From positions 1 through 39,551 of the IMG/VR virus record IMGVR_UViG_3300025703_000012: a stretch of 39,551 bases of DNA; one strand, written 5' to 3'. Under the pieces are notes generated by a model. That model saw only the letters and a program-made list of their open reading frames with translations. It ran no database searches and was not told the origin of the DNA. This stretch comes from a virus. This document shows positions 1 to 39,551 of the stretch, piece after piece. The first letter of the stretch is position 1; each line of letters starts with the position of its first letter. The position numbers were made by a program, and so were the translations under genes.

Positions 1-1
1 A

Positions 2-1368
<1,367 letters not shown>

Positions 1369-1369
1369 A

Positions 1370-2725
1370 ATGTCAGTAGCATTTCGATCAGCAGCAGTAG
1401 CAAACAGTGGCTCTTCACCAGCAAGTAGCCTTGCTATAAATATGCCAGCTGGAGCTACGATTAACGATAATCTTATTGTTTCAATAGCAGTAGATGGTGG
1501 TTCTGGTGCAACGGTGACCCCTCCTAGTGGATGGACAGTATTAAAAATTGAGAACGCACTTACAAATATTCAGTGTGTAATGTATTGGCGGTTGTGTACC
1601 GGTACTGAGCCATCATCATATACTTGGACATTTGACAGTTCGCGAATGGCATCTGGTAACATGGCAGCATATAGCGGTGCAACTCCTAACTTTCCTGTAG
1701 CAATTGGTCAAACCAACAATTCTAGCTTGTCAACTTCTTTAACTCCAGCCGGTGGCACAAATTATACTTATAGTGGTGCCTTTGTTTATGGTTTTGCTAC
1801 TAAAAATACTGTCGGGAGTGCCTCAATAACTGCTGCTAGTCCAATTACGAAACGAAGTGATACTTGTACAGCTGCCTCTGACTACATTGAGAGTGCCATT
1901 GGCGACTGGACAGGAATAGCTGCACTTCCGATATCAGGTTCTACAGGAAATGTTCAAGCATGCAGTCAATCTGTCTACTATTCTGGAGGCGTAGTTTTTC
2001 TAGAAGATGCACACCAATCTCTTAATCAAATCATACATACTCCTTTAGTTATTGATAGTTATTTTGGCAGTACATCAGGGAGTGGAACTTCCTTGACGCC
2101 GAATTCGGCTCAGCCAATGGCAGCACATTACAATAATGAATTACTAGTAATTTTTGTGAAAATTCGTAACGGTAGTACCACCGTTAGTAGCATAAGTGGC
2201 GGGGGACTAACATGGACTTTGGCAAAACGTCAAAACACTGGTGGAGGCTCATCTGAGATATGGTATGCTTTTTCACCGACTCCTCAAGTACCATTTACCC
2301 CAACAGTTACGTTTTCTGCTTCCACAACATCAGTCGAAATATGTGGCCTATCTATAATTGGGGTGGACTCAACAGGCACTAATGGGTCGGGTGCTATTGG
2401 TAATACAGCCGGAGCTACAAGTTCAAGCGCTGCTCCTACAGTTAACCTGACTACCTCAAGAGCAGGTTCATGGGTTTTTGCATGTAGTAACGACCCGAGT
2501 GCGGCCACTAACTTTGTGGCTGGCACTTCTCAGTCATTAATAAAAAGTGCGACAGATGGTACAAACAGCTGTAGCGGAGGTACTCTCCAGCAGACGAGTC
2601 CAACAGCAAACTTAGGGACAACAATAACTTCTAACTTTACGGCTCCATCTGCTAATAGCTGTAATATAGTAGCAATAGAAATACTACCTAGATTAACTTC
2701 TAATAATATACCAATGCTGGTGTAG
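1370..2725 (+). CDS. Two-domain adhesin-like virion surface protein
   Basis: This 451-aa protein is Gly/Ser/Thr-rich and all-beta in character. Two copies of one module are visible. Each has a predicted strand NDNLIVSIAV or NNELLVIFVKI, a GWTVL/LTWTL tryptophan strand, a tyrosine/tryptophan strand (MYWRL or IWYAF), then a long Ser/Thr-rich tail. The first copy covers roughly residues 15-120 and the second 225-345. Modules with a PPSGWT core are common in phage minor tail and fibre proteins. The ATG has an upstream AGGAG at good spacing and follows the fibre stop by 1 nt, so the two are co-transcribed. The exact role (fibre tip, tail spike or head decoration) cannot be fixed from sequence. Confidence 0.65.
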   Translation: MSVAFRSAAVANSGSSPASSLAINMPAGATINDNLIVSIAVDGGSGATVTPPSGWTVLKIENALTNIQCVMYWRLCTGTEPSSYTWTFDSSRMASGNMAAYSGATPNFPVAIGQTNNSSLSTSLTPAGGTNYTYSGAFVYGFATKNTVGSASITAASPITKRSDTCTAASDYIESAIGDWTGIAALPISGSTGNVQACSQSVYYSGGVVFLEDAHQSLNQIIHTPLVIDSYFGSTSGSGTSLTPNSAQPMAAHYNNELLVIFVKIRNGSTTVSSISGGGLTWTLAKRQNTGGGSSEIWYAFSPTPQVPFTPTVTFSASTTSVEICGLSIIGVDSTGTNGSGAIGNTAGATSSSAAPTVNLTTSRAGSWVFACSNDPSAATNFVAGTSQSLIKSATDGTNSCSGGTLQQTSPTANLGTTITSNFTAPSANSCNIVAIEILPRLTSNNIPMLV

Positions 2726-2732
2726 GGCAAAT

Positions 2733-2966
2733 ATGCTATATCCTGGATCCGGAGTTAATTATAATAATTTATCGAGTAATCTACCACTTGATATTCCTTA
2801 TTTCACAAAATTTATGATTTTTGAGTATACTGAGGCTAATAATAATTCGCCTGCTGAATATGGCTTTTCACAATTACATCCAGATGGCAGCATGAATCCA
2901 ATGTGGTTTGAGTTGTTTCAGTCAAATCCAACTCCTTACTATCCATATGTAGCACCAGTGGTATAA
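2733..2966 (+). CDS. Small hypothetical virion-region protein
   Basis: This 77-aa protein is rich in Tyr, Asn and Pro, with no recognisable family. It starts 7 nt after the preceding stop, with a weak AGGG before the ATG. Its stop codon is embedded in the TATAAT box placed before the next gene. Position between an adhesin-like protein and a glycosyltransferase suggests a structural or tail-accessory role, but nothing in the sequence proves it. Confidence 0.5.
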   Translation: MLYPGSGVNYNNLSSNLPLDIPYFTKFMIFEYTEANNNSPAEYGFSQLHPDGSMNPMWFELFQSNPTPYYPYVAPVV

Positions 2967-2967
2967 T
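2959..2967 (+). promoter_or_regulatory. Extended -10 promoter 8 nt before the glycosyltransferase ATG
   Basis: TGG-TATAAT is a perfect -10 hexamer with the TGN extension, ending 8 nt before the ATG at 2976. No good -35 is seen. A transcript from it would begin at or next to the start codon, so the mRNA would be leaderless. There is no Shine-Dalgarno site between box and ATG. Confidence 0.6.
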
Positions 2968-2975
2968 AAAAACAA

Positions 2976-4028
2976 ATGCATACACTTCACGTTGTCTCCT
3001 TACCCCATACGCAGCTCACTAAAGATTACTCAATGTGTGCTTACACTGAAAAGGTACGCAAATTTGCTAAGATGATGGCTGCTAAAGGTCACAAAGTTGT
3101 CACTTACGCTTCTGAAGATAATGCAAGTGAAGTCTGCATAACCAAAGGAGAACAGGCAAACTTTGGGTTTAATGGGCCACAAGACTATTTAAAGATCGAC
3201 TTCAACGACCCTAAATTATGGCCGCTTTTTAACGAGCGTGTTATCGAGAAGTTGAAGCAAAATATCCAGCCAAGAGATTTGATTTGTGTTATTACCGGTA
3301 CACCGGCTCAACCTATTAAAAACGCCTTCCCAGATAACCTCATAGTAGAATTTGGTATTGGTTATTCAGGCATAATGAACCCAAGTTTTAGAGTTTTTGA
3401 ATCGTATGCGTGGCGTAATTTTGTTTATGGCAAATATGATATGGATGGGCAATTCTATGACGAAGTGATACCTAACTATTTTGAAATTGAGGATTTTCCT
3501 GAAGCAGAACCAGAAGATTATTACTTATTTGTAGGCCGTTTAGATTCTCGAAAAGGACTAAACATCGCTCAGGAAGCCTGCAAAAAACTTGGTAAGCGTC
3601 TAGTAGTAGCTGGCCCAGGCAATTTTACTGGCTATGGTGAGTATATAGGAGTAGTCAATCCTACTAAACGTGGTGAGCTAATGAGCAAAGCAGCTGCACT
3701 ATTTGTGCCGACTATGTACATACCGCCATTCGAGGGCGTTCATGTTGAAGCACAGTTATGCGGTACGCCAGTTATAACTACAGATTTCGGTGTGTTTTCT
3801 GAGACAGTAGATAATGGGGTTAATGGATACCGTTGCAAGACTTTTGCAGATTTTCTTGAAGCGACTGAAAAGATTTGGTCGTTAGACAGAAGTACAATAC
3901 GTCAAACAGCTCAAGATCGTTATTCCCTAGAAACTGTTGGGACTCAGTATGAGGACTATTTTAATCGACTACTAACTCTCCATGATAAGGGCTGGTATAC
4001 TGAACCTTATGTACTAAACCAGCCATAA
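2976..4028 (+). CDS. GT-B fold glycosyltransferase (family 4-like)
   Basis: This 350-aa protein has the two-domain outline of GT-B enzymes. The C-terminal nucleotide-sugar domain shows YLFVGRLDSRKGL (about 186-198) and the family signature PFEGVHVEAQLCGTPVITTD (about 249-268), which carries the E-x7-E-like pair. FSETVDNGVNGYRC follows. The N-terminal half (1-165) is the acceptor domain. It has no signal peptide or membrane helix and should act in the cytoplasm, moving a sugar from a nucleotide donor to an unknown acceptor. It is embedded among tail genes, so it may glycosylate a virion protein or alter the host surface late in infection. It has its own leaderless-type promoter, unlike its neighbours. 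Confidence 0.85.
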   Translation: MHTLHVVSLPHTQLTKDYSMCAYTEKVRKFAKMMAAKGHKVVTYASEDNASEVCITKGEQANFGFNGPQDYLKIDFNDPKLWPLFNERVIEKLKQNIQPRDLICVITGTPAQPIKNAFPDNLIVEFGIGYSGIMNPSFRVFESYAWRNFVYGKYDMDGQFYDEVIPNYFEIEDFPEAEPEDYYLFVGRLDSRKGLNIAQEACKKLGKRLVVAGPGNFTGYGEYIGVVNPTKRGELMSKAAALFVPTMYIPPFEGVHVEAQLCGTPVITTDFGVFSETVDNGVNGYRCKTFADFLEATEKIWSLDRSTIRQTAQDRYSLETVGTQYEDYFNRLLTLHDKGWYTEPYVLNQP

Positions 4029-4032
4029 GTAG

Positions 4033-4038
4033 TATGAT
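4033..4038 (+). promoter_or_regulatory. -10 box (TATGAT) 6 nt before ATG 4045
   Basis: TATGAT ends 6 nt before the ATG of the next gene and lies just after the glycosyltransferase stop. There is no Shine-Dalgarno site and no clear -35. It fits the leaderless pattern seen at eight other genes here. Confidence 0.45.
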
Positions 4039-4044
4039 TTAAAT

Positions 4045-5142
4045 ATGTTTCCTAACTACAATGCTTTATCAGCTAGCGATGGGTCTGGAGAGGCCGTCAG
4101 AGCTACGGTTTTAAGTACTCGTGAAGTCGGGTCAGCCAATATTGATGTCAATGCAATTACCAACTACCCTACGGGTACATTCATTGCAACTACAGGTACT
4201 TTTTTATCATCTGGCAAACTTGACCCGACAACCGTACAGGTATTCTATGGTACGGCTGATGGTACAACTATCACCATCACCTCATTTGCCGCTGGTTATT
4301 CTGACTTAGGCAACGCTATAGGTGATGTTGTAGTGCTAAAGCCTACGACTGAGTGGGCTAATATAGTGGCTCAAGGTATGCAGAGCACTACTCAATTCCC
4401 TAGCCAGTTTGCCAACTTCGTAGAGCCAGCCGGTGGGGTATGGAGTACCAGTTCAGGTCTGATAGGCTCAATGACAGCGGGCAATGTCTGGTATAACGGC
4501 GTACGTTCGGTTATTCCAGTTGTGACCAGTAAGACCTTTACAGCTAGTAAAGATACTTATGTTGACTTTAATCCAGCTACCAGTGTGTTTACTTATGTAC
4601 TTGAAACCAATGGGGCTGCTCAACCAGCTGTTACTAGCGGGTGTGTTAGAGTAGCATTGATTGTTACCGGGGCTTCAGCTATATCTAGTATTTATCAGGC
4701 AGCTTATTGGAAAGCCGTACCGCTTGTCTGGCAATATTTAGGCTCTATCCAGGTTACAACAAATCAAAGCACTTCTTCAAATACCTTTGTGGAAATTCCA
4801 GGAATGACTATTCCGGTGACAATACCAAATGGCGCAACAGCTTTACGAGCAACCCTCACTGGGCGAGATATAAATGGTATTGAAGTTTATTGCAATACTG
4901 CTATTTTTACAGGAGCTACCTCAGCTGCCTTAACAGCTCAAATTGGTTCTTCCCAAGCTTATGTAGCGTCAAATGTTGGACAATTTTTTCCACTTCACTG
5001 TAGGGGTTTTGTCAAATCACCTACAGCTGGCCCTATCTATGTCACAGCTGCTTTTGCCGTCAATCTAGGGGGTTCTGGTGGTATAACCTATATCAACGCT
5101 GCCTCGACATACCCATTAACCCTAGAAGTAGAGTGTTGTTAA
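4045..5142 (+). CDS. Fibre/receptor-binding-like structural protein
   Basis: This 365-aa Gly/Ser/Thr/Ala-rich protein is beta-rich. Its N-terminal part has LSTREVGSANIDVNAITNYP followed by GTADGTTITITSF, a pattern typical of phage fibre shafts. A middle domain contains VTSKTFTASKDTYVDF (about 154-169), and the C-terminal domain has the jelly-roll-like FVEIPGMTIPVTIP. It is the last plus-strand gene before the convergent lysis block and lies in the tail-fibre cluster. A receptor-binding or baseplate-peripheral role is likely but is an inference from composition and position. The start is the ATG after the TATGAT box; no ribosome site is visible. Confidence 0.65.
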   Translation: MFPNYNALSASDGSGEAVRATVLSTREVGSANIDVNAITNYPTGTFIATTGTFLSSGKLDPTTVQVFYGTADGTTITITSFAAGYSDLGNAIGDVVVLKPTTEWANIVAQGMQSTTQFPSQFANFVEPAGGVWSTSSGLIGSMTAGNVWYNGVRSVIPVVTSKTFTASKDTYVDFNPATSVFTYVLETNGAAQPAVTSGCVRVALIVTGASAISSIYQAAYWKAVPLVWQYLGSIQVTTNQSTSSNTFVEIPGMTIPVTIPNGATALRATLTGRDINGIEVYCNTAIFTGATSAALTAQIGSSQAYVASNVGQFFPLHCRGFVKSPTAGPIYVTAAFAVNLGGSGGITYINAASTYPLTLEVECC

Positions 5143-5153
5143 AGAATATATGC

Positions 5154-5171
5154 TAGCATTCATGCTACACT
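5154..5171 (+). terminator. Weak hairpin after the fibre cluster
   Basis: TAGCA-TTCA-TGCTA makes a 5-bp stem with a 4-nt loop 12 nt after the stop, followed by only TTT. It may end late plus-strand transcripts where they meet the convergent lysis operon, but it is weak. Confidence 0.3.
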
Positions 5172-5223
5172 TTGAACAACTAGAATCAGAACCTCGTAGG
5201 TATCGAACCTATAAACAGATTAG

Positions 5224-5240
5224 AAAACTTAGAATCTAAG
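5224..5240 (-). terminator. Weak hairpin ending the lysis operon
   Basis: On the minus strand CTTAG-ATT-CTAAG is followed by TTTT and overlaps the stop codon of the 78-aa gene. The stem is only 5 bp with a 3-nt loop, so termination would be inefficient. Confidence 0.3.
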
Positions 5241-5472
5241 TCTCTGTAGAGGTAGGAGTAGTGTTTTCTGCTGAAATCTCATCTGCGGGCAGTTCCGGTG
5301 CAGGTGGGGTGACCGTGTAATTGGCGGCTTCCAGAGTGGTAACTAAAGCTGCTAATACGTTATCTGCTACTGTCGGTTCTGTGGAACTCAAATCAGTCTC
5401 CAATGAAGTTAATGCTGCTGAAGTGGCTTCTACGCCCGCTTGTGCTGTTTTTAAATCGTCTTGTGCGCTCAT
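5236..5472 (-). CDS. Small hypothetical protein, lysis operon 3' end
   Basis: This 78-aa protein has an Ala/Glu/Thr-rich predicted helix (1-55) and a Pro/Glu/Thr-rich tail. It has no hydrophobic segment and no recognised domain. Its ATG overlaps the upstream stop in a TAATG junction, so it is translated by coupling to the membrane protein gene before it. Co-position with membrane and endolysin genes suggests a lysis-accessory role, unproven. Confidence 0.55.
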   Translation of the reverse strand: MSAQDDLKTAQAGVEATSAALTSLETDLSSTEPTVADNVLAALVTTLEAANYTVTPPAPELPADEISAENTTPTSTET

Positions 5473-5819
5473 TATACTGTTCCTTGATTAGTTGATGGTG
5501 GAATTATATCACCCGGCGCAGGCGGTTGTACAGGGTCTACCGGCGGCGTGGCACTCCTGAGGGCTGGCACGAGCTGTCCAACGCCACCTAAAGATGCTTC
5601 AGGAATGACTACAGGAAGTTCTGGGACGGTTTGTGAAACAATTGTAGGGCTAGATTGCCTAGTCAGGTTGTAAACAGCTGAAAGGGCTGCTCCTAGAGCG
5701 CCTATGGCCGTAAGTTTAGCATTACCTGAAAGGTTAGTCTGGTTAATAGCTAAATAAGCTATACCGGCCTCGAAGAAAGTCACTATGATATGTTCAATTT
5801 GTTGCTGCGATTTAGTCAT
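5472..5819 (-). CDS. Putative holin (membrane protein with proline-rich tail)
   Basis: This 115-aa protein has two hydrophobic stretches in the N-terminal half (about 9-25 and 36-52, separated by NQTNLSGNAK), then an extended Pro/Val-rich tail to the C-terminus. Small size, membrane segments and location in the endolysin operon are typical of holins. No specific holin family motif is visible. It overlaps the preceding 63-aa membrane gene by an ATGA junction. The other tiny membrane proteins in this operon are rival candidates for the holin. Confidence 0.5.
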   Translation of the reverse strand: MTKSQQQIEHIIVTFFEAGIAYLAINQTNLSGNAKLTAIGALGAALSAVYNLTRQSSPTIVSQTVPELPVVIPEASLGGVGQLVPALRSATPPVDPVQPPAPGDIIPPSTNQGTV

Positions 5820-6007
5820 TGGGGTCTCCTAAACCAGTTTCTTCCCTCACCCGTTCCGTAGAAGAAAAACTCGATTACTAAAATTACTAGACCCACTATA
5901 AAAGTGAGTATTCCAAAATTATGTACTGACATGGAGATCCAGGTAGCGTTAATCGCCCCAAAGATACAAAGCCAGACTGCTAATAGTATTACGCTTAATG
6001 TTCTCAT
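5816..6007 (-). CDS. Small two-helix membrane protein (holin candidate)
   Basis: This 63-aa protein has two hydrophobic helices: about 4-24 (from SVILLAVW) and 31-50 (FGILTFIVGLVILVIEFFFY). A short charged tail, GEGRNWFRRPQ, follows. A strong GAGGAGA ribosome site precedes the ATG. Two helices, a short loop and a basic tail are class II holin-like features. It lies two genes downstream of the CHAP endolysin. Whether it, the 115-aa or the 23-aa protein makes the lethal lesion cannot be decided. Confidence 0.6.
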   Translation of the reverse strand: MRTLSVILLAVWLCIFGAINATWISMSVHNFGILTFIVGLVILVIEFFFYGTGEGRNWFRRPQ

Positions 6008-6017
6008 TATGTTCTCC

Positions 6018-6089
6018 TCAGATTCTTTTCACTAAATAGATTATACCACAGATTATCAGGATTATTACTAGTATCGATTCCCAGTTCAT
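6018..6089 (-). CDS. 23-aa single-helix membrane peptide
   Basis: The reading frame begins at an ATG that overlaps the endolysin stop (ATGA) and ends before the ribosome site of the next gene. The product is almost entirely one hydrophobic helix (SILVIILIICGIIYL) with a KRI basic end. It could be a holin regulator or a membrane-depolarising peptide. The evidence is the perfect coupling overlap and the membrane-helix composition; there is no homology evidence. Confidence 0.45.
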   Translation of the reverse strand: MNWESILVIILIICGIIYLVKRI

Positions 6090-6718
6090 CCGTTTACTAC
6101 GTACTTTCCAGGGGCTAAAGCTGTAGCTTCGCCGTTTGCAGCCGCCCAAGCTTTCTGTGAATCTTCGGCTAGGCTACTTAGAACATGTGACAGATCAGGC
6201 TGTTCTAATTGGGCTGTTATTTGTTCCTGGGTTGGATTAGTATTAAGCGCTAGCTGGTAAGCTAACATTATTTGGTTTACTGTGGGTTTCATATCTATCT
6301 CCTTAATTCTTAAATATCCAAGTACGTCTTGAAAACTATGTTGAACTTCATGGGCTACTGGATAACCTTGAGCATTATAAACTCCGCCCCAATTACTATC
6401 GAAACCTACAAATCCCCCCTCAAATGGTGAAACACATATATCTATATGGCCAAACTCAGGGGAGTTAATAACAGTCGAAGCGGCGAAAACTACTATATCT
6501 CCGGGTTGAACAGGTTGTCCGACAGGTATTTGGTCAAAACTCTCTTGACACGTGGGGTTATCCCACCAGTCTTTGGCATTAGCATCTGGAAATGGTACAT
6601 TTAATACTTTTTGGCAGTAAAGAGCTACTAATTGGACGCATTGACCCGTATCAGCCAACACTCCATCGACCTCAACAGCTTGTCCAGTGTAGGTTGAGAT
6701 AAAAGTTGGTAAATCCAT
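6086..6718 (-). CDS. Endolysin with CHAP peptidase domain
   Basis: This 210-aa protein starts with a CHAP (NlpC/P60-like) domain, which cleaves peptidoglycan amide or peptide bonds. The catalytic cysteine is C27 in TGQCVQL. The histidine is H91 in FGHIDIC, and the polar third residue is probably in FDSNWGG (about 106-112). GDIVVFA before the histidine is also typical. The CHAP part ends near residue 138. The rest (about 142-210) is a helical region of unknown role, possibly wall binding. There is no signal peptide, so release needs a holin. The ATG overlaps the upstream stop by TAATG, with no strong ribosome site. It is the key enzyme of the lysis block. Confidence 0.85.
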   Translation of the reverse strand: MDLPTFISTYTGQAVEVDGVLADTGQCVQLVALYCQKVLNVPFPDANAKDWWDNPTCQESFDQIPVGQPVQPGDIVVFAASTVINSPEFGHIDICVSPFEGGFVGFDSNWGGVYNAQGYPVAHEVQHSFQDVLGYLRIKEIDMKPTVNQIMLAYQLALNTNPTQEQITAQLEQPDLSHVLSSLAEDSQKAWAAANGEATALAPGKYVVNG

Positions 6719-7020
6719 TATTGATTTAAAATCTTATGTTGTAGTGGGAATTTCTTTTTATGTTCTGCTCTTATTTTATCATGGTCTGGCAAGTGAACAT
6801 GACAGGTAGCGTAATGCGTACCCTTAACATCATGCTTGGACAGCCTAAAGCAACTAACACATTTATGAATCCTATACCAGTTGAGGACTAATCCTATCAG
6901 AGTAATTTCACCAATGTCAGAGCCAAAACCTGAAAAGAACCCGTAGTATGGGCCAGACTCGTTGTAAGTACCTGTATGGACTGCGAACCAATTCCAGAAC
7001 CATTGGCATAGATGTACCAT
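6718..7020 (-). CDS. Phage membrane protein with His/Cys-rich tail
   Basis: This 100-aa protein has an aromatic N-terminus, then YYGFFSGFGSDIGEITLIGLVL with a membrane helix near 35-49. A cysteine/histidine-rich C-terminal segment follows: CVSC, GTHYATCHVHLPDHD. This layout recalls small membrane proteins found beside lysis genes in many phages of Actinobacteria, whose C-terminal half has a similar Cys/His pattern that could bind metal. The recognition is from memory of the pattern and not from a search. Both ends abut neighbours by TAATG overlaps, so it is part of the lysis operon. Confidence 0.6.
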   Translation of the reverse strand: MVHLCQWFWNWFAVHTGTYNESGPYYGFFSGFGSDIGEITLIGLVLNWYRIHKCVSCFRLSKHDVKGTHYATCHVHLPDHDKIRAEHKKKFPLQHKILNQ

Positions 7021-7454
7021 TAGCTTTTCTCTAAGTCTGCTTTAACTTTCTTAACGGCGGTTGCTGTGACTTCATTGGAGGTCACTAAATCAGTAGCACT
7101 TGTCTCTAAGCGATCAAGGATTTTAGAATTAACTTCCATAATAGATTTGTTGAACTTAGCAATATTTTGGAGCGTGGTGTCGATATTTACCAAAGGTATA
7201 CTTTTCAACACATCAATCTGGCCCGCCATACTTGATAGGGCTTTGACATCATCTACGTGCTGTTCTTCAAGGACGTCCAGCCGTTTTTGCCACTCTTCTT
7301 TATCCGCTTTACGAAGTTCTGTGAGCTTACTAATTAATTCCGTAGAGACACTTTCATTCATCTTAGAACGGCTGCTGAAGATGGTGAGCATCCCCCCACT
7401 AACAAGGGCTACCACTCCGAGTCCATCTAAGACTGTTGTAGCTAAACTGGTCAT
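7020..7454 (-). CDS. Membrane-anchored coiled-coil protein (lysis operon, first gene)
   Basis: This 144-aa protein has an N-terminal membrane helix (about 7-26, VLDGLGVVALVSGG and on), then a long charged helical region likely to form a coiled coil. The frame also has an ATG three codons upstream (7463), but a TTGACA-N17-GATAAT promoter overlaps that codon. The chosen ATG lies 7 nt after the -10 box, where transcription should begin. The product may be a spanin-like or phage envelope-associated protein. The topology (one helix, large soluble coiled coil) would suit an i-spanin, but no partner is obvious. Confidence 0.6.
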   Translation of the reverse strand: MTSLATTVLDGLGVVALVSGGMLTIFSSRSKMNESVSTELISKLTELRKADKEEWQKRLDVLEEQHVDDVKALSSMAGQIDVLKSIPLVNIDTTLQNIAKFNKSIMEVNSKILDRLETSATDLVTSNEVTATAVKKVKADLEKS

Positions 7455-7461
7455 AATTGAC

Positions 7462-7490
7462 ATTATCTAGCTTATGATTACGGTTGTCAA
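7462..7490 (-). promoter_or_regulatory. Sigma-70 promoter of the lysis operon
   Basis: On the minus strand TTGACA (7490-7485), a 17-nt spacer and GATAAT (7467-7462) form a near-consensus promoter. It sits in the 23-nt gap between the exonuclease and lysis genes. The -10 box ends 7 nt before the ATG at 7454, implying a leaderless transcript. It lets lysis genes be expressed apart from the early operon. Confidence 0.75.
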
Positions 7491-8134
7491 CGTTTCTTGC
7501 TTTTCAGATAACGCTTATGGTTAGATTCTCTAACCCTATCCGGGTTATTCTCGATATACCTCTTATCGGCTCGCATTTGGCTAGGCTTGCGTTTAGGCTC
7601 TGTGGCTTTGAGCTTGGCTATCAGGTTGGCTTGGATGGCTAAGTCAGGCAAAACCTCTATAGTGAATAGACGCATATCTTTTGTTGGCGTTTCTTCAATG
7701 TCGGGGTTATAGCCAATCAATATAGCTTTAGGTAGTTCACTAATTAGCAACCCAAATTGAATTTGCGCCATATAATTTGCAGAGATATTATCAAATAATT
7801 GAGTATGACCTTTTAAGTTCAAGCATTTTACCTCTAGTAACGTATCGCCCAATACTCCATCAGGTGAATACCCAGCATGCTTATACTTGGAATTGGTTAT
7901 AAACCCATAATGCTTGACTGCTCCTAGTAGGCATATGCTTTTCTCATACGCTTCAATAGCCAGCGGTTCCAGAATGCGGCCACGTTGCATATATTTGTTG
8001 TCGTACTCAGCATTACTCTCTGGTGGTGTTTTCTTGCCTTTGAGCAAGTCTATGGCTGTACTGCCTGTCCAGCGTCCAAGTCGCATAATGCGCCATTGGG
8101 CGGAACGTTGAGGGAAATGGTAGAACCGAATCAT
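7487..8134 (-). CDS. YqaJ/lambda-exonuclease-type nuclease
   Basis: This 215-aa protein fits the YqaJ recombinase/exonuclease family. QRSAQWRIMRLGRWTGSTA (about 9-27) is the N-terminal signature, and RGRILEPLAIEAYE (about 52-65) supplies the first acidic residue. YSPDGVLGDTLLEVKC (about 89-104) holds the D...EvK catalytic core, and YMAQIQFGLLI the following glutamine motif. These enzymes resect double-stranded DNA to give 3' overhangs for single-strand annealing. The basic tail (RKPSQMRADKRYIENNPDR and on) is outside the core. It is the last gene of the early minus-strand operon. A good AAGGA ribosome site supports the start. It probably works with the SSB-like and Sak4-like proteins upstream. 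Confidence 0.8.
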   Translation of the reverse strand: MIRFYHFPQRSAQWRIMRLGRWTGSTAIDLLKGKKTPPESNAEYDNKYMQRGRILEPLAIEAYEKSICLLGAVKHYGFITNSKYKHAGYSPDGVLGDTLLEVKCLNLKGHTQLFDNISANYMAQIQFGLLISELPKAILIGYNPDIEETPTKDMRLFTIEVLPDLAIQANLIAKLKATEPKRKPSQMRADKRYIENNPDRVRESNHKRYLKSKKR

Positions 8135-8150
8135 GTCTTATCCTTTTCAA

Positions 8151-8276
8151 TCATTTTATTAAAAGTCCTGTCATATTCCAGTATAAATTCTGAATTATCA
8201 CTGAAATCTGATTACCGAATAAATAGATCAGAAACAATAGGATTATAGGTATAGCGGGGATTAGTTTTTTGGTCAT
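8151..8276 (-). CDS. 41-aa single-helix membrane protein
   Basis: The ATG overlaps the stop of the upstream 74-aa gene (ATGA). The product has a basic start, MTKK, then one clear membrane helix (about 5-20, LIPAIPIILLFLIYLF) and a short outside tail. No family is recognised. The coupling overlap and hydrophobic helix support a real gene. Confidence 0.5.
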   Translation of the reverse strand: MTKKLIPAIPIILLFLIYLFGNQISVIIQNLYWNMTGLLIK

Positions 8277-8497
8277 TTCTCTACTCCCGTATATTCAAGG
8301 ATGGCTTGACGGAGTTCAGCTTTATACATATTTACTCCAGTTAATCTGTTATCGGGGTTATCTTCCCCGACAATCTCCATAAGCTCTTTGTAGATTTGCT
8401 GTCTGGCTTGTATAAAAGTGAAGTCATAGTAAGTACCGCCCACATCGACATTCTTTGGAGAAGCATACTTACCTAATATATCTTCTAGGTGGTTCAT
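8273..8497 (-). CDS. Small hypothetical early protein
   Basis: This 74-aa soluble, mixed-charge protein begins MNHLEDILGKYASP. It has no cysteines or hydrophobic helix and no recognised fold. Its ATG overlaps the stop of the 91-aa gene before it (ATGA). The theme 'IYKELMEIVGEDNPDN' resembles the 'FVIGEDQEQ' part of that neighbour, and both are short acidic helical proteins. Confidence 0.55.
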   Translation of the reverse strand: MNHLEDILGKYASPKNVDVGGTYYDFTFIQARQQIYKELMEIVGEDNPDNRLTGVNMYKAELRQAILEYTGVEK

Positions 8498-8769
8498 AAC
8501 CTACCACGCTGTTCGGCCCGAAGCTCATTTCTTGCCCTAGCTATAATGTCAATTTGTTTAGTATCAAATAGCCCATCTATAATCTGTTCCTGGTCTTCCC
8601 CGATAACAAACGTCATATATTCTTGGACTTTGGACATAAGAACCTCCACGCCTTTATCTTTTATCCAAACTCCGCCATCATTGTATTCAACCCAACCGTT
8701 ACTTTCTCCGTTAACTTCTAGGTCTTGCAAAAAGTCCCTCATTTCTTCCCTTAATTGTTGGGTTGTCAT
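8494..8769 (-). CDS. Small hypothetical early protein (MTTQQ start)
   Basis: This 91-aa protein has a helical N-terminus (TTQQLREEMRDFLQDLE), a short beta segment GWVEYNDGGVWIKDKGVE, then a helical C-terminus. I do not recognise a family. The frame stays open 18 codons further upstream, but the chosen ATG overlaps the stop of the 32-aa membrane peptide (ATGA), the coupling style of this operon. The upstream extension would duplicate that peptide's DNA. Confidence 0.55.
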   Translation of the reverse strand: MTTQQLREEMRDFLQDLEVNGESNGWVEYNDGGVWIKDKGVEVLMSKVQEYMTFVIGEDQEQIIDGLFDTKQIDIIARARNELRAEQRGRL

Positions 8770-8864
8770 GAGCTGTTTCCATAAATTCCAATAATAACGA
8801 ATGCGATAATTACTAAAACACATAGGGTAACAATCAAATAGAGGCCGGTACGGTCTTTACTCAT
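8766..8864 (-). CDS. 32-aa single-helix membrane protein
   Basis: The product starts MSKDRTGL and continues into one hydrophobic helix (about 8-27, containing VLVIIAFVIIGIYG), ending GNSS. It is locked between overlapping neighbours: its stop shares an ATGA with the next gene. The upstream GAGAG may serve as ribosome site. It is one of four tiny one-helix proteins in the early and lysis operons. Confidence 0.5.
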   Translation of the reverse strand: MSKDRTGLYLIVTLCVLVIIAFVIIGIYGNSS

Positions 8865-8901
8865 ACTGCTCTCGCAAATCAGCTTTGTTGTTACTGCTCA
8901 T
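8857..8901 (-). CDS. Possible 14-aa coupled peptide
   Basis: A 14-codon frame (MSSNNKADLREQYE) overlaps the upstream 42-aa gene stop by ATGA and runs across the start of the 32-aa gene. It is too short to judge as coding. It may simply be a translational bridge that keeps ribosomes moving between its neighbours. Confidence 0.2.
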   Translation of the reverse strand: MSSNNKADLREQYE

Positions 8902-9026
8902 ACCACCGCCCCACATCCGTCACCACAACTTCCCCCCCTTGGTACGCCGTGGGGACATTTAGGTTTAGTAAAGGGCAAGCCGATACCGTCAAAATACAAG
9001 TTATTAGTGGTTTCTAGTTTACTCAT
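8898..9026 (-). CDS. 42-aa Cys-rich small protein
   Basis: The frame begins at an ATG overlapping the 3' end of the 92-aa gene by 8 nt. The C-terminal half has KCPHGVPRGGSCGDGCG, with three cysteines and a histidine that could bind one zinc ion. No family is recognised. Compact spacing and cysteine pattern support it. Confidence 0.45.
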   Translation of the reverse strand: MSKLETTNNLYFDGIGLPFTKPKCPHGVPRGGSCGDGCGAVV

Positions 9027-9297
9027 GATTGAAATACGTTTTACCTTTCCATTTTTTCATGGTCTTTGCAATGAACTCTTCCTTGCTTAGGTCACCAAAT
9101 CTAGCAGACGGTTTTGACTGACTGGCGATTAACGCTACCTCAGTATCTTGCAACTGTTCACGGACTTTCTGAATATCTGAATCTTTCTGTGTGAGAGCTA
9201 CTACTATCAAGCCACTTATATCATGTACGTTTAATTCGCCTGCCATAGCTAATTCTTCCAGCTTCTCAAACGCTTGTTTTTTAGTTATGTTACTCAT
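9019..9297 (-). CDS. Small hypothetical early protein
   Basis: This 92-aa protein is mostly helical by composition and contains a QKVREQLQDTEVALIA heptad-like stretch that could form a short coiled coil. The last part, GDLSKEEFIAKTMKKWKGKTYF, is basic. A strong AAGGAGA ribosome site supports the ATG. No function can be assigned. Confidence 0.55.
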   Translation of the reverse strand: MSNITKKQAFEKLEELAMAGELNVHDISGLIVVALTQKDSDIQKVREQLQDTEVALIASQSKPSARFGDLSKEEFIAKTMKKWKGKTYFNHE

Positions 9298-9315
9298 CTG
9301 TCTTCTCCTTGATTA

Positions 9316-9399
9316 TCATTTATCCGGGTCGCACCAGTCACAATCATGTTTACAGCGTTTGTCTCTGACCAAATCACAACCGCATTCCATACAATTCAT
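9316..9399 (-). CDS. 27-aa zinc-ribbon-like peptide
   Basis: The frame starts in an ATGA overlap with the stop of the 88-aa gene. The product, beginning MNCMECGCD and ending CDWCDPDK, has seven cysteines and one histidine in 27 residues. They lie in CxxC-type pairs, as in a minimal zinc knuckle. The high cysteine density and coupled start suggest a genuine peptide. Function unknown. Confidence 0.5.
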   Translation of the reverse strand: MNCMECGCDLVRDKRCKHDCDWCDPDK

Positions 9400-9662
9400 A
9401 TCATCTCCAATAGTTTATTTAAACTTGCTTCTTCCTCGACTCTGACCCGTTCCTCGGCCACAGCATGAGCTGGGTGAAAAGATGGTATGTAGACTGGGTG
9501 CCATTTGGCTACGCAGTCAGCACACCACCACTTACCACGGTGTTTCACCCACACATCGTGGTCAAACTCGCCAATCTTGTACGTGGCCTGCTTATCGGAG
9601 CCAGGACAAGTTAGCGTAGTACCAGCTTTGCTGTAAGCCTGGTTCTTAGTCGAAAAGTCCAT
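9396..9662 (-). CDS. Small protein with putative zinc-binding motif
   Basis: This 88-aa protein contains TLTCPGSDKQA near residue 19 and KWWCADCVAKWH near 45-56, so one CxxC pair plus a further cysteine and histidines could hold zinc. A helical, Glu-rich tail follows. It overlaps the SSB-like gene by 17 nt and is out of frame with it, indicating coupled translation. Function unknown. Confidence 0.55.
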   Translation of the reverse strand: MDFSTKNQAYSKAGTTLTCPGSDKQATYKIGEFDHDVWVKHRGKWWCADCVAKWHPVYIPSFHPAHAVAEERVRVEEEASLNKLLEMI

Positions 9663-10188
9663 CTGGAGTTTCTACTTCTTCACCATCTACATTATCAATC
9701 GTCTCATCATGGTCAACAACGGCGTTCTTAGGTGCACGCTTGCTCTGGTCGTAGTGCCATAGGTCAACGTACTTGGTGGTCTCATATTTATCCTGCTTCT
9801 CAGCGTAGATAAATGCCTCTTTGCCGATCAGCTTCTCATTCAAAATCTTGAGCAGGTCTTCTTTGGTGTCGGCTGGTGTCTTGACGTTGGCAAACACACG
9901 CTTACCGAAGTCGCTGATGGTAGCCTTTTTGTCTTCTTTGACGTTGTGTACCAGGATGCCAAGCACCTTAGTAACAGCCATCTTAGCGCCACCTTCGGTA
10001 TGCAACCATAGAGTAGCTTCGCCCTCTTCGTCATTGTCGCCAAGAACTATGACTTTGATGATCTCTCGGTCCTTGCCGTCTTTACCGGCTTCAGCTAGAC
10101 CGATCTTAACTGTGTGTGCGCCAGGTGTGAAGCCTGCTGCACTCATTGGCTTACCAATGTTATCAAGTGTTTCGTCTAAAAATCCCAT
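9646..10188 (-). CDS. Putative single-stranded DNA-binding protein
   Basis: This 180-aa protein has a beta-rich core (GAHTVKIGLAEA, REIIKVIVLGDNDEEGEATLWLHTEG) consistent with an OB-like fold. A basic helical middle part follows, then a strongly acidic tail ending ETPDGLFD. Acidic tails ending in a hydrophobic residue are typical of phage and bacterial SSBs, which use them to recruit partners. It sits beside a Sak4-like ATPase and upstream of an exonuclease and helicase, the expected company for an SSB or DUF669-like protein. There is no diagnostic motif, so this is a contextual call. The start is coupled by TAATG to the pentapeptide gene. Confidence 0.5.
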   Translation of the reverse strand: MGFLDETLDNIGKPMSAAGFTPGAHTVKIGLAEAGKDGKDREIIKVIVLGDNDEEGEATLWLHTEGGAKMAVTKVLGILVHNVKEDKKATISDFGKRVFANVKTPADTKEDLLKILNEKLIGKEAFIYAEKQDKYETTKYVDLWHYDQSKRAPKNAVVDHDETIDNVDGEEVETPDGLFD

Positions 10189-10958
10189 TATTTTTTACTC
10201 GCTTTCTTAGGTTTAGGTTGATCAATTACCATATCAATTAGTTTGACTGCATGAGCACTAAATTGGTTATTTTCTGGAGTATCACCCTCACGAATATTTA
10301 AGAACCAAGACTCACTAGGATTTTCTACACCTTTCTCGTAAAACGGTATGGTCTCACAAACATTGTCAATACCACCATCCAATTTACCTAGCGTACCAAT
10401 TAGACAAGCACAATCACCTTCGTATTGTGTGCCATTGATTTTACCCTCAACAAGTGCCTTGCGTAAGCCAGGCAGTTCGCTTTTCAAATGTTCAAAGATG
10501 AAGAGCATGTCTCGACTACAGCTATTTATATAACTTTTTGGAAGTTTGTCAAGATCAGCACCATACAGATTAGCACCATACAGATTAGCACCACGCAGAT
10601 TAGCACCATACAGATTAGCACCACGCAGATTAGCACCACGCAGATTAGCACCATGCAGATTAGCACCACGCAGATTAGCACCATACAGATTAGCACCACG
10701 CAGATCAGCACCACGCAGATTAGCACCACGCAGATCAGCACCATACAGATTAGCACCACGCAGATTAGCACCACGCAGATCAGCACCACGCAGATCAGCA
10801 CCATACAGATTAGCACCATACAGATCAGCACCACGCAGATTAGCTTCAACTACAGCATCTTTAAGAGTTTCAGCTTTTTCTGATTCGTAAATTACTGCTC
10901 CAGAAATATAGTTTAGAATTTGAATTTTGGCTGTGACTTTCTTCTTAATAGCTGGCAT
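10188..10958 (-). CDS. Pentapeptide-repeat protein
   Basis: This 256-aa protein has an N-terminal beta segment (1-38), then about 20 tandem A(N/D)L-x-G pentapeptides (39-138). These form a right-handed quadrilateral beta-helix. A C-terminal globular domain (139-256) follows, starting [11 protein letters not shown] and containing [11 protein letters not shown]. Pentapeptide proteins such as Qnr and MfpA mimic DNA and bind gyrase, but many others have no known role. The C-terminal domain is seen in other phage and bacterial pentapeptide proteins of unknown function. AAGGGGAAG precedes the ATG. The repeat is almost perfect at DNA level. It lies between the ATPase and the SSB-like gene in the early operon, so an anti-host or replication role is possible. 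Confidence 0.85.
10553..10845 (-). repeat. 15-bp tandem repeat array in the pentapeptide gene
   Basis: About 20 copies of a 15-base unit, such as CACCACGCAGATTAG on the plus strand, vary mainly at a few positions. Only two forms dominate the variable codon (tat or cgt on the minus strand). The homogeneity means the array was expanded or homogenised recently. Confidence 0.9.
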
Positions 10959-11608
10959 TATTTCTTCCCCTTTGCTGCTGGTTGTGGTTTGTAATATTGT
11001 CTAATTGTAGCATCAACAAGCTTGAGATCGTTGGCAATCATATCTTCCTCAAACATGTCCTCTGGTGTCTTAACTGGGCTAGAACCCTCTAGCTTATGGA
11101 CTGCAAATTTGTAACGGTCTTTGACTTCGCTCTCGGTGTCATCATAGACTGTCTCAAGCACTACGTTGGTCAAGCTCTCCGGCTGCAAATTGTCGCCAAT
11201 GAATTTACCAGTAGTCTTGAACTTGCGCCTGCCAGTGTCCTCAGTATCTACGTGAGCAAATACATAGTAGTTCTGGTCGGTTGGCTTGCTAACGATTTTC
11301 TCGATTAGCGTGTTAAAGGTGTTAGCAATAGACTTAAACACAAAGAACTGGTCTTTATCAAGTGCGTGCTTACCCTGATACAGTGTGAAGAACTGGTTGG
11401 TGTCATCAATGACCACCATTGGCGCTGGAGCTGCCAGCGCAACGCTCGGTAAGCTTTCCAGGTCAGTTTTCACCACTTTGATGTCGCTCTTAAAAGGCAT
11501 TTCTTTGCCAGTTGGCGAGATTAAATTTACATCAGCTTTTTGCAGACCTTTAAGAGCAAACGTTTTGCCAGTACCGCTATAGCCAATTACTACGATTATT
11601 CTACTCAA
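10958..11608 (-). CDS. P-loop ATPase, Sak4-like recombinase candidate
   Basis: This 216-aa protein has a Walker A GYSGTGKT (9-16) and a Walker B-like MVVIDDT (64-70) in a RecA-type core. Phage Sak4-like ATPases of this size promote single-strand annealing with an SSB and often neighbour a YqaJ-type exonuclease and SSB, both present here. It starts at TTG, with GAGAGGAT as ribosome site. This TTG overlaps the HNH stop (TTGA), and no better ATG exists before the P-loop. The C-terminus (KPQPAAKGKK) is basic. The alternative is a general AAA ATPase of the same fold. Confidence 0.75.
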   Translation of the reverse strand: MSRIIVVIGYSGTGKTFALKGLQKADVNLISPTGKEMPFKSDIKVVKTDLESLPSVALAAPAPMVVIDDTNQFFTLYQGKHALDKDQFFVFKSIANTFNTLIEKIVSKPTDQNYYVFAHVDTEDTGRRKFKTTGKFIGDNLQPESLTNVVLETVYDDTESEVKDRYKFAVHKLEGSSPVKTPEDMFEEDMIANDLKLVDATIRQYYKPQPAAKGKK

Positions 11609-12000
11609 GTTAGTATCCTCTCTTTCTTAATTAAATGTCTTTTAACGGCCATATCTCTACAAGTCCTGCACTCTCTAGTGCTACGGTCTCTTCGGTGGTA
11701 AATATTATCTGATGTTAATTCGTGCCCATTTACACAATGAGTGCGCTGAGCGTTTAGCGCAAACGGGCTTTCACCCCTTAATATATTAACTTTTTGTGTA
11801 ACTGGTTCAAGGTGGTCAGGGTTAACACAAGCTCGGTTACGGCATAGGTGGTCAAGCTGTAAGCCTTCAGGTATTTCACCAACTAACGCTTCATAAACTA
11901 GCCGATGCGCCATCTTGGGACCTTTTTTGCTCTCTGTATACACTTGTCCATAGCCACTAGGAGCTTTGTACCCTGCATATATCCAGCAATCTCTTGCCAT
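11605..12000 (-). CDS. HNH endonuclease with two zinc sites
   Basis: This 131-aa protein has GLQLDHLCRNRACVNPDHLE (about 47-66), the HNH signature with D50-H51, N60 and H63. Zinc ligands include C53 and C58, and a second Cys/His set includes C89-NGH and C111-x2-C114. AHRLVYEALVGEIPEG upstream is the usual lead-in. Members are free-standing phage homing or DNA-processing nucleases. The frame is open 6 codons further upstream, but GAGGAGG fits the ATG at 12000. It sits inside the replication operon between a beta-helix protein and the ATPase, as mobile HNH genes often do. Confidence 0.85.
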   Translation of the reverse strand: MARDCWIYAGYKAPSGYGQVYTESKKGPKMAHRLVYEALVGEIPEGLQLDHLCRNRACVNPDHLEPVTQKVNILRGESPFALNAQRTHCVNGHELTSDNIYHRRDRSTRECRTCRDMAVKRHLIKKERILT

Positions 12001-12001
12001 G

Positions 12002-12517
12002 TTATTTTTCCTCCTCAATGAGCTTATATTTCTTGCCGTTTAATTCAATTATTTCGGTTTTAGATTCTTCAGATTTATCAGCCTCAAGTTCTAACCCACC
12101 CTTATAGATGATTTCTTGACCTTCATTTTCGAGATATTTAATTTTTTCTTTGTTATACCGCATACCAAATAAGTAGCCCGCTACAATTTTGAGTTTACCA
12201 TATACCCGTGCATCACCATATACCCATGCATTACCAGATACCCGTGCATCACCATATACCCGTGCATCACCATATACCCATGCATTACCAGATACCCGTG
12301 CATTACCAGATACCCGTGCATCACCAGATACCCATGCATCACCAGATACCCGTGCATCACCATTGTCAAGCTCTACCGAGCTTAGCCAACCCCCCTTGTC
12401 GCCTTTCTTCACGCCACGACTTTTAATGTCTACAAGTGCTTCGATACGGAAAAGCTTAATCCCGAAAACATTTACCATACTCTCAGTAGTAAGTTTGAAT
12501 TTAATATCTTTTGCCAT
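12002..12517 (-). CDS. Hexapeptide-like beta-helix repeat protein
   Basis: This 171-aa protein begins KLFRIEALVDIKSRGVKKGD (about 21-40). Nine tandem hexads of the form (D/N)A-x-V-x-G follow (about 54-107: DARVSG, NAWVYG and so on), a left-handed beta-helix pattern. A charged C-terminal domain (about 108-171) ends with KYKLIEEEK. Proteins with this N-terminal lead-in and repeat occur in many phages under labels such as polymer-forming protein, with no proven role. A strong AAGGAGA ribosome site sets the start. With the pentapeptide gene nearby, this operon has two solenoid repeat proteins. Confidence 0.75.
   Translation of the reverse strand: MAKDIKFKLTTESMVNVFGIKLFRIEALVDIKSRGVKKGDKGGWLSSVELDNGDARVSGDAWVSGDARVSGNARVSGNAWVYGDARVYGDARVSGNAWVYGDARVYGKLKIVAGYLFGMRYNKEKIKYLENEGQEIIYKGGLELEADKSEESKTEIIELNGKKYKLIEEEK
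12197..12361 (-). repeat. 18-bp tandem repeat array in the beta-helix gene
   Basis: Nine 18-base units (plus-strand core ATACCCGTGCATCACC) differ only at a few bases, such as ccat/cctg variants. The pattern parallels the 15-bp array of the pentapeptide gene but is unrelated in sequence. Confidence 0.88.
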
Positions 12518-12744
12518 TATTCTGTTTCTCCTTTTAATTCAATACTAGGCACATCGGGTTCAAGTAAGTATACTCGATTGCCCTCAGTGATAATTGCTAT
12601 ATTATATTTGACTTCTCTATTGCGCCAAAACTTCCATTTTGGATATTCCTTATGAAGTGTACGATATGGCTGTGCCGATATGATCTTTTGACCCTTTGGC
12701 AGTTCAATCCAATTCTCCAAAGATGGTCGTGGCTTAACCGACAT
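12517..12744 (-). CDS. Small hypothetical early protein
   Basis: This 75-aa basic, beta-rich protein begins MSVKPRPSLENWIELP and has a hydrophobic strand, YNIAIITEGNRVYLLEPDVP. It has no recognised motif. The AAGGAGG ribosome site is strong, and the stop abuts the next ATG by a shared base. Function unknown. Confidence 0.55.
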   Translation of the reverse strand: MSVKPRPSLENWIELPKGQKIISAQPYRTLHKEYPKWKFWRNREVKYNIAIITEGNRVYLLEPDVPSIELKGETE

Positions 12745-12746
12745 TC

Positions 12747-12938
12747 TTATCCCTCCTTAATTTCTATTCGTTTACCTTGTAGTATACGAAACTTAGCGTT
12801 GTTATTGCGAATTGCTATCAATAGCTTGTCCCAGTTGTTGCGTGGTAGTGGTATATCCTGAATCAGGGCTGGGTTATTGCAGATCGGGCAGTTGGTATGG
12901 TTGTGGGTTACTGGTAGGTATTGTTCTTCTATAGACAT
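12747..12938 (-). CDS. Small protein with CxxC motif
   Basis: This 63-aa protein has NCPICNNPAL (about 16-25), one CxxC pair preceded by HNH residues that could bind zinc. The C-terminal half is basic (ILQGKRIEIKEG). An AAGGAGGA site precedes the ATG. Function unknown. Confidence 0.55.
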   Translation of the reverse strand: MSIEEQYLPVTHNHTNCPICNNPALIQDIPLPRNNWDKLLIAIRNNNAKFRILQGKRIEIKEG

Positions 12939-12943
12939 ACTAG

Positions 12944-13126
12944 CTAGTCCTCCTTCTTTGGGTTAAAAACACTCGTTAGGGTTGCTAAGACTCTAACATA
13001 ATTATTTTCTTTAGTTTCAGTATCACCCTTGAGTTCAACCAAAACTTTACAGCCCATGATAGTTCCAAGCTCTACAATTATAGCTTCAAGATGACTAGAG
13101 TAGATTGGTTCTTTGTACTTAGCCAT
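12944..13126 (-). CDS. Small hypothetical early protein
   Basis: This 60-aa protein has a helix then strands (LEAIIVELGTIMGCKVLVELKGD). GGGG upstream of the ATG may be a ribosome site. No recognised motif. It lies 1 nt after the stop of the upstream gene, consistent with one operon. Confidence 0.5.
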   Translation of the reverse strand: MAKYKEPIYSSHLEAIIVELGTIMGCKVLVELKGDTETKENNYVRVLATLTSVFNPKKED

Positions 13127-13127
13127 A

Positions 13128-13484
13128 CTACCCCTTAAATTTCTTAGTTATGTACTGAGTCTCGCTCTGCTCGATACCCTCTGGCAATGAGCCAGTGAGT
13201 GTAACGTGAGCATTAACCTTAGTAGTGTCTAGCACAGTTTTGGTGAACTCTTCGTTGAAGCCTTTGAAAGTCTTACGAACAGCTTTTGTAACATATCCCC
13301 ATTCACCCTCAAGCTTCACGATGTCATTGTCGATCATAGCCTGTAAAAGAGTAGCCTCGGCTTCTTTCTTCTGGATTTCTAAAGCCTTAAAAGCTTTCTC
13401 CTGAGCTGCGAACTTTTGTAGCACTGCGAGTGCTTTCTTGGTTTCTGGCTTGGTTGCCAGTAAATCTGATTGCTTGGTTGTCAT
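13128..13484 (-). CDS. Coiled-coil early protein
   Basis: This 118-aa protein is strongly helical in its first 60 residues (KALAVLQKFAAQEKAFKALE, rich in Ala/Lys/Glu with heptad spacing). A beta-rich C-terminal part contains EGEWGYVTKAVRKTF. Such small helical-then-strand proteins between recombination genes are often helper proteins, but no family is recognised. AAAGGA precedes the ATG. Confidence 0.55.
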   Translation of the reverse strand: MTTKQSDLLATKPETKKALAVLQKFAAQEKAFKALEIQKKEAEATLLQAMIDNDIVKLEGEWGYVTKAVRKTFKGFNEEFTKTVLDTTKVNAHVTLTGSLPEGIEQSETQYITKKFKG

Positions 13485-13522
13485 TGTATTTAATTCCTTT
13501 CAGGTCTTATATTGTTACCTAA

Positions 13523-14737
13523 TCAGTGTATCACGTTAATAGTATCTTTGTCAAATGATTTTTCCTCCTCCCATAAGTTATCTTGAAAGTCCTGACGATT
13601 AGCTAAACAACGATAAACACTAACGTCGATAGTGTTCTTACACTTAAACAGATAATACAGCGTGGTGTATTTCTGCCCTGTGCGGTATGTTCTGCCGAGA
13701 CTCTGGGCAAAGTCTGCATAAGAGTAAGTCGGTGAGTAATAGACAGTTATGTGAGCATACGTAAGCTCAATGCCAGTAGAAGCGCTTTGATACTGAGCGA
13801 TTGTAACGCTTGGTGGCATATTATCCCAGTTTGCACGATCAGGTAAGTTACTACGATGTCCCGATTGCTCATACCTCTCACGCTCTGGATAGCTTTCTAA
13901 CACTTTCAGTATTGCATCACGTTCTAGGTTATAGTTATAGAATATGACCACATGATCTAACGTGCCGTCTAAAATATTGCGTAAAGCATCTTGTCGATGG
14001 TTAGCCAGAGATTGCCGTAAGTAAGTATGTAGCTTGCTTGGCATATCCAACAATTCACCCTCATCAGTAACACGATTTTGCTTAACGTGCCTATAAGCTG
14101 CCATCTGTGAAGTAGTAAGTTCTATCTCTACGTTAATACTACGTTTTGCCGGCAAGTCTAGCACATGGTCCAACCCTTTAGAAATAGCTTGCCAATAATG
14201 TTTTAACTGATTTTCGCCGGCATAGCCAATTATTCTTGGAAAACCTCTCGAACGATCAATTAAAACATGTTGCCTAAAAAACTGAGTTTTATTTTTCCAA
14301 AATCCAAACAATATCCCATAAGTTTGCATATCTTGCCAACCTTTAGGCAATGGTGTGCCACTAAGCAGTATGAATTGTTTACAATTCTGACTCTGTACAG
14401 CACTTATGATGGCTTTAGAGCGTTTAGCAGTAGCAGACTTGATATAAGTACACTCATCTACTATAAGCACATATTCTGGCGGAAACTCTTGCTGTTTAGC
14501 AAACATCTCATAAGAATATGTAGCATATAGTGGTGCTTCCCACACTTCCGCCTCACGCTCCCAGTCTTTAGTGCGTATTTTAGATGCCGGAGCCACTACT
14601 ATTATCGGTATGTTTGGTGAATAGCGCTTGGCGTGTTCTAGGCTCAATGCCGTTTTACCACTACCAAGCGTAGCCGTCATAATCACGTTAGCCGGCAAGT
14701 CTTTTAGATACTCGGCTTGCCAGTCATATAACTGCAT
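13523..14737 (-). CDS. SNF2-type superfamily 2 DNA helicase
   Basis: This 404-aa protein shows the SF2 helicase motifs: Walker A TATLGSGKT (21-29), Walker B VDECT (93-97), motif III LLSGTP (124-129) and motif VI QSLGRTYRTGQ (about 345-355). DECT in place of DEAH or DECH is within SNF2 variation. Phages use these as replication or recombination helicases that remodel nucleoprotein. There is no accessory domain beyond the two RecA lobes. Its AAAGGATTATAA leader contains a stem-loop (14758-14791) just upstream, which might set expression. It is an early-operon gene. Confidence 0.85.
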   Translation of the reverse strand: MQLYDWQAEYLKDLPANVIMTATLGSGKTALSLEHAKRYSPNIPIIVVAPASKIRTKDWEREAEVWEAPLYATYSYEMFAKQQEFPPEYVLIVDECTYIKSATAKRSKAIISAVQSQNCKQFILLSGTPLPKGWQDMQTYGILFGFWKNKTQFFRQHVLIDRSRGFPRIIGYAGENQLKHYWQAISKGLDHVLDLPAKRSINVEIELTTSQMAAYRHVKQNRVTDEGELLDMPSKLHTYLRQSLANHRQDALRNILDGTLDHVVIFYNYNLERDAILKVLESYPERERYEQSGHRSNLPDRANWDNMPPSVTIAQYQSASTGIELTYAHITVYYSPTYSYADFAQSLGRTYRTGQKYTTLYYLFKCKNTIDVSVYRCLANRQDFQDNLWEEEKSFDKDTINVIH

Positions 14738-14757
14738 TTATAATCCTTTCTTAGTAC

Positions 14758-14791
14758 GGAGTTGGACGTTGCTCGCACGCCGCCCAACTCC
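14758..14791. promoter_or_regulatory. Stem-loop in the helicase 5' leader
   Basis: GGAGTTGG (14758-14765) pairs perfectly with CCAACTCC (14784-14791), an 8-bp stem with an 18-nt loop. It is in the 131-nt gap before the helicase, about 20 nt upstream of its ATG on the minus strand. No T-run follows in either direction, so it is more likely an RNA or protein-binding structure than a terminator. The rest of the gap has a GAGGAGG-like site on the minus strand but no ATG after it. Confidence 0.5.
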
Positions 14792-14868
14792 TGGGAGGTA
14801 CTGCTGGCTGTTTCCTTCAATTTACCTTGCGCCTCCTCGCCGTGAGTATTCCGCAAGCACCAGCTAAT

Positions 14869-15165
14869 TTAATTCCAGGTCTTAACTATTGTAACGTGTG
14901 CTAGGTGTAGCTGTATGCCACCGCAATACTTATATTGTGGCTGCAATGGTGCTATCCAGTGGCAATTGCTAGGGTGTAAATGTGCTGCTACTGTCGGCAT
15001 GGCTGGACGTGTCAAAGTGACGCTGTACTGCCCTTGTATCATATTGTAGCCAAGTGCAGGCTCTATGTCTCTTGGCTCTGTAATTTGCGCTCTGGTGTTG
15101 TCCAGTGTAATCCCGTTCAAAACAGGTTGATTCAAATGTGCTACTAGTAGGAATGTTAAAATCAT
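14869..15165 (-). CDS. Small hypothetical protein, possible secretory N-terminus
   Basis: This 98-aa protein begins with a hydrophobic stretch, MILTFLLVAHL, that could be a signal or anchor. A beta-rich region follows, with two cysteines (HPSNCHW, KYCGGIQL) that might form a disulfide. It has an AAAGGAG ribosome site. No family is recognised. If secreted, it may act in the envelope. Confidence 0.45.
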   Translation of the reverse strand: MILTFLLVAHLNQPVLNGITLDNTRAQITEPRDIEPALGYNMIQGQYSVTLTRPAMPTVAAHLHPSNCHWIAPLQPQYKYCGGIQLHLAHVTIVKTWN

Positions 15166-15169
15166 TGTA

Positions 15170-15322
15170 TTATCTCCTTTCGTAATATTCGTTTAATGCT
15201 TGTACTTCGTGCTGGTCTAGCTCATCAAAATAAACTCGATCACTAGCAGTCGGGCAGTCATAGCCAAATAAGTCCATCAAGCCATAAACTGCTAAAACAA
15301 ATTCTGTTTCGCTATCCATCAT
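15170..15322 (-). CDS. 50-aa small acidic protein
   Basis: The frame is open further upstream, but the sequence GGGAGGTGAT 3 nt before the ATG at 15322 is a near-perfect ribosome site, so the protein is MMDSETEFVLAVYGLMD and on. It is acidic and helical with one cysteine. The extension upstream would overlap the 86-aa gene. Function unknown. Confidence 0.55.
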   Translation of the reverse strand: MMDSETEFVLAVYGLMDLFGYDCPTASDRVYFDELDQHEVQALNEYYERR

Positions 15323-15347
15323 CGTATCACCTCCCTTAGTTACTATA

Positions 15348-15353
15348 TTATAT
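15348..15353 (-). promoter_or_regulatory. Candidate -10 (TATAAT) before the 50-aa gene
   Basis: A perfect TATAAT on the minus strand overlaps the TAA stop of the 86-aa gene and lies 25 nt before the 50-aa gene start. There is no recognisable -35 or TGN extension, so it may be chance. Confidence 0.3.
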
Positions 15354-15608
15354 CTTGCCGGTGTGTCGTGCGTATAAATACGCGACAAAAGCAATGTTGC
15401 TGAGTATCAGCAAGCCTACGCGGTGCTTGTAGATAAAGCGCGCGTAACGGGTTGTCAAGTGCCATGTCAGGTATGCGCCTGATAGCGATTCGGCTTTTTG
15501 CCGTTTAGTTGACTTAACAGCTTTTTTGACTGCTATTTTGCTAGGCTTTGTGCTAACGCGTGTTGGCTCAAATTCCATAGCTTTGTTGGTTGGTTTTTGA
15601 AAAGACAT
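15348..15608 (-). CDS. Basic protein with C-terminal membrane helix
   Basis: This 86-aa protein has a Lys/Arg/Thr-rich N-terminal half and one membrane helix near the C-terminus (about 64-80, RVGLLILSNIAFVAYLYAR). The basic half should stay in the cytoplasm, perhaps contacting DNA at the membrane. GGAGGG gives a good start. Its stop overlaps the candidate TATAAT described nearby. Confidence 0.55.
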   Translation of the reverse strand: MSFQKPTNKAMEFEPTRVSTKPSKIAVKKAVKSTKRQKAESLSGAYLTWHLTTRYARFIYKHRVGLLILSNIAFVAYLYARHTGKI

Positions 15609-15679
15609 TTTTATGCCCTCCTTATTATTTTTATGGTGCGCCGGCTTTTAATGACTTCCGGTTACAGGTCAATTGGTTA

Positions 15680-16027
15680 CTAAAATGCTCCTACTAGAAC
15701 ATGGCCGTTGTCTAGTTCTATTACTGTCGTATTGTCTTGGAAATATTCAAGCTGTTGCGCTTTTTGCGTCCGGCGTTGCTCTCTTGGCAAGTCGCTATCA
15801 TCGCCATAATGTTCTTTGTACGCTTGCTTTACACTGTCATATTCTGTGAAGTCGCAAAGCCATGCTATAGGGTCAAACTCAATAGGCTTGTCCATGTCGT
15901 CGCTTAGCTCATCAAAGTAATTAAACAGTGCCTTTGCGCCCTCTAAGCTAAATTGGTCTTTATAGCTGTCGCTTTGCTGTTGCCACTCCCAAAATGTATA
16001 TTCATCGGTTAGTGTCTTGATTATCAT
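15680..16027 (-). CDS. Conserved-type phage protein of unknown function
   Basis: This 115-aa acidic protein has two recognisable parts. A helical stretch, SLEGAKALFNYFDEL (about 27-41), leads into IEFDPIAWLCDFTEYDS. The C-terminal NTTVIELDNGHVLVGAF resembles a short domain that recurs in phage and plasmid proteins. I recall this layout from many early phage genes but cannot give a function. The CAGGATA ribosome site is acceptable. Confidence 0.55.
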   Translation of the reverse strand: MIIKTLTDEYTFWEWQQQSDSYKDQFSLEGAKALFNYFDELSDDMDKPIEFDPIAWLCDFTEYDSVKQAYKEHYGDDSDLPREQRRTQKAQQLEYFQDNTTVIELDNGHVLVGAF

Positions 16028-16029
16028 AG

Positions 16030-16143
16030 TTATCCTGCTATCCCTGCAAGTATGCAGATTATTAAAGTTGCTGTTATCACTGTGGCTTGCTTACCAAACC
16101 GCCTAGCCAAATAGTGGCTGTATGTTTCGTGGTTGTAGTTCAT
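16030..16143 (-). CDS. 37-aa single-helix membrane protein
   Basis: The ATG overlaps the preceding stop (TAATG), with GGGAG upstream. A short hydrophilic start, MNYNHETYSHYLARRFG, precedes one membrane helix (about 19-37, QATVITATLIICILAGIAG) that ends at the C-terminus. It is the fourth one-helix peptide under 45 aa seen in these minus-strand operons. Confidence 0.5.
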   Translation of the reverse strand: MNYNHETYSHYLARRFGKQATVITATLIICILAGIAG

Positions 16144-16370
16144 TAGTTTACTCCCTGTAATGTTATCTTTACATTTTTAATGTGGTCGCTATCATAACCA
16201 CCACCGGCCACAAGTCGCAAGTCGTTAGTTATATAGCTCTTAATATCGCCACCAAAAACATCAGTGTTTATACTATAAATATCTGTGAACACTAGCCCTT
16301 TGGCGTTTTGCGCGTCCGGGTGTTTTGCGTCTGTGTCATAGTTTATAGTTGCTTTAATCTTTTTAGTCAT
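16143..16370 (-). CDS. Small hypothetical early protein
   Basis: This 75-aa protein is beta-rich, with a repeated Asp/Gly pattern (FGGDIKSYITNDLRLVAGGG). AAAGGTG precedes the ATG. No recognised family. It is the gene directly downstream of a structured leader (16396-16457) and candidate promoter, so its expression may depend on that RNA. Confidence 0.5.
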   Translation of the reverse strand: MTKKIKATINYDTDAKHPDAQNAKGLVFTDIYSINTDVFGGDIKSYITNDLRLVAGGGYDSDHIKNVKITLQGVN

Positions 16371-16395
16371 AGAATTTTTACACCTTTATCTATGA

Positions 16396-16457
16396 TGTAA
16401 CCGCGCCTGCTGGTACGTTATCGCCTTGAGGGTACGCTCTCAGCAGATGTGGTTACA
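16396..16457 (-). promoter_or_regulatory. Structured RNA leader candidate
   Basis: In the 105-nt gap before the 75-aa gene, TGTAACC pairs with GGTTACA (7 bp). Across a symmetric 4x4 internal loop, CTGCTG pairs with CAGCAG (6 bp). Past a 5-nt bulge, GTAC pairs with GTAC (4 bp), closing a 15-nt loop. This is 17 bp of stacked pairing. A TATAAT box at 16474-16469 places the transcript start at about 16461, just before the stem, so the RNA would begin with this fold. It could be a cis-acting leader, a small RNA or a protein-binding site. There is no match to a riboswitch I know. Confidence 0.5.
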
Positions 16458-16468
16458 CCATGTTAGTT

Positions 16469-16474
16469 ATTATA
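16469..16474 (-). promoter_or_regulatory. -10 box (TATAAT) for the structured leader
   Basis: A perfect TATAAT on the minus strand lies 7 nt before an ATG-GTG-TAA triplet and directly before the stem-loop leader. No convincing -35 is visible. The distance to the ATG matches the leaderless pattern, but that frame is only two codons long, so here the transcript itself is probably the product. Confidence 0.45.
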
Positions 16475-16475
16475 G

Positions 16476-16550
16476 TTAGATCAGTATCAGTACGTGTTCG
16501 TAGAATGTGCCTGTAGCAGTTGTGCTTAGGTCTGTTACTTTAATTTGCAT
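16476..16550 (-). CDS. Possible 24-aa peptide
   Basis: A 24-codon frame starts at an ATG with GAGAGG upstream at suitable spacing and ends just before the leader promoter. The product MQIKVTDLSTTATG then FYEHVLILI has a short hydrophobic end. The ribosome site is the main support. It may be a leader peptide. Confidence 0.35.
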   Translation of the reverse strand: MQIKVTDLSTTATGTFYEHVLILI

Positions 16551-16567
16551 TGTGGTTATCCTCTCGC

Positions 16568-16777
16568 TTAATTTATAGTTTGCTGGCTGCAATTAAGTTG
16601 TCTGCACTTAGCGTACATCGGCTTAATAGCGTCCGGGACATACGAAGCCAATGCCGGGTTAAGCTCAAGCATACAGTCAATACGGTACATGGCAGCGACC
16701 CGGCTTAATTTGCCGTCTAGCTGGCGCTTAACGACCCGGTCGATATATGTGCGTTGCTGGGCAGTAGTAAAATTCAT
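16568..16777 (-). CDS. First gene of the early minus-strand operon, basic small protein
   Basis: This 69-aa helical protein (QQRTYIDRVVKRQLDGKLSR, then RIDCMLELNPALASYVPDA) is mildly basic, with three cysteines. It is the first gene transcribed leftward from the iteron region, about 33 nt after the predicted start of the early promoter, and has a TAGGA ribosome site. First genes of phage early operons often encode host-takeover or regulatory proteins. No family recognised. Confidence 0.55.
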   Translation of the reverse strand: MNFTTAQQRTYIDRVVKRQLDGKLSRVAAMYRIDCMLELNPALASYVPDAIKPMYAKCRQLNCSQQTIN

Positions 16778-16816
16778 GATGAAATCCTATCTTATTATTA
16801 ATTCTTTACTAACACC

Positions 16817-16846
16817 AGTGTATCATGTGAAGTGTATCGCTGTCAA
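16817..16846 (-). promoter_or_regulatory. Leftward early promoter
   Basis: On the minus strand TTGACA (16846-16841), an 18-nt spacer and TGA-TACACT (extended -10, hexamer 16822-16817) precede the first early gene by about 40 nt. The -35 is perfect. It should drive the long leftward operon. Confidence 0.6.
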
Positions 16847-16890
16847 GTATAAAAGCATATTTAGTGTTGTAAAATTGTGTTGAGCAGACG

Positions 16891-17134
16891 TGTTTACAAG
16901 GGCTATTTTGTGTTTACAAAATGTTTACAAAATTATGGTATAATAGGTTTTAGTTACCTCTGTTGGGTTATTGACTATTATCTAAAAACATACCTCTAAT
17001 ATGAATTGTAAACATGTAAACACACATATTTATTCGTTATACACGCACGTATAGGTAGCTAGTGTATGCTGTATAACTAATAAAAAAAACGTGTTTACAA
17101 TTGCCACCACTGTTAATTTGTAAACACGTAAACA
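16891..17134. repeat. TGTTTACA iteron-like array, eight copies
   Basis: Copies of TGTTTACA occur at 16891, 16911, 16922 and 17092. The reverse complement TGTAAACA occurs at 17007, 17015 and 17119, with a one-mismatch copy CGTAAACA at 17127. The reverse copies form two direct tandem pairs repeated every 8 bp. The flanking base context (G before, A after) is also largely kept. This is the pattern of initiator or repressor binding sites. Confidence 0.75.
16936..16944 (+). promoter_or_regulatory. Rightward extended -10 promoter inside the iteron array
   Basis: TGG-TATAAT is a perfect -10 with TGN extension. The -35 position falls on the iterons at 16911-16929, so an iteron-binding protein would control it. 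No gene starts nearby; the transcript could prime replication or run to the gene at 17433. Confidence 0.45.
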
Positions 17135-17416
17135 CGTTTTTTGGATTTTACTTAAACAAATTTACAACACCTTATCTGTTAGGCGTATATTGACGTATAT
17201 GCATGTTTTTTATGTATGTTTGTTATGTTGACTGAAACACAACAAAACCATCATCACTATAGTTCGATTGTTTATTGGTTAGGGGCGGGTTGGTTTTTGA
17301 ATTGATGATATATATTCATTACTATATCAACCCAAAAAATTAAGCAAAAAACCCTACCTTGACACTGCACTAGAGACATGTCTTAGATACCCATTGCCGC
17401 CGCAGGCAGATATATG

Positions 17417-17425
17417 TGATATACT
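17417..17425 (+). promoter_or_regulatory. Extended -10 (TGA-TATACT) 7 nt before ATG 17433
   Basis: The hexamer ends 7 nt before the ATG, giving a leaderless geometry. A second candidate lies upstream, TTGACA (17359-17364) with TTAGAT 18 nt on, which would give a leader of about 40 nt. No Shine-Dalgarno site lies before the ATG. Confidence 0.5.
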
Positions 17426-17432
17426 TTTCGAT

Positions 17433-18296
17433 ATGAATAAATGCTACGTTACCGGCGCACAACATGGCTTTGTAGGCCAATGGCTTGTTAAGGAACTGGA
17501 ATCTGCTGGTCACGATGTCATACCGAACCAGGTAGATATACGGGATTACGAGGCCCTGAGAAACGAGTTAGACACTCACCGTCCGACTCACATATTTCAC
17601 TTAGCTGCTCAGGCGTTTGTGCCGGAGAGTTTCACATCCCCGCAGCGGGCTTTTGAGGTGAATACAATAGGCTCCCTCAATATCCTTGAGGCCGTTAGAC
17701 AGCTAGGATTACAAACCAATATCCTGCTTGTTGGCACCTCCGAGGAGTATGGCGACGGGGATGTGAGCGAGGACTCATACCTGCAACCAGCCAGTCCCTA
17801 TGCTATAAGCAAGGCGGCGATGGATTACTTGGGGCAGCTGTATGCTAAGAGTTACGGTATGCATATTGTGGTGAGTAGAGCCTTTAATCACACGGGACCC
17901 GGACGTGGTGAGCAGTATGCTGAGAGTTCCTGGGCGAAGCAGATTGTGGCTATTGAGCAGGGCCGGCAGGAGCTATTAGAGCATGGGAATCTCAGTAGTG
18001 TGCGGAATTACACAGACGTGCGGGACATGGTGAGAGCTTACGCTTTGGCTATAGACTTACCTTCAGGTGTTTATAATATATGCTCGGACCGGAATGTAAC
18101 GATGCGGGAGGTGTTGGACTTACTAATTGCTGGCAATGATATAGATACTAGAACCAATCCGAGCCTATATCGGCCATTTGACTTTAGCTTTAAGAAGCCT
18201 AATTGCGAGAAATTTCAGAAATTGACGGATTGGAAGCCGGAGATACCTTTAGAACAAACGCTATTTGATTTATTGGAATATTGGCGACAAGCATGA
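17433..18296 (+). CDS. SDR-family nucleotide-sugar dehydratase/epimerase
   Basis: This 287-aa protein has an extended-SDR Rossmann motif TGAQHGFVG (7-15), catalytic serine in LLVGTSEEYG (S103) and YAISK (Y123, K127). NHTGPGRGEQ (about 144) and SSVRNYTDVRDMVRAY (about 177-192) are substrate-side motifs typical of GDP-mannose 4,6-dehydratase or the related reductase. It should bind NAD(P) and alter a nucleotide-linked hexose in the cytoplasm. A TTG 13 codons upstream is in frame, but the extended -10 before the ATG favours this start. It overlaps the next gene by ATGA, so the two sugar genes are coupled. Base composition looks more GC-rich than the flanks, possibly a transferred gene. Confidence 0.85.
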   Translation: MNKCYVTGAQHGFVGQWLVKELESAGHDVIPNQVDIRDYEALRNELDTHRPTHIFHLAAQAFVPESFTSPQRAFEVNTIGSLNILEAVRQLGLQTNILLVGTSEEYGDGDVSEDSYLQPASPYAISKAAMDYLGQLYAKSYGMHIVVSRAFNHTGPGRGEQYAESSWAKQIVAIEQGRQELLEHGNLSSVRNYTDVRDMVRAYALAIDLPSGVYNICSDRNVTMREVLDLLIAGNDIDTRTNPSLYRPFDFSFKKPNCEKFQKLTDWKPEIPLEQTLFDLLEYWRQA

Positions 18297-19291
18297 AGCC
18301 CGGTATTATAGAAAAATTACCATATGTAGTGCATAAATTTGAAACGAAACAGGGATGGAATCATAACCCCTCAATTTGTCAAGATGATAAAAACAATACC
18401 TGGATTAGCATTAGGCATCATGATAAATTACCGCTAATTGTCCACTTATCCCCGCAAAATCACCCGCACCGCAACGAGCCGTCACGCTTGCAGGTTGGAC
18501 ATTTCGACCCGGTTACACTTGCCATTACGGATTTGAAATTAATTGTTCCGGAATCTGGCTCGCCAGAATTTTTGTTTAAGCATAATTTAGAGGATGTGCG
18601 GATTTTCCATAGGTTCGGTAAGCTTCATGGGATTGGTGTGGCTATACCGCCCTTGGGTATTGTCCAGGTTGAGGTAGAAATTGACTATGATAAGGGGACT
18701 TATAAACTCCTGCATGATTTTGGGCAACCATCGGGTCGTTCAGAAAAGAATTGGCAACCATCTAGCGTTCCCACGGAAGCCTTTGACTATATTTACTCGC
18801 CGACCCAAGTTATTAAGTATGGGTGGCCTAAGGGTTCGGTTTATACGGGTAAGGTGCATGGCGGTTCACAATTATTGCCGTATAAGGACGGTTGGATTAG
18901 TATTGCTCATAGGATTGTACATGTTACGGGGTTGACTGAGCGCTGGTATGTGAGTGTGGCGCAGTTGCATGACTGGACGGGTTTCGTAACCCACCAATCC
19001 CAGTATTTTGATTTCGGGAGCGGTTGGCGAGAGAATTTGCAGGAGTCTGTGGAGTATGTCAGTGGTGCTATTTGGATGGTTGCAGAAGAGGAGTTGTTAC
19101 TTAGTATGGGTGTTCGGGACGAGACATGCGGTTTTGTCCGAGTGCCTGTTAGTGCTTTTGATTGGCGACCAGTAGGTGGCTGGTCGCAGAAGTTTTCACT
19201 TGACTCAGACTTATTAGAAATAGTGAAAGCTAGTTCTATGAAAAAGTTTGATAAATTGACTGCTGAGGCTAAAAAGTTATCTTCCGTCTAG
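18293..19291 (+). CDS. GH130-like five-bladed beta-propeller protein, copy 1
   Basis: This 332-aa protein shows the repeated beta signatures of GH130-like propellers. NPS (25-27) comes first, then EDVRIF (100-105), EKNWQP (151-156) with YIYSPTQ after it, HGGS (189-192) followed by GWISIAHR, then YVSG (255-258) and SMGVRD (271-276). GH130 enzymes are mannoside phosphorylases or hydrolases. Related propellers accompany glycosyltransferases and some are thought to transfer sugars, so the reaction here is unsettled. The ATG lies in an ATGA overlap with the SDR gene, so the two are one functional unit. A paralog is encoded on the opposite strand at 22909-23880. Confidence 0.75.
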   Translation: MKPGIIEKLPYVVHKFETKQGWNHNPSICQDDKNNTWISIRHHDKLPLIVHLSPQNHPHRNEPSRLQVGHFDPVTLAITDLKLIVPESGSPEFLFKHNLEDVRIFHRFGKLHGIGVAIPPLGIVQVEVEIDYDKGTYKLLHDFGQPSGRSEKNWQPSSVPTEAFDYIYSPTQVIKYGWPKGSVYTGKVHGGSQLLPYKDGWISIAHRIVHVTGLTERWYVSVAQLHDWTGFVTHQSQYFDFGSGWRENLQESVEYVSGAIWMVAEEELLLSMGVRDETCGFVRVPVSAFDWRPVGGWSQKFSLDSDLLEIVKASSMKKFDKLTAEAKKLSSV

Positions 19292-19325
19292 CGTAGTTGC
19301 TTTTTTACAACACCTATATGCAGGC

Positions 19326-19354
19326 TTGTTTTTCCTATCCACTAGCACTATAAT
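19326..19354 (+). promoter_or_regulatory. Promoter of the D5 helicase cluster
   Basis: TTGTTT (19326-19331), a 17-nt spacer and a perfect TATAAT (19349-19354) form a good sigma-70 promoter. The TTG at 19326, which could be taken as a start codon, is therefore its -35. The in-frame GTG at 19365 is about 4 nt after the expected transcript start. Confidence 0.65.
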
Positions 19355-19364
19355 TACCAGTCTG

Positions 19365-20723
19365 GTGTCCGCACAGAAGACTAGACAAGAAGAAACTAAA
19401 ACCCTAGATATTGCTGCTATTCAGGCCAAAACACGCATAGCTAGATTCAAGGGTGCAATTTTTTATATGAATGACGATGGGTATTGGAAGCCCTTAAGCG
19501 AGGATTACTTTCGTCAAATTGCCTACAAAGTGCTAGGAATTATTGCTAAAACTCGAACTAATGAAGCTTGGGATTATGTGCAGTATGGGACTCCAGATTT
19601 AACCAACTATGCTCAATATATACGGATGAATAACCTCGTTTGGGATACTATAAAAGTAGGTTTTACAGAGGAAATTAGTCCTGAGGATTGCGTTTATGCT
19701 ACATCCGTTATGCCGAACTTTGAGGCGAAACCTTCGGCATTTATTATGGCATTAGCTGACAACGACCCTAGCGTATATGACGATATTTTACAGACGATTG
19801 CTCCGATTTTCCTAAGTCATAAGCCAGCCGGTGTGATTTGGTGGAAGGGTGAGGGCCGTAATGGTAAGACGACTTTAGCTCAGGTACTATATGATTTATT
19901 CCCAGGCTTTATATCGGGCTTAACTATTAAAGCTATTGAAGATGAGCGTGACGCACCAGCCTTAAATGGTAATTTAGCTAATATAGTTAAAGAGTCTAGC
20001 GAGGGATATATCCAGGACTCTAAGGCTTATAAAAGTATTGGTACTCACGAGCCATTTCCTGTTCATAAGTTCCATTCGCAGCAGAGCGTTATGATTGATG
20101 GTGACTTACATCATATATTCAGCGCTAATAATATCCCAACTTTTGGGGATAAGTCTGATGGAGCGAAGCGGCGTACATTGCTTATACCATTTGAGGCTAA
20201 ATTTGACGATGACCCAACATTTATAGAGCGCACTTTCACACCTGAGTTTTATGCTCAGCACCTAGGGCTGTTTTTGGAATATGCTGGGCGGTTGAAAGAG
20301 CAGAATTATCATTATGTGTTTGGTGGTCTGTCGTTAGCGGTCAAGGAGCGTTATGACGAGGGTACTAACTCGGCGGCTACCTACATTGACGAGTTACTTG
20401 AACAGTACATATATGCCTTTGATAGTTATGGGTATCTCTATACGGATTATGAGAATTGGTGTAATGACGGTGGTTATAGTATTATGTCACGTCAACATCT
20501 CCGCCGAGCAGCTGAGAATAGGGGTTATCAGGGCACCACTAGCCGTGATGGTGACAAGCATTTCAGGCGCTATATATACAAAGAATCTTCGTTTGCTGAC
20601 TTAGAAACAATAGGTGGTTTTAGGACAGGTATGCATAGACAGTCTGGGGTTGAGTCTCCCCTCATAGAGCGAGCTGAACCACAATCTAATATACAGGAGT
20701 TTTTAGATGCCATCCCTGACTAA
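19365..20723 (+). CDS. D5-like superfamily 3 replicative helicase
   Basis: This 452-aa protein is an SF3/D5-type ATPase, the usual replicative helicase of many phages. Walker A is GEGRNGKTT (162-170), followed by the typical LAQVLYDLFPG helix. Motif C is HHIFSANNIPTFGD, with KRRTLLIPF as the arginine finger. The N-terminal D5-type region (about 20-150) has no polymerase or primase catalytic motif that I can see, so a separate or host primase is likely needed. GTG 19365 is chosen because an upstream TTG overlaps the promoter. The 3' end overlaps the next gene by 17 nt, so they are coupled. Confidence 0.85.
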   Translation: MSAQKTRQEETKTLDIAAIQAKTRIARFKGAIFYMNDDGYWKPLSEDYFRQIAYKVLGIIAKTRTNEAWDYVQYGTPDLTNYAQYIRMNNLVWDTIKVGFTEEISPEDCVYATSVMPNFEAKPSAFIMALADNDPSVYDDILQTIAPIFLSHKPAGVIWWKGEGRNGKTTLAQVLYDLFPGFISGLTIKAIEDERDAPALNGNLANIVKESSEGYIQDSKAYKSIGTHEPFPVHKFHSQQSVMIDGDLHHIFSANNIPTFGDKSDGAKRRTLLIPFEAKFDDDPTFIERTFTPEFYAQHLGLFLEYAGRLKEQNYHYVFGGLSLAVKERYDEGTNSAATYIDELLEQYIYAFDSYGYLYTDYENWCNDGGYSIMSRQHLRRAAENRGYQGTTSRDGDKHFRRYIYKESSFADLETIGGFRTGMHRQSGVESPLIERAEPQSNIQEFLDAIPD

Positions 20724-21462
20724 ATTATTAGACGCTATGCTGGTAACGGACTATAAAGAGTTTAAGTTAATGTCTGATAGCCCAGAAATAAATGCTGACG
20801 CTAAGACTGTAGCAGCCTTACTGGATAGGTGCTGCCATGCTCGTAGCACCCGTGCTATACACTTGGCTTTTGAGCGGCTTGAGGGTGAGCAGCCGACTCC
20901 TATTCGCTTTGAGACTCCAAAGTTCTATACTAGATACCATAACGCTAGTGCTCCAAAAGAAATTGCGGCGTTTTCGTCGGCTTCAGCGGTGCCCACCCCC
21001 TCTGAGGCTGAGGATGACCCCGAAATTACTAGCGATATTGCTGGCAGCTTGCGTGTTACGCTAGATGGCTTACGCAGACTACCGAAACCAGATGTAGATG
21101 CGTTAATTACCTATCGTGATGCTGTCGATAAAAAGAAACCGAAAATAGAGTTAGCTGTCCAGCGGGCTAGTGTCCGTAAAATCATAGCAGCTAACTTGCT
21201 TGCCATATCTCATACCGGTAATACCAACGCTATAGAGGAAATATTCCTACAAATTGAGGGTCAATTGGAAAAGGTGATTAAAGTGCTTGGAGGGCATGAC
21301 GTATATGTTGACGATTATGCTACGCTGGAGGCTCCATTTAACGCTAAGATGGTTGATGGGCTGTGGGTAGCTGAGAATGAGGCTGTCACTAATATGTGGA
21401 TAGCCAGACTAGCACCTGAGTCACAAGAAGTAACTAAGAAAATTATAGGAGGAACGGAATGA
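20707..21462 (+). CDS. Hypothetical protein coupled to D5 helicase
   Basis: This 251-aa soluble protein has a helical N-terminus (LTKLLDAMLVTDYKEFKLM) and a Pro/Glu linker near 100 (VPTPSEAEDDPE). A helical C-terminal half contains RRLPKPDVDALITYRDAVDKK. No catalytic motif is evident. AGGAG before its ATG and the 17-nt overlap with the helicase gene suggest a helicase partner, such as a loader or primase accessory. That role is a guess. Confidence 0.55.
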   Translation: MPSLTKLLDAMLVTDYKEFKLMSDSPEINADAKTVAALLDRCCHARSTRAIHLAFERLEGEQPTPIRFETPKFYTRYHNASAPKEIAAFSSASAVPTPSEAEDDPEITSDIAGSLRVTLDGLRRLPKPDVDALITYRDAVDKKKPKIELAVQRASVRKIIAANLLAISHTGNTNAIEEIFLQIEGQLEKVIKVLGGHDVYVDDYATLEAPFNAKMVDGLWVAENEAVTNMWIARLAPESQEVTKKIIGGTE

Positions 21463-21695
21463 AAAATCCATTTAAGCGTAAGATAATTATTGACTATGGG
21501 GCTATGAAAAATGGTAACCCTGTCGGTATTGGCAATACTGGTATGACTACGGAAACTCAATTCAACAAACAATTAACCCAAGATATTACTGTCAACCATA
21601 TTTATGTTTGGTCGGTCAACGGCACTACTGTTGTGCAGGTTGAGGATAGTAAAAATAAGGGTAACTACGTTCGTGTAGATGTGAGGAACTACTAA
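21459..21695 (+). CDS. Small hypothetical protein
   Basis: This 78-aa protein is beta-rich (VNHIYVWSVNGTTVVQVED) with a basic start, MKNPFKRKIIIDYG. A strong AGGAGG precedes the ATG, which overlaps the upstream stop by 4 nt. Its own stop is TAA, overlapping the next ATG by TAATG. Function unknown, but it lies between the replication and methyltransferase genes. Confidence 0.55.
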   Translation: MKNPFKRKIIIDYGAMKNGNPVGIGNTGMTTETQFNKQLTQDITVNHIYVWSVNGTTVVQVEDSKNKGNYVRVDVRNY

Positions 21696-22231
21696 TGAAT
21701 ACGCACACGGACAGAGCAATAATTTGGAACAAAAACTACGCCAACGGGGACAATTTACGCTCCTCAATAACATATTTGGACGGATTATTACGCCTGACTA
21801 AAGCCAAAACGGTCTTTGAAATAGGCTGTGGTCAGAGCCACATTTGGGACATACCAGGCATCGAATATATTGGTGGTGATTTTTGTGGTGATTTGATTGA
21901 CGATAACAAGCGTAACCATCCAGAAGTGGCTTTTATTCGATTTGACGCACTAAAGGCTGACCCACCCCAAAGTGACGTGATAATTTGCAAAGACCTGTTT
22001 GAGTGTCTACCCAATGACGAGATTAGGCATATTATTCAGAAAATCTATAACTCAGGGTCTAGGTGGTTAATTGCTAGTACTGACCCTAATGTGAAAGGCA
22101 AACCTGATACTGATGAGGGGGTATATCGGGCTGTTAATTTGCAGAACTTTGGAGCTAAGTTGGTGGTGTTGGCGAGGAATGATATAGCTTTGTTTGAGCT
22201 TAGTAGGAAGAAGAAGTTTAGTGATGGCTAG
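21695..22231 (+). CDS. Class I SAM-dependent methyltransferase
   Basis: This 178-aa protein has motif I FEIGCGQS (41-48) and the acidic end of strand 2 in YIGGDF (58-63). DVIICKDLFECL (94-105) fits motif IV of class I enzymes, and a RWLIASTD strand follows. There is no DNA-recognition domain and no DPPY or NPPF catalytic motif, so a DNA-base methyltransferase is unlikely. It probably methylates a small molecule, sugar, RNA or protein. GAGGA and a TAATG overlap couple it to the 78-aa gene. The next gene starts within its last codons. Confidence 0.75.
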   Translation: MNTHTDRAIIWNKNYANGDNLRSSITYLDGLLRLTKAKTVFEIGCGQSHIWDIPGIEYIGGDFCGDLIDDNKRNHPEVAFIRFDALKADPPQSDVIICKDLFECLPNDEIRHIIQKIYNSGSRWLIASTDPNVKGKPDTDEGVYRAVNLQNFGAKLVVLARNDIALFELSRKKKFSDG

Positions 22232-22595
22232 CCTAAAATATCAAGAGTTGCAACGGCACTATAATTTTCTGCGGATTTGGAAACGCCGATATTATGAGAT
22301 GAGTCGTAGGCAAAAAGGCTGCTCTTCTCACCAGTCGAATGGTGCGAAGGGTAAAGATATTATGGAGTTAGCTGAGTTCATGGAATGGTGTATGGATTTT
22401 GATAATCTGAATGTATTTTTAACATTGTACTTTGATTGGGCGCATAATGGTTTTAATCGTTGGGATAGTCCGAGTATTGACCGTATTGAGTCTAACAAGG
22501 GGTATGTTGCAAGTAACTTACAATAGTTAAGTTTTGCTGAGAATTGTGAGAAAAACAATAAAGACCCGATAACTCATAAGCAAATGCAAATATGA
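22224..22595 (+). pseudogene. HNH-type nuclease interrupted by one amber codon
   Basis: From ATG 22224 the frame encodes 100 aa, rich in aromatic and basic residues and ending WDSPSIDRIESNKGYVASNLQ-TAG. In this class of small phage nucleases, DRIxxxKGYV is followed by a Trp, as in NIQW. Here the codon is TAG (22524-22526), one base from TGG. The frame then stays open for 22 more sensible codons (LSFAENCEKNNKDPITHKQ...) to a TGA at 22593-22595. That TGA overlaps the next ATG in the coupling style of this operon. Either a single mutation inactivated the gene or the amber is read through. The first ATG overlaps the methyltransferase stop by 8 nt. Confidence 0.65.
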
Positions 22596-22690
22596 GTGAG
22601 ATTCGCCGAACAATACATATTCACCACCATCATAAAGACGGCATTTGCTGTATGTGTGGTCATGTGAGTGGGGAACCAGAGAATGAGTGA
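22592..22690 (+). CDS. 32-aa Cys/His small peptide
   Basis: The ATG overlaps the TGA that ends the amber-interrupted HNH frame, and the stop overlaps the start of the VRR-NUC gene. The product MSEIRRTIHIHHHHKDGICCMCGHVSGEPENE has a His cluster and CCMCGH, a possible metal site. It bridges the two nuclease genes with no gap, so ribosomes could pass along all of them. Confidence 0.45.
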   Translation: MSEIRRTIHIHHHHKDGICCMCGHVSGEPENE

Positions 22691-22973
22691 AAAACAGCTA
22701 CAACGTGACATTATCACGTTTTTACGTGGAAAAGGTTGTTATGTGCTTAAAAATGATGCGACTTATCGTCAAGGTGTGCCTGATTTGTCTTTTTGGCATA
22801 GTGACCTATCCGGCTTCATCGAAGTTAAGGCTAACGCTAATTCACCTTACCAACCGTTACAGCAACCTACTATCGAGAAGCTAGAGAAAATGGGCATATT
22901 TGTTGCTGTTATACATCAAGAGAATTGGCCCGAATGGCAGGCAAAATTTGATTTGTGGCTAGAACAGCCCTAA
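22683..22973 (+). CDS. VRR-NUC domain nuclease
   Basis: This 96-aa protein is a minimal VRR-NUC enzyme. QLQRDIITFLRGKGCYVLKN leads in, GVPDLSFW holds D34, and GFIEVKA (44-50) holds E47 and K49. Phage VRR-NUC proteins of this size are structure-specific nucleases that act on branched DNA and resemble Holliday junction resolvases. A GTG 5 codons upstream is possible, but the ATG is chosen since it lies in an ATGA-type overlap with the 32-aa peptide and has GGGGAA upstream. Its last 65 nt overlap the 3' end of the opposing propeller gene. Confidence 0.85.
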   Translation: MSEKQLQRDIITFLRGKGCYVLKNDATYRQGVPDLSFWHSDLSGFIEVKANANSPYQPLQQPTIEKLEKMGIFVAVIHQENWPEWQAKFDLWLEQP

Positions 22974-23880
22974 TCGGCTCCTCATTCCATTTATACTCAT
23001 GGAATACTAAGTCAGCAGGGTCTATAAGTGCTAAGGCACTTTGAGCGTCACCAATACCTAGAGACACTAGGAATTTACCTTGATTTAAAACTAATCCAGC
23101 TATAAATTCTACATGGTTATCTCCAAAGAGTAAAAAGCCTTGGCTGATATGGGTAGCAAAACCATATTTATCATACTTAACGGCATAAGAACAATATTGT
23201 CTGAAACTTCTTGTATCAACCATATGAGCACGGTGTACTTTATGTTGGAAGCTGAGCCAGCCATCTTCCCATTTAATAGCCTGAGAACCACCATGCAGTA
23301 GGCCATGATACTCATGGTCGCCTAGCAATTTATTGTCTTTAAGAATTTGGGTAGGACTATAGATATAATCGAAGAATTTGTTGGCTACCTCTGGTACTGT
23401 CCAGTTTTTCTCTATTCGTTCAGGATGTGGTTTAGGCACTAACTCTCCAAAAATTAGTTCATTATCTGTAATCTTACCTTGAGCAATGTGTACACTTTCG
23501 CCCTGTCTATCTTCTTTACTCATGCAAACGCCCATAGCATAAAGTGTAGCGTTTCGGACAAACAAGCGTACATCTTCCAGCCCGATATTTTGGATATACT
23601 CATGCACATTGCCAGCATATTTCAGCTTAACCAAATTACTGACAGTTAGGTTTTTCTCGTCTACTTCACCCAGTAATATATCAGTATGGAGTTTACCACC
23701 AATTATTTCTTGACCGTTTCCATGTTCGCCTAGTGTCCAGGTGCTACTTCTGATGCTTATTAAGAGCTTATCTCGATACCTCGCTAGGCTTGGATTATAG
23801 TAGGGCTTTAGAGGGTCATTCTGTGGCAGTATGATTTTTTTAGCGGGTAGTATTGTGATTATCTCTTTCCAGCTGCTCAT
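22909..23880 (-). CDS. GH130-like five-bladed beta-propeller protein, copy 2
   Basis: This 323-aa protein is a paralog of 18293-19291, with the same motifs in the same order: NPS (29-31), EDVRLF (102-107), EKNWTVP (157-163), DYIYSPTQ, HGGS (196-199) then GWLSFQHK, FIAG (259-262) and LGIGDA (274-279). Conserved residues are kept, so both copies are probably active. It is the only minus-strand gene within the rightward half. It is read from a leaderless-type promoter (23887-23892), and its 3' end overlaps the VRR-NUC gene by 65 nt. As with copy 1, phosphorylase, hydrolase and transferase are all possible. Confidence 0.75.
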   Translation of the reverse strand: MSSWKEIITILPAKKIILPQNDPLKPYYNPSLARYRDKLLISIRSSTWTLGEHGNGQEIIGGKLHTDILLGEVDEKNLTVSNLVKLKYAGNVHEYIQNIGLEDVRLFVRNATLYAMGVCMSKEDRQGESVHIAQGKITDNELIFGELVPKPHPERIEKNWTVPEVANKFFDYIYSPTQILKDNKLLGDHEYHGLLHGGSQAIKWEDGWLSFQHKVHRAHMVDTRSFRQYCSYAVKYDKYGFATHISQGFLLFGDNHVEFIAGLVLNQGKFLVSLGIGDAQSALALIDPADLVFHEYKWNEEPIRAVLATNQILPAIRANSLDV

Positions 23881-23886
23881 TGTGAT

Positions 23887-23894
23887 ACTATAGT
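23887..23894. promoter_or_regulatory. Shared divergent -10 palindrome ACTATAGT
   Basis: In the 46-nt gap between divergent genes, ACTATAGT is a perfect palindrome. It offers TATAGT as a -10 in both directions: 6 nt before the minus-strand ATG at 23880, and about 32 nt before the plus-strand ATG at 23927. TTTCCA 17 nt upstream is a fair plus-strand -35. Polymerases could only use one direction at a time. Confidence 0.5.
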
Positions 23895-23926
23895 AACATT
23901 AACCATAAGTAGAGAGGTAATAACGA

Positions 23927-24460
23927 ATGAATAGCGAGCAGGTAGCGAATATATTAGCATTTTATTCTTACTATTTCCCGAAAGACACTGTAGATGATAT
24001 TGCCCTAGATTTTAAACTCCCACCAGCCAATATCATCAATGGTCTGTATTATGGTGAGCGTAATGGGCTTTTCACAGCCAAGAAAAAAGGTGCTCAGTAT
24101 AAAGAAATAGTAGTCCAAGCTGTACCGGATGATAACGCTGATTTTGGTAAAGATTTAGATCGAGTTAAAAGTAATATCCTTGAGGTAATAACTAATCTCA
24201 ATTCTGATAAGGAAGATATTACAGATGACAATTTGTTTATTTGGCTTGGTGTACCGTTTATAATTGCTAAAGTGGCGTTACGGTTGTTGGCTAATGAGGG
24301 TAAGCTGGTGAAGTACAGGATTACTGACCCGAAAGACAGGAAAAGTAAATATTATTTCTATACTTTGAGTGAGAATAAGGATAAGTTTTATGGTAACAAG
24401 CAGTTTCGTCGTATGCCACATAAGAAAGATATAAAAACTGATGTCAAGTTATCGAGTTGA
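23927..24460 (+). CDS. Putative winged-helix DNA-binding protein
   Basis: This 177-aa basic protein has two helical parts that look like winged-helix or HTH domains. The first is MNSEQVANILAFYSYYFPKD followed by VDDIALDFKLPPANI. The second is DITDDNLFIWLGVPFIIAKV, with a wing GKLVKYRITDPKDR. AGAGAGG precedes the ATG. It is the first gene of the late block and overlaps the HNH gene by 20 nt. It could activate late genes or act as a small terminase subunit. Both options are inferences from position. Confidence 0.45.
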   Translation: MNSEQVANILAFYSYYFPKDTVDDIALDFKLPPANIINGLYYGERNGLFTAKKKGAQYKEIVVQAVPDDNADFGKDLDRVKSNILEVITNLNSDKEDITDDNLFIWLGVPFIIAKVALRLLANEGKLVKYRITDPKDRKSKYYFYTLSENKDKFYGNKQFRRMPHKKDIKTDVKLSS

Positions 24461-24689
24461 AGCGGATAGTGACCCTCTATTCAAAGCTCAACGTAAAACC
24501 TACCTAGACAGGCATAGGTATTGTCGTCTTCATCCTGATGAGTACGTTCTTAGAAATGAGCGATCTTTAGACCATATTATTCCTATGTGGCGTTATAATG
24601 GTGATTATTGGGACAAAAGTAATTGGCAAATGCTAAGTAAGGTGTGTCATAATGCTAAGACAAAAATAGAAGGAACACTTACTATATAA
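24441..24689 (+). CDS. Small HNH endonuclease
   Basis: This 82-aa protein has SLDHIIPMW (D44, H45) and YWDKSNWQMLSKVCHNAKTK (N61, H70), the HNH core. The structural cysteines are reduced to C28 and C69 instead of the usual two CxxC pairs. Small HNH proteins of this kind often lie by terminase genes and assist packaging, but here the terminase is 12 kb away. It overlaps the upstream gene by 20 nt, so it is probably co-translated with the winged-helix-like protein. Confidence 0.8.
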   Translation: MSSYRVEADSDPLFKAQRKTYLDRHRYCRLHPDEYVLRNERSLDHIIPMWRYNGDYWDKSNWQMLSKVCHNAKTKIEGTLTI

Positions 24690-24718
24690 TTGCATAAGCA
24701 TATTTGCTGGTATATTAT
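24690..24718 (+). promoter_or_regulatory. Promoter 6 nt before ATG 24725
   Basis: TTGCAT (24690-24695), a 17-nt spacer and TATTAT (24713-24718) precede the ATG by 6 nt, a leaderless geometry. It opens the large virion gene block. Confidence 0.6.
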
Positions 24719-24724
24719 ATAGTC

Positions 24725-24913
24725 ATGGCAAATTCTAACCATTGGATGCAGTCGGCTGTGATTCCGTCCCATAGGGGCAAGTTTTCAGCTAAGGCAAAAA
24801 AAGCTGGCATGAGTACCCAAGCATACGCCGAAAAGAAAAAGGGTGTTCCTGGTACTTTAGGCAAGGAAGCACGGTTGGCTCAGACGTTCGCTAAGTTACG
24901 AGGCGGAGAATAG
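24725..24913 (+). CDS. Small basic phage protein (virion-associated candidate)
   Basis: This 62-aa Lys/Ala-rich protein (ANSNHWMQSAVIPSHRGKFSA, then AKKAGMSTQAYAEKK and LGKEARLAQTFAKLR) follows the pattern of a small phage protein often found next to internal virion genes. A TTG 7 codons earlier is open but sits upstream of the promoter -10, so the ATG is chosen. The basic composition would suit DNA packing, but the role is not known. Confidence 0.6.
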   Translation: MANSNHWMQSAVIPSHRGKFSAKAKKAGMSTQAYAEKKKGVPGTLGKEARLAQTFAKLRGGE

Positions 24914-24915
24914 GT

Positions 24916-25794
24916 ATGGCTTTAGCAGTTAGTGCGCCTCAAAACCCTACATTGGTAGGAGTTGGTAACGCAAATGGTTCACAATATACAAGTTTGCTTC
25001 CGGCTACTCCAGCTGCCACCCCCGCCGCTACTCCAGCTGCCACCCCCGCCGCTACTCCAGCTGCCACTGGCGGCACACTCTCTCAGGCAATTATTGACGC
25101 AGCTAACGCTTCTATAGCTAATAAAATTGCAGAACTTCAGGGTCAATATAACGCTGTGGCTGCTACTAATGCAGGTAGCGACCAGCAACAGGACTTAAAT
25201 GCGGATACTCAAAAACAATCTAATACGGGCAGTCGAGCTAACGCTATCCAAAATGCTGAACAGGCTGCTGCTAGTGGTAATCAGGGACTTAAAGCTGTCT
25301 TAGCTAGTCTAGGCGCACTAAATGGTACAGGCCAGGTATTAGCTGGACGAGCTGTAGCTGATTCAGCCAATAGCGATATTGGAACTGCTGATAATACCTA
25401 TACGACTAATGCTCAAGCTATTCAGCAAGCTATAGATGCTTATCAAAGCCAGAAAAATGCCCGTGATGTTTCTTTAGCTAATGCTCTGACAGCCGATAAG
25501 CAAAATGCTACGGTTACAGGCAAGCAGAATCTTGTTGATGAAGCTGAGAATGTCGGCGACACCAAGACTGCAAATAGTCTTTTGTCTCAATTAGTAGGTG
25601 CTACAGCTCCTACGCAAGCTCTTAGCGCCACTCCCGTAATCTATAACGGTGCTAATGTCGGCGCATACGCACCTACTAGTAAGCTAAATGTTACATCTGC
25701 TGCAGCTCAGCCTGGAACGACAGCTTCTACAGCCGCTGCTAATGCGGCAGTAACCCCAGTCAACTCTGCTCTATACGTTAATAAGACGCAGTAA
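24916..25794 (+). CDS. Ala/Gln-rich internal virion-like protein
   Basis: This 292-aa protein is low-complexity and strongly helical. An N-terminal linker with five ATPA(A) units (about 29-50) leads into long Ala/Gln/Asn helices (AEQAAASGNQGLKAVLASLG, TYTTNAQAIQQAIDAYQSQK), then a Thr/Ala tail. Such proteins before a giant ejection protein are typical of podovirus internal virion proteins. A GGAGA ribosome site lies 2 nt after the preceding stop region. Catalytic motifs are absent. Confidence 0.6.
   Translation: MALAVSAPQNPTLVGVGNANGSQYTSLLPATPAATPAATPAATPAATPAATGGTLSQAIIDAANASIANKIAELQGQYNAVAATNAGSDQQQDLNADTQKQSNTGSRANAIQNAEQAAASGNQGLKAVLASLGALNGTGQVLAGRAVADSANSDIGTADNTYTTNAQAIQQAIDAYQSQKNARDVSLANALTADKQNATVTGKQNLVDEAENVGDTKTANSLLSQLVGATAPTQALSATPVIYNGANVGAYAPTSKLNVTSAAAQPGTTASTAAANAAVTPVNSALYVNKTQ
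25001..25066 (+). repeat. 24-bp tandem repeat encoding ATPA units
   Basis: About two and a half copies of a 24-base unit (core CTCCAGCTGCCACCCCCGCC) encode the repeated Ala-Thr-Pro-Ala linker. The copies are nearly identical, so the linker length may vary between strains. Confidence 0.8.
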
Positions 25795-25803
25795 GGAAAC
25801 AAT

Positions 25804-28800
25804 ATGGGGCTGTTTTCCAGCATTATCTCCGCAATCGGGAACGCTGCCAGTGATGTTTTTGGCAGTGGCGATAATGACCCTACAAAAAAGAAACAAAATA
25901 CTCCAACTCCAGCGCCTGTAGTCAACCAAAAAGTTAATTTACCTACACCTCTAAAAGCACCTACGAATTTAGCTGTACCTAAGCCAGTTAATCCTGTTTT
26001 TAACCAACCAACTGATAATTCTAATTTAACGGCACAGCCTCCTCAGCAGGGTGCTAGTCTTTTCCATGATCTTACGCATAATCCAGTTACTAATGTGGTT
26101 GGTGATGTAACTAAGCCGGTAGCAAGTGCTGCTGCTGGTACTGCGCTTGCAGCTACACGGGTAGGCGAGGGTGTGGCTAGCGGGATAGCCGATACGCCAA
26201 ACATACTTGTTCATGCCGTTACGAAGCCGGCTAGAGCACTTGTGCCTAATAGCCCGCTTACTCCAGTTTTGAATAGTGTTGACCAGCAAAGCCAACGAGT
26301 CACTAATGATGTTACTGACCCCGTTAATTTCTTGGCACAAAAGACTGACCAAGCTGCTCAGGCTTTCGGACAACCTGGTGCTGATATTTATAAGCCAGCT
26401 CAAATTGTTGGTAATGCGCTTGCGGTAGTTCCTGCGGCTACGGCAGTGGCAGCTAAAGTAGGAAGTTTGGCTGGTGATACGAGTGATGTGCCAAACATTC
26501 TTAAAACGGTAAATAACTTTGCTAGTAGACAAAGCGACATTCCTAACTTATCTAAAGTCCCAGTATTGGGTACGGTGTTAAATAAGATACCTGGTATTGG
26601 TGAGGGAGCCGAAACTGTATCTGACGAAGCTGCGCCCACAACGGAAAATACTCCTCCAGAATCAGGTACTAAAGGCCCAGGGGAAACCAAGCCTACTAAT
26701 GCGCCGACTGGTGAAACGGCTGAACCTACTCCAGCTCAAGGGGCTACAGAGTCAGGTGTTAAGCCTGGGCCTGAGCCAGCTACACCAACTGTAGCTCAAA
26801 AAATAGCCGCCCTTCCCACAGAACAAGAGGCCGCTGCTCAAGTTCCTCCAGAAGCCACACCTGCTCCACTTCCCGCACCTGTCGAAACCCCACAAGCTCC
26901 AGTTGTAACTCCAACTCCAGAAGTAGCGCCAGCACCAGCTGCCCCCGCTATTGCACCTGCTCAAGCGGCTAGTGAGGCTGAGGCAGCTAGTCCTGAGCAG
27001 CAAGCAGTAGTCGATGAGGCTCCGAATGTCACTTTCAAAAAGACTGATAATCCGCTGGCTGGCGAAACTCCTCCAACCAATCCTTATGGCATAGACCCTA
27101 TCGCTGGGCTTGACGATGAAACTGCCGCAAAGGGTGGAACCAAAGCTCAGTTAAGTGAGGGGGATAAATTATTGTCTCCTAGAGCACAGCTTACTAAGGT
27201 AGGGCAAGCAGGCCGTCAGCTTTTACAATTATTCAGGAATAAAGAATTTAATGAGGGCCGATTGACTACGGCTATGGAGAATGATACGCCTACTTTCCAT
27301 GACCTGTCGCCTAAAGACCAAGCTACAGCCGCCAAGGTGGTTAGGGGTGAAATAACTACTGATAATCCTAAGATTAATGAGGCTGCTCAAGAGTTGCAGA
27401 CTCACTTCAAGAATGTTTTACAGGCGGCTAAATCAGCTGGCATTGATGCTGGTGATCTTGGAGAGAAATATATACCGCAGATGAAAGAACCTGGTTATTT
27501 TAATAAGGCTTCTAATATTAAAAATCTAATAAAAAATCTTGTAGGCAAAGGTTATTCCGAAGAAAACGCTACTCAAATGGTTAATAAGTTACGGAATGAT
27601 GTTAAGAGTCGGCCTAATCTTGCTGGACATTTGGAATTGCCTAGAGAAGTTGAAGACCCAGACCAAAACTTTAATTCTGCTAAGTTGCGTTCCTATAACG
27701 AGCAAGCAGCCTCTCGTATTGCTGAGGCGCAGCATTATGGAGCTAACAACGAAGAAATTACTAAATTGCACGGTAAGGCTGCTGAGAATGGTGAAGACCT
27801 TAACCAAATTAAACAGATTACCGAAGACTATATGCACCCTAAGGCAGTATCTAAAGGTGCATTGTCTAAACTTGCTACTGGCGTTAGAGGAGTAACAAAT
27901 GTTGCATTGTTGCCAAAAGCTGCTCTGTCTCATACCTTTCAGGGACTAGCAAATACCGGCTCAGACGTTGGTTTTACTAAATATTTCAAAGCTCTGGGAA
28001 ATAGGGTTTTTAGTTCTGATGAAAAAGATTTCATAGGCGAGTCTGGTATTAAGAATATTAGCACTCAAGAGCGTTCTCCGCTAGATAAGGTAACTGCTCC
28101 TGGCTTAAAGCAACTTCGTTCATTTCATCAACAAGTCGCTGTATTGGCTGGTAAATATCATGCTGACTCACTAGCCGCTAAGGGTGATGAGGCTGGCTTG
28201 CGTAATATAGGAGTGACTGGCGACCTTACAAAAGGTGCTGATGGTAAAATACAACTTACTCGAACTCAGCAACTTCAGGCTGGAAAAGTTGAGTCAGATA
28301 AGTCTATCTTCAGTGACAGTTCCTTAGAGACATCTAAAGCGCTTAAAGGTAATACCGGTAAGGCTGTAGGGCAATTCCGAACAGCCTATGTAGCCAAGCA
28401 GGGCGGACGTATTGTAAACCTTGTTAAACAAGCCCGTAATGGTGATGTCGCGCCATTATTAAGGTATCTTGCTGTGGGTGTCCCAGTGGGGGGCACAGGG
28501 ACTCTAGCACTTAAAAACCTATATAAGACAGGCAATCCTAACCCATTTCCATCAGGCACATCTGCTAAGTCAGATGTTTTAAATGCCGCACAAAATTCTG
28601 GTGTAGAGTCTGTAGGGTTTGGAGCACCTGAGAGTGCTATAAATGCTGTTCGTTATAACTATAACAATAATGACAGGGTAAATAATGCCGCTGGTGCTGT
28701 ATCTCCTATTGCTGGTATTGCTACTCAGGCTGGTCAGAACATAGATCAGGCACTTCGGGGTAATAAGAGTCCGCTTATTAAGCAGGGAGCTTCGTATATC

Positions 28801-30351
28801 CCGTTACCAAAGGTTGGTAGTATGATTGACAAAAAGTATGCTCCTAGCTCAATAGCCGAGAGTAGCTTATCGCCTAAACAGGCTGAAACCTATAAGCAAT
28901 TCTTGAATAGTACCCCAGCAGAGCAGACTGAGATGGCAAAGAATAATGGGTGGTTGACGAAAGTGATTACCTCAGATGGGCAAAAGTATCTTAATGCCTA
29001 TGGGCCAGCTTCACAGAAGTTGAATAAGGCAGTTAACCCGTTTAATAAAAGCGCTACTAACCAGAATACCCAAATTACAAATACTATTAAAACCCTTACG
29101 AGCGGAGATCATAATGCTCAAGGACAGAGTATTCAGAAGTCACCAGCTGAGACTCAGGCTCAATGGGGTACTATTTCTGGATTACCACCAAATGCTCAAA
29201 ATGCTTGGATAGCCTTTCAGAAATCATTACCAAACCATAGCGTAGCTTACGATTTGACGGGAAACGGTACTGTTATTGATAAGAATGGCAATCAGTCTAC
29301 AGCTTCAAAGTTCCAGGTTTACGCTAATTACGAAAAAGAGTTGCCAGGTAGTGCCGAGCGTAGTCAATTAGAAAGTCTTAACCCCTGGCTTACTCCAACC
29401 TTTCAAGCTGAACAAGCTCAATTTAATAGTAGTAAATATAAGAGTACCTCAGTACCATACAACGGCCCCTTGCCAGGTGGCGTCACGCTGAAAGACCTTA
29501 CTTATCCAACTATAAGCCCCTCAGCAAATGATGCGATGAATCAAGTAACAAAATTGAGTTCTATCCCAGCTGCTAACCGCACTCCAGAGCAAGAAACACA
29601 GCTAAAAACTCTTGAAAGTAATCCAGAACTTCAGCAGACCTATACAGCCCTAGATAATTACACCAACGCTCAACGAGTAGCTAGAGGTGCTCCACCACTG
29701 AAACTGGCTCCCAATGCTTCGCCAGCAGTACAGGCAGCTATAAATGCTTATGATGCTTTGCCAGCTAGTAAATCTGGCGGTAATACAGACACAGCTACAA
29801 GTGGTGAGCGCTCGGCTTGGATAAAAGCTAATCCAGTCTTATATACTCAGATGCAAGCCTACTATGCAAGTGCTGACTTAGCGGCTGCATCTAAGGGTGG
29901 TGCTCAAAATGAATTAGAAGGTAATGCGCCATCACAAAGCTTTCTTGGGGCTGTTAAGAGCCTTGGCACAGATGATATAGCTAGTACTAAAAACGCCAAT
30001 GGCACGACAAACTATAGCATTAACCCAGCTCTAGCTTATACTCAAGGGAGCGGCGCTAGTTCTAGTTCCACATCTAAGTCTGCTAAGGCGTATTATGCAG
30101 ATCAAGCTGCTGGCTTGCCTGATGGTCTCCGTGATAAGGCTGTAATAACTGGCGCAGATGACAAGGGGTTGAAAACCAGTGCGAAAGCTGAGTATAAAGC
30201 ACCTAAGTTAGCGGCCTATACTGCTCCCACTGGTAAAAATGGTAATCCATTCGTTCAGTCTATTACTACCGAAAAAGGGTTAAAAATTAGTAAGGGTAAC
30301 AATCCATTCGCTCATAGCATAAGTAGTGTAAAGAGCGTAAAGGCTGCTTAA
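25804..30351 (+). CDS. Giant internal virion/DNA-ejection-type protein
   Basis: At 1515 aa this is by far the longest gene. An amphipathic N-terminus, MGLFSSIISAIGNAASDVFG, is followed by a Val/Ala-rich part, then a Pro/Ala/Glu/Thr linker (about 275-395). A large helical core (about 425-990) holds HDLSPKDQATAAKVVRGEI and LLPKAALSHTFQGLANTGSD, a pattern I associate with phage internal core proteins. A low-complexity C-terminus repeats NPFVQSI/NPFAHSI. There is no clear lysozyme or protease motif. Position directly before the adaptor and nozzle genes supports an ejection role. AAGGA precedes the ATG. Confidence 0.6.
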   Translation: MGLFSSIISAIGNAASDVFGSGDNDPTKKKQNTPTPAPVVNQKVNLPTPLKAPTNLAVPKPVNPVFNQPTDNSNLTAQPPQQGASLFHDLTHNPVTNVVGDVTKPVASAAAGTALAATRVGEGVASGIADTPNILVHAVTKPARALVPNSPLTPVLNSVDQQSQRVTNDVTDPVNFLAQKTDQAAQAFGQPGADIYKPAQIVGNALAVVPAATAVAAKVGSLAGDTSDVPNILKTVNNFASRQSDIPNLSKVPVLGTVLNKIPGIGEGAETVSDEAAPTTENTPPESGTKGPGETKPTNAPTGETAEPTPAQGATESGVKPGPEPATPTVAQKIAALPTEQEAAAQVPPEATPAPLPAPVETPQAPVVTPTPEVAPAPAAPAIAPAQAASEAEAASPEQQAVVDEAPNVTFKKTDNPLAGETPPTNPYGIDPIAGLDDETAAKGGTKAQLSEGDKLLSPRAQLTKVGQAGRQLLQLFRNKEFNEGRLTTAMENDTPTFHDLSPKDQATAAKVVRGEITTDNPKINEAAQELQTHFKNVLQAAKSAGIDAGDLGEKYIPQMKEPGYFNKASNIKNLIKNLVGKGYSEENATQMVNKLRNDVKSRPNLAGHLELPREVEDPDQNFNSAKLRSYNEQAASRIAEAQHYGANNEEITKLHGKAAENGEDLNQIKQITEDYMHPKAVSKGALSKLATGVRGVTNVALLPKAALSHTFQGLANTGSDVGFTKYFKALGNRVFSSDEKDFIGESGIKNISTQERSPLDKVTAPGLKQLRSFHQQVAVLAGKYHADSLAAKGDEAGLRNIGVTGDLTKGADGKIQLTRTQQLQAGKVESDKSIFSDSSLETSKALKGNTGKAVGQFRTAYVAKQGGRIVNLVKQARNGDVAPLLRYLAVGVPVGGTGTLALKNLYKTGNPNPFPSGTSAKSDVLNAAQNSGVESVGFGAPESAINAVRYNYNNNDRVNNAAGAVSPIAGIATQAGQNIDQALRGNKSPLIKQGASYIPLPKVGSMIDKKYAPSSIAESSLSPKQAETYKQFLNSTPAEQTEMAKNNGWLTKVITSDGQKYLNAYGPASQKLNKAVNPFNKSATNQNTQITNTIKTLTSGDHNAQGQSIQKSPAETQAQWGTISGLPPNAQNAWIAFQKSLPNHSVAYDLTGNGTVIDKNGNQSTASKFQVYANYEKELPGSAERSQLESLNPWLTPTFQAEQAQFNSSKYKSTSVPYNGPLPGGVTLKDLTYPTISPSANDAMNQVTKLSSIPAANRTPEQETQLKTLESNPELQQTYTALDNYTNAQRVARGAPPLKLAPNASPAVQAAINAYDALPASKSGGNTDTATSGERSAWIKANPVLYTQMQAYYASADLAAASKGGAQNELEGNAPSQSFLGAVKSLGTDDIASTKNANGTTNYSINPALAYTQGSGASSSSTSKSAKAYYADQAAGLPDGLRDKAVITGADDKGLKTSAKAEYKAPKLAAYTAPTGKNGNPFVQSITTEKGLKISKGNNPFAHSISSVKSVKAA

Positions 30352-30356
30352 GAGGG

Positions 30357-30362
30357 TATAAT
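30357..30362 (+). promoter_or_regulatory. -10 box (TATAAT) 7 nt before ATG 30370
   Basis: A perfect TATAAT ends 7 nt before the ATG. AGAGGG lies 13 nt upstream of the ATG, too far for an ordinary ribosome site. There is no clear -35. Confidence 0.5.
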
Positions 30363-30369
30363 AAATATT

Positions 30370-31116
30370 ATGGGAATTTACACAGGAAATGCCAGTATTG
30401 ATGTTCCAGCTTTCGCACAGGCTATATTTCTCCAATGGCATGGTATCCAAAACAATGTAACGGGTACAGACCTAACGGACTTCCTTAGCGATACTATTAA
30501 CTGGACGAACCAATTCGCTAGTGAGTTAGAACTTGAGGCTGACTGGAAATATCTCAGAACAAACAACAACTCACTAGGGATTGTTACGAATAGTCAAACG
30601 TACAACCTAGACGATTCTATCCGTAAGCCGATCTACCACCCTCAGCGTAAGCTTACTATTGTGCAAGATGGTGTAGTTGTTTCTACATGGACACTGGTAG
30701 ACCCTGACCAGATTCAGACTTTATCTGATTATCCACCACCCAATATTGCTACTTCGGGTGCTTCTTTCCCTAACTATGCGATGGTGGATAATGGTGTTCT
30801 AACATTATCTCGTGTGCCTTATAGCTATGAAATTGGCGGTACAATAGTAGCCGATACTATACAATGGATACCTCAGCTATCGCTTACTGATAGTACGTTG
30901 CTGACTACTGTAATTCCTCCTAAACTCTTAGTTTTAGGTGTAGTTAAAGACCAATTACCTCCTGACTTGGTGCGTGGTGGTCTGGCTACTCTTATAGAAA
31001 CTCGTTATGACAAGTTGTTAGCCAATGCCATCCAGGACAATGGTGGCACTTCTCTGGATGACGAGTCTATGCCTGATGATCTAAGTTTTGTTGGTGGGAT
31101 TTACCTCAATGGCTAA
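30370..31116 (+). CDS. Head-to-tail adaptor/tail tubular A-like protein
   Basis: This 248-aa protein precedes the nozzle-like gene, the usual place of the gp11 (T7) or gp4 (P22)-type adaptor. It has DLTDFLSDTINWTNQFASELELEADWKYL (19 or so helix residues shown in parts) and SIRKPIYHPQRKLTIVQDG, typical of proteins that ring the portal. The last part, LIETRYDKLLANAIQDNG, is helical and would contact the portal. The assignment is from order and general pattern, with no unique motif. Its stop overlaps the nozzle gene start by 8 nt. Confidence 0.6.
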   Translation: MGIYTGNASIDVPAFAQAIFLQWHGIQNNVTGTDLTDFLSDTINWTNQFASELELEADWKYLRTNNNSLGIVTNSQTYNLDDSIRKPIYHPQRKLTIVQDGVVVSTWTLVDPDQIQTLSDYPPPNIATSGASFPNYAMVDNGVLTLSRVPYSYEIGGTIVADTIQWIPQLSLTDSTLLTTVIPPKLLVLGVVKDQLPPDLVRGGLATLIETRYDKLLANAIQDNGGTSLDDESMPDDLSFVGGIYLNG

Positions 31117-33217
31117 ATCAGGAACGTCAATGTATGGCAATGTCATATCCTCTCCGATTATTAGTTTCAATGGAGGGCTAGATACTCGTTTACCAGAAAA
31201 TGCTGCACCTAATACGTTTTCCGAGGGTATGAATGTCTCAGTTACTACGCAGGGTCTTTTAACTTTCAGACCAGGAACTAAGAAGTGGCTACCTGATGCC
31301 GTAGGTACGGTTTATCAGGTATATCCGGCTATTTATAACGAGCAACTATACTATTTCATATGTGATGACGGGTTAGTGAAGTATTGCCAAGATGGGGCTA
31401 CGGAGTGGACGGATTGTGGTGGTGACAACTCAGTTACTACGGGTACAGGTATCAGATACCAATTTATGCACGCTGAGGATAAGCTCTATGTAGCCAACGG
31501 CCAGGACTTGTCGAGGTATATTGACCTTACGACTATGGAGATGGTTATTTTTGCAACCGTAGCTGACCCAACAAATGCACCTACAGCAGCAGCTTTTGGC
31601 TCCGGCTTGACTTATGCTACTAGCTCCGGTGGCAGCACTCCATATCCGATTTATTACTCGATTACGTTCAATGGTGTTATTGGTCAGACGGCAAATAGCC
31701 CTATTTTAAGTGCTTGGGTATCAGTAGATCGAACTAATTGGGTAGGCTCAAATACTTATGGATTGACTATTACTCGCAATAACACTACTCCGGCTAATGC
31801 TACAAGCTGGAACATATGGATGGCGAGTGGTTCAACGACTGGTTCAATAGACAATGACCAAATGCTTTTAATGGCCTCTGGACTCGATATAAACTCTACT
31901 GTCTTTAATGATGACGGAACGCTTCAGCCTAACCTTAATGCCGGTACAGCTCCTAACGATAATTCTACGGAGGGGGTGGTAGCGACTTATGGAACTGTAA
32001 TTGATGGTACGGTATTCTTGTGGGGCATTGCGGGTAATGAGTATGCGCTTATGATTGGTGGTACGCCTGGAAATGCTTTTGATTTTACACCTACTAATGG
32101 TGGTTATATGCTAATTATGAATAAAGGTACTAATTATTTTCCAACCAATCTAGTATCATTCCGTAACTCTCAGGGCATTCCGAGTATTACTATGCTTTAT
32201 TCCAATGCTGAGGGTGTCTCTAAACAGGCAGTCATCGAGCAGTCTACTGTTAATTATGGTAATTACTCATTCGTGGTATGGGGCGCAACTGACCAGGGGC
32301 GTACCGTACCGGCCGGTTCCAGTCCGTATGCTGTATATGCTTATAACAACAGTCTTTATTTCCCGACTAACGTATCGGTTATGGAGCTTACCACTAAGCC
32401 TACAACCCTTAACATTCTAACCGTTGATAATGTCGGCGTACCGATTGCTAATTTGTGGGCAACTATAAACGCTGACCAGTTACCGAATATAGTCGGTGAT
32501 GGTATCAATGACCGTATGTACTTCTCATGTGCCGTTAATGGCTTTGAGTATAATAATATAATTCTGGTTTATGACGTTACTGACCCGAATAACCCTCGTT
32601 GGTATCCGTGGAATATTACTCAGCAATGGTTTGGTATTATCAGCCCACCTGACAGTAATGTTTTCTTGTATGTCTGTCAGGATAACCATATATTCAAGCT
32701 AGAGCAAGGTTTTGTGGCTCAAGATGAGGATTCTAATGGCATACCTACCCCGTTTGCTTTTGGTGCGACTGGGCCATTGACTGGCAGTAACCAAGACCAT
32801 AGTGCTTATCTGGCTCTCGTGCAGGCGGTGTTTTATATGATAAACCAGATAGGCGATATAGATGTCACTGTTAGTTACAGCACATCCTCTCCAAGCGCAT
32901 TAGTGAAGTATGGTAGTCGCTCTAAAACCATTAACGGAACTCCTTACATAACGAGCAGTGATGGTAACTGGTCGGATTATTCGTACCAATTCTTACCGGC
33001 TGAAGACCCGGTATTAGGCTGGGGTGAAAACCCGGTATTTAATACTTCTGATGACCAGCAAATAGGTGAGAATTATAGGCAAAAAGTGCCGGTCGATCAA
33101 GTAGTAAATGAGGCTCAGTGGAGTTTCGTATCAGACGCTGATAATATCTCTGGTGGTACGCTTCGGAGTATATCTTACGAGGGAGTTTCAATCGGGCCAA
33201 AGGCAGATATTCAATAA
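31109..33217 (+). CDS. Tail nozzle/tail tubular B-like protein
   Basis: This 702-aa all-beta protein begins with SFNGGLDTRLPENAAPNTFS, then GLLTFRPGTKKWL (about 37-49). This is the conserved start of podovirus nozzle or stabilisation proteins, which have a strand 'GGlxt...pdna...N' then 'RPG'. The rest has many propeller-like WGI, WGAT and FYM repeats. It would form the distal tail tube. The ATG at 31109 (GGTGGGA upstream) is preferred to a TTG 7 codons earlier. It overlaps the adaptor gene by 8 nt. Confidence 0.75.
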   Translation: MAKSGTSMYGNVISSPIISFNGGLDTRLPENAAPNTFSEGMNVSVTTQGLLTFRPGTKKWLPDAVGTVYQVYPAIYNEQLYYFICDDGLVKYCQDGATEWTDCGGDNSVTTGTGIRYQFMHAEDKLYVANGQDLSRYIDLTTMEMVIFATVADPTNAPTAAAFGSGLTYATSSGGSTPYPIYYSITFNGVIGQTANSPILSAWVSVDRTNWVGSNTYGLTITRNNTTPANATSWNIWMASGSTTGSIDNDQMLLMASGLDINSTVFNDDGTLQPNLNAGTAPNDNSTEGVVATYGTVIDGTVFLWGIAGNEYALMIGGTPGNAFDFTPTNGGYMLIMNKGTNYFPTNLVSFRNSQGIPSITMLYSNAEGVSKQAVIEQSTVNYGNYSFVVWGATDQGRTVPAGSSPYAVYAYNNSLYFPTNVSVMELTTKPTTLNILTVDNVGVPIANLWATINADQLPNIVGDGINDRMYFSCAVNGFEYNNIILVYDVTDPNNPRWYPWNITQQWFGIISPPDSNVFLYVCQDNHIFKLEQGFVAQDEDSNGIPTPFAFGATGPLTGSNQDHSAYLALVQAVFYMINQIGDIDVTVSYSTSSPSALVKYGSRSKTINGTPYITSSDGNWSDYSYQFLPAEDPVLGWGENPVFNTSDDQQIGENYRQKVPVDQVVNEAQWSFVSDADNISGGTLRSISYEGVSIGPKADIQ

Positions 33218-33223
33218 TGAAAG

Positions 33224-33232
33224 TGTTACAAT
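33224..33232 (+). promoter_or_regulatory. Extended -10 (TGT-TACAAT) 7 nt before ATG 33240
   Basis: The hexamer ends 7 nt before the portal ATG, with the TGN extension and no Shine-Dalgarno site. This fits the leaderless pattern. Confidence 0.5.
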
Positions 33233-33239
33233 AAGTATC

Positions 33240-34955
33240 ATGGCTAAAAAGAAATCAATCACCTCAACTACCGACAAAATGAGTGCTGATGATCTAATAA
33301 GTGAGTGGTTGCTTGACTCTCAGTGGCGTTATAACTTCACTATCGACTATATGACACTAGCCAATTTGGTTGGTGGTGTGGCTATGAATAATGTCAAAAA
33401 TGCTCCTAGAGTAGGTGATACTCGACTGGGTAATGACGTTAAGCAGTTACCACGGGCTAGCATACAGCAAATTCCTACATTTGGAGTACCGGTAAACGGG
33501 ACGAGACAGAGCGAAAAAAGTGCGATATGTGAGTATATTGTGCGCCGAGAAATATTGAATCAAGACCAGCAAGGAGTTGGTATTTTAGCCACTATACAAC
33601 TTATAGCCGAGTCTGCGCTTACCTATGGCTGGCAATCCAGCATGACCCAGCTGATTACGCAGGGTCGTATGACTACTGATATAGCTTTTATACATTACTC
33701 AGACATAGCTATAGAGCGTGGAGTACTTGATTTTTCTAAAAGTGGTTATTTCTATGTTCGTACCCGTATATCCAAAGGCAGGCTAAAGACTATGATAGCT
33801 AACCTTAAAAAGAACAAAAAGACCTCTTGGAATGTAGCAGCTTTAGAGGAAATGTATGAGTCTGGCCCGATGGCTTATGCTTATAGTCTTAGAGACAGTT
33901 CTGTGCCTCAGTTTAACCAGCTGGTGAACAGCTCCAATAACATGTACAACTTCATAACCAGATACGGGACTGGGCCGTTTTATGATATAGATGTATTCAG
34001 CCCTAATTCTGAAGAGATTTTACGACATACTGTTTCTAAGAGTAAGTTCGGTTTTAATCGTGTTACAGCCTTAGTGCTTGACCCTAATCCTATTTCTCCG
34101 TTTGGTTTAAGTCGAGTACGTCTAGCTAGTCCGGCTGCTAACTTCAATAACATCTATCTCCAGAGCGTAGCTAAGATGCTTTTGCTTAACGCTGACCCTC
34201 CTATAGAACAACGTGGTCAGTATCTAGCTCCAGTCCGATTGCAGCGGGCCGCTAAGTGGGAGACTCTAGACCCTGCTGCTAAAGTTACTATTCAGGAATT
34301 ATCGAACTCTACACTTGACCAATTTGAGAGTGTCTTGAGTTACACCGAAGGCCAGGTGGACAGCATAATGGGTATATCACCCAATGCTGCTACGGGGAAT
34401 AGTGCGGCTTATGTCAATACCGTACAAGCACAAGCGCAACAGAGTATGCAGGATAACCAGACTACGCAGTTTACCAATGCTCTTGAGAATTACCTAAGGC
34501 AGTATGTGCTGACCGCTCTTGACCTATATATCAGCGAGCAATCGGGTGAGGGTACGATTATTATTGACGATCAGGCTAAGGATATTATCAATGGTCTTCA
34601 ACCTATAGACCCTGCTACAGGAGTAAATACTCCGAAAGTTGGGCCAGACAATGAATATAACCTTAATTGGAATGATTTCTATGATGCTATTCAGACTTTG
34701 ACTGTAGATATTGACCTATCTATGGGGCAGAAAGCAGCTAATCAGCAAGACGTTCAGACCCTACAGGACGAATTAGTTACCTTGCGCCAGAACTCTAACC
34801 CTAATGATCCCGTAGCTCAGGCTAACGCTAATAAGCTTGAGCAGGTGCTGATAGAAAAGACCGCTCCAGAGATTAGTAATATGCCTGACCCTCCTAATTT
34901 CGCAGCACCGCAGCCAGGTGGGACACCCATACCACCTGCACCAGTTCAGCAATAA
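33240..34955 (+). CDS. Portal protein
   Basis: This 571-aa protein fits podovirus portals: a basic start (MAKKKSITSTTDK), a wing region with WQSSMTQLITQGRMTTDIAF, and a core DPNPISPFGLSRVRLASPAA. The clip and stem contain DSIMGISPNAATGNSAAYVN, then a long helix (QAQAQQSMQDNQTTQFTNAL). A Pro-rich tail ends the protein. The start is the ATG, not the ATG 44 codons upstream, since that extension overlaps the nozzle gene in another frame and the -10 box lies between. It forms the dodecameric ring through which DNA is packaged. Confidence 0.85.
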   Translation: MAKKKSITSTTDKMSADDLISEWLLDSQWRYNFTIDYMTLANLVGGVAMNNVKNAPRVGDTRLGNDVKQLPRASIQQIPTFGVPVNGTRQSEKSAICEYIVRREILNQDQQGVGILATIQLIAESALTYGWQSSMTQLITQGRMTTDIAFIHYSDIAIERGVLDFSKSGYFYVRTRISKGRLKTMIANLKKNKKTSWNVAALEEMYESGPMAYAYSLRDSSVPQFNQLVNSSNNMYNFITRYGTGPFYDIDVFSPNSEEILRHTVSKSKFGFNRVTALVLDPNPISPFGLSRVRLASPAANFNNIYLQSVAKMLLLNADPPIEQRGQYLAPVRLQRAAKWETLDPAAKVTIQELSNSTLDQFESVLSYTEGQVDSIMGISPNAATGNSAAYVNTVQAQAQQSMQDNQTTQFTNALENYLRQYVLTALDLYISEQSGEGTIIIDDQAKDIINGLQPIDPATGVNTPKVGPDNEYNLNWNDFYDAIQTLTVDIDLSMGQKAANQQDVQTLQDELVTLRQNSNPNDPVAQANANKLEQVLIEKTAPEISNMPDPPNFAAPQPGGTPIPPAPVQQ

Positions 34956-34960
34956 TGTTC

Positions 34961-34988
34961 TTGACATTGATTATGGTTGTGCTATGCT
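34961..34988 (+). promoter_or_regulatory. Sigma-70 promoter before the scaffold cluster
   Basis: TTGACA (34961-34966), a 16-nt spacer and TATGCT (34983-34988) with the TGC extension lie in the 56-nt gap after the portal. The -35 is perfect. GAGGA and an ATG at 35012 follow with a 23-nt leader, so this promoter is not leaderless. Confidence 0.7.
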
Positions 34989-35011
34989 CTCTGTGAGGAC
35001 TATATAATTTT

Positions 35012-35314
35012 ATGGATGATGACGACAACGCACTTGGTAGTTATGTATCATCTGTTGAGCCTTTTGCACCTGAAAAGGGCAAGCCATCAGTTGATGCTGC
35101 TGACGAAGCGGCACTTAAGAGACTTATGCGTGTGGTGGAGAGTCAAATTAAGCTATATCATACTATATCTGGTATGAAACGGTTCGATACGGAAAAGTTT
35201 GACGCTGAGGAGAGAGAAGAGTTATGCTCAGAGTATGTTAAGCTTCTAAATGGTCTTAAGCAATTGATAGTTAACGCCATAGATGGTATAAAGGAGAGCG
35301 CTCGACATGGATGA
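35012..35314 (+). CDS. Small helical head-region protein
   Basis: This 100-aa acidic, helical protein (DEAALKRLMRVVESQIKLYH, then EEREELCSEYVKLLNGLKQL) has no known domain. It lies between portal and scaffold. It could be a head-completion or scaffold-assisting protein. GAGGA is 13 nt from the ATG, a little far. It overlaps the scaffold gene by 8 nt. Confidence 0.5.
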   Translation: MDDDDNALGSYVSSVEPFAPEKGKPSVDAADEAALKRLMRVVESQIKLYHTISGMKRFDTEKFDAEEREELCSEYVKLLNGLKQLIVNAIDGIKESARHG

Positions 35315-36320
35315 TGATGAGATGAAATCATTGGCCGACTTACTACTCCCTAAAGAGGAGGACGACAAACCAGATGAAAAACCTGATGAGGAAGAAAATA
35401 AGAGTGCTGAGGGAGATAAGCCTGAAGATATTAAGCCAGACGATAAGCCTGCTGAAAAAGACGACAAAAAGCCTGAGGATGATACCAAGCCTGAGGATAA
35501 AGGTGACGATAAGTCAAAAGAAGGCAAAAAAGTCGAGGAAGAAAAGAAGCCCGAAGACACCAAACCAGACGATGATAAGCCAGAAAGTAAACCTGCCGAG
35601 GAGGATACAAAACCTCTAAGCCGTGAAGACATTAGAGCAGCCATGCGCGAGGAGGCTGTGGAGCGGGAAAAGGCTGCTACTGAGCGTACAACTTTCGCAG
35701 GTAAAGTCCGAGACGATCTAAAAGAAGCCCTGAAACTCGACAGCACCTATACTACAGTGACTTTAGATGACGGTACACCTATCCAGAGCGTTGCCCAGCT
35801 TACCCAGGTTATTAATCCTGAGACGGCCGAGCCTTATACCCGTGAGGAAGCCCAGTCGCTACTCATGGATGCTCGAAGAATTGTTGACGAGAATTTAGCA
35901 AGTTACGAAAAGCGGGTTGATGAGCTGACCGACCTCAATGTTAATTTTAAGGAAGAGGCTGATAGGGTTGATGAGTTATATGGTGATATATTTAAAGCAT
36001 TCCCCGAAGAGGCCAAAGGTTGGCTAGCAGCCTATCAAAAAACCTTTAAGCTCAGTGAAGATGGTAGTTATGTAGAGAATGTACCTATTTCGCCATTGGA
36101 GTTTTATAAGCCAATCTTAGCTCCCTACCGAAACGCTACTGACCAACTTAAGCAGCAAGAAACTGACACTAAAGCAGCTGAGGCTAAAGCTGTCAAAGAC
36201 GCTGAGATTGCAGCCGAGCAAGAGGATAGAGGTGATTTGGGAGCTGCTGCTGGAGCCAAGCAGGGCAAAACTGACTTGCTTGATGACGCAATGGATAAGT
36301 ATTTAAAAGATAACGCTTAA
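35307..36320 (+). CDS. Scaffolding protein
   Basis: This 337-aa protein has an acidic, Lys/Glu/Pro/Asp repeat region (about 12-105; PEDIKPDDKPAEKDDKKPED and so on), then helical segments with RKVRDDLKEALK-like composition and an Ala/Lys/Gln-rich end. Scaffolds of podoviruses are acidic, helical and encoded just before the capsid or between portal and capsid. The C-terminal QGKTDLLDDAMDKYLKDNA is a likely capsid-contact helix. AAGGAGA precedes the ATG. It has no enzyme motif. Confidence 0.65.
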   Translation: MDDDEMKSLADLLLPKEEDDKPDEKPDEEENKSAEGDKPEDIKPDDKPAEKDDKKPEDDTKPEDKGDDKSKEGKKVEEEKKPEDTKPDDDKPESKPAEEDTKPLSREDIRAAMREEAVEREKAATERTTFAGKVRDDLKEALKLDSTYTTVTLDDGTPIQSVAQLTQVINPETAEPYTREEAQSLLMDARRIVDENLASYEKRVDELTDLNVNFKEEADRVDELYGDIFKAFPEEAKGWLAAYQKTFKLSEDGSYVENVPISPLEFYKPILAPYRNATDQLKQQETDTKAAEAKAVKDAEIAAEQEDRGDLGAAAGAKQGKTDLLDDAMDKYLKDNA

Positions 36321-36330
36321 GGAGATAGAT

Positions 36331-36615
36331 ATGAACGGAAAAAATACATTACAAGCACAAGCAGGATCAGGAATAGTTGGAGATAATAAGGCTCCAAGTA
36401 TTTTAGAAGAATTGTCACTGGAATTAGAGAACTTAGAACGTGGCATTTACGATTTACACGCACGATTAGATAAAATTAGTAATCGTTCAGAAAACACGCC
36501 AAATGAGGTAGCCGAAAACGACGTAGATAGTTCCTTACATATTACAGTTTTAACTGGTCGAGTCAGATTAGCTGGTCAGATAGTGCACAAGATGATAGAT
36601 GAGTTGGTAATTTAA
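36331..36615 (+). CDS. Small hypothetical head-region protein
   Basis: This 94-aa protein has a coiled-coil-like middle (LEELSLELENLERGIYDLHA) and a hydrophobic end. A strong AAGGAG ribosome site supports the start. It may be a decoration or completion protein. I do not recognise it. Confidence 0.5.
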   Translation: MNGKNTLQAQAGSGIVGDNKAPSILEELSLELENLERGIYDLHARLDKISNRSENTPNEVAENDVDSSLHITVLTGRVRLAGQIVHKMIDELVI

Positions 36616-36625
36616 GGAGTAAATC

Positions 36626-37081
36626 ATGGATCTTCAAACCGTAAAATTCGTAAAAATATTTAGCAAAGATAAAAATGGTGACTATGAGGTGGCTAATATA
36701 GGTATTGACCACCCACAAAAAATTAGAGCCTATATTGATATGGGTGATTTACAGCCTAAAAATGCTGCTAATAATGACCATGGTTGGCGGTTAGACCCAG
36801 AAATTACCGCTAAAATTAGGGATATACTAGATGACTCTGACAAGTTAGAGCAGATTGCCAAAGAGACTAGCACTCCGTTAGACATGATTAACGCTTTTCA
36901 TGTGTTTATGTATGAGATTAGCCGTAATCGTAAGCTAGCTGTTAGAGCTGCCAATAATTCTCTGGATAAAGAGAAAGCACTGAGTGAGTATGAACAAGCA
37001 GTTGCTAAGGCTAGAGGTGGTGTGCCAGATGACGAGGACGATGAGACTGTGCCTGCACCTGGAACTGGTAAGAATTACTAG
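36626..37081 (+). CDS. Possible small terminase subunit
   Basis: This 151-aa protein lies directly before the large terminase, 2 nt from its GTG. It has a helical middle part (LDPEITAKIRDILDDSDKLE) that could carry an HTH-like element, and an acidic tail (PDDEDDETVPAPGTG). Position is the main reason for the call. AAGGAG precedes the ATG. It could equally be another head gene. Confidence 0.45.
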   Translation: MDLQTVKFVKIFSKDKNGDYEVANIGIDHPQKIRAYIDMGDLQPKNAANNDHGWRLDPEITAKIRDILDDSDKLEQIAKETSTPLDMINAFHVFMYEISRNRKLAVRAANNSLDKEKALSEYEQAVAKARGGVPDDEDDETVPAPGTGKNY

Positions 37082-37083
37082 AT

Positions 37084-38448
37084 GTGGAGATACCTCAGCA
37101 CTTTACGCCAAGAAGTTACCAAGCTGAGTTCTTAAAAAACGCCCCAAACTTTAGGTTTATAGTTCTTGAATGGGCTAGACGCTCAGGCAAGGACTTAACC
37201 ACATTCGCATACGCTATTCAGCGTATGGTACAAGAGCCTATGGGGGTGGTTATAATCTACCCTACCAAAACTCAAGGCTATACCTCATTTTGGAACAATG
37301 TAGAAGATGATGGTTTTCGGACGATTGAACACGTTCCCAGAGAGTTTGTAGCAAGCTTATACTCTACCTCTGATAATATGAGCATGGTGCTCAAAAATGG
37401 CTCAACGCTTACACTTGTAGGTTCGGCCAACAATCCTGAATCGTTGCGTGGTCAGAACACTAAGTTATTCTTACTGCCAGAGTTCGTAGATCAGCCAGTA
37501 GGAGTTTTAGGTATTATCCGACCGATTACAGCAGTCAATGGTGGTCAGATTATTATTCAGTCTACACCTAAGCAGGATGGTATCTCTGGCGGTACATTTA
37601 TTAAACTACTAGAAGCAGCTGAAAAAGATAAAACCCAGTATGGTCAGCGCATAGATGCTACTCACTATATGACTCCAGAGCAACTTGAGCAAACTAGGCA
37701 AGATTACATTGCGGAGTATGGTAATGATTTCTTGTTTAGACAAGAGTTTTTGTTGGACGAGGGACAAGCCTTAGCCACTAGCTATTATGGCAATATTATT
37801 ACTAAGGCTAGAACAGAAAAACGTATTGGTAATTTTCCTTGGAAACCTGAGCACCCTGTATTTGTCACTTATGACTTAGGCTCTGGTGCCGGTACTATAA
37901 CTATTTTATTCTGGCAATACATCGATAAGAAGCTCAATATTATAGACGCTTTTGAAACTCATGATAATGGTGACACCGCTCTTATAAAATATATCCAGTC
38001 CAAGCCGTATAACTATGGTTGGCATTTCCTACCGCATGATGGTGCCAAACGAGATGACAAAGAAGCTGTAGCTCGTATTCAAAATTGGCGTAACGCTGGT
38101 CTTGTTAACGCCAGTTTACTGCGTAAAGAGAACAAAGAGGACGGTATTAGACGTACTCAAGCTCTACTCAGTAAGCCGACAACTACTATGCATAAGCCAA
38201 CTACAACTGAGTTTGTGCGTAAGTTGGCTATTTATAAGCGTAAGTTTAATCAATTTACTGGTGACTATGAGGGGCCAGAGCATAAGAGTGAGAGCCATTA
38301 TGCTGACAATTTCAGATATGTTAACGCAGCTATCGAGCAAGGGTTTAGGCCAGATGGTACGCCATATATGACAATACCTGGTAAGGAAAAAAAACCAGAG
38401 CTGATAGTGAATGAAAATTGGGATTCTGGAGTCAATTTTGATTTTTAA
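37084..38448 (+). CDS. terL: Terminase large subunit
   Basis: This 454-aa packaging motor has PRSYQAEFL (9-17) and Walker A EWARRSGKD (about 28-36). The Walker B-like strand KLFLLPEF (about 130-137) keeps the catalytic Glu but has Pro in place of the usual Asp, a variant close to the 'SEY' type seen in podoviruses. SLRGQ and QSTPK are also typical. The RNase H-like nuclease shows VTYDLGSGAG (first Asp) and SESHYADNFRY (last Asp). It starts at GTG, with no strong ribosome site, 2 nt after the preceding stop. An ATG 2 nt upstream is out of frame. It lies after the portal and scaffold genes, not before them, which is an unusual order. Confidence 0.9.
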   Translation: MEIPQHFTPRSYQAEFLKNAPNFRFIVLEWARRSGKDLTTFAYAIQRMVQEPMGVVIIYPTKTQGYTSFWNNVEDDGFRTIEHVPREFVASLYSTSDNMSMVLKNGSTLTLVGSANNPESLRGQNTKLFLLPEFVDQPVGVLGIIRPITAVNGGQIIIQSTPKQDGISGGTFIKLLEAAEKDKTQYGQRIDATHYMTPEQLEQTRQDYIAEYGNDFLFRQEFLLDEGQALATSYYGNIITKARTEKRIGNFPWKPEHPVFVTYDLGSGAGTITILFWQYIDKKLNIIDAFETHDNGDTALIKYIQSKPYNYGWHFLPHDGAKRDDKEAVARIQNWRNAGLVNASLLRKENKEDGIRRTQALLSKPTTTMHKPTTTEFVRKLAIYKRKFNQFTGDYEGPEHKSESHYADNFRYVNAAIEQGFRPDGTPYMTIPGKEKKPELIVNENWDSGVNFDF

Positions 38449-38478
38449 TTGACATTTTAAAATCATATAGAGTATATT
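38449..38478 (+). promoter_or_regulatory. Strong sigma-70 promoter of the capsid gene
   Basis: TTGACA (38449-38454), an 18-nt spacer and TATATT (38473-38478) begin directly after the terminase stop. GAGGT lies shortly before the ATG at 38527. A dedicated promoter plus the terminator after the gene would give the high capsid expression that is needed. Confidence 0.75.
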
Positions 38479-38526
38479 ATAAATGTGACTCTTATGGTTA
38501 TGTTAAAACTTAAAATGAGGTAAATT

Positions 38527-39390
38527 ATGAATCCTAACTATTTTGGTATTCGAACCGCTAATAAACTGGAAGCACCGCTAAAGAAACTTAGCGTTGTTAC
38601 CCAGTATCTTGGCGACAATGGGTATGCCTGGACTGGCGCACTAACTGTTCGTTCTTTGTATTTCACTAACGGTACTCTGGTAAGTACCAATAACAGCGCT
38701 GCTAGTGGAACTTGGGGTACACCTACTCTCGCAAGTACCGCTAATAACGATTACACTATTGACTACGACGAGGGTATGATTACCCGCATTGCAAAGCAGC
38801 AACAGCAAGATGTTCCTATTGATAGCCTCGGCGCTCAATGGGCCGCACAGCAACTTAGTGAGGTCTTTATTCCTGCTCATGACGAATACTCATTGAGTAA
38901 GATTGAGGCTGCTGTTCCTTACGCTAATAAAATTCCTATAACCTTGAATAGCGGAGTGCTGCCTACTACCGGTCTTAATCTGATATTCCAGACAGCTATT
39001 AACGCTGCCCGTGTCGCTGGTAATCCGAACCAGAACAGTATGGTGGCGTGGGTAGGCTATGACTTCGTATCGGCACTGCGTTCGCAAATTAACTTCACGG
39101 GTTCCGACCTGGGTTATGCCAACGCTACGGCTGGTTTCTTGGGTAAGCACGCTGGTGTAGCAACTGTCGAAATTCCACCTACTTACTTCTTGGCTGGTAC
39201 GTATTGTATCGTTGCTGACAAGCGAGCTGTCATTAACGTGACTCCAAAGGTCGCACCAGAAGACTTCCGTATCCTTACGCAAGTGCCTGGCTTTGATGGT
39301 ATCGAGGTCCAGATTCGTGACCGTGGTGCAACCATTCCAATGTTGCGCCGTGTTCAGAACTTGAGCCTTATCTACGCTGCCAACTCCTAG
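38527..39390 (+). CDS. Major capsid protein
   Basis: This 287-aa protein is the expected size and type for a HK97-fold capsid protein. It has an N-terminal arm, a central P-domain helix DSLGAQWAAQQLSEVFIPAHDE (listed here in part), then VAWVGYDFVSALRSQ and the beta strands typical of the family. GFDGIEVQIRDRGATIPMLRR near the end is also typical. No separate cleavage site is visible, so whether it is processed is not clear. It has its own promoter and is followed by a strong terminator. The start is the ATG with GAGGT upstream. Confidence 0.8.
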   Translation: MNPNYFGIRTANKLEAPLKKLSVVTQYLGDNGYAWTGALTVRSLYFTNGTLVSTNNSAASGTWGTPTLASTANNDYTIDYDEGMITRIAKQQQQDVPIDSLGAQWAAQQLSEVFIPAHDEYSLSKIEAAVPYANKIPITLNSGVLPTTGLNLIFQTAINAARVAGNPNQNSMVAWVGYDFVSALRSQINFTGSDLGYANATAGFLGKHAGVATVEIPPTYFLAGTYCIVADKRAVINVTPKVAPEDFRILTQVPGFDGIEVQIRDRGATIPMLRRVQNLSLIYAANS

Positions 39391-39410
39391 TCGGTAACTA
39401 GATAGCCATT

Positions 39411-39438
39411 AAGCACCACTGCAAATGTGGTGCTTTTT
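39411..39438 (+). terminator. Intrinsic terminator after the capsid gene
   Basis: AAGCACCAC and GTGGTGCTT form a perfect 9-bp stem with a 7-nt loop, ending in five T. This is the only strong intrinsic terminator in the window, placed 20 nt after the capsid stop. Confidence 0.9.
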
Positions 39439-39452
39439 GGTTGTGCTTATAG

Positions 39453-39458
39453 TATGAT
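39453..39458 (+). promoter_or_regulatory. -10 box (TATGAT) 6 nt before ATG 39465
   Basis: TATGAT ends 6 nt before the ATG, just after the capsid terminator, so the fibre cluster is transcribed anew. There is no clear -35 or Shine-Dalgarno site. It is identical in spacing and sequence to the box before the gene at 4045. Confidence 0.5.
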
Positions 39459-39464
39459 ATGAAT

Positions 39465-39551
39465 ATGAATCCTAATCTCACGTACACTAGGGGCACCACC
39501 TACAACTTGACGCATACCTACACAGCGCCTGAGTACCTGGGAGCAACTCTT
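39465..39551 (+). CDS. BppU-like N-terminal domain protein, N-terminal part (cut by window end)
   Basis: The first 29 codons read MNPNLTYTRGTTYNLTHTYT and then APEYLGATL to the last base. A 'RGTTYN' strand followed by 'GATL' is the start of the BppU-like N-terminal domain. The frame is open at the window edge and continues, in family terms, with the protein at 2-259. Direct joining shifts the frame, because the start of the window begins with the third base of a codon, so a number of bases equal to 2 modulo 3 is missing. Confidence 0.7.
   Translation, partial: MNPNLTYTRGTTYNLTHTYTAPEYLGATL

Follow-up and report, generated by a model that had tools for sequence, protein, structure and literature searches.

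Genes and features at the divergent junction

The window analysed here, that is, the whole stretch of 39,551 bases, is an IMG/VR virus record in which no terminal repeats were found, so it may be incomplete. Tail, terminase and tail-fibre genes shared with a second record (IMGVR_UViG_3300021182_000055, G001) show it, by gene content, to be a tailed phage. Leftward genes run from about 16.8 kb down to 5.2 kb, rightward genes start at 17.4 kb, and an array of short iteron-like repeats lies at the divergent junction. The neighbouring genes had been described as replication genes; helicase genes are present further out, but the nearest genes are small unknown ORFs on the left and a GDP-mannose dehydratase-like gene on the right. 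Blastn of the array region against named phages gave no match, as did Rfam. The features that concern us are as follows.

13523-14737, minus strand: SNF2-type helicase gene of the leftward early unit (phrog_62, 2.2e-71)
16817-16846, minus strand: leftward early promoter, TTGACA-N18-TACACT with TG before the -10 (consensus scan)
16891-16929, plus strand: iteron cluster A, three TGTTTACA (16891, 16911, 16922)
17007-17022, minus strand: iteron cluster B, two TGTTTACA 8 bp apart (17007, 17015)
17029-17084: imperfect inverted repeat between clusters B and C (arms 17029-17043 and 17070-17084)
17092-17134: iteron cluster C, TGTTTACA at 17092 (plus) and 17119 (minus) and TGTTTACG at 17127 (minus); includes a 12-bp inverted repeat
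17281-17335: G-rich element and AT-rich stretch (from the alignment; partly conserved in three relatives)
about 17396-17424, plus strand: probable rightward promoter, GCCGCCGCAGGC then TGATATACT, near the first rightward ATG (17433)
19326-20723, plus strand: SF3 helicase of D5/P4 type, 465 aa, candidate initiator (profile matches)
22668-22973, plus strand: VRR-NUC nuclease gene of the rightward unit (PF08774, 9.1e-7)
37084-38448: terminase large subunit gene, far from the array

The preliminary description counted eight copies of the repeat in 244 bp. The length is exact (16891-17134), and the eight sites are seven exact copies of TGTTTACA plus the single-mismatch copy TGTTTACG. Both pairs spaced at 8 bp (17007/17015 and 17119/17127) were confirmed, and the inverted repeat reported at 11 bp is present with arms of 12 bp (ACGTGTTTACAA at 17089-17100 and TTGTAAACACGT at 17118-17129). 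Seven copies were reached in 0 of 3000 Markov simulations of the intergenic region at each of orders 1, 2 and 3 (9000 in total). The imperfect inverted repeat that separates cluster B from cluster C may form a cruciform or a single-strand hairpin; the segment 17010-17110 folds as DNA with a z of -3.05, and the repeat is kept only partly in the relatives L004 and L149. Further to the right, A+T reaches 80% at 17301-17350, and the element at 17281-17335 is a possible unwinding or priming region. A scan of the window for clustered DnaA boxes (TTWTNCACA) gave 0 exact matches.

The leftward promoter said to flank the array was borne out, and the same element is found in L004 (4200-4172) and L149 (6234-6206). 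For the rightward side, an extended -10 promoter with its -35 on the iterons had been proposed. The extended -10 TGGTATAAT, with TATAAT at 16939, is indeed there, but a 17-bp spacing puts ACAAAA in the -35 position, and the TTTACA of the iteron stands at a 20-bp spacing. A separate element at 17396-17424, conserved in relatives, is probably the rightward promoter: GCCGCCGCAGGC is identical in L149, L151 and G001, and the element carries the sole exact GCCGCAGGC of the window. Across the phage group we observed the 12-mer GCCGCCGCAGGC, about 9-17 bases and then a -10-like TGNTA(T/C)A(A/C)T upstream of the first or an early rightward gene (also at about 6862 in L149, about 5376 in L151 and, on the minus strand, about 3742 in L010). 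The surrounding DNA is otherwise AT-rich, and GCCGCCGCAGGC may be an activator site or an unusual promoter element. When GCCGCCGCAGGC plus TATAAT was used as a search pattern, one unrelated viral contig was found besides G001, and the genome matches look like chance. The iterons do not overlap either of the two promoters conserved in relatives, so the word "self-regulated" in the preliminary description is not upheld.

The junction array in related phages

The divergent layout is the same in three relatives, L004, L149 and L146, whose SF3 helicases are 79% (over the available part), 66% and 64% identical to that of the window, respectively; no relative was found when bacterial and archaeal genomes were searched with the SF3 alignment. 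The junction DNA aligns poorly, with a mean column identity of 52% over the four sequences. Despite this, GTTTAC sites are clustered at the junction in all four phages (8 in the window, 7 in L004, 8 in L149 and 3 in L146). Such counts were reached in 0 of 2000 simulations each for the window, L004 and L149, and in 67 of 2000 for L146, which is weak when taken alone. Each of the window, L004 and L149 has its sites in three groups, about 77-105 bp apart. That an array is kept at one divergent junction in three relatives while its flanks barely align supports the reading of the array as a replication origin, and the strongest evidence comes from these relatives.

The spelling of the iteron co-varies by clade. 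A T precedes GTTTAC in 14 of the 15 sites of the window and its closest relative L004, giving TGTTTAC, and a G precedes it in all 11 sites of L146 and L149, giving TGGTTTAC. The same junction of L146 also holds a perfect 16-bp inverted repeat, CGAACAAAATACGAAC at 4398-4413 and GTTCGTATTTTGTTCG at 4576-4591, part of which (ACAAAATACGAAC) is found in L004; it is possibly the site of a second regulator.

SF3 helicases and arrays in other phages

It had been stated that no known initiator is seen. This is not borne out, given that there is a strong candidate: the protein encoded at 19326-20723 is a P4/SaPI-type SF3 helicase. It matches PF19263 (1.2e-8, 36 bits, above the cut-off of 27.6), phrog_864 ("DNA primase", 8.9e-38) and the P4-family model TIGR01613 (2e-23, below the cut-off at 82.7 vs 108.7 bits). 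Among solved structures there was one significant chain, PDB 7ola (labelled DNA primase, 1.5e-16), which we take to be SaPI5 Rep. The 7ola alignment extends to residue 411 and a weak, sub-threshold Pox_D5 match covers residues 351-392 (E 0.019); a winged-helix DNA-binding region possibly lies at about 340-430. AlphaFold2 run with 4 sequences gave an unusable model (mean pLDDT 35), and Foldseek on that model found no match. Neither the 465-aa protein nor any neighbouring protein that was scanned showed a primase domain, and neither a Rep-type (RepA/TrfA/pi) nor a lambda O-type initiator was found among the early proteins scanned with Pfam and PHROGs.

Between the window and L146 or L149, the SF3 core is 70-72% identical and residues 370-418, the presumed DNA-binding part, are 45-49% identical; between L146 and L149, which have the same iteron, the values are 78% and 76%. 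The lower C-terminal identity between phages with different iterons would fit the SF3 helicase as the binding protein, in a single contrast of two clades that other proteins diverged on the same branch also fit.

SaPI Rep helicases recognise iterons via their C-terminal domain; Cch2, with SaPI5 Rep as its closest homologue, binds its own iterons through residues 400-538; and in SaPI and SCC elements the helicase gene is immediately followed by the origin (PMC7581432). The window resembles SaPI Rep and SCCmec Cch2 in having an SF3-type helicase of the Primase_Cterm/D5 group, a presumed C-terminal DNA-binding domain and multiple short iterons in the replicon. Unlike these systems, no primase domain is seen on its helicase, and its array, located between divergent promoters, ends 2192 bp upstream of the helicase gene. 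The window therefore departs from SaPIs in one feature, the layout, and would still fit the wider category of an SF3 helicase with an iteron origin. Phage P4 alpha is likewise a P4-family helicase (the family of TIGR01613, which the window protein matches below its cut-off) that works with short iterons, and the P4 type I iteron, TGTTCACC, is close to TGTTTACA. P4 differs in being a satellite whose alpha protein includes a primase domain; as a tailed phage, the window has terminase and tail genes of its own. With iteron plasmids (RepA, TrfA, pi) and lambda O the window shares repeated sites, in its case at an AT-rich candidate origin, but the early proteins tested included none of Rep or O type and its 8-mers are in mixed orientation.

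We searched IMG/VR for three nearby copies of TGTTTACA and obtained at least 119 stretches; among the matches listed, at least 52 stretches have five or more copies in 500 bp. The SF3 helicase VapE was found in 12 of 34 tested records with mixed-orientation TGTTTACA arrays and in 0 of 34 records whose copies numbered just three to four and were mostly regular, again among the matches listed (Fisher p 0.00015, to be taken only as a guide because the records are not random and near-duplicates are present, for example L036 and L126 with identical VapE). In 11 of the 12 listed records with both, the array is directly 3' of the VapE gene, and VRR-NUC and SNF2 helicase genes usually come after the array in VapE records. 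Relatives of the SNF2-type helicase of the window adjoin TGTTTACA arrays in other phages as well. The window is thus like the VapE phages in its mixed-orientation 8-mer array (exactly TGTTTACA in one IMG/VR group) with VRR-NUC and SNF2 helicase genes nearby, and unlike them in that its helicase matches PF19263 (D5/P4-type) and not PF05272, and its array is not adjacent to the helicase gene.

The reverse test started from named SF3/VapE phages selected by protein similarity alone, and the intergenic region just after the gene was scored. In 8 of 11 regions some 8-mer (5 to 9 copies) exceeded all 300 simulations; no clear array was found in the other three, one of which was borderline. The recurring 8-mers vary by phage (TGTTGACA, ATGCAACA, AAGGGACG, GACAACCA, CTGCAACA, TACACTAA, ATCGGTAG and ATAAGACA). 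In phiSP119, one of the eight, a higher score came from a different stretch at that locus, so counts of 8-mers do not by themselves single out origins. When VapE pairs with the same iteron were compared with pairs with different iterons (14 proteins), the C-terminal part was 13.1 vs 14.9 points below the core, which is no clear difference. The Staphylococcus phages 3A and phiSP119 (L134 and L144) have VapE cores 87% identical, C-terminal parts 66% identical and unrelated arrays (ATGCAACA vs AAGGGACG), a natural specificity swap pair. Many TGTTTACA arrays are on contigs in which no SF3 gene was found. In L014, L022, L026, L049, L050, L070 and their relatives, mixed-orientation TGTTTACA arrays adjoin the terminase small subunit gene and no SF3 helicase was found; TGTTTACA alone is therefore no proof of an SF3 origin.

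The array as a candidate replication origin

We consider that the array is probably an iteron origin of replication and that the SF3 helicase encoded by the phage itself probably binds it. This reading draws on the array itself, its conserved place, its co-varying spelling, the homology of the helicase and the association of arrays with SF3 genes across phages. The preliminary description had already recognised the architecture of an origin, and this part is strengthened by the similar mixed-orientation arrays adjoining SF3 genes in many phages and by the junction array kept in three relatives, even though its self-regulation and its lack of an initiator were not confirmed. The check it proposed, the cumulative GC skew, does show a minimum at the array (16-17 kb). 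The sign of the skew follows transcription, however, so it cannot decide on an origin, and the coding-strand skew differs among gene groups with no clear pattern. A literature search, mainly of openly available papers, found no description of an origin built on TGTTTACA or of a VapE/VRR-NUC origin.

We infer the following scheme. The eight 8-bp iterons in clusters A, B and C would be bound by the C-terminal domain of the SF3 helicase, which would assemble there and melt AT-rich DNA in or beside the array. The helicase would then unwind in both directions and host polymerases would copy the genome, as described for SaPI Rep. With the array between two divergent promoters, origin firing and early transcription would begin at one place. 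More tentatively, the D5/P4-type and VapE-type SF3 groups may share TGTTTAC as their iteron, exactly or nearly so, and the SF3 origin of the window group may have been relocated, away from the helicase gene and into the region of the divergent early promoters, coupling firing to the early transcription switch; we put this forward as a possibility that is rather doubtful at present.

The main rival of the origin reading is an operator array, in which a regulator, such as a small early protein or the HTH-like 177-aa protein at 23927-24460, would bind TGTTTACA and thereby turn the divergent early promoters on or off. The position between two conserved divergent promoters suits such a function, L145 and L146 have versions of the 177-aa protein conserved at 53-58%, and dispersed asymmetric operators are known in phages (the stoperators of mycobacteriophage L5). 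Yet no iteron overlaps either conserved promoter: the leftward -35 is about 45 bp away from the closest exact site, and about 260 bp separate the end of the array from the rightward promoter. Only two further exact TGTTTACA occur elsewhere, intergenic or other, beyond chance expectation (10 in the whole window, 2.4 expected), the early proteins tested gave no match to a regulator family, and comparable arrays of other phages are directly 3' of SF3 genes. We regard an operator array as unlikely.

Packaging is a poorer explanation. The separate IMG/VR contig group with TGTTTACA arrays next to the terminase small subunit gene raises the idea of a pac/cos-like site for that subunit, but in the window the terminase large subunit gene is distant, no small-subunit family was matched near the array, and the array is in the early region between divergent early units; this makes a packaging site improbable. 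It is still less probable that the sites are -35 elements of several promoters. Each TGTTTACA does contain TTTACA, similar to TTGACA, and one copy is upstream of TATAAT at 16939; against this, the spacing there is 20 bp, site orientation is mixed, and conservation departs from the -35 hexamer (in L149 the final A is kept in 4 of 8 sites and TGGTTTAC in 8 of 8). Chance repeats in AT-rich intergenic DNA (69% A+T, with other A/T-rich repeats) are ruled out by the simulation counts and by the recurrence of arrays at the junction in relatives.

The origin reading points to a testable origin and initiator in a little-known phage group. It also suggests a rule for finding origins in uncultured phages, namely to look near SF3 (VapE, D5 or P4-type) helicase genes for arrays that repeat one 8-10-mer in mixed orientation. 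As the iteron varies between phages while its place is kept, pairs like 3A and phiSP119 could reveal how SF3 helicases choose their DNA.

Some minor observations were made on other genes of the window. The 251-aa protein at 20707-21462 is 74-77% conserved in relatives and matched no family; by eye it may resemble terminase small subunits, and its AlphaFold2 model (3 sequences, pLDDT 43) was unusable. A paralogous pair on opposite strands (18281-19291, plus; 22909-23880, minus) is kept in relatives; it had no Pfam, PHROG or NCBIfam match where searched, and may resemble GH130-like mannoside phosphorylases. Finally, two short-repeat genes are located at 10188-10958 and 12002-12517, one pentapeptide-repeat-like (15-nt unit, 19.5 copies) and the other with an 18-nt unit (9 copies).
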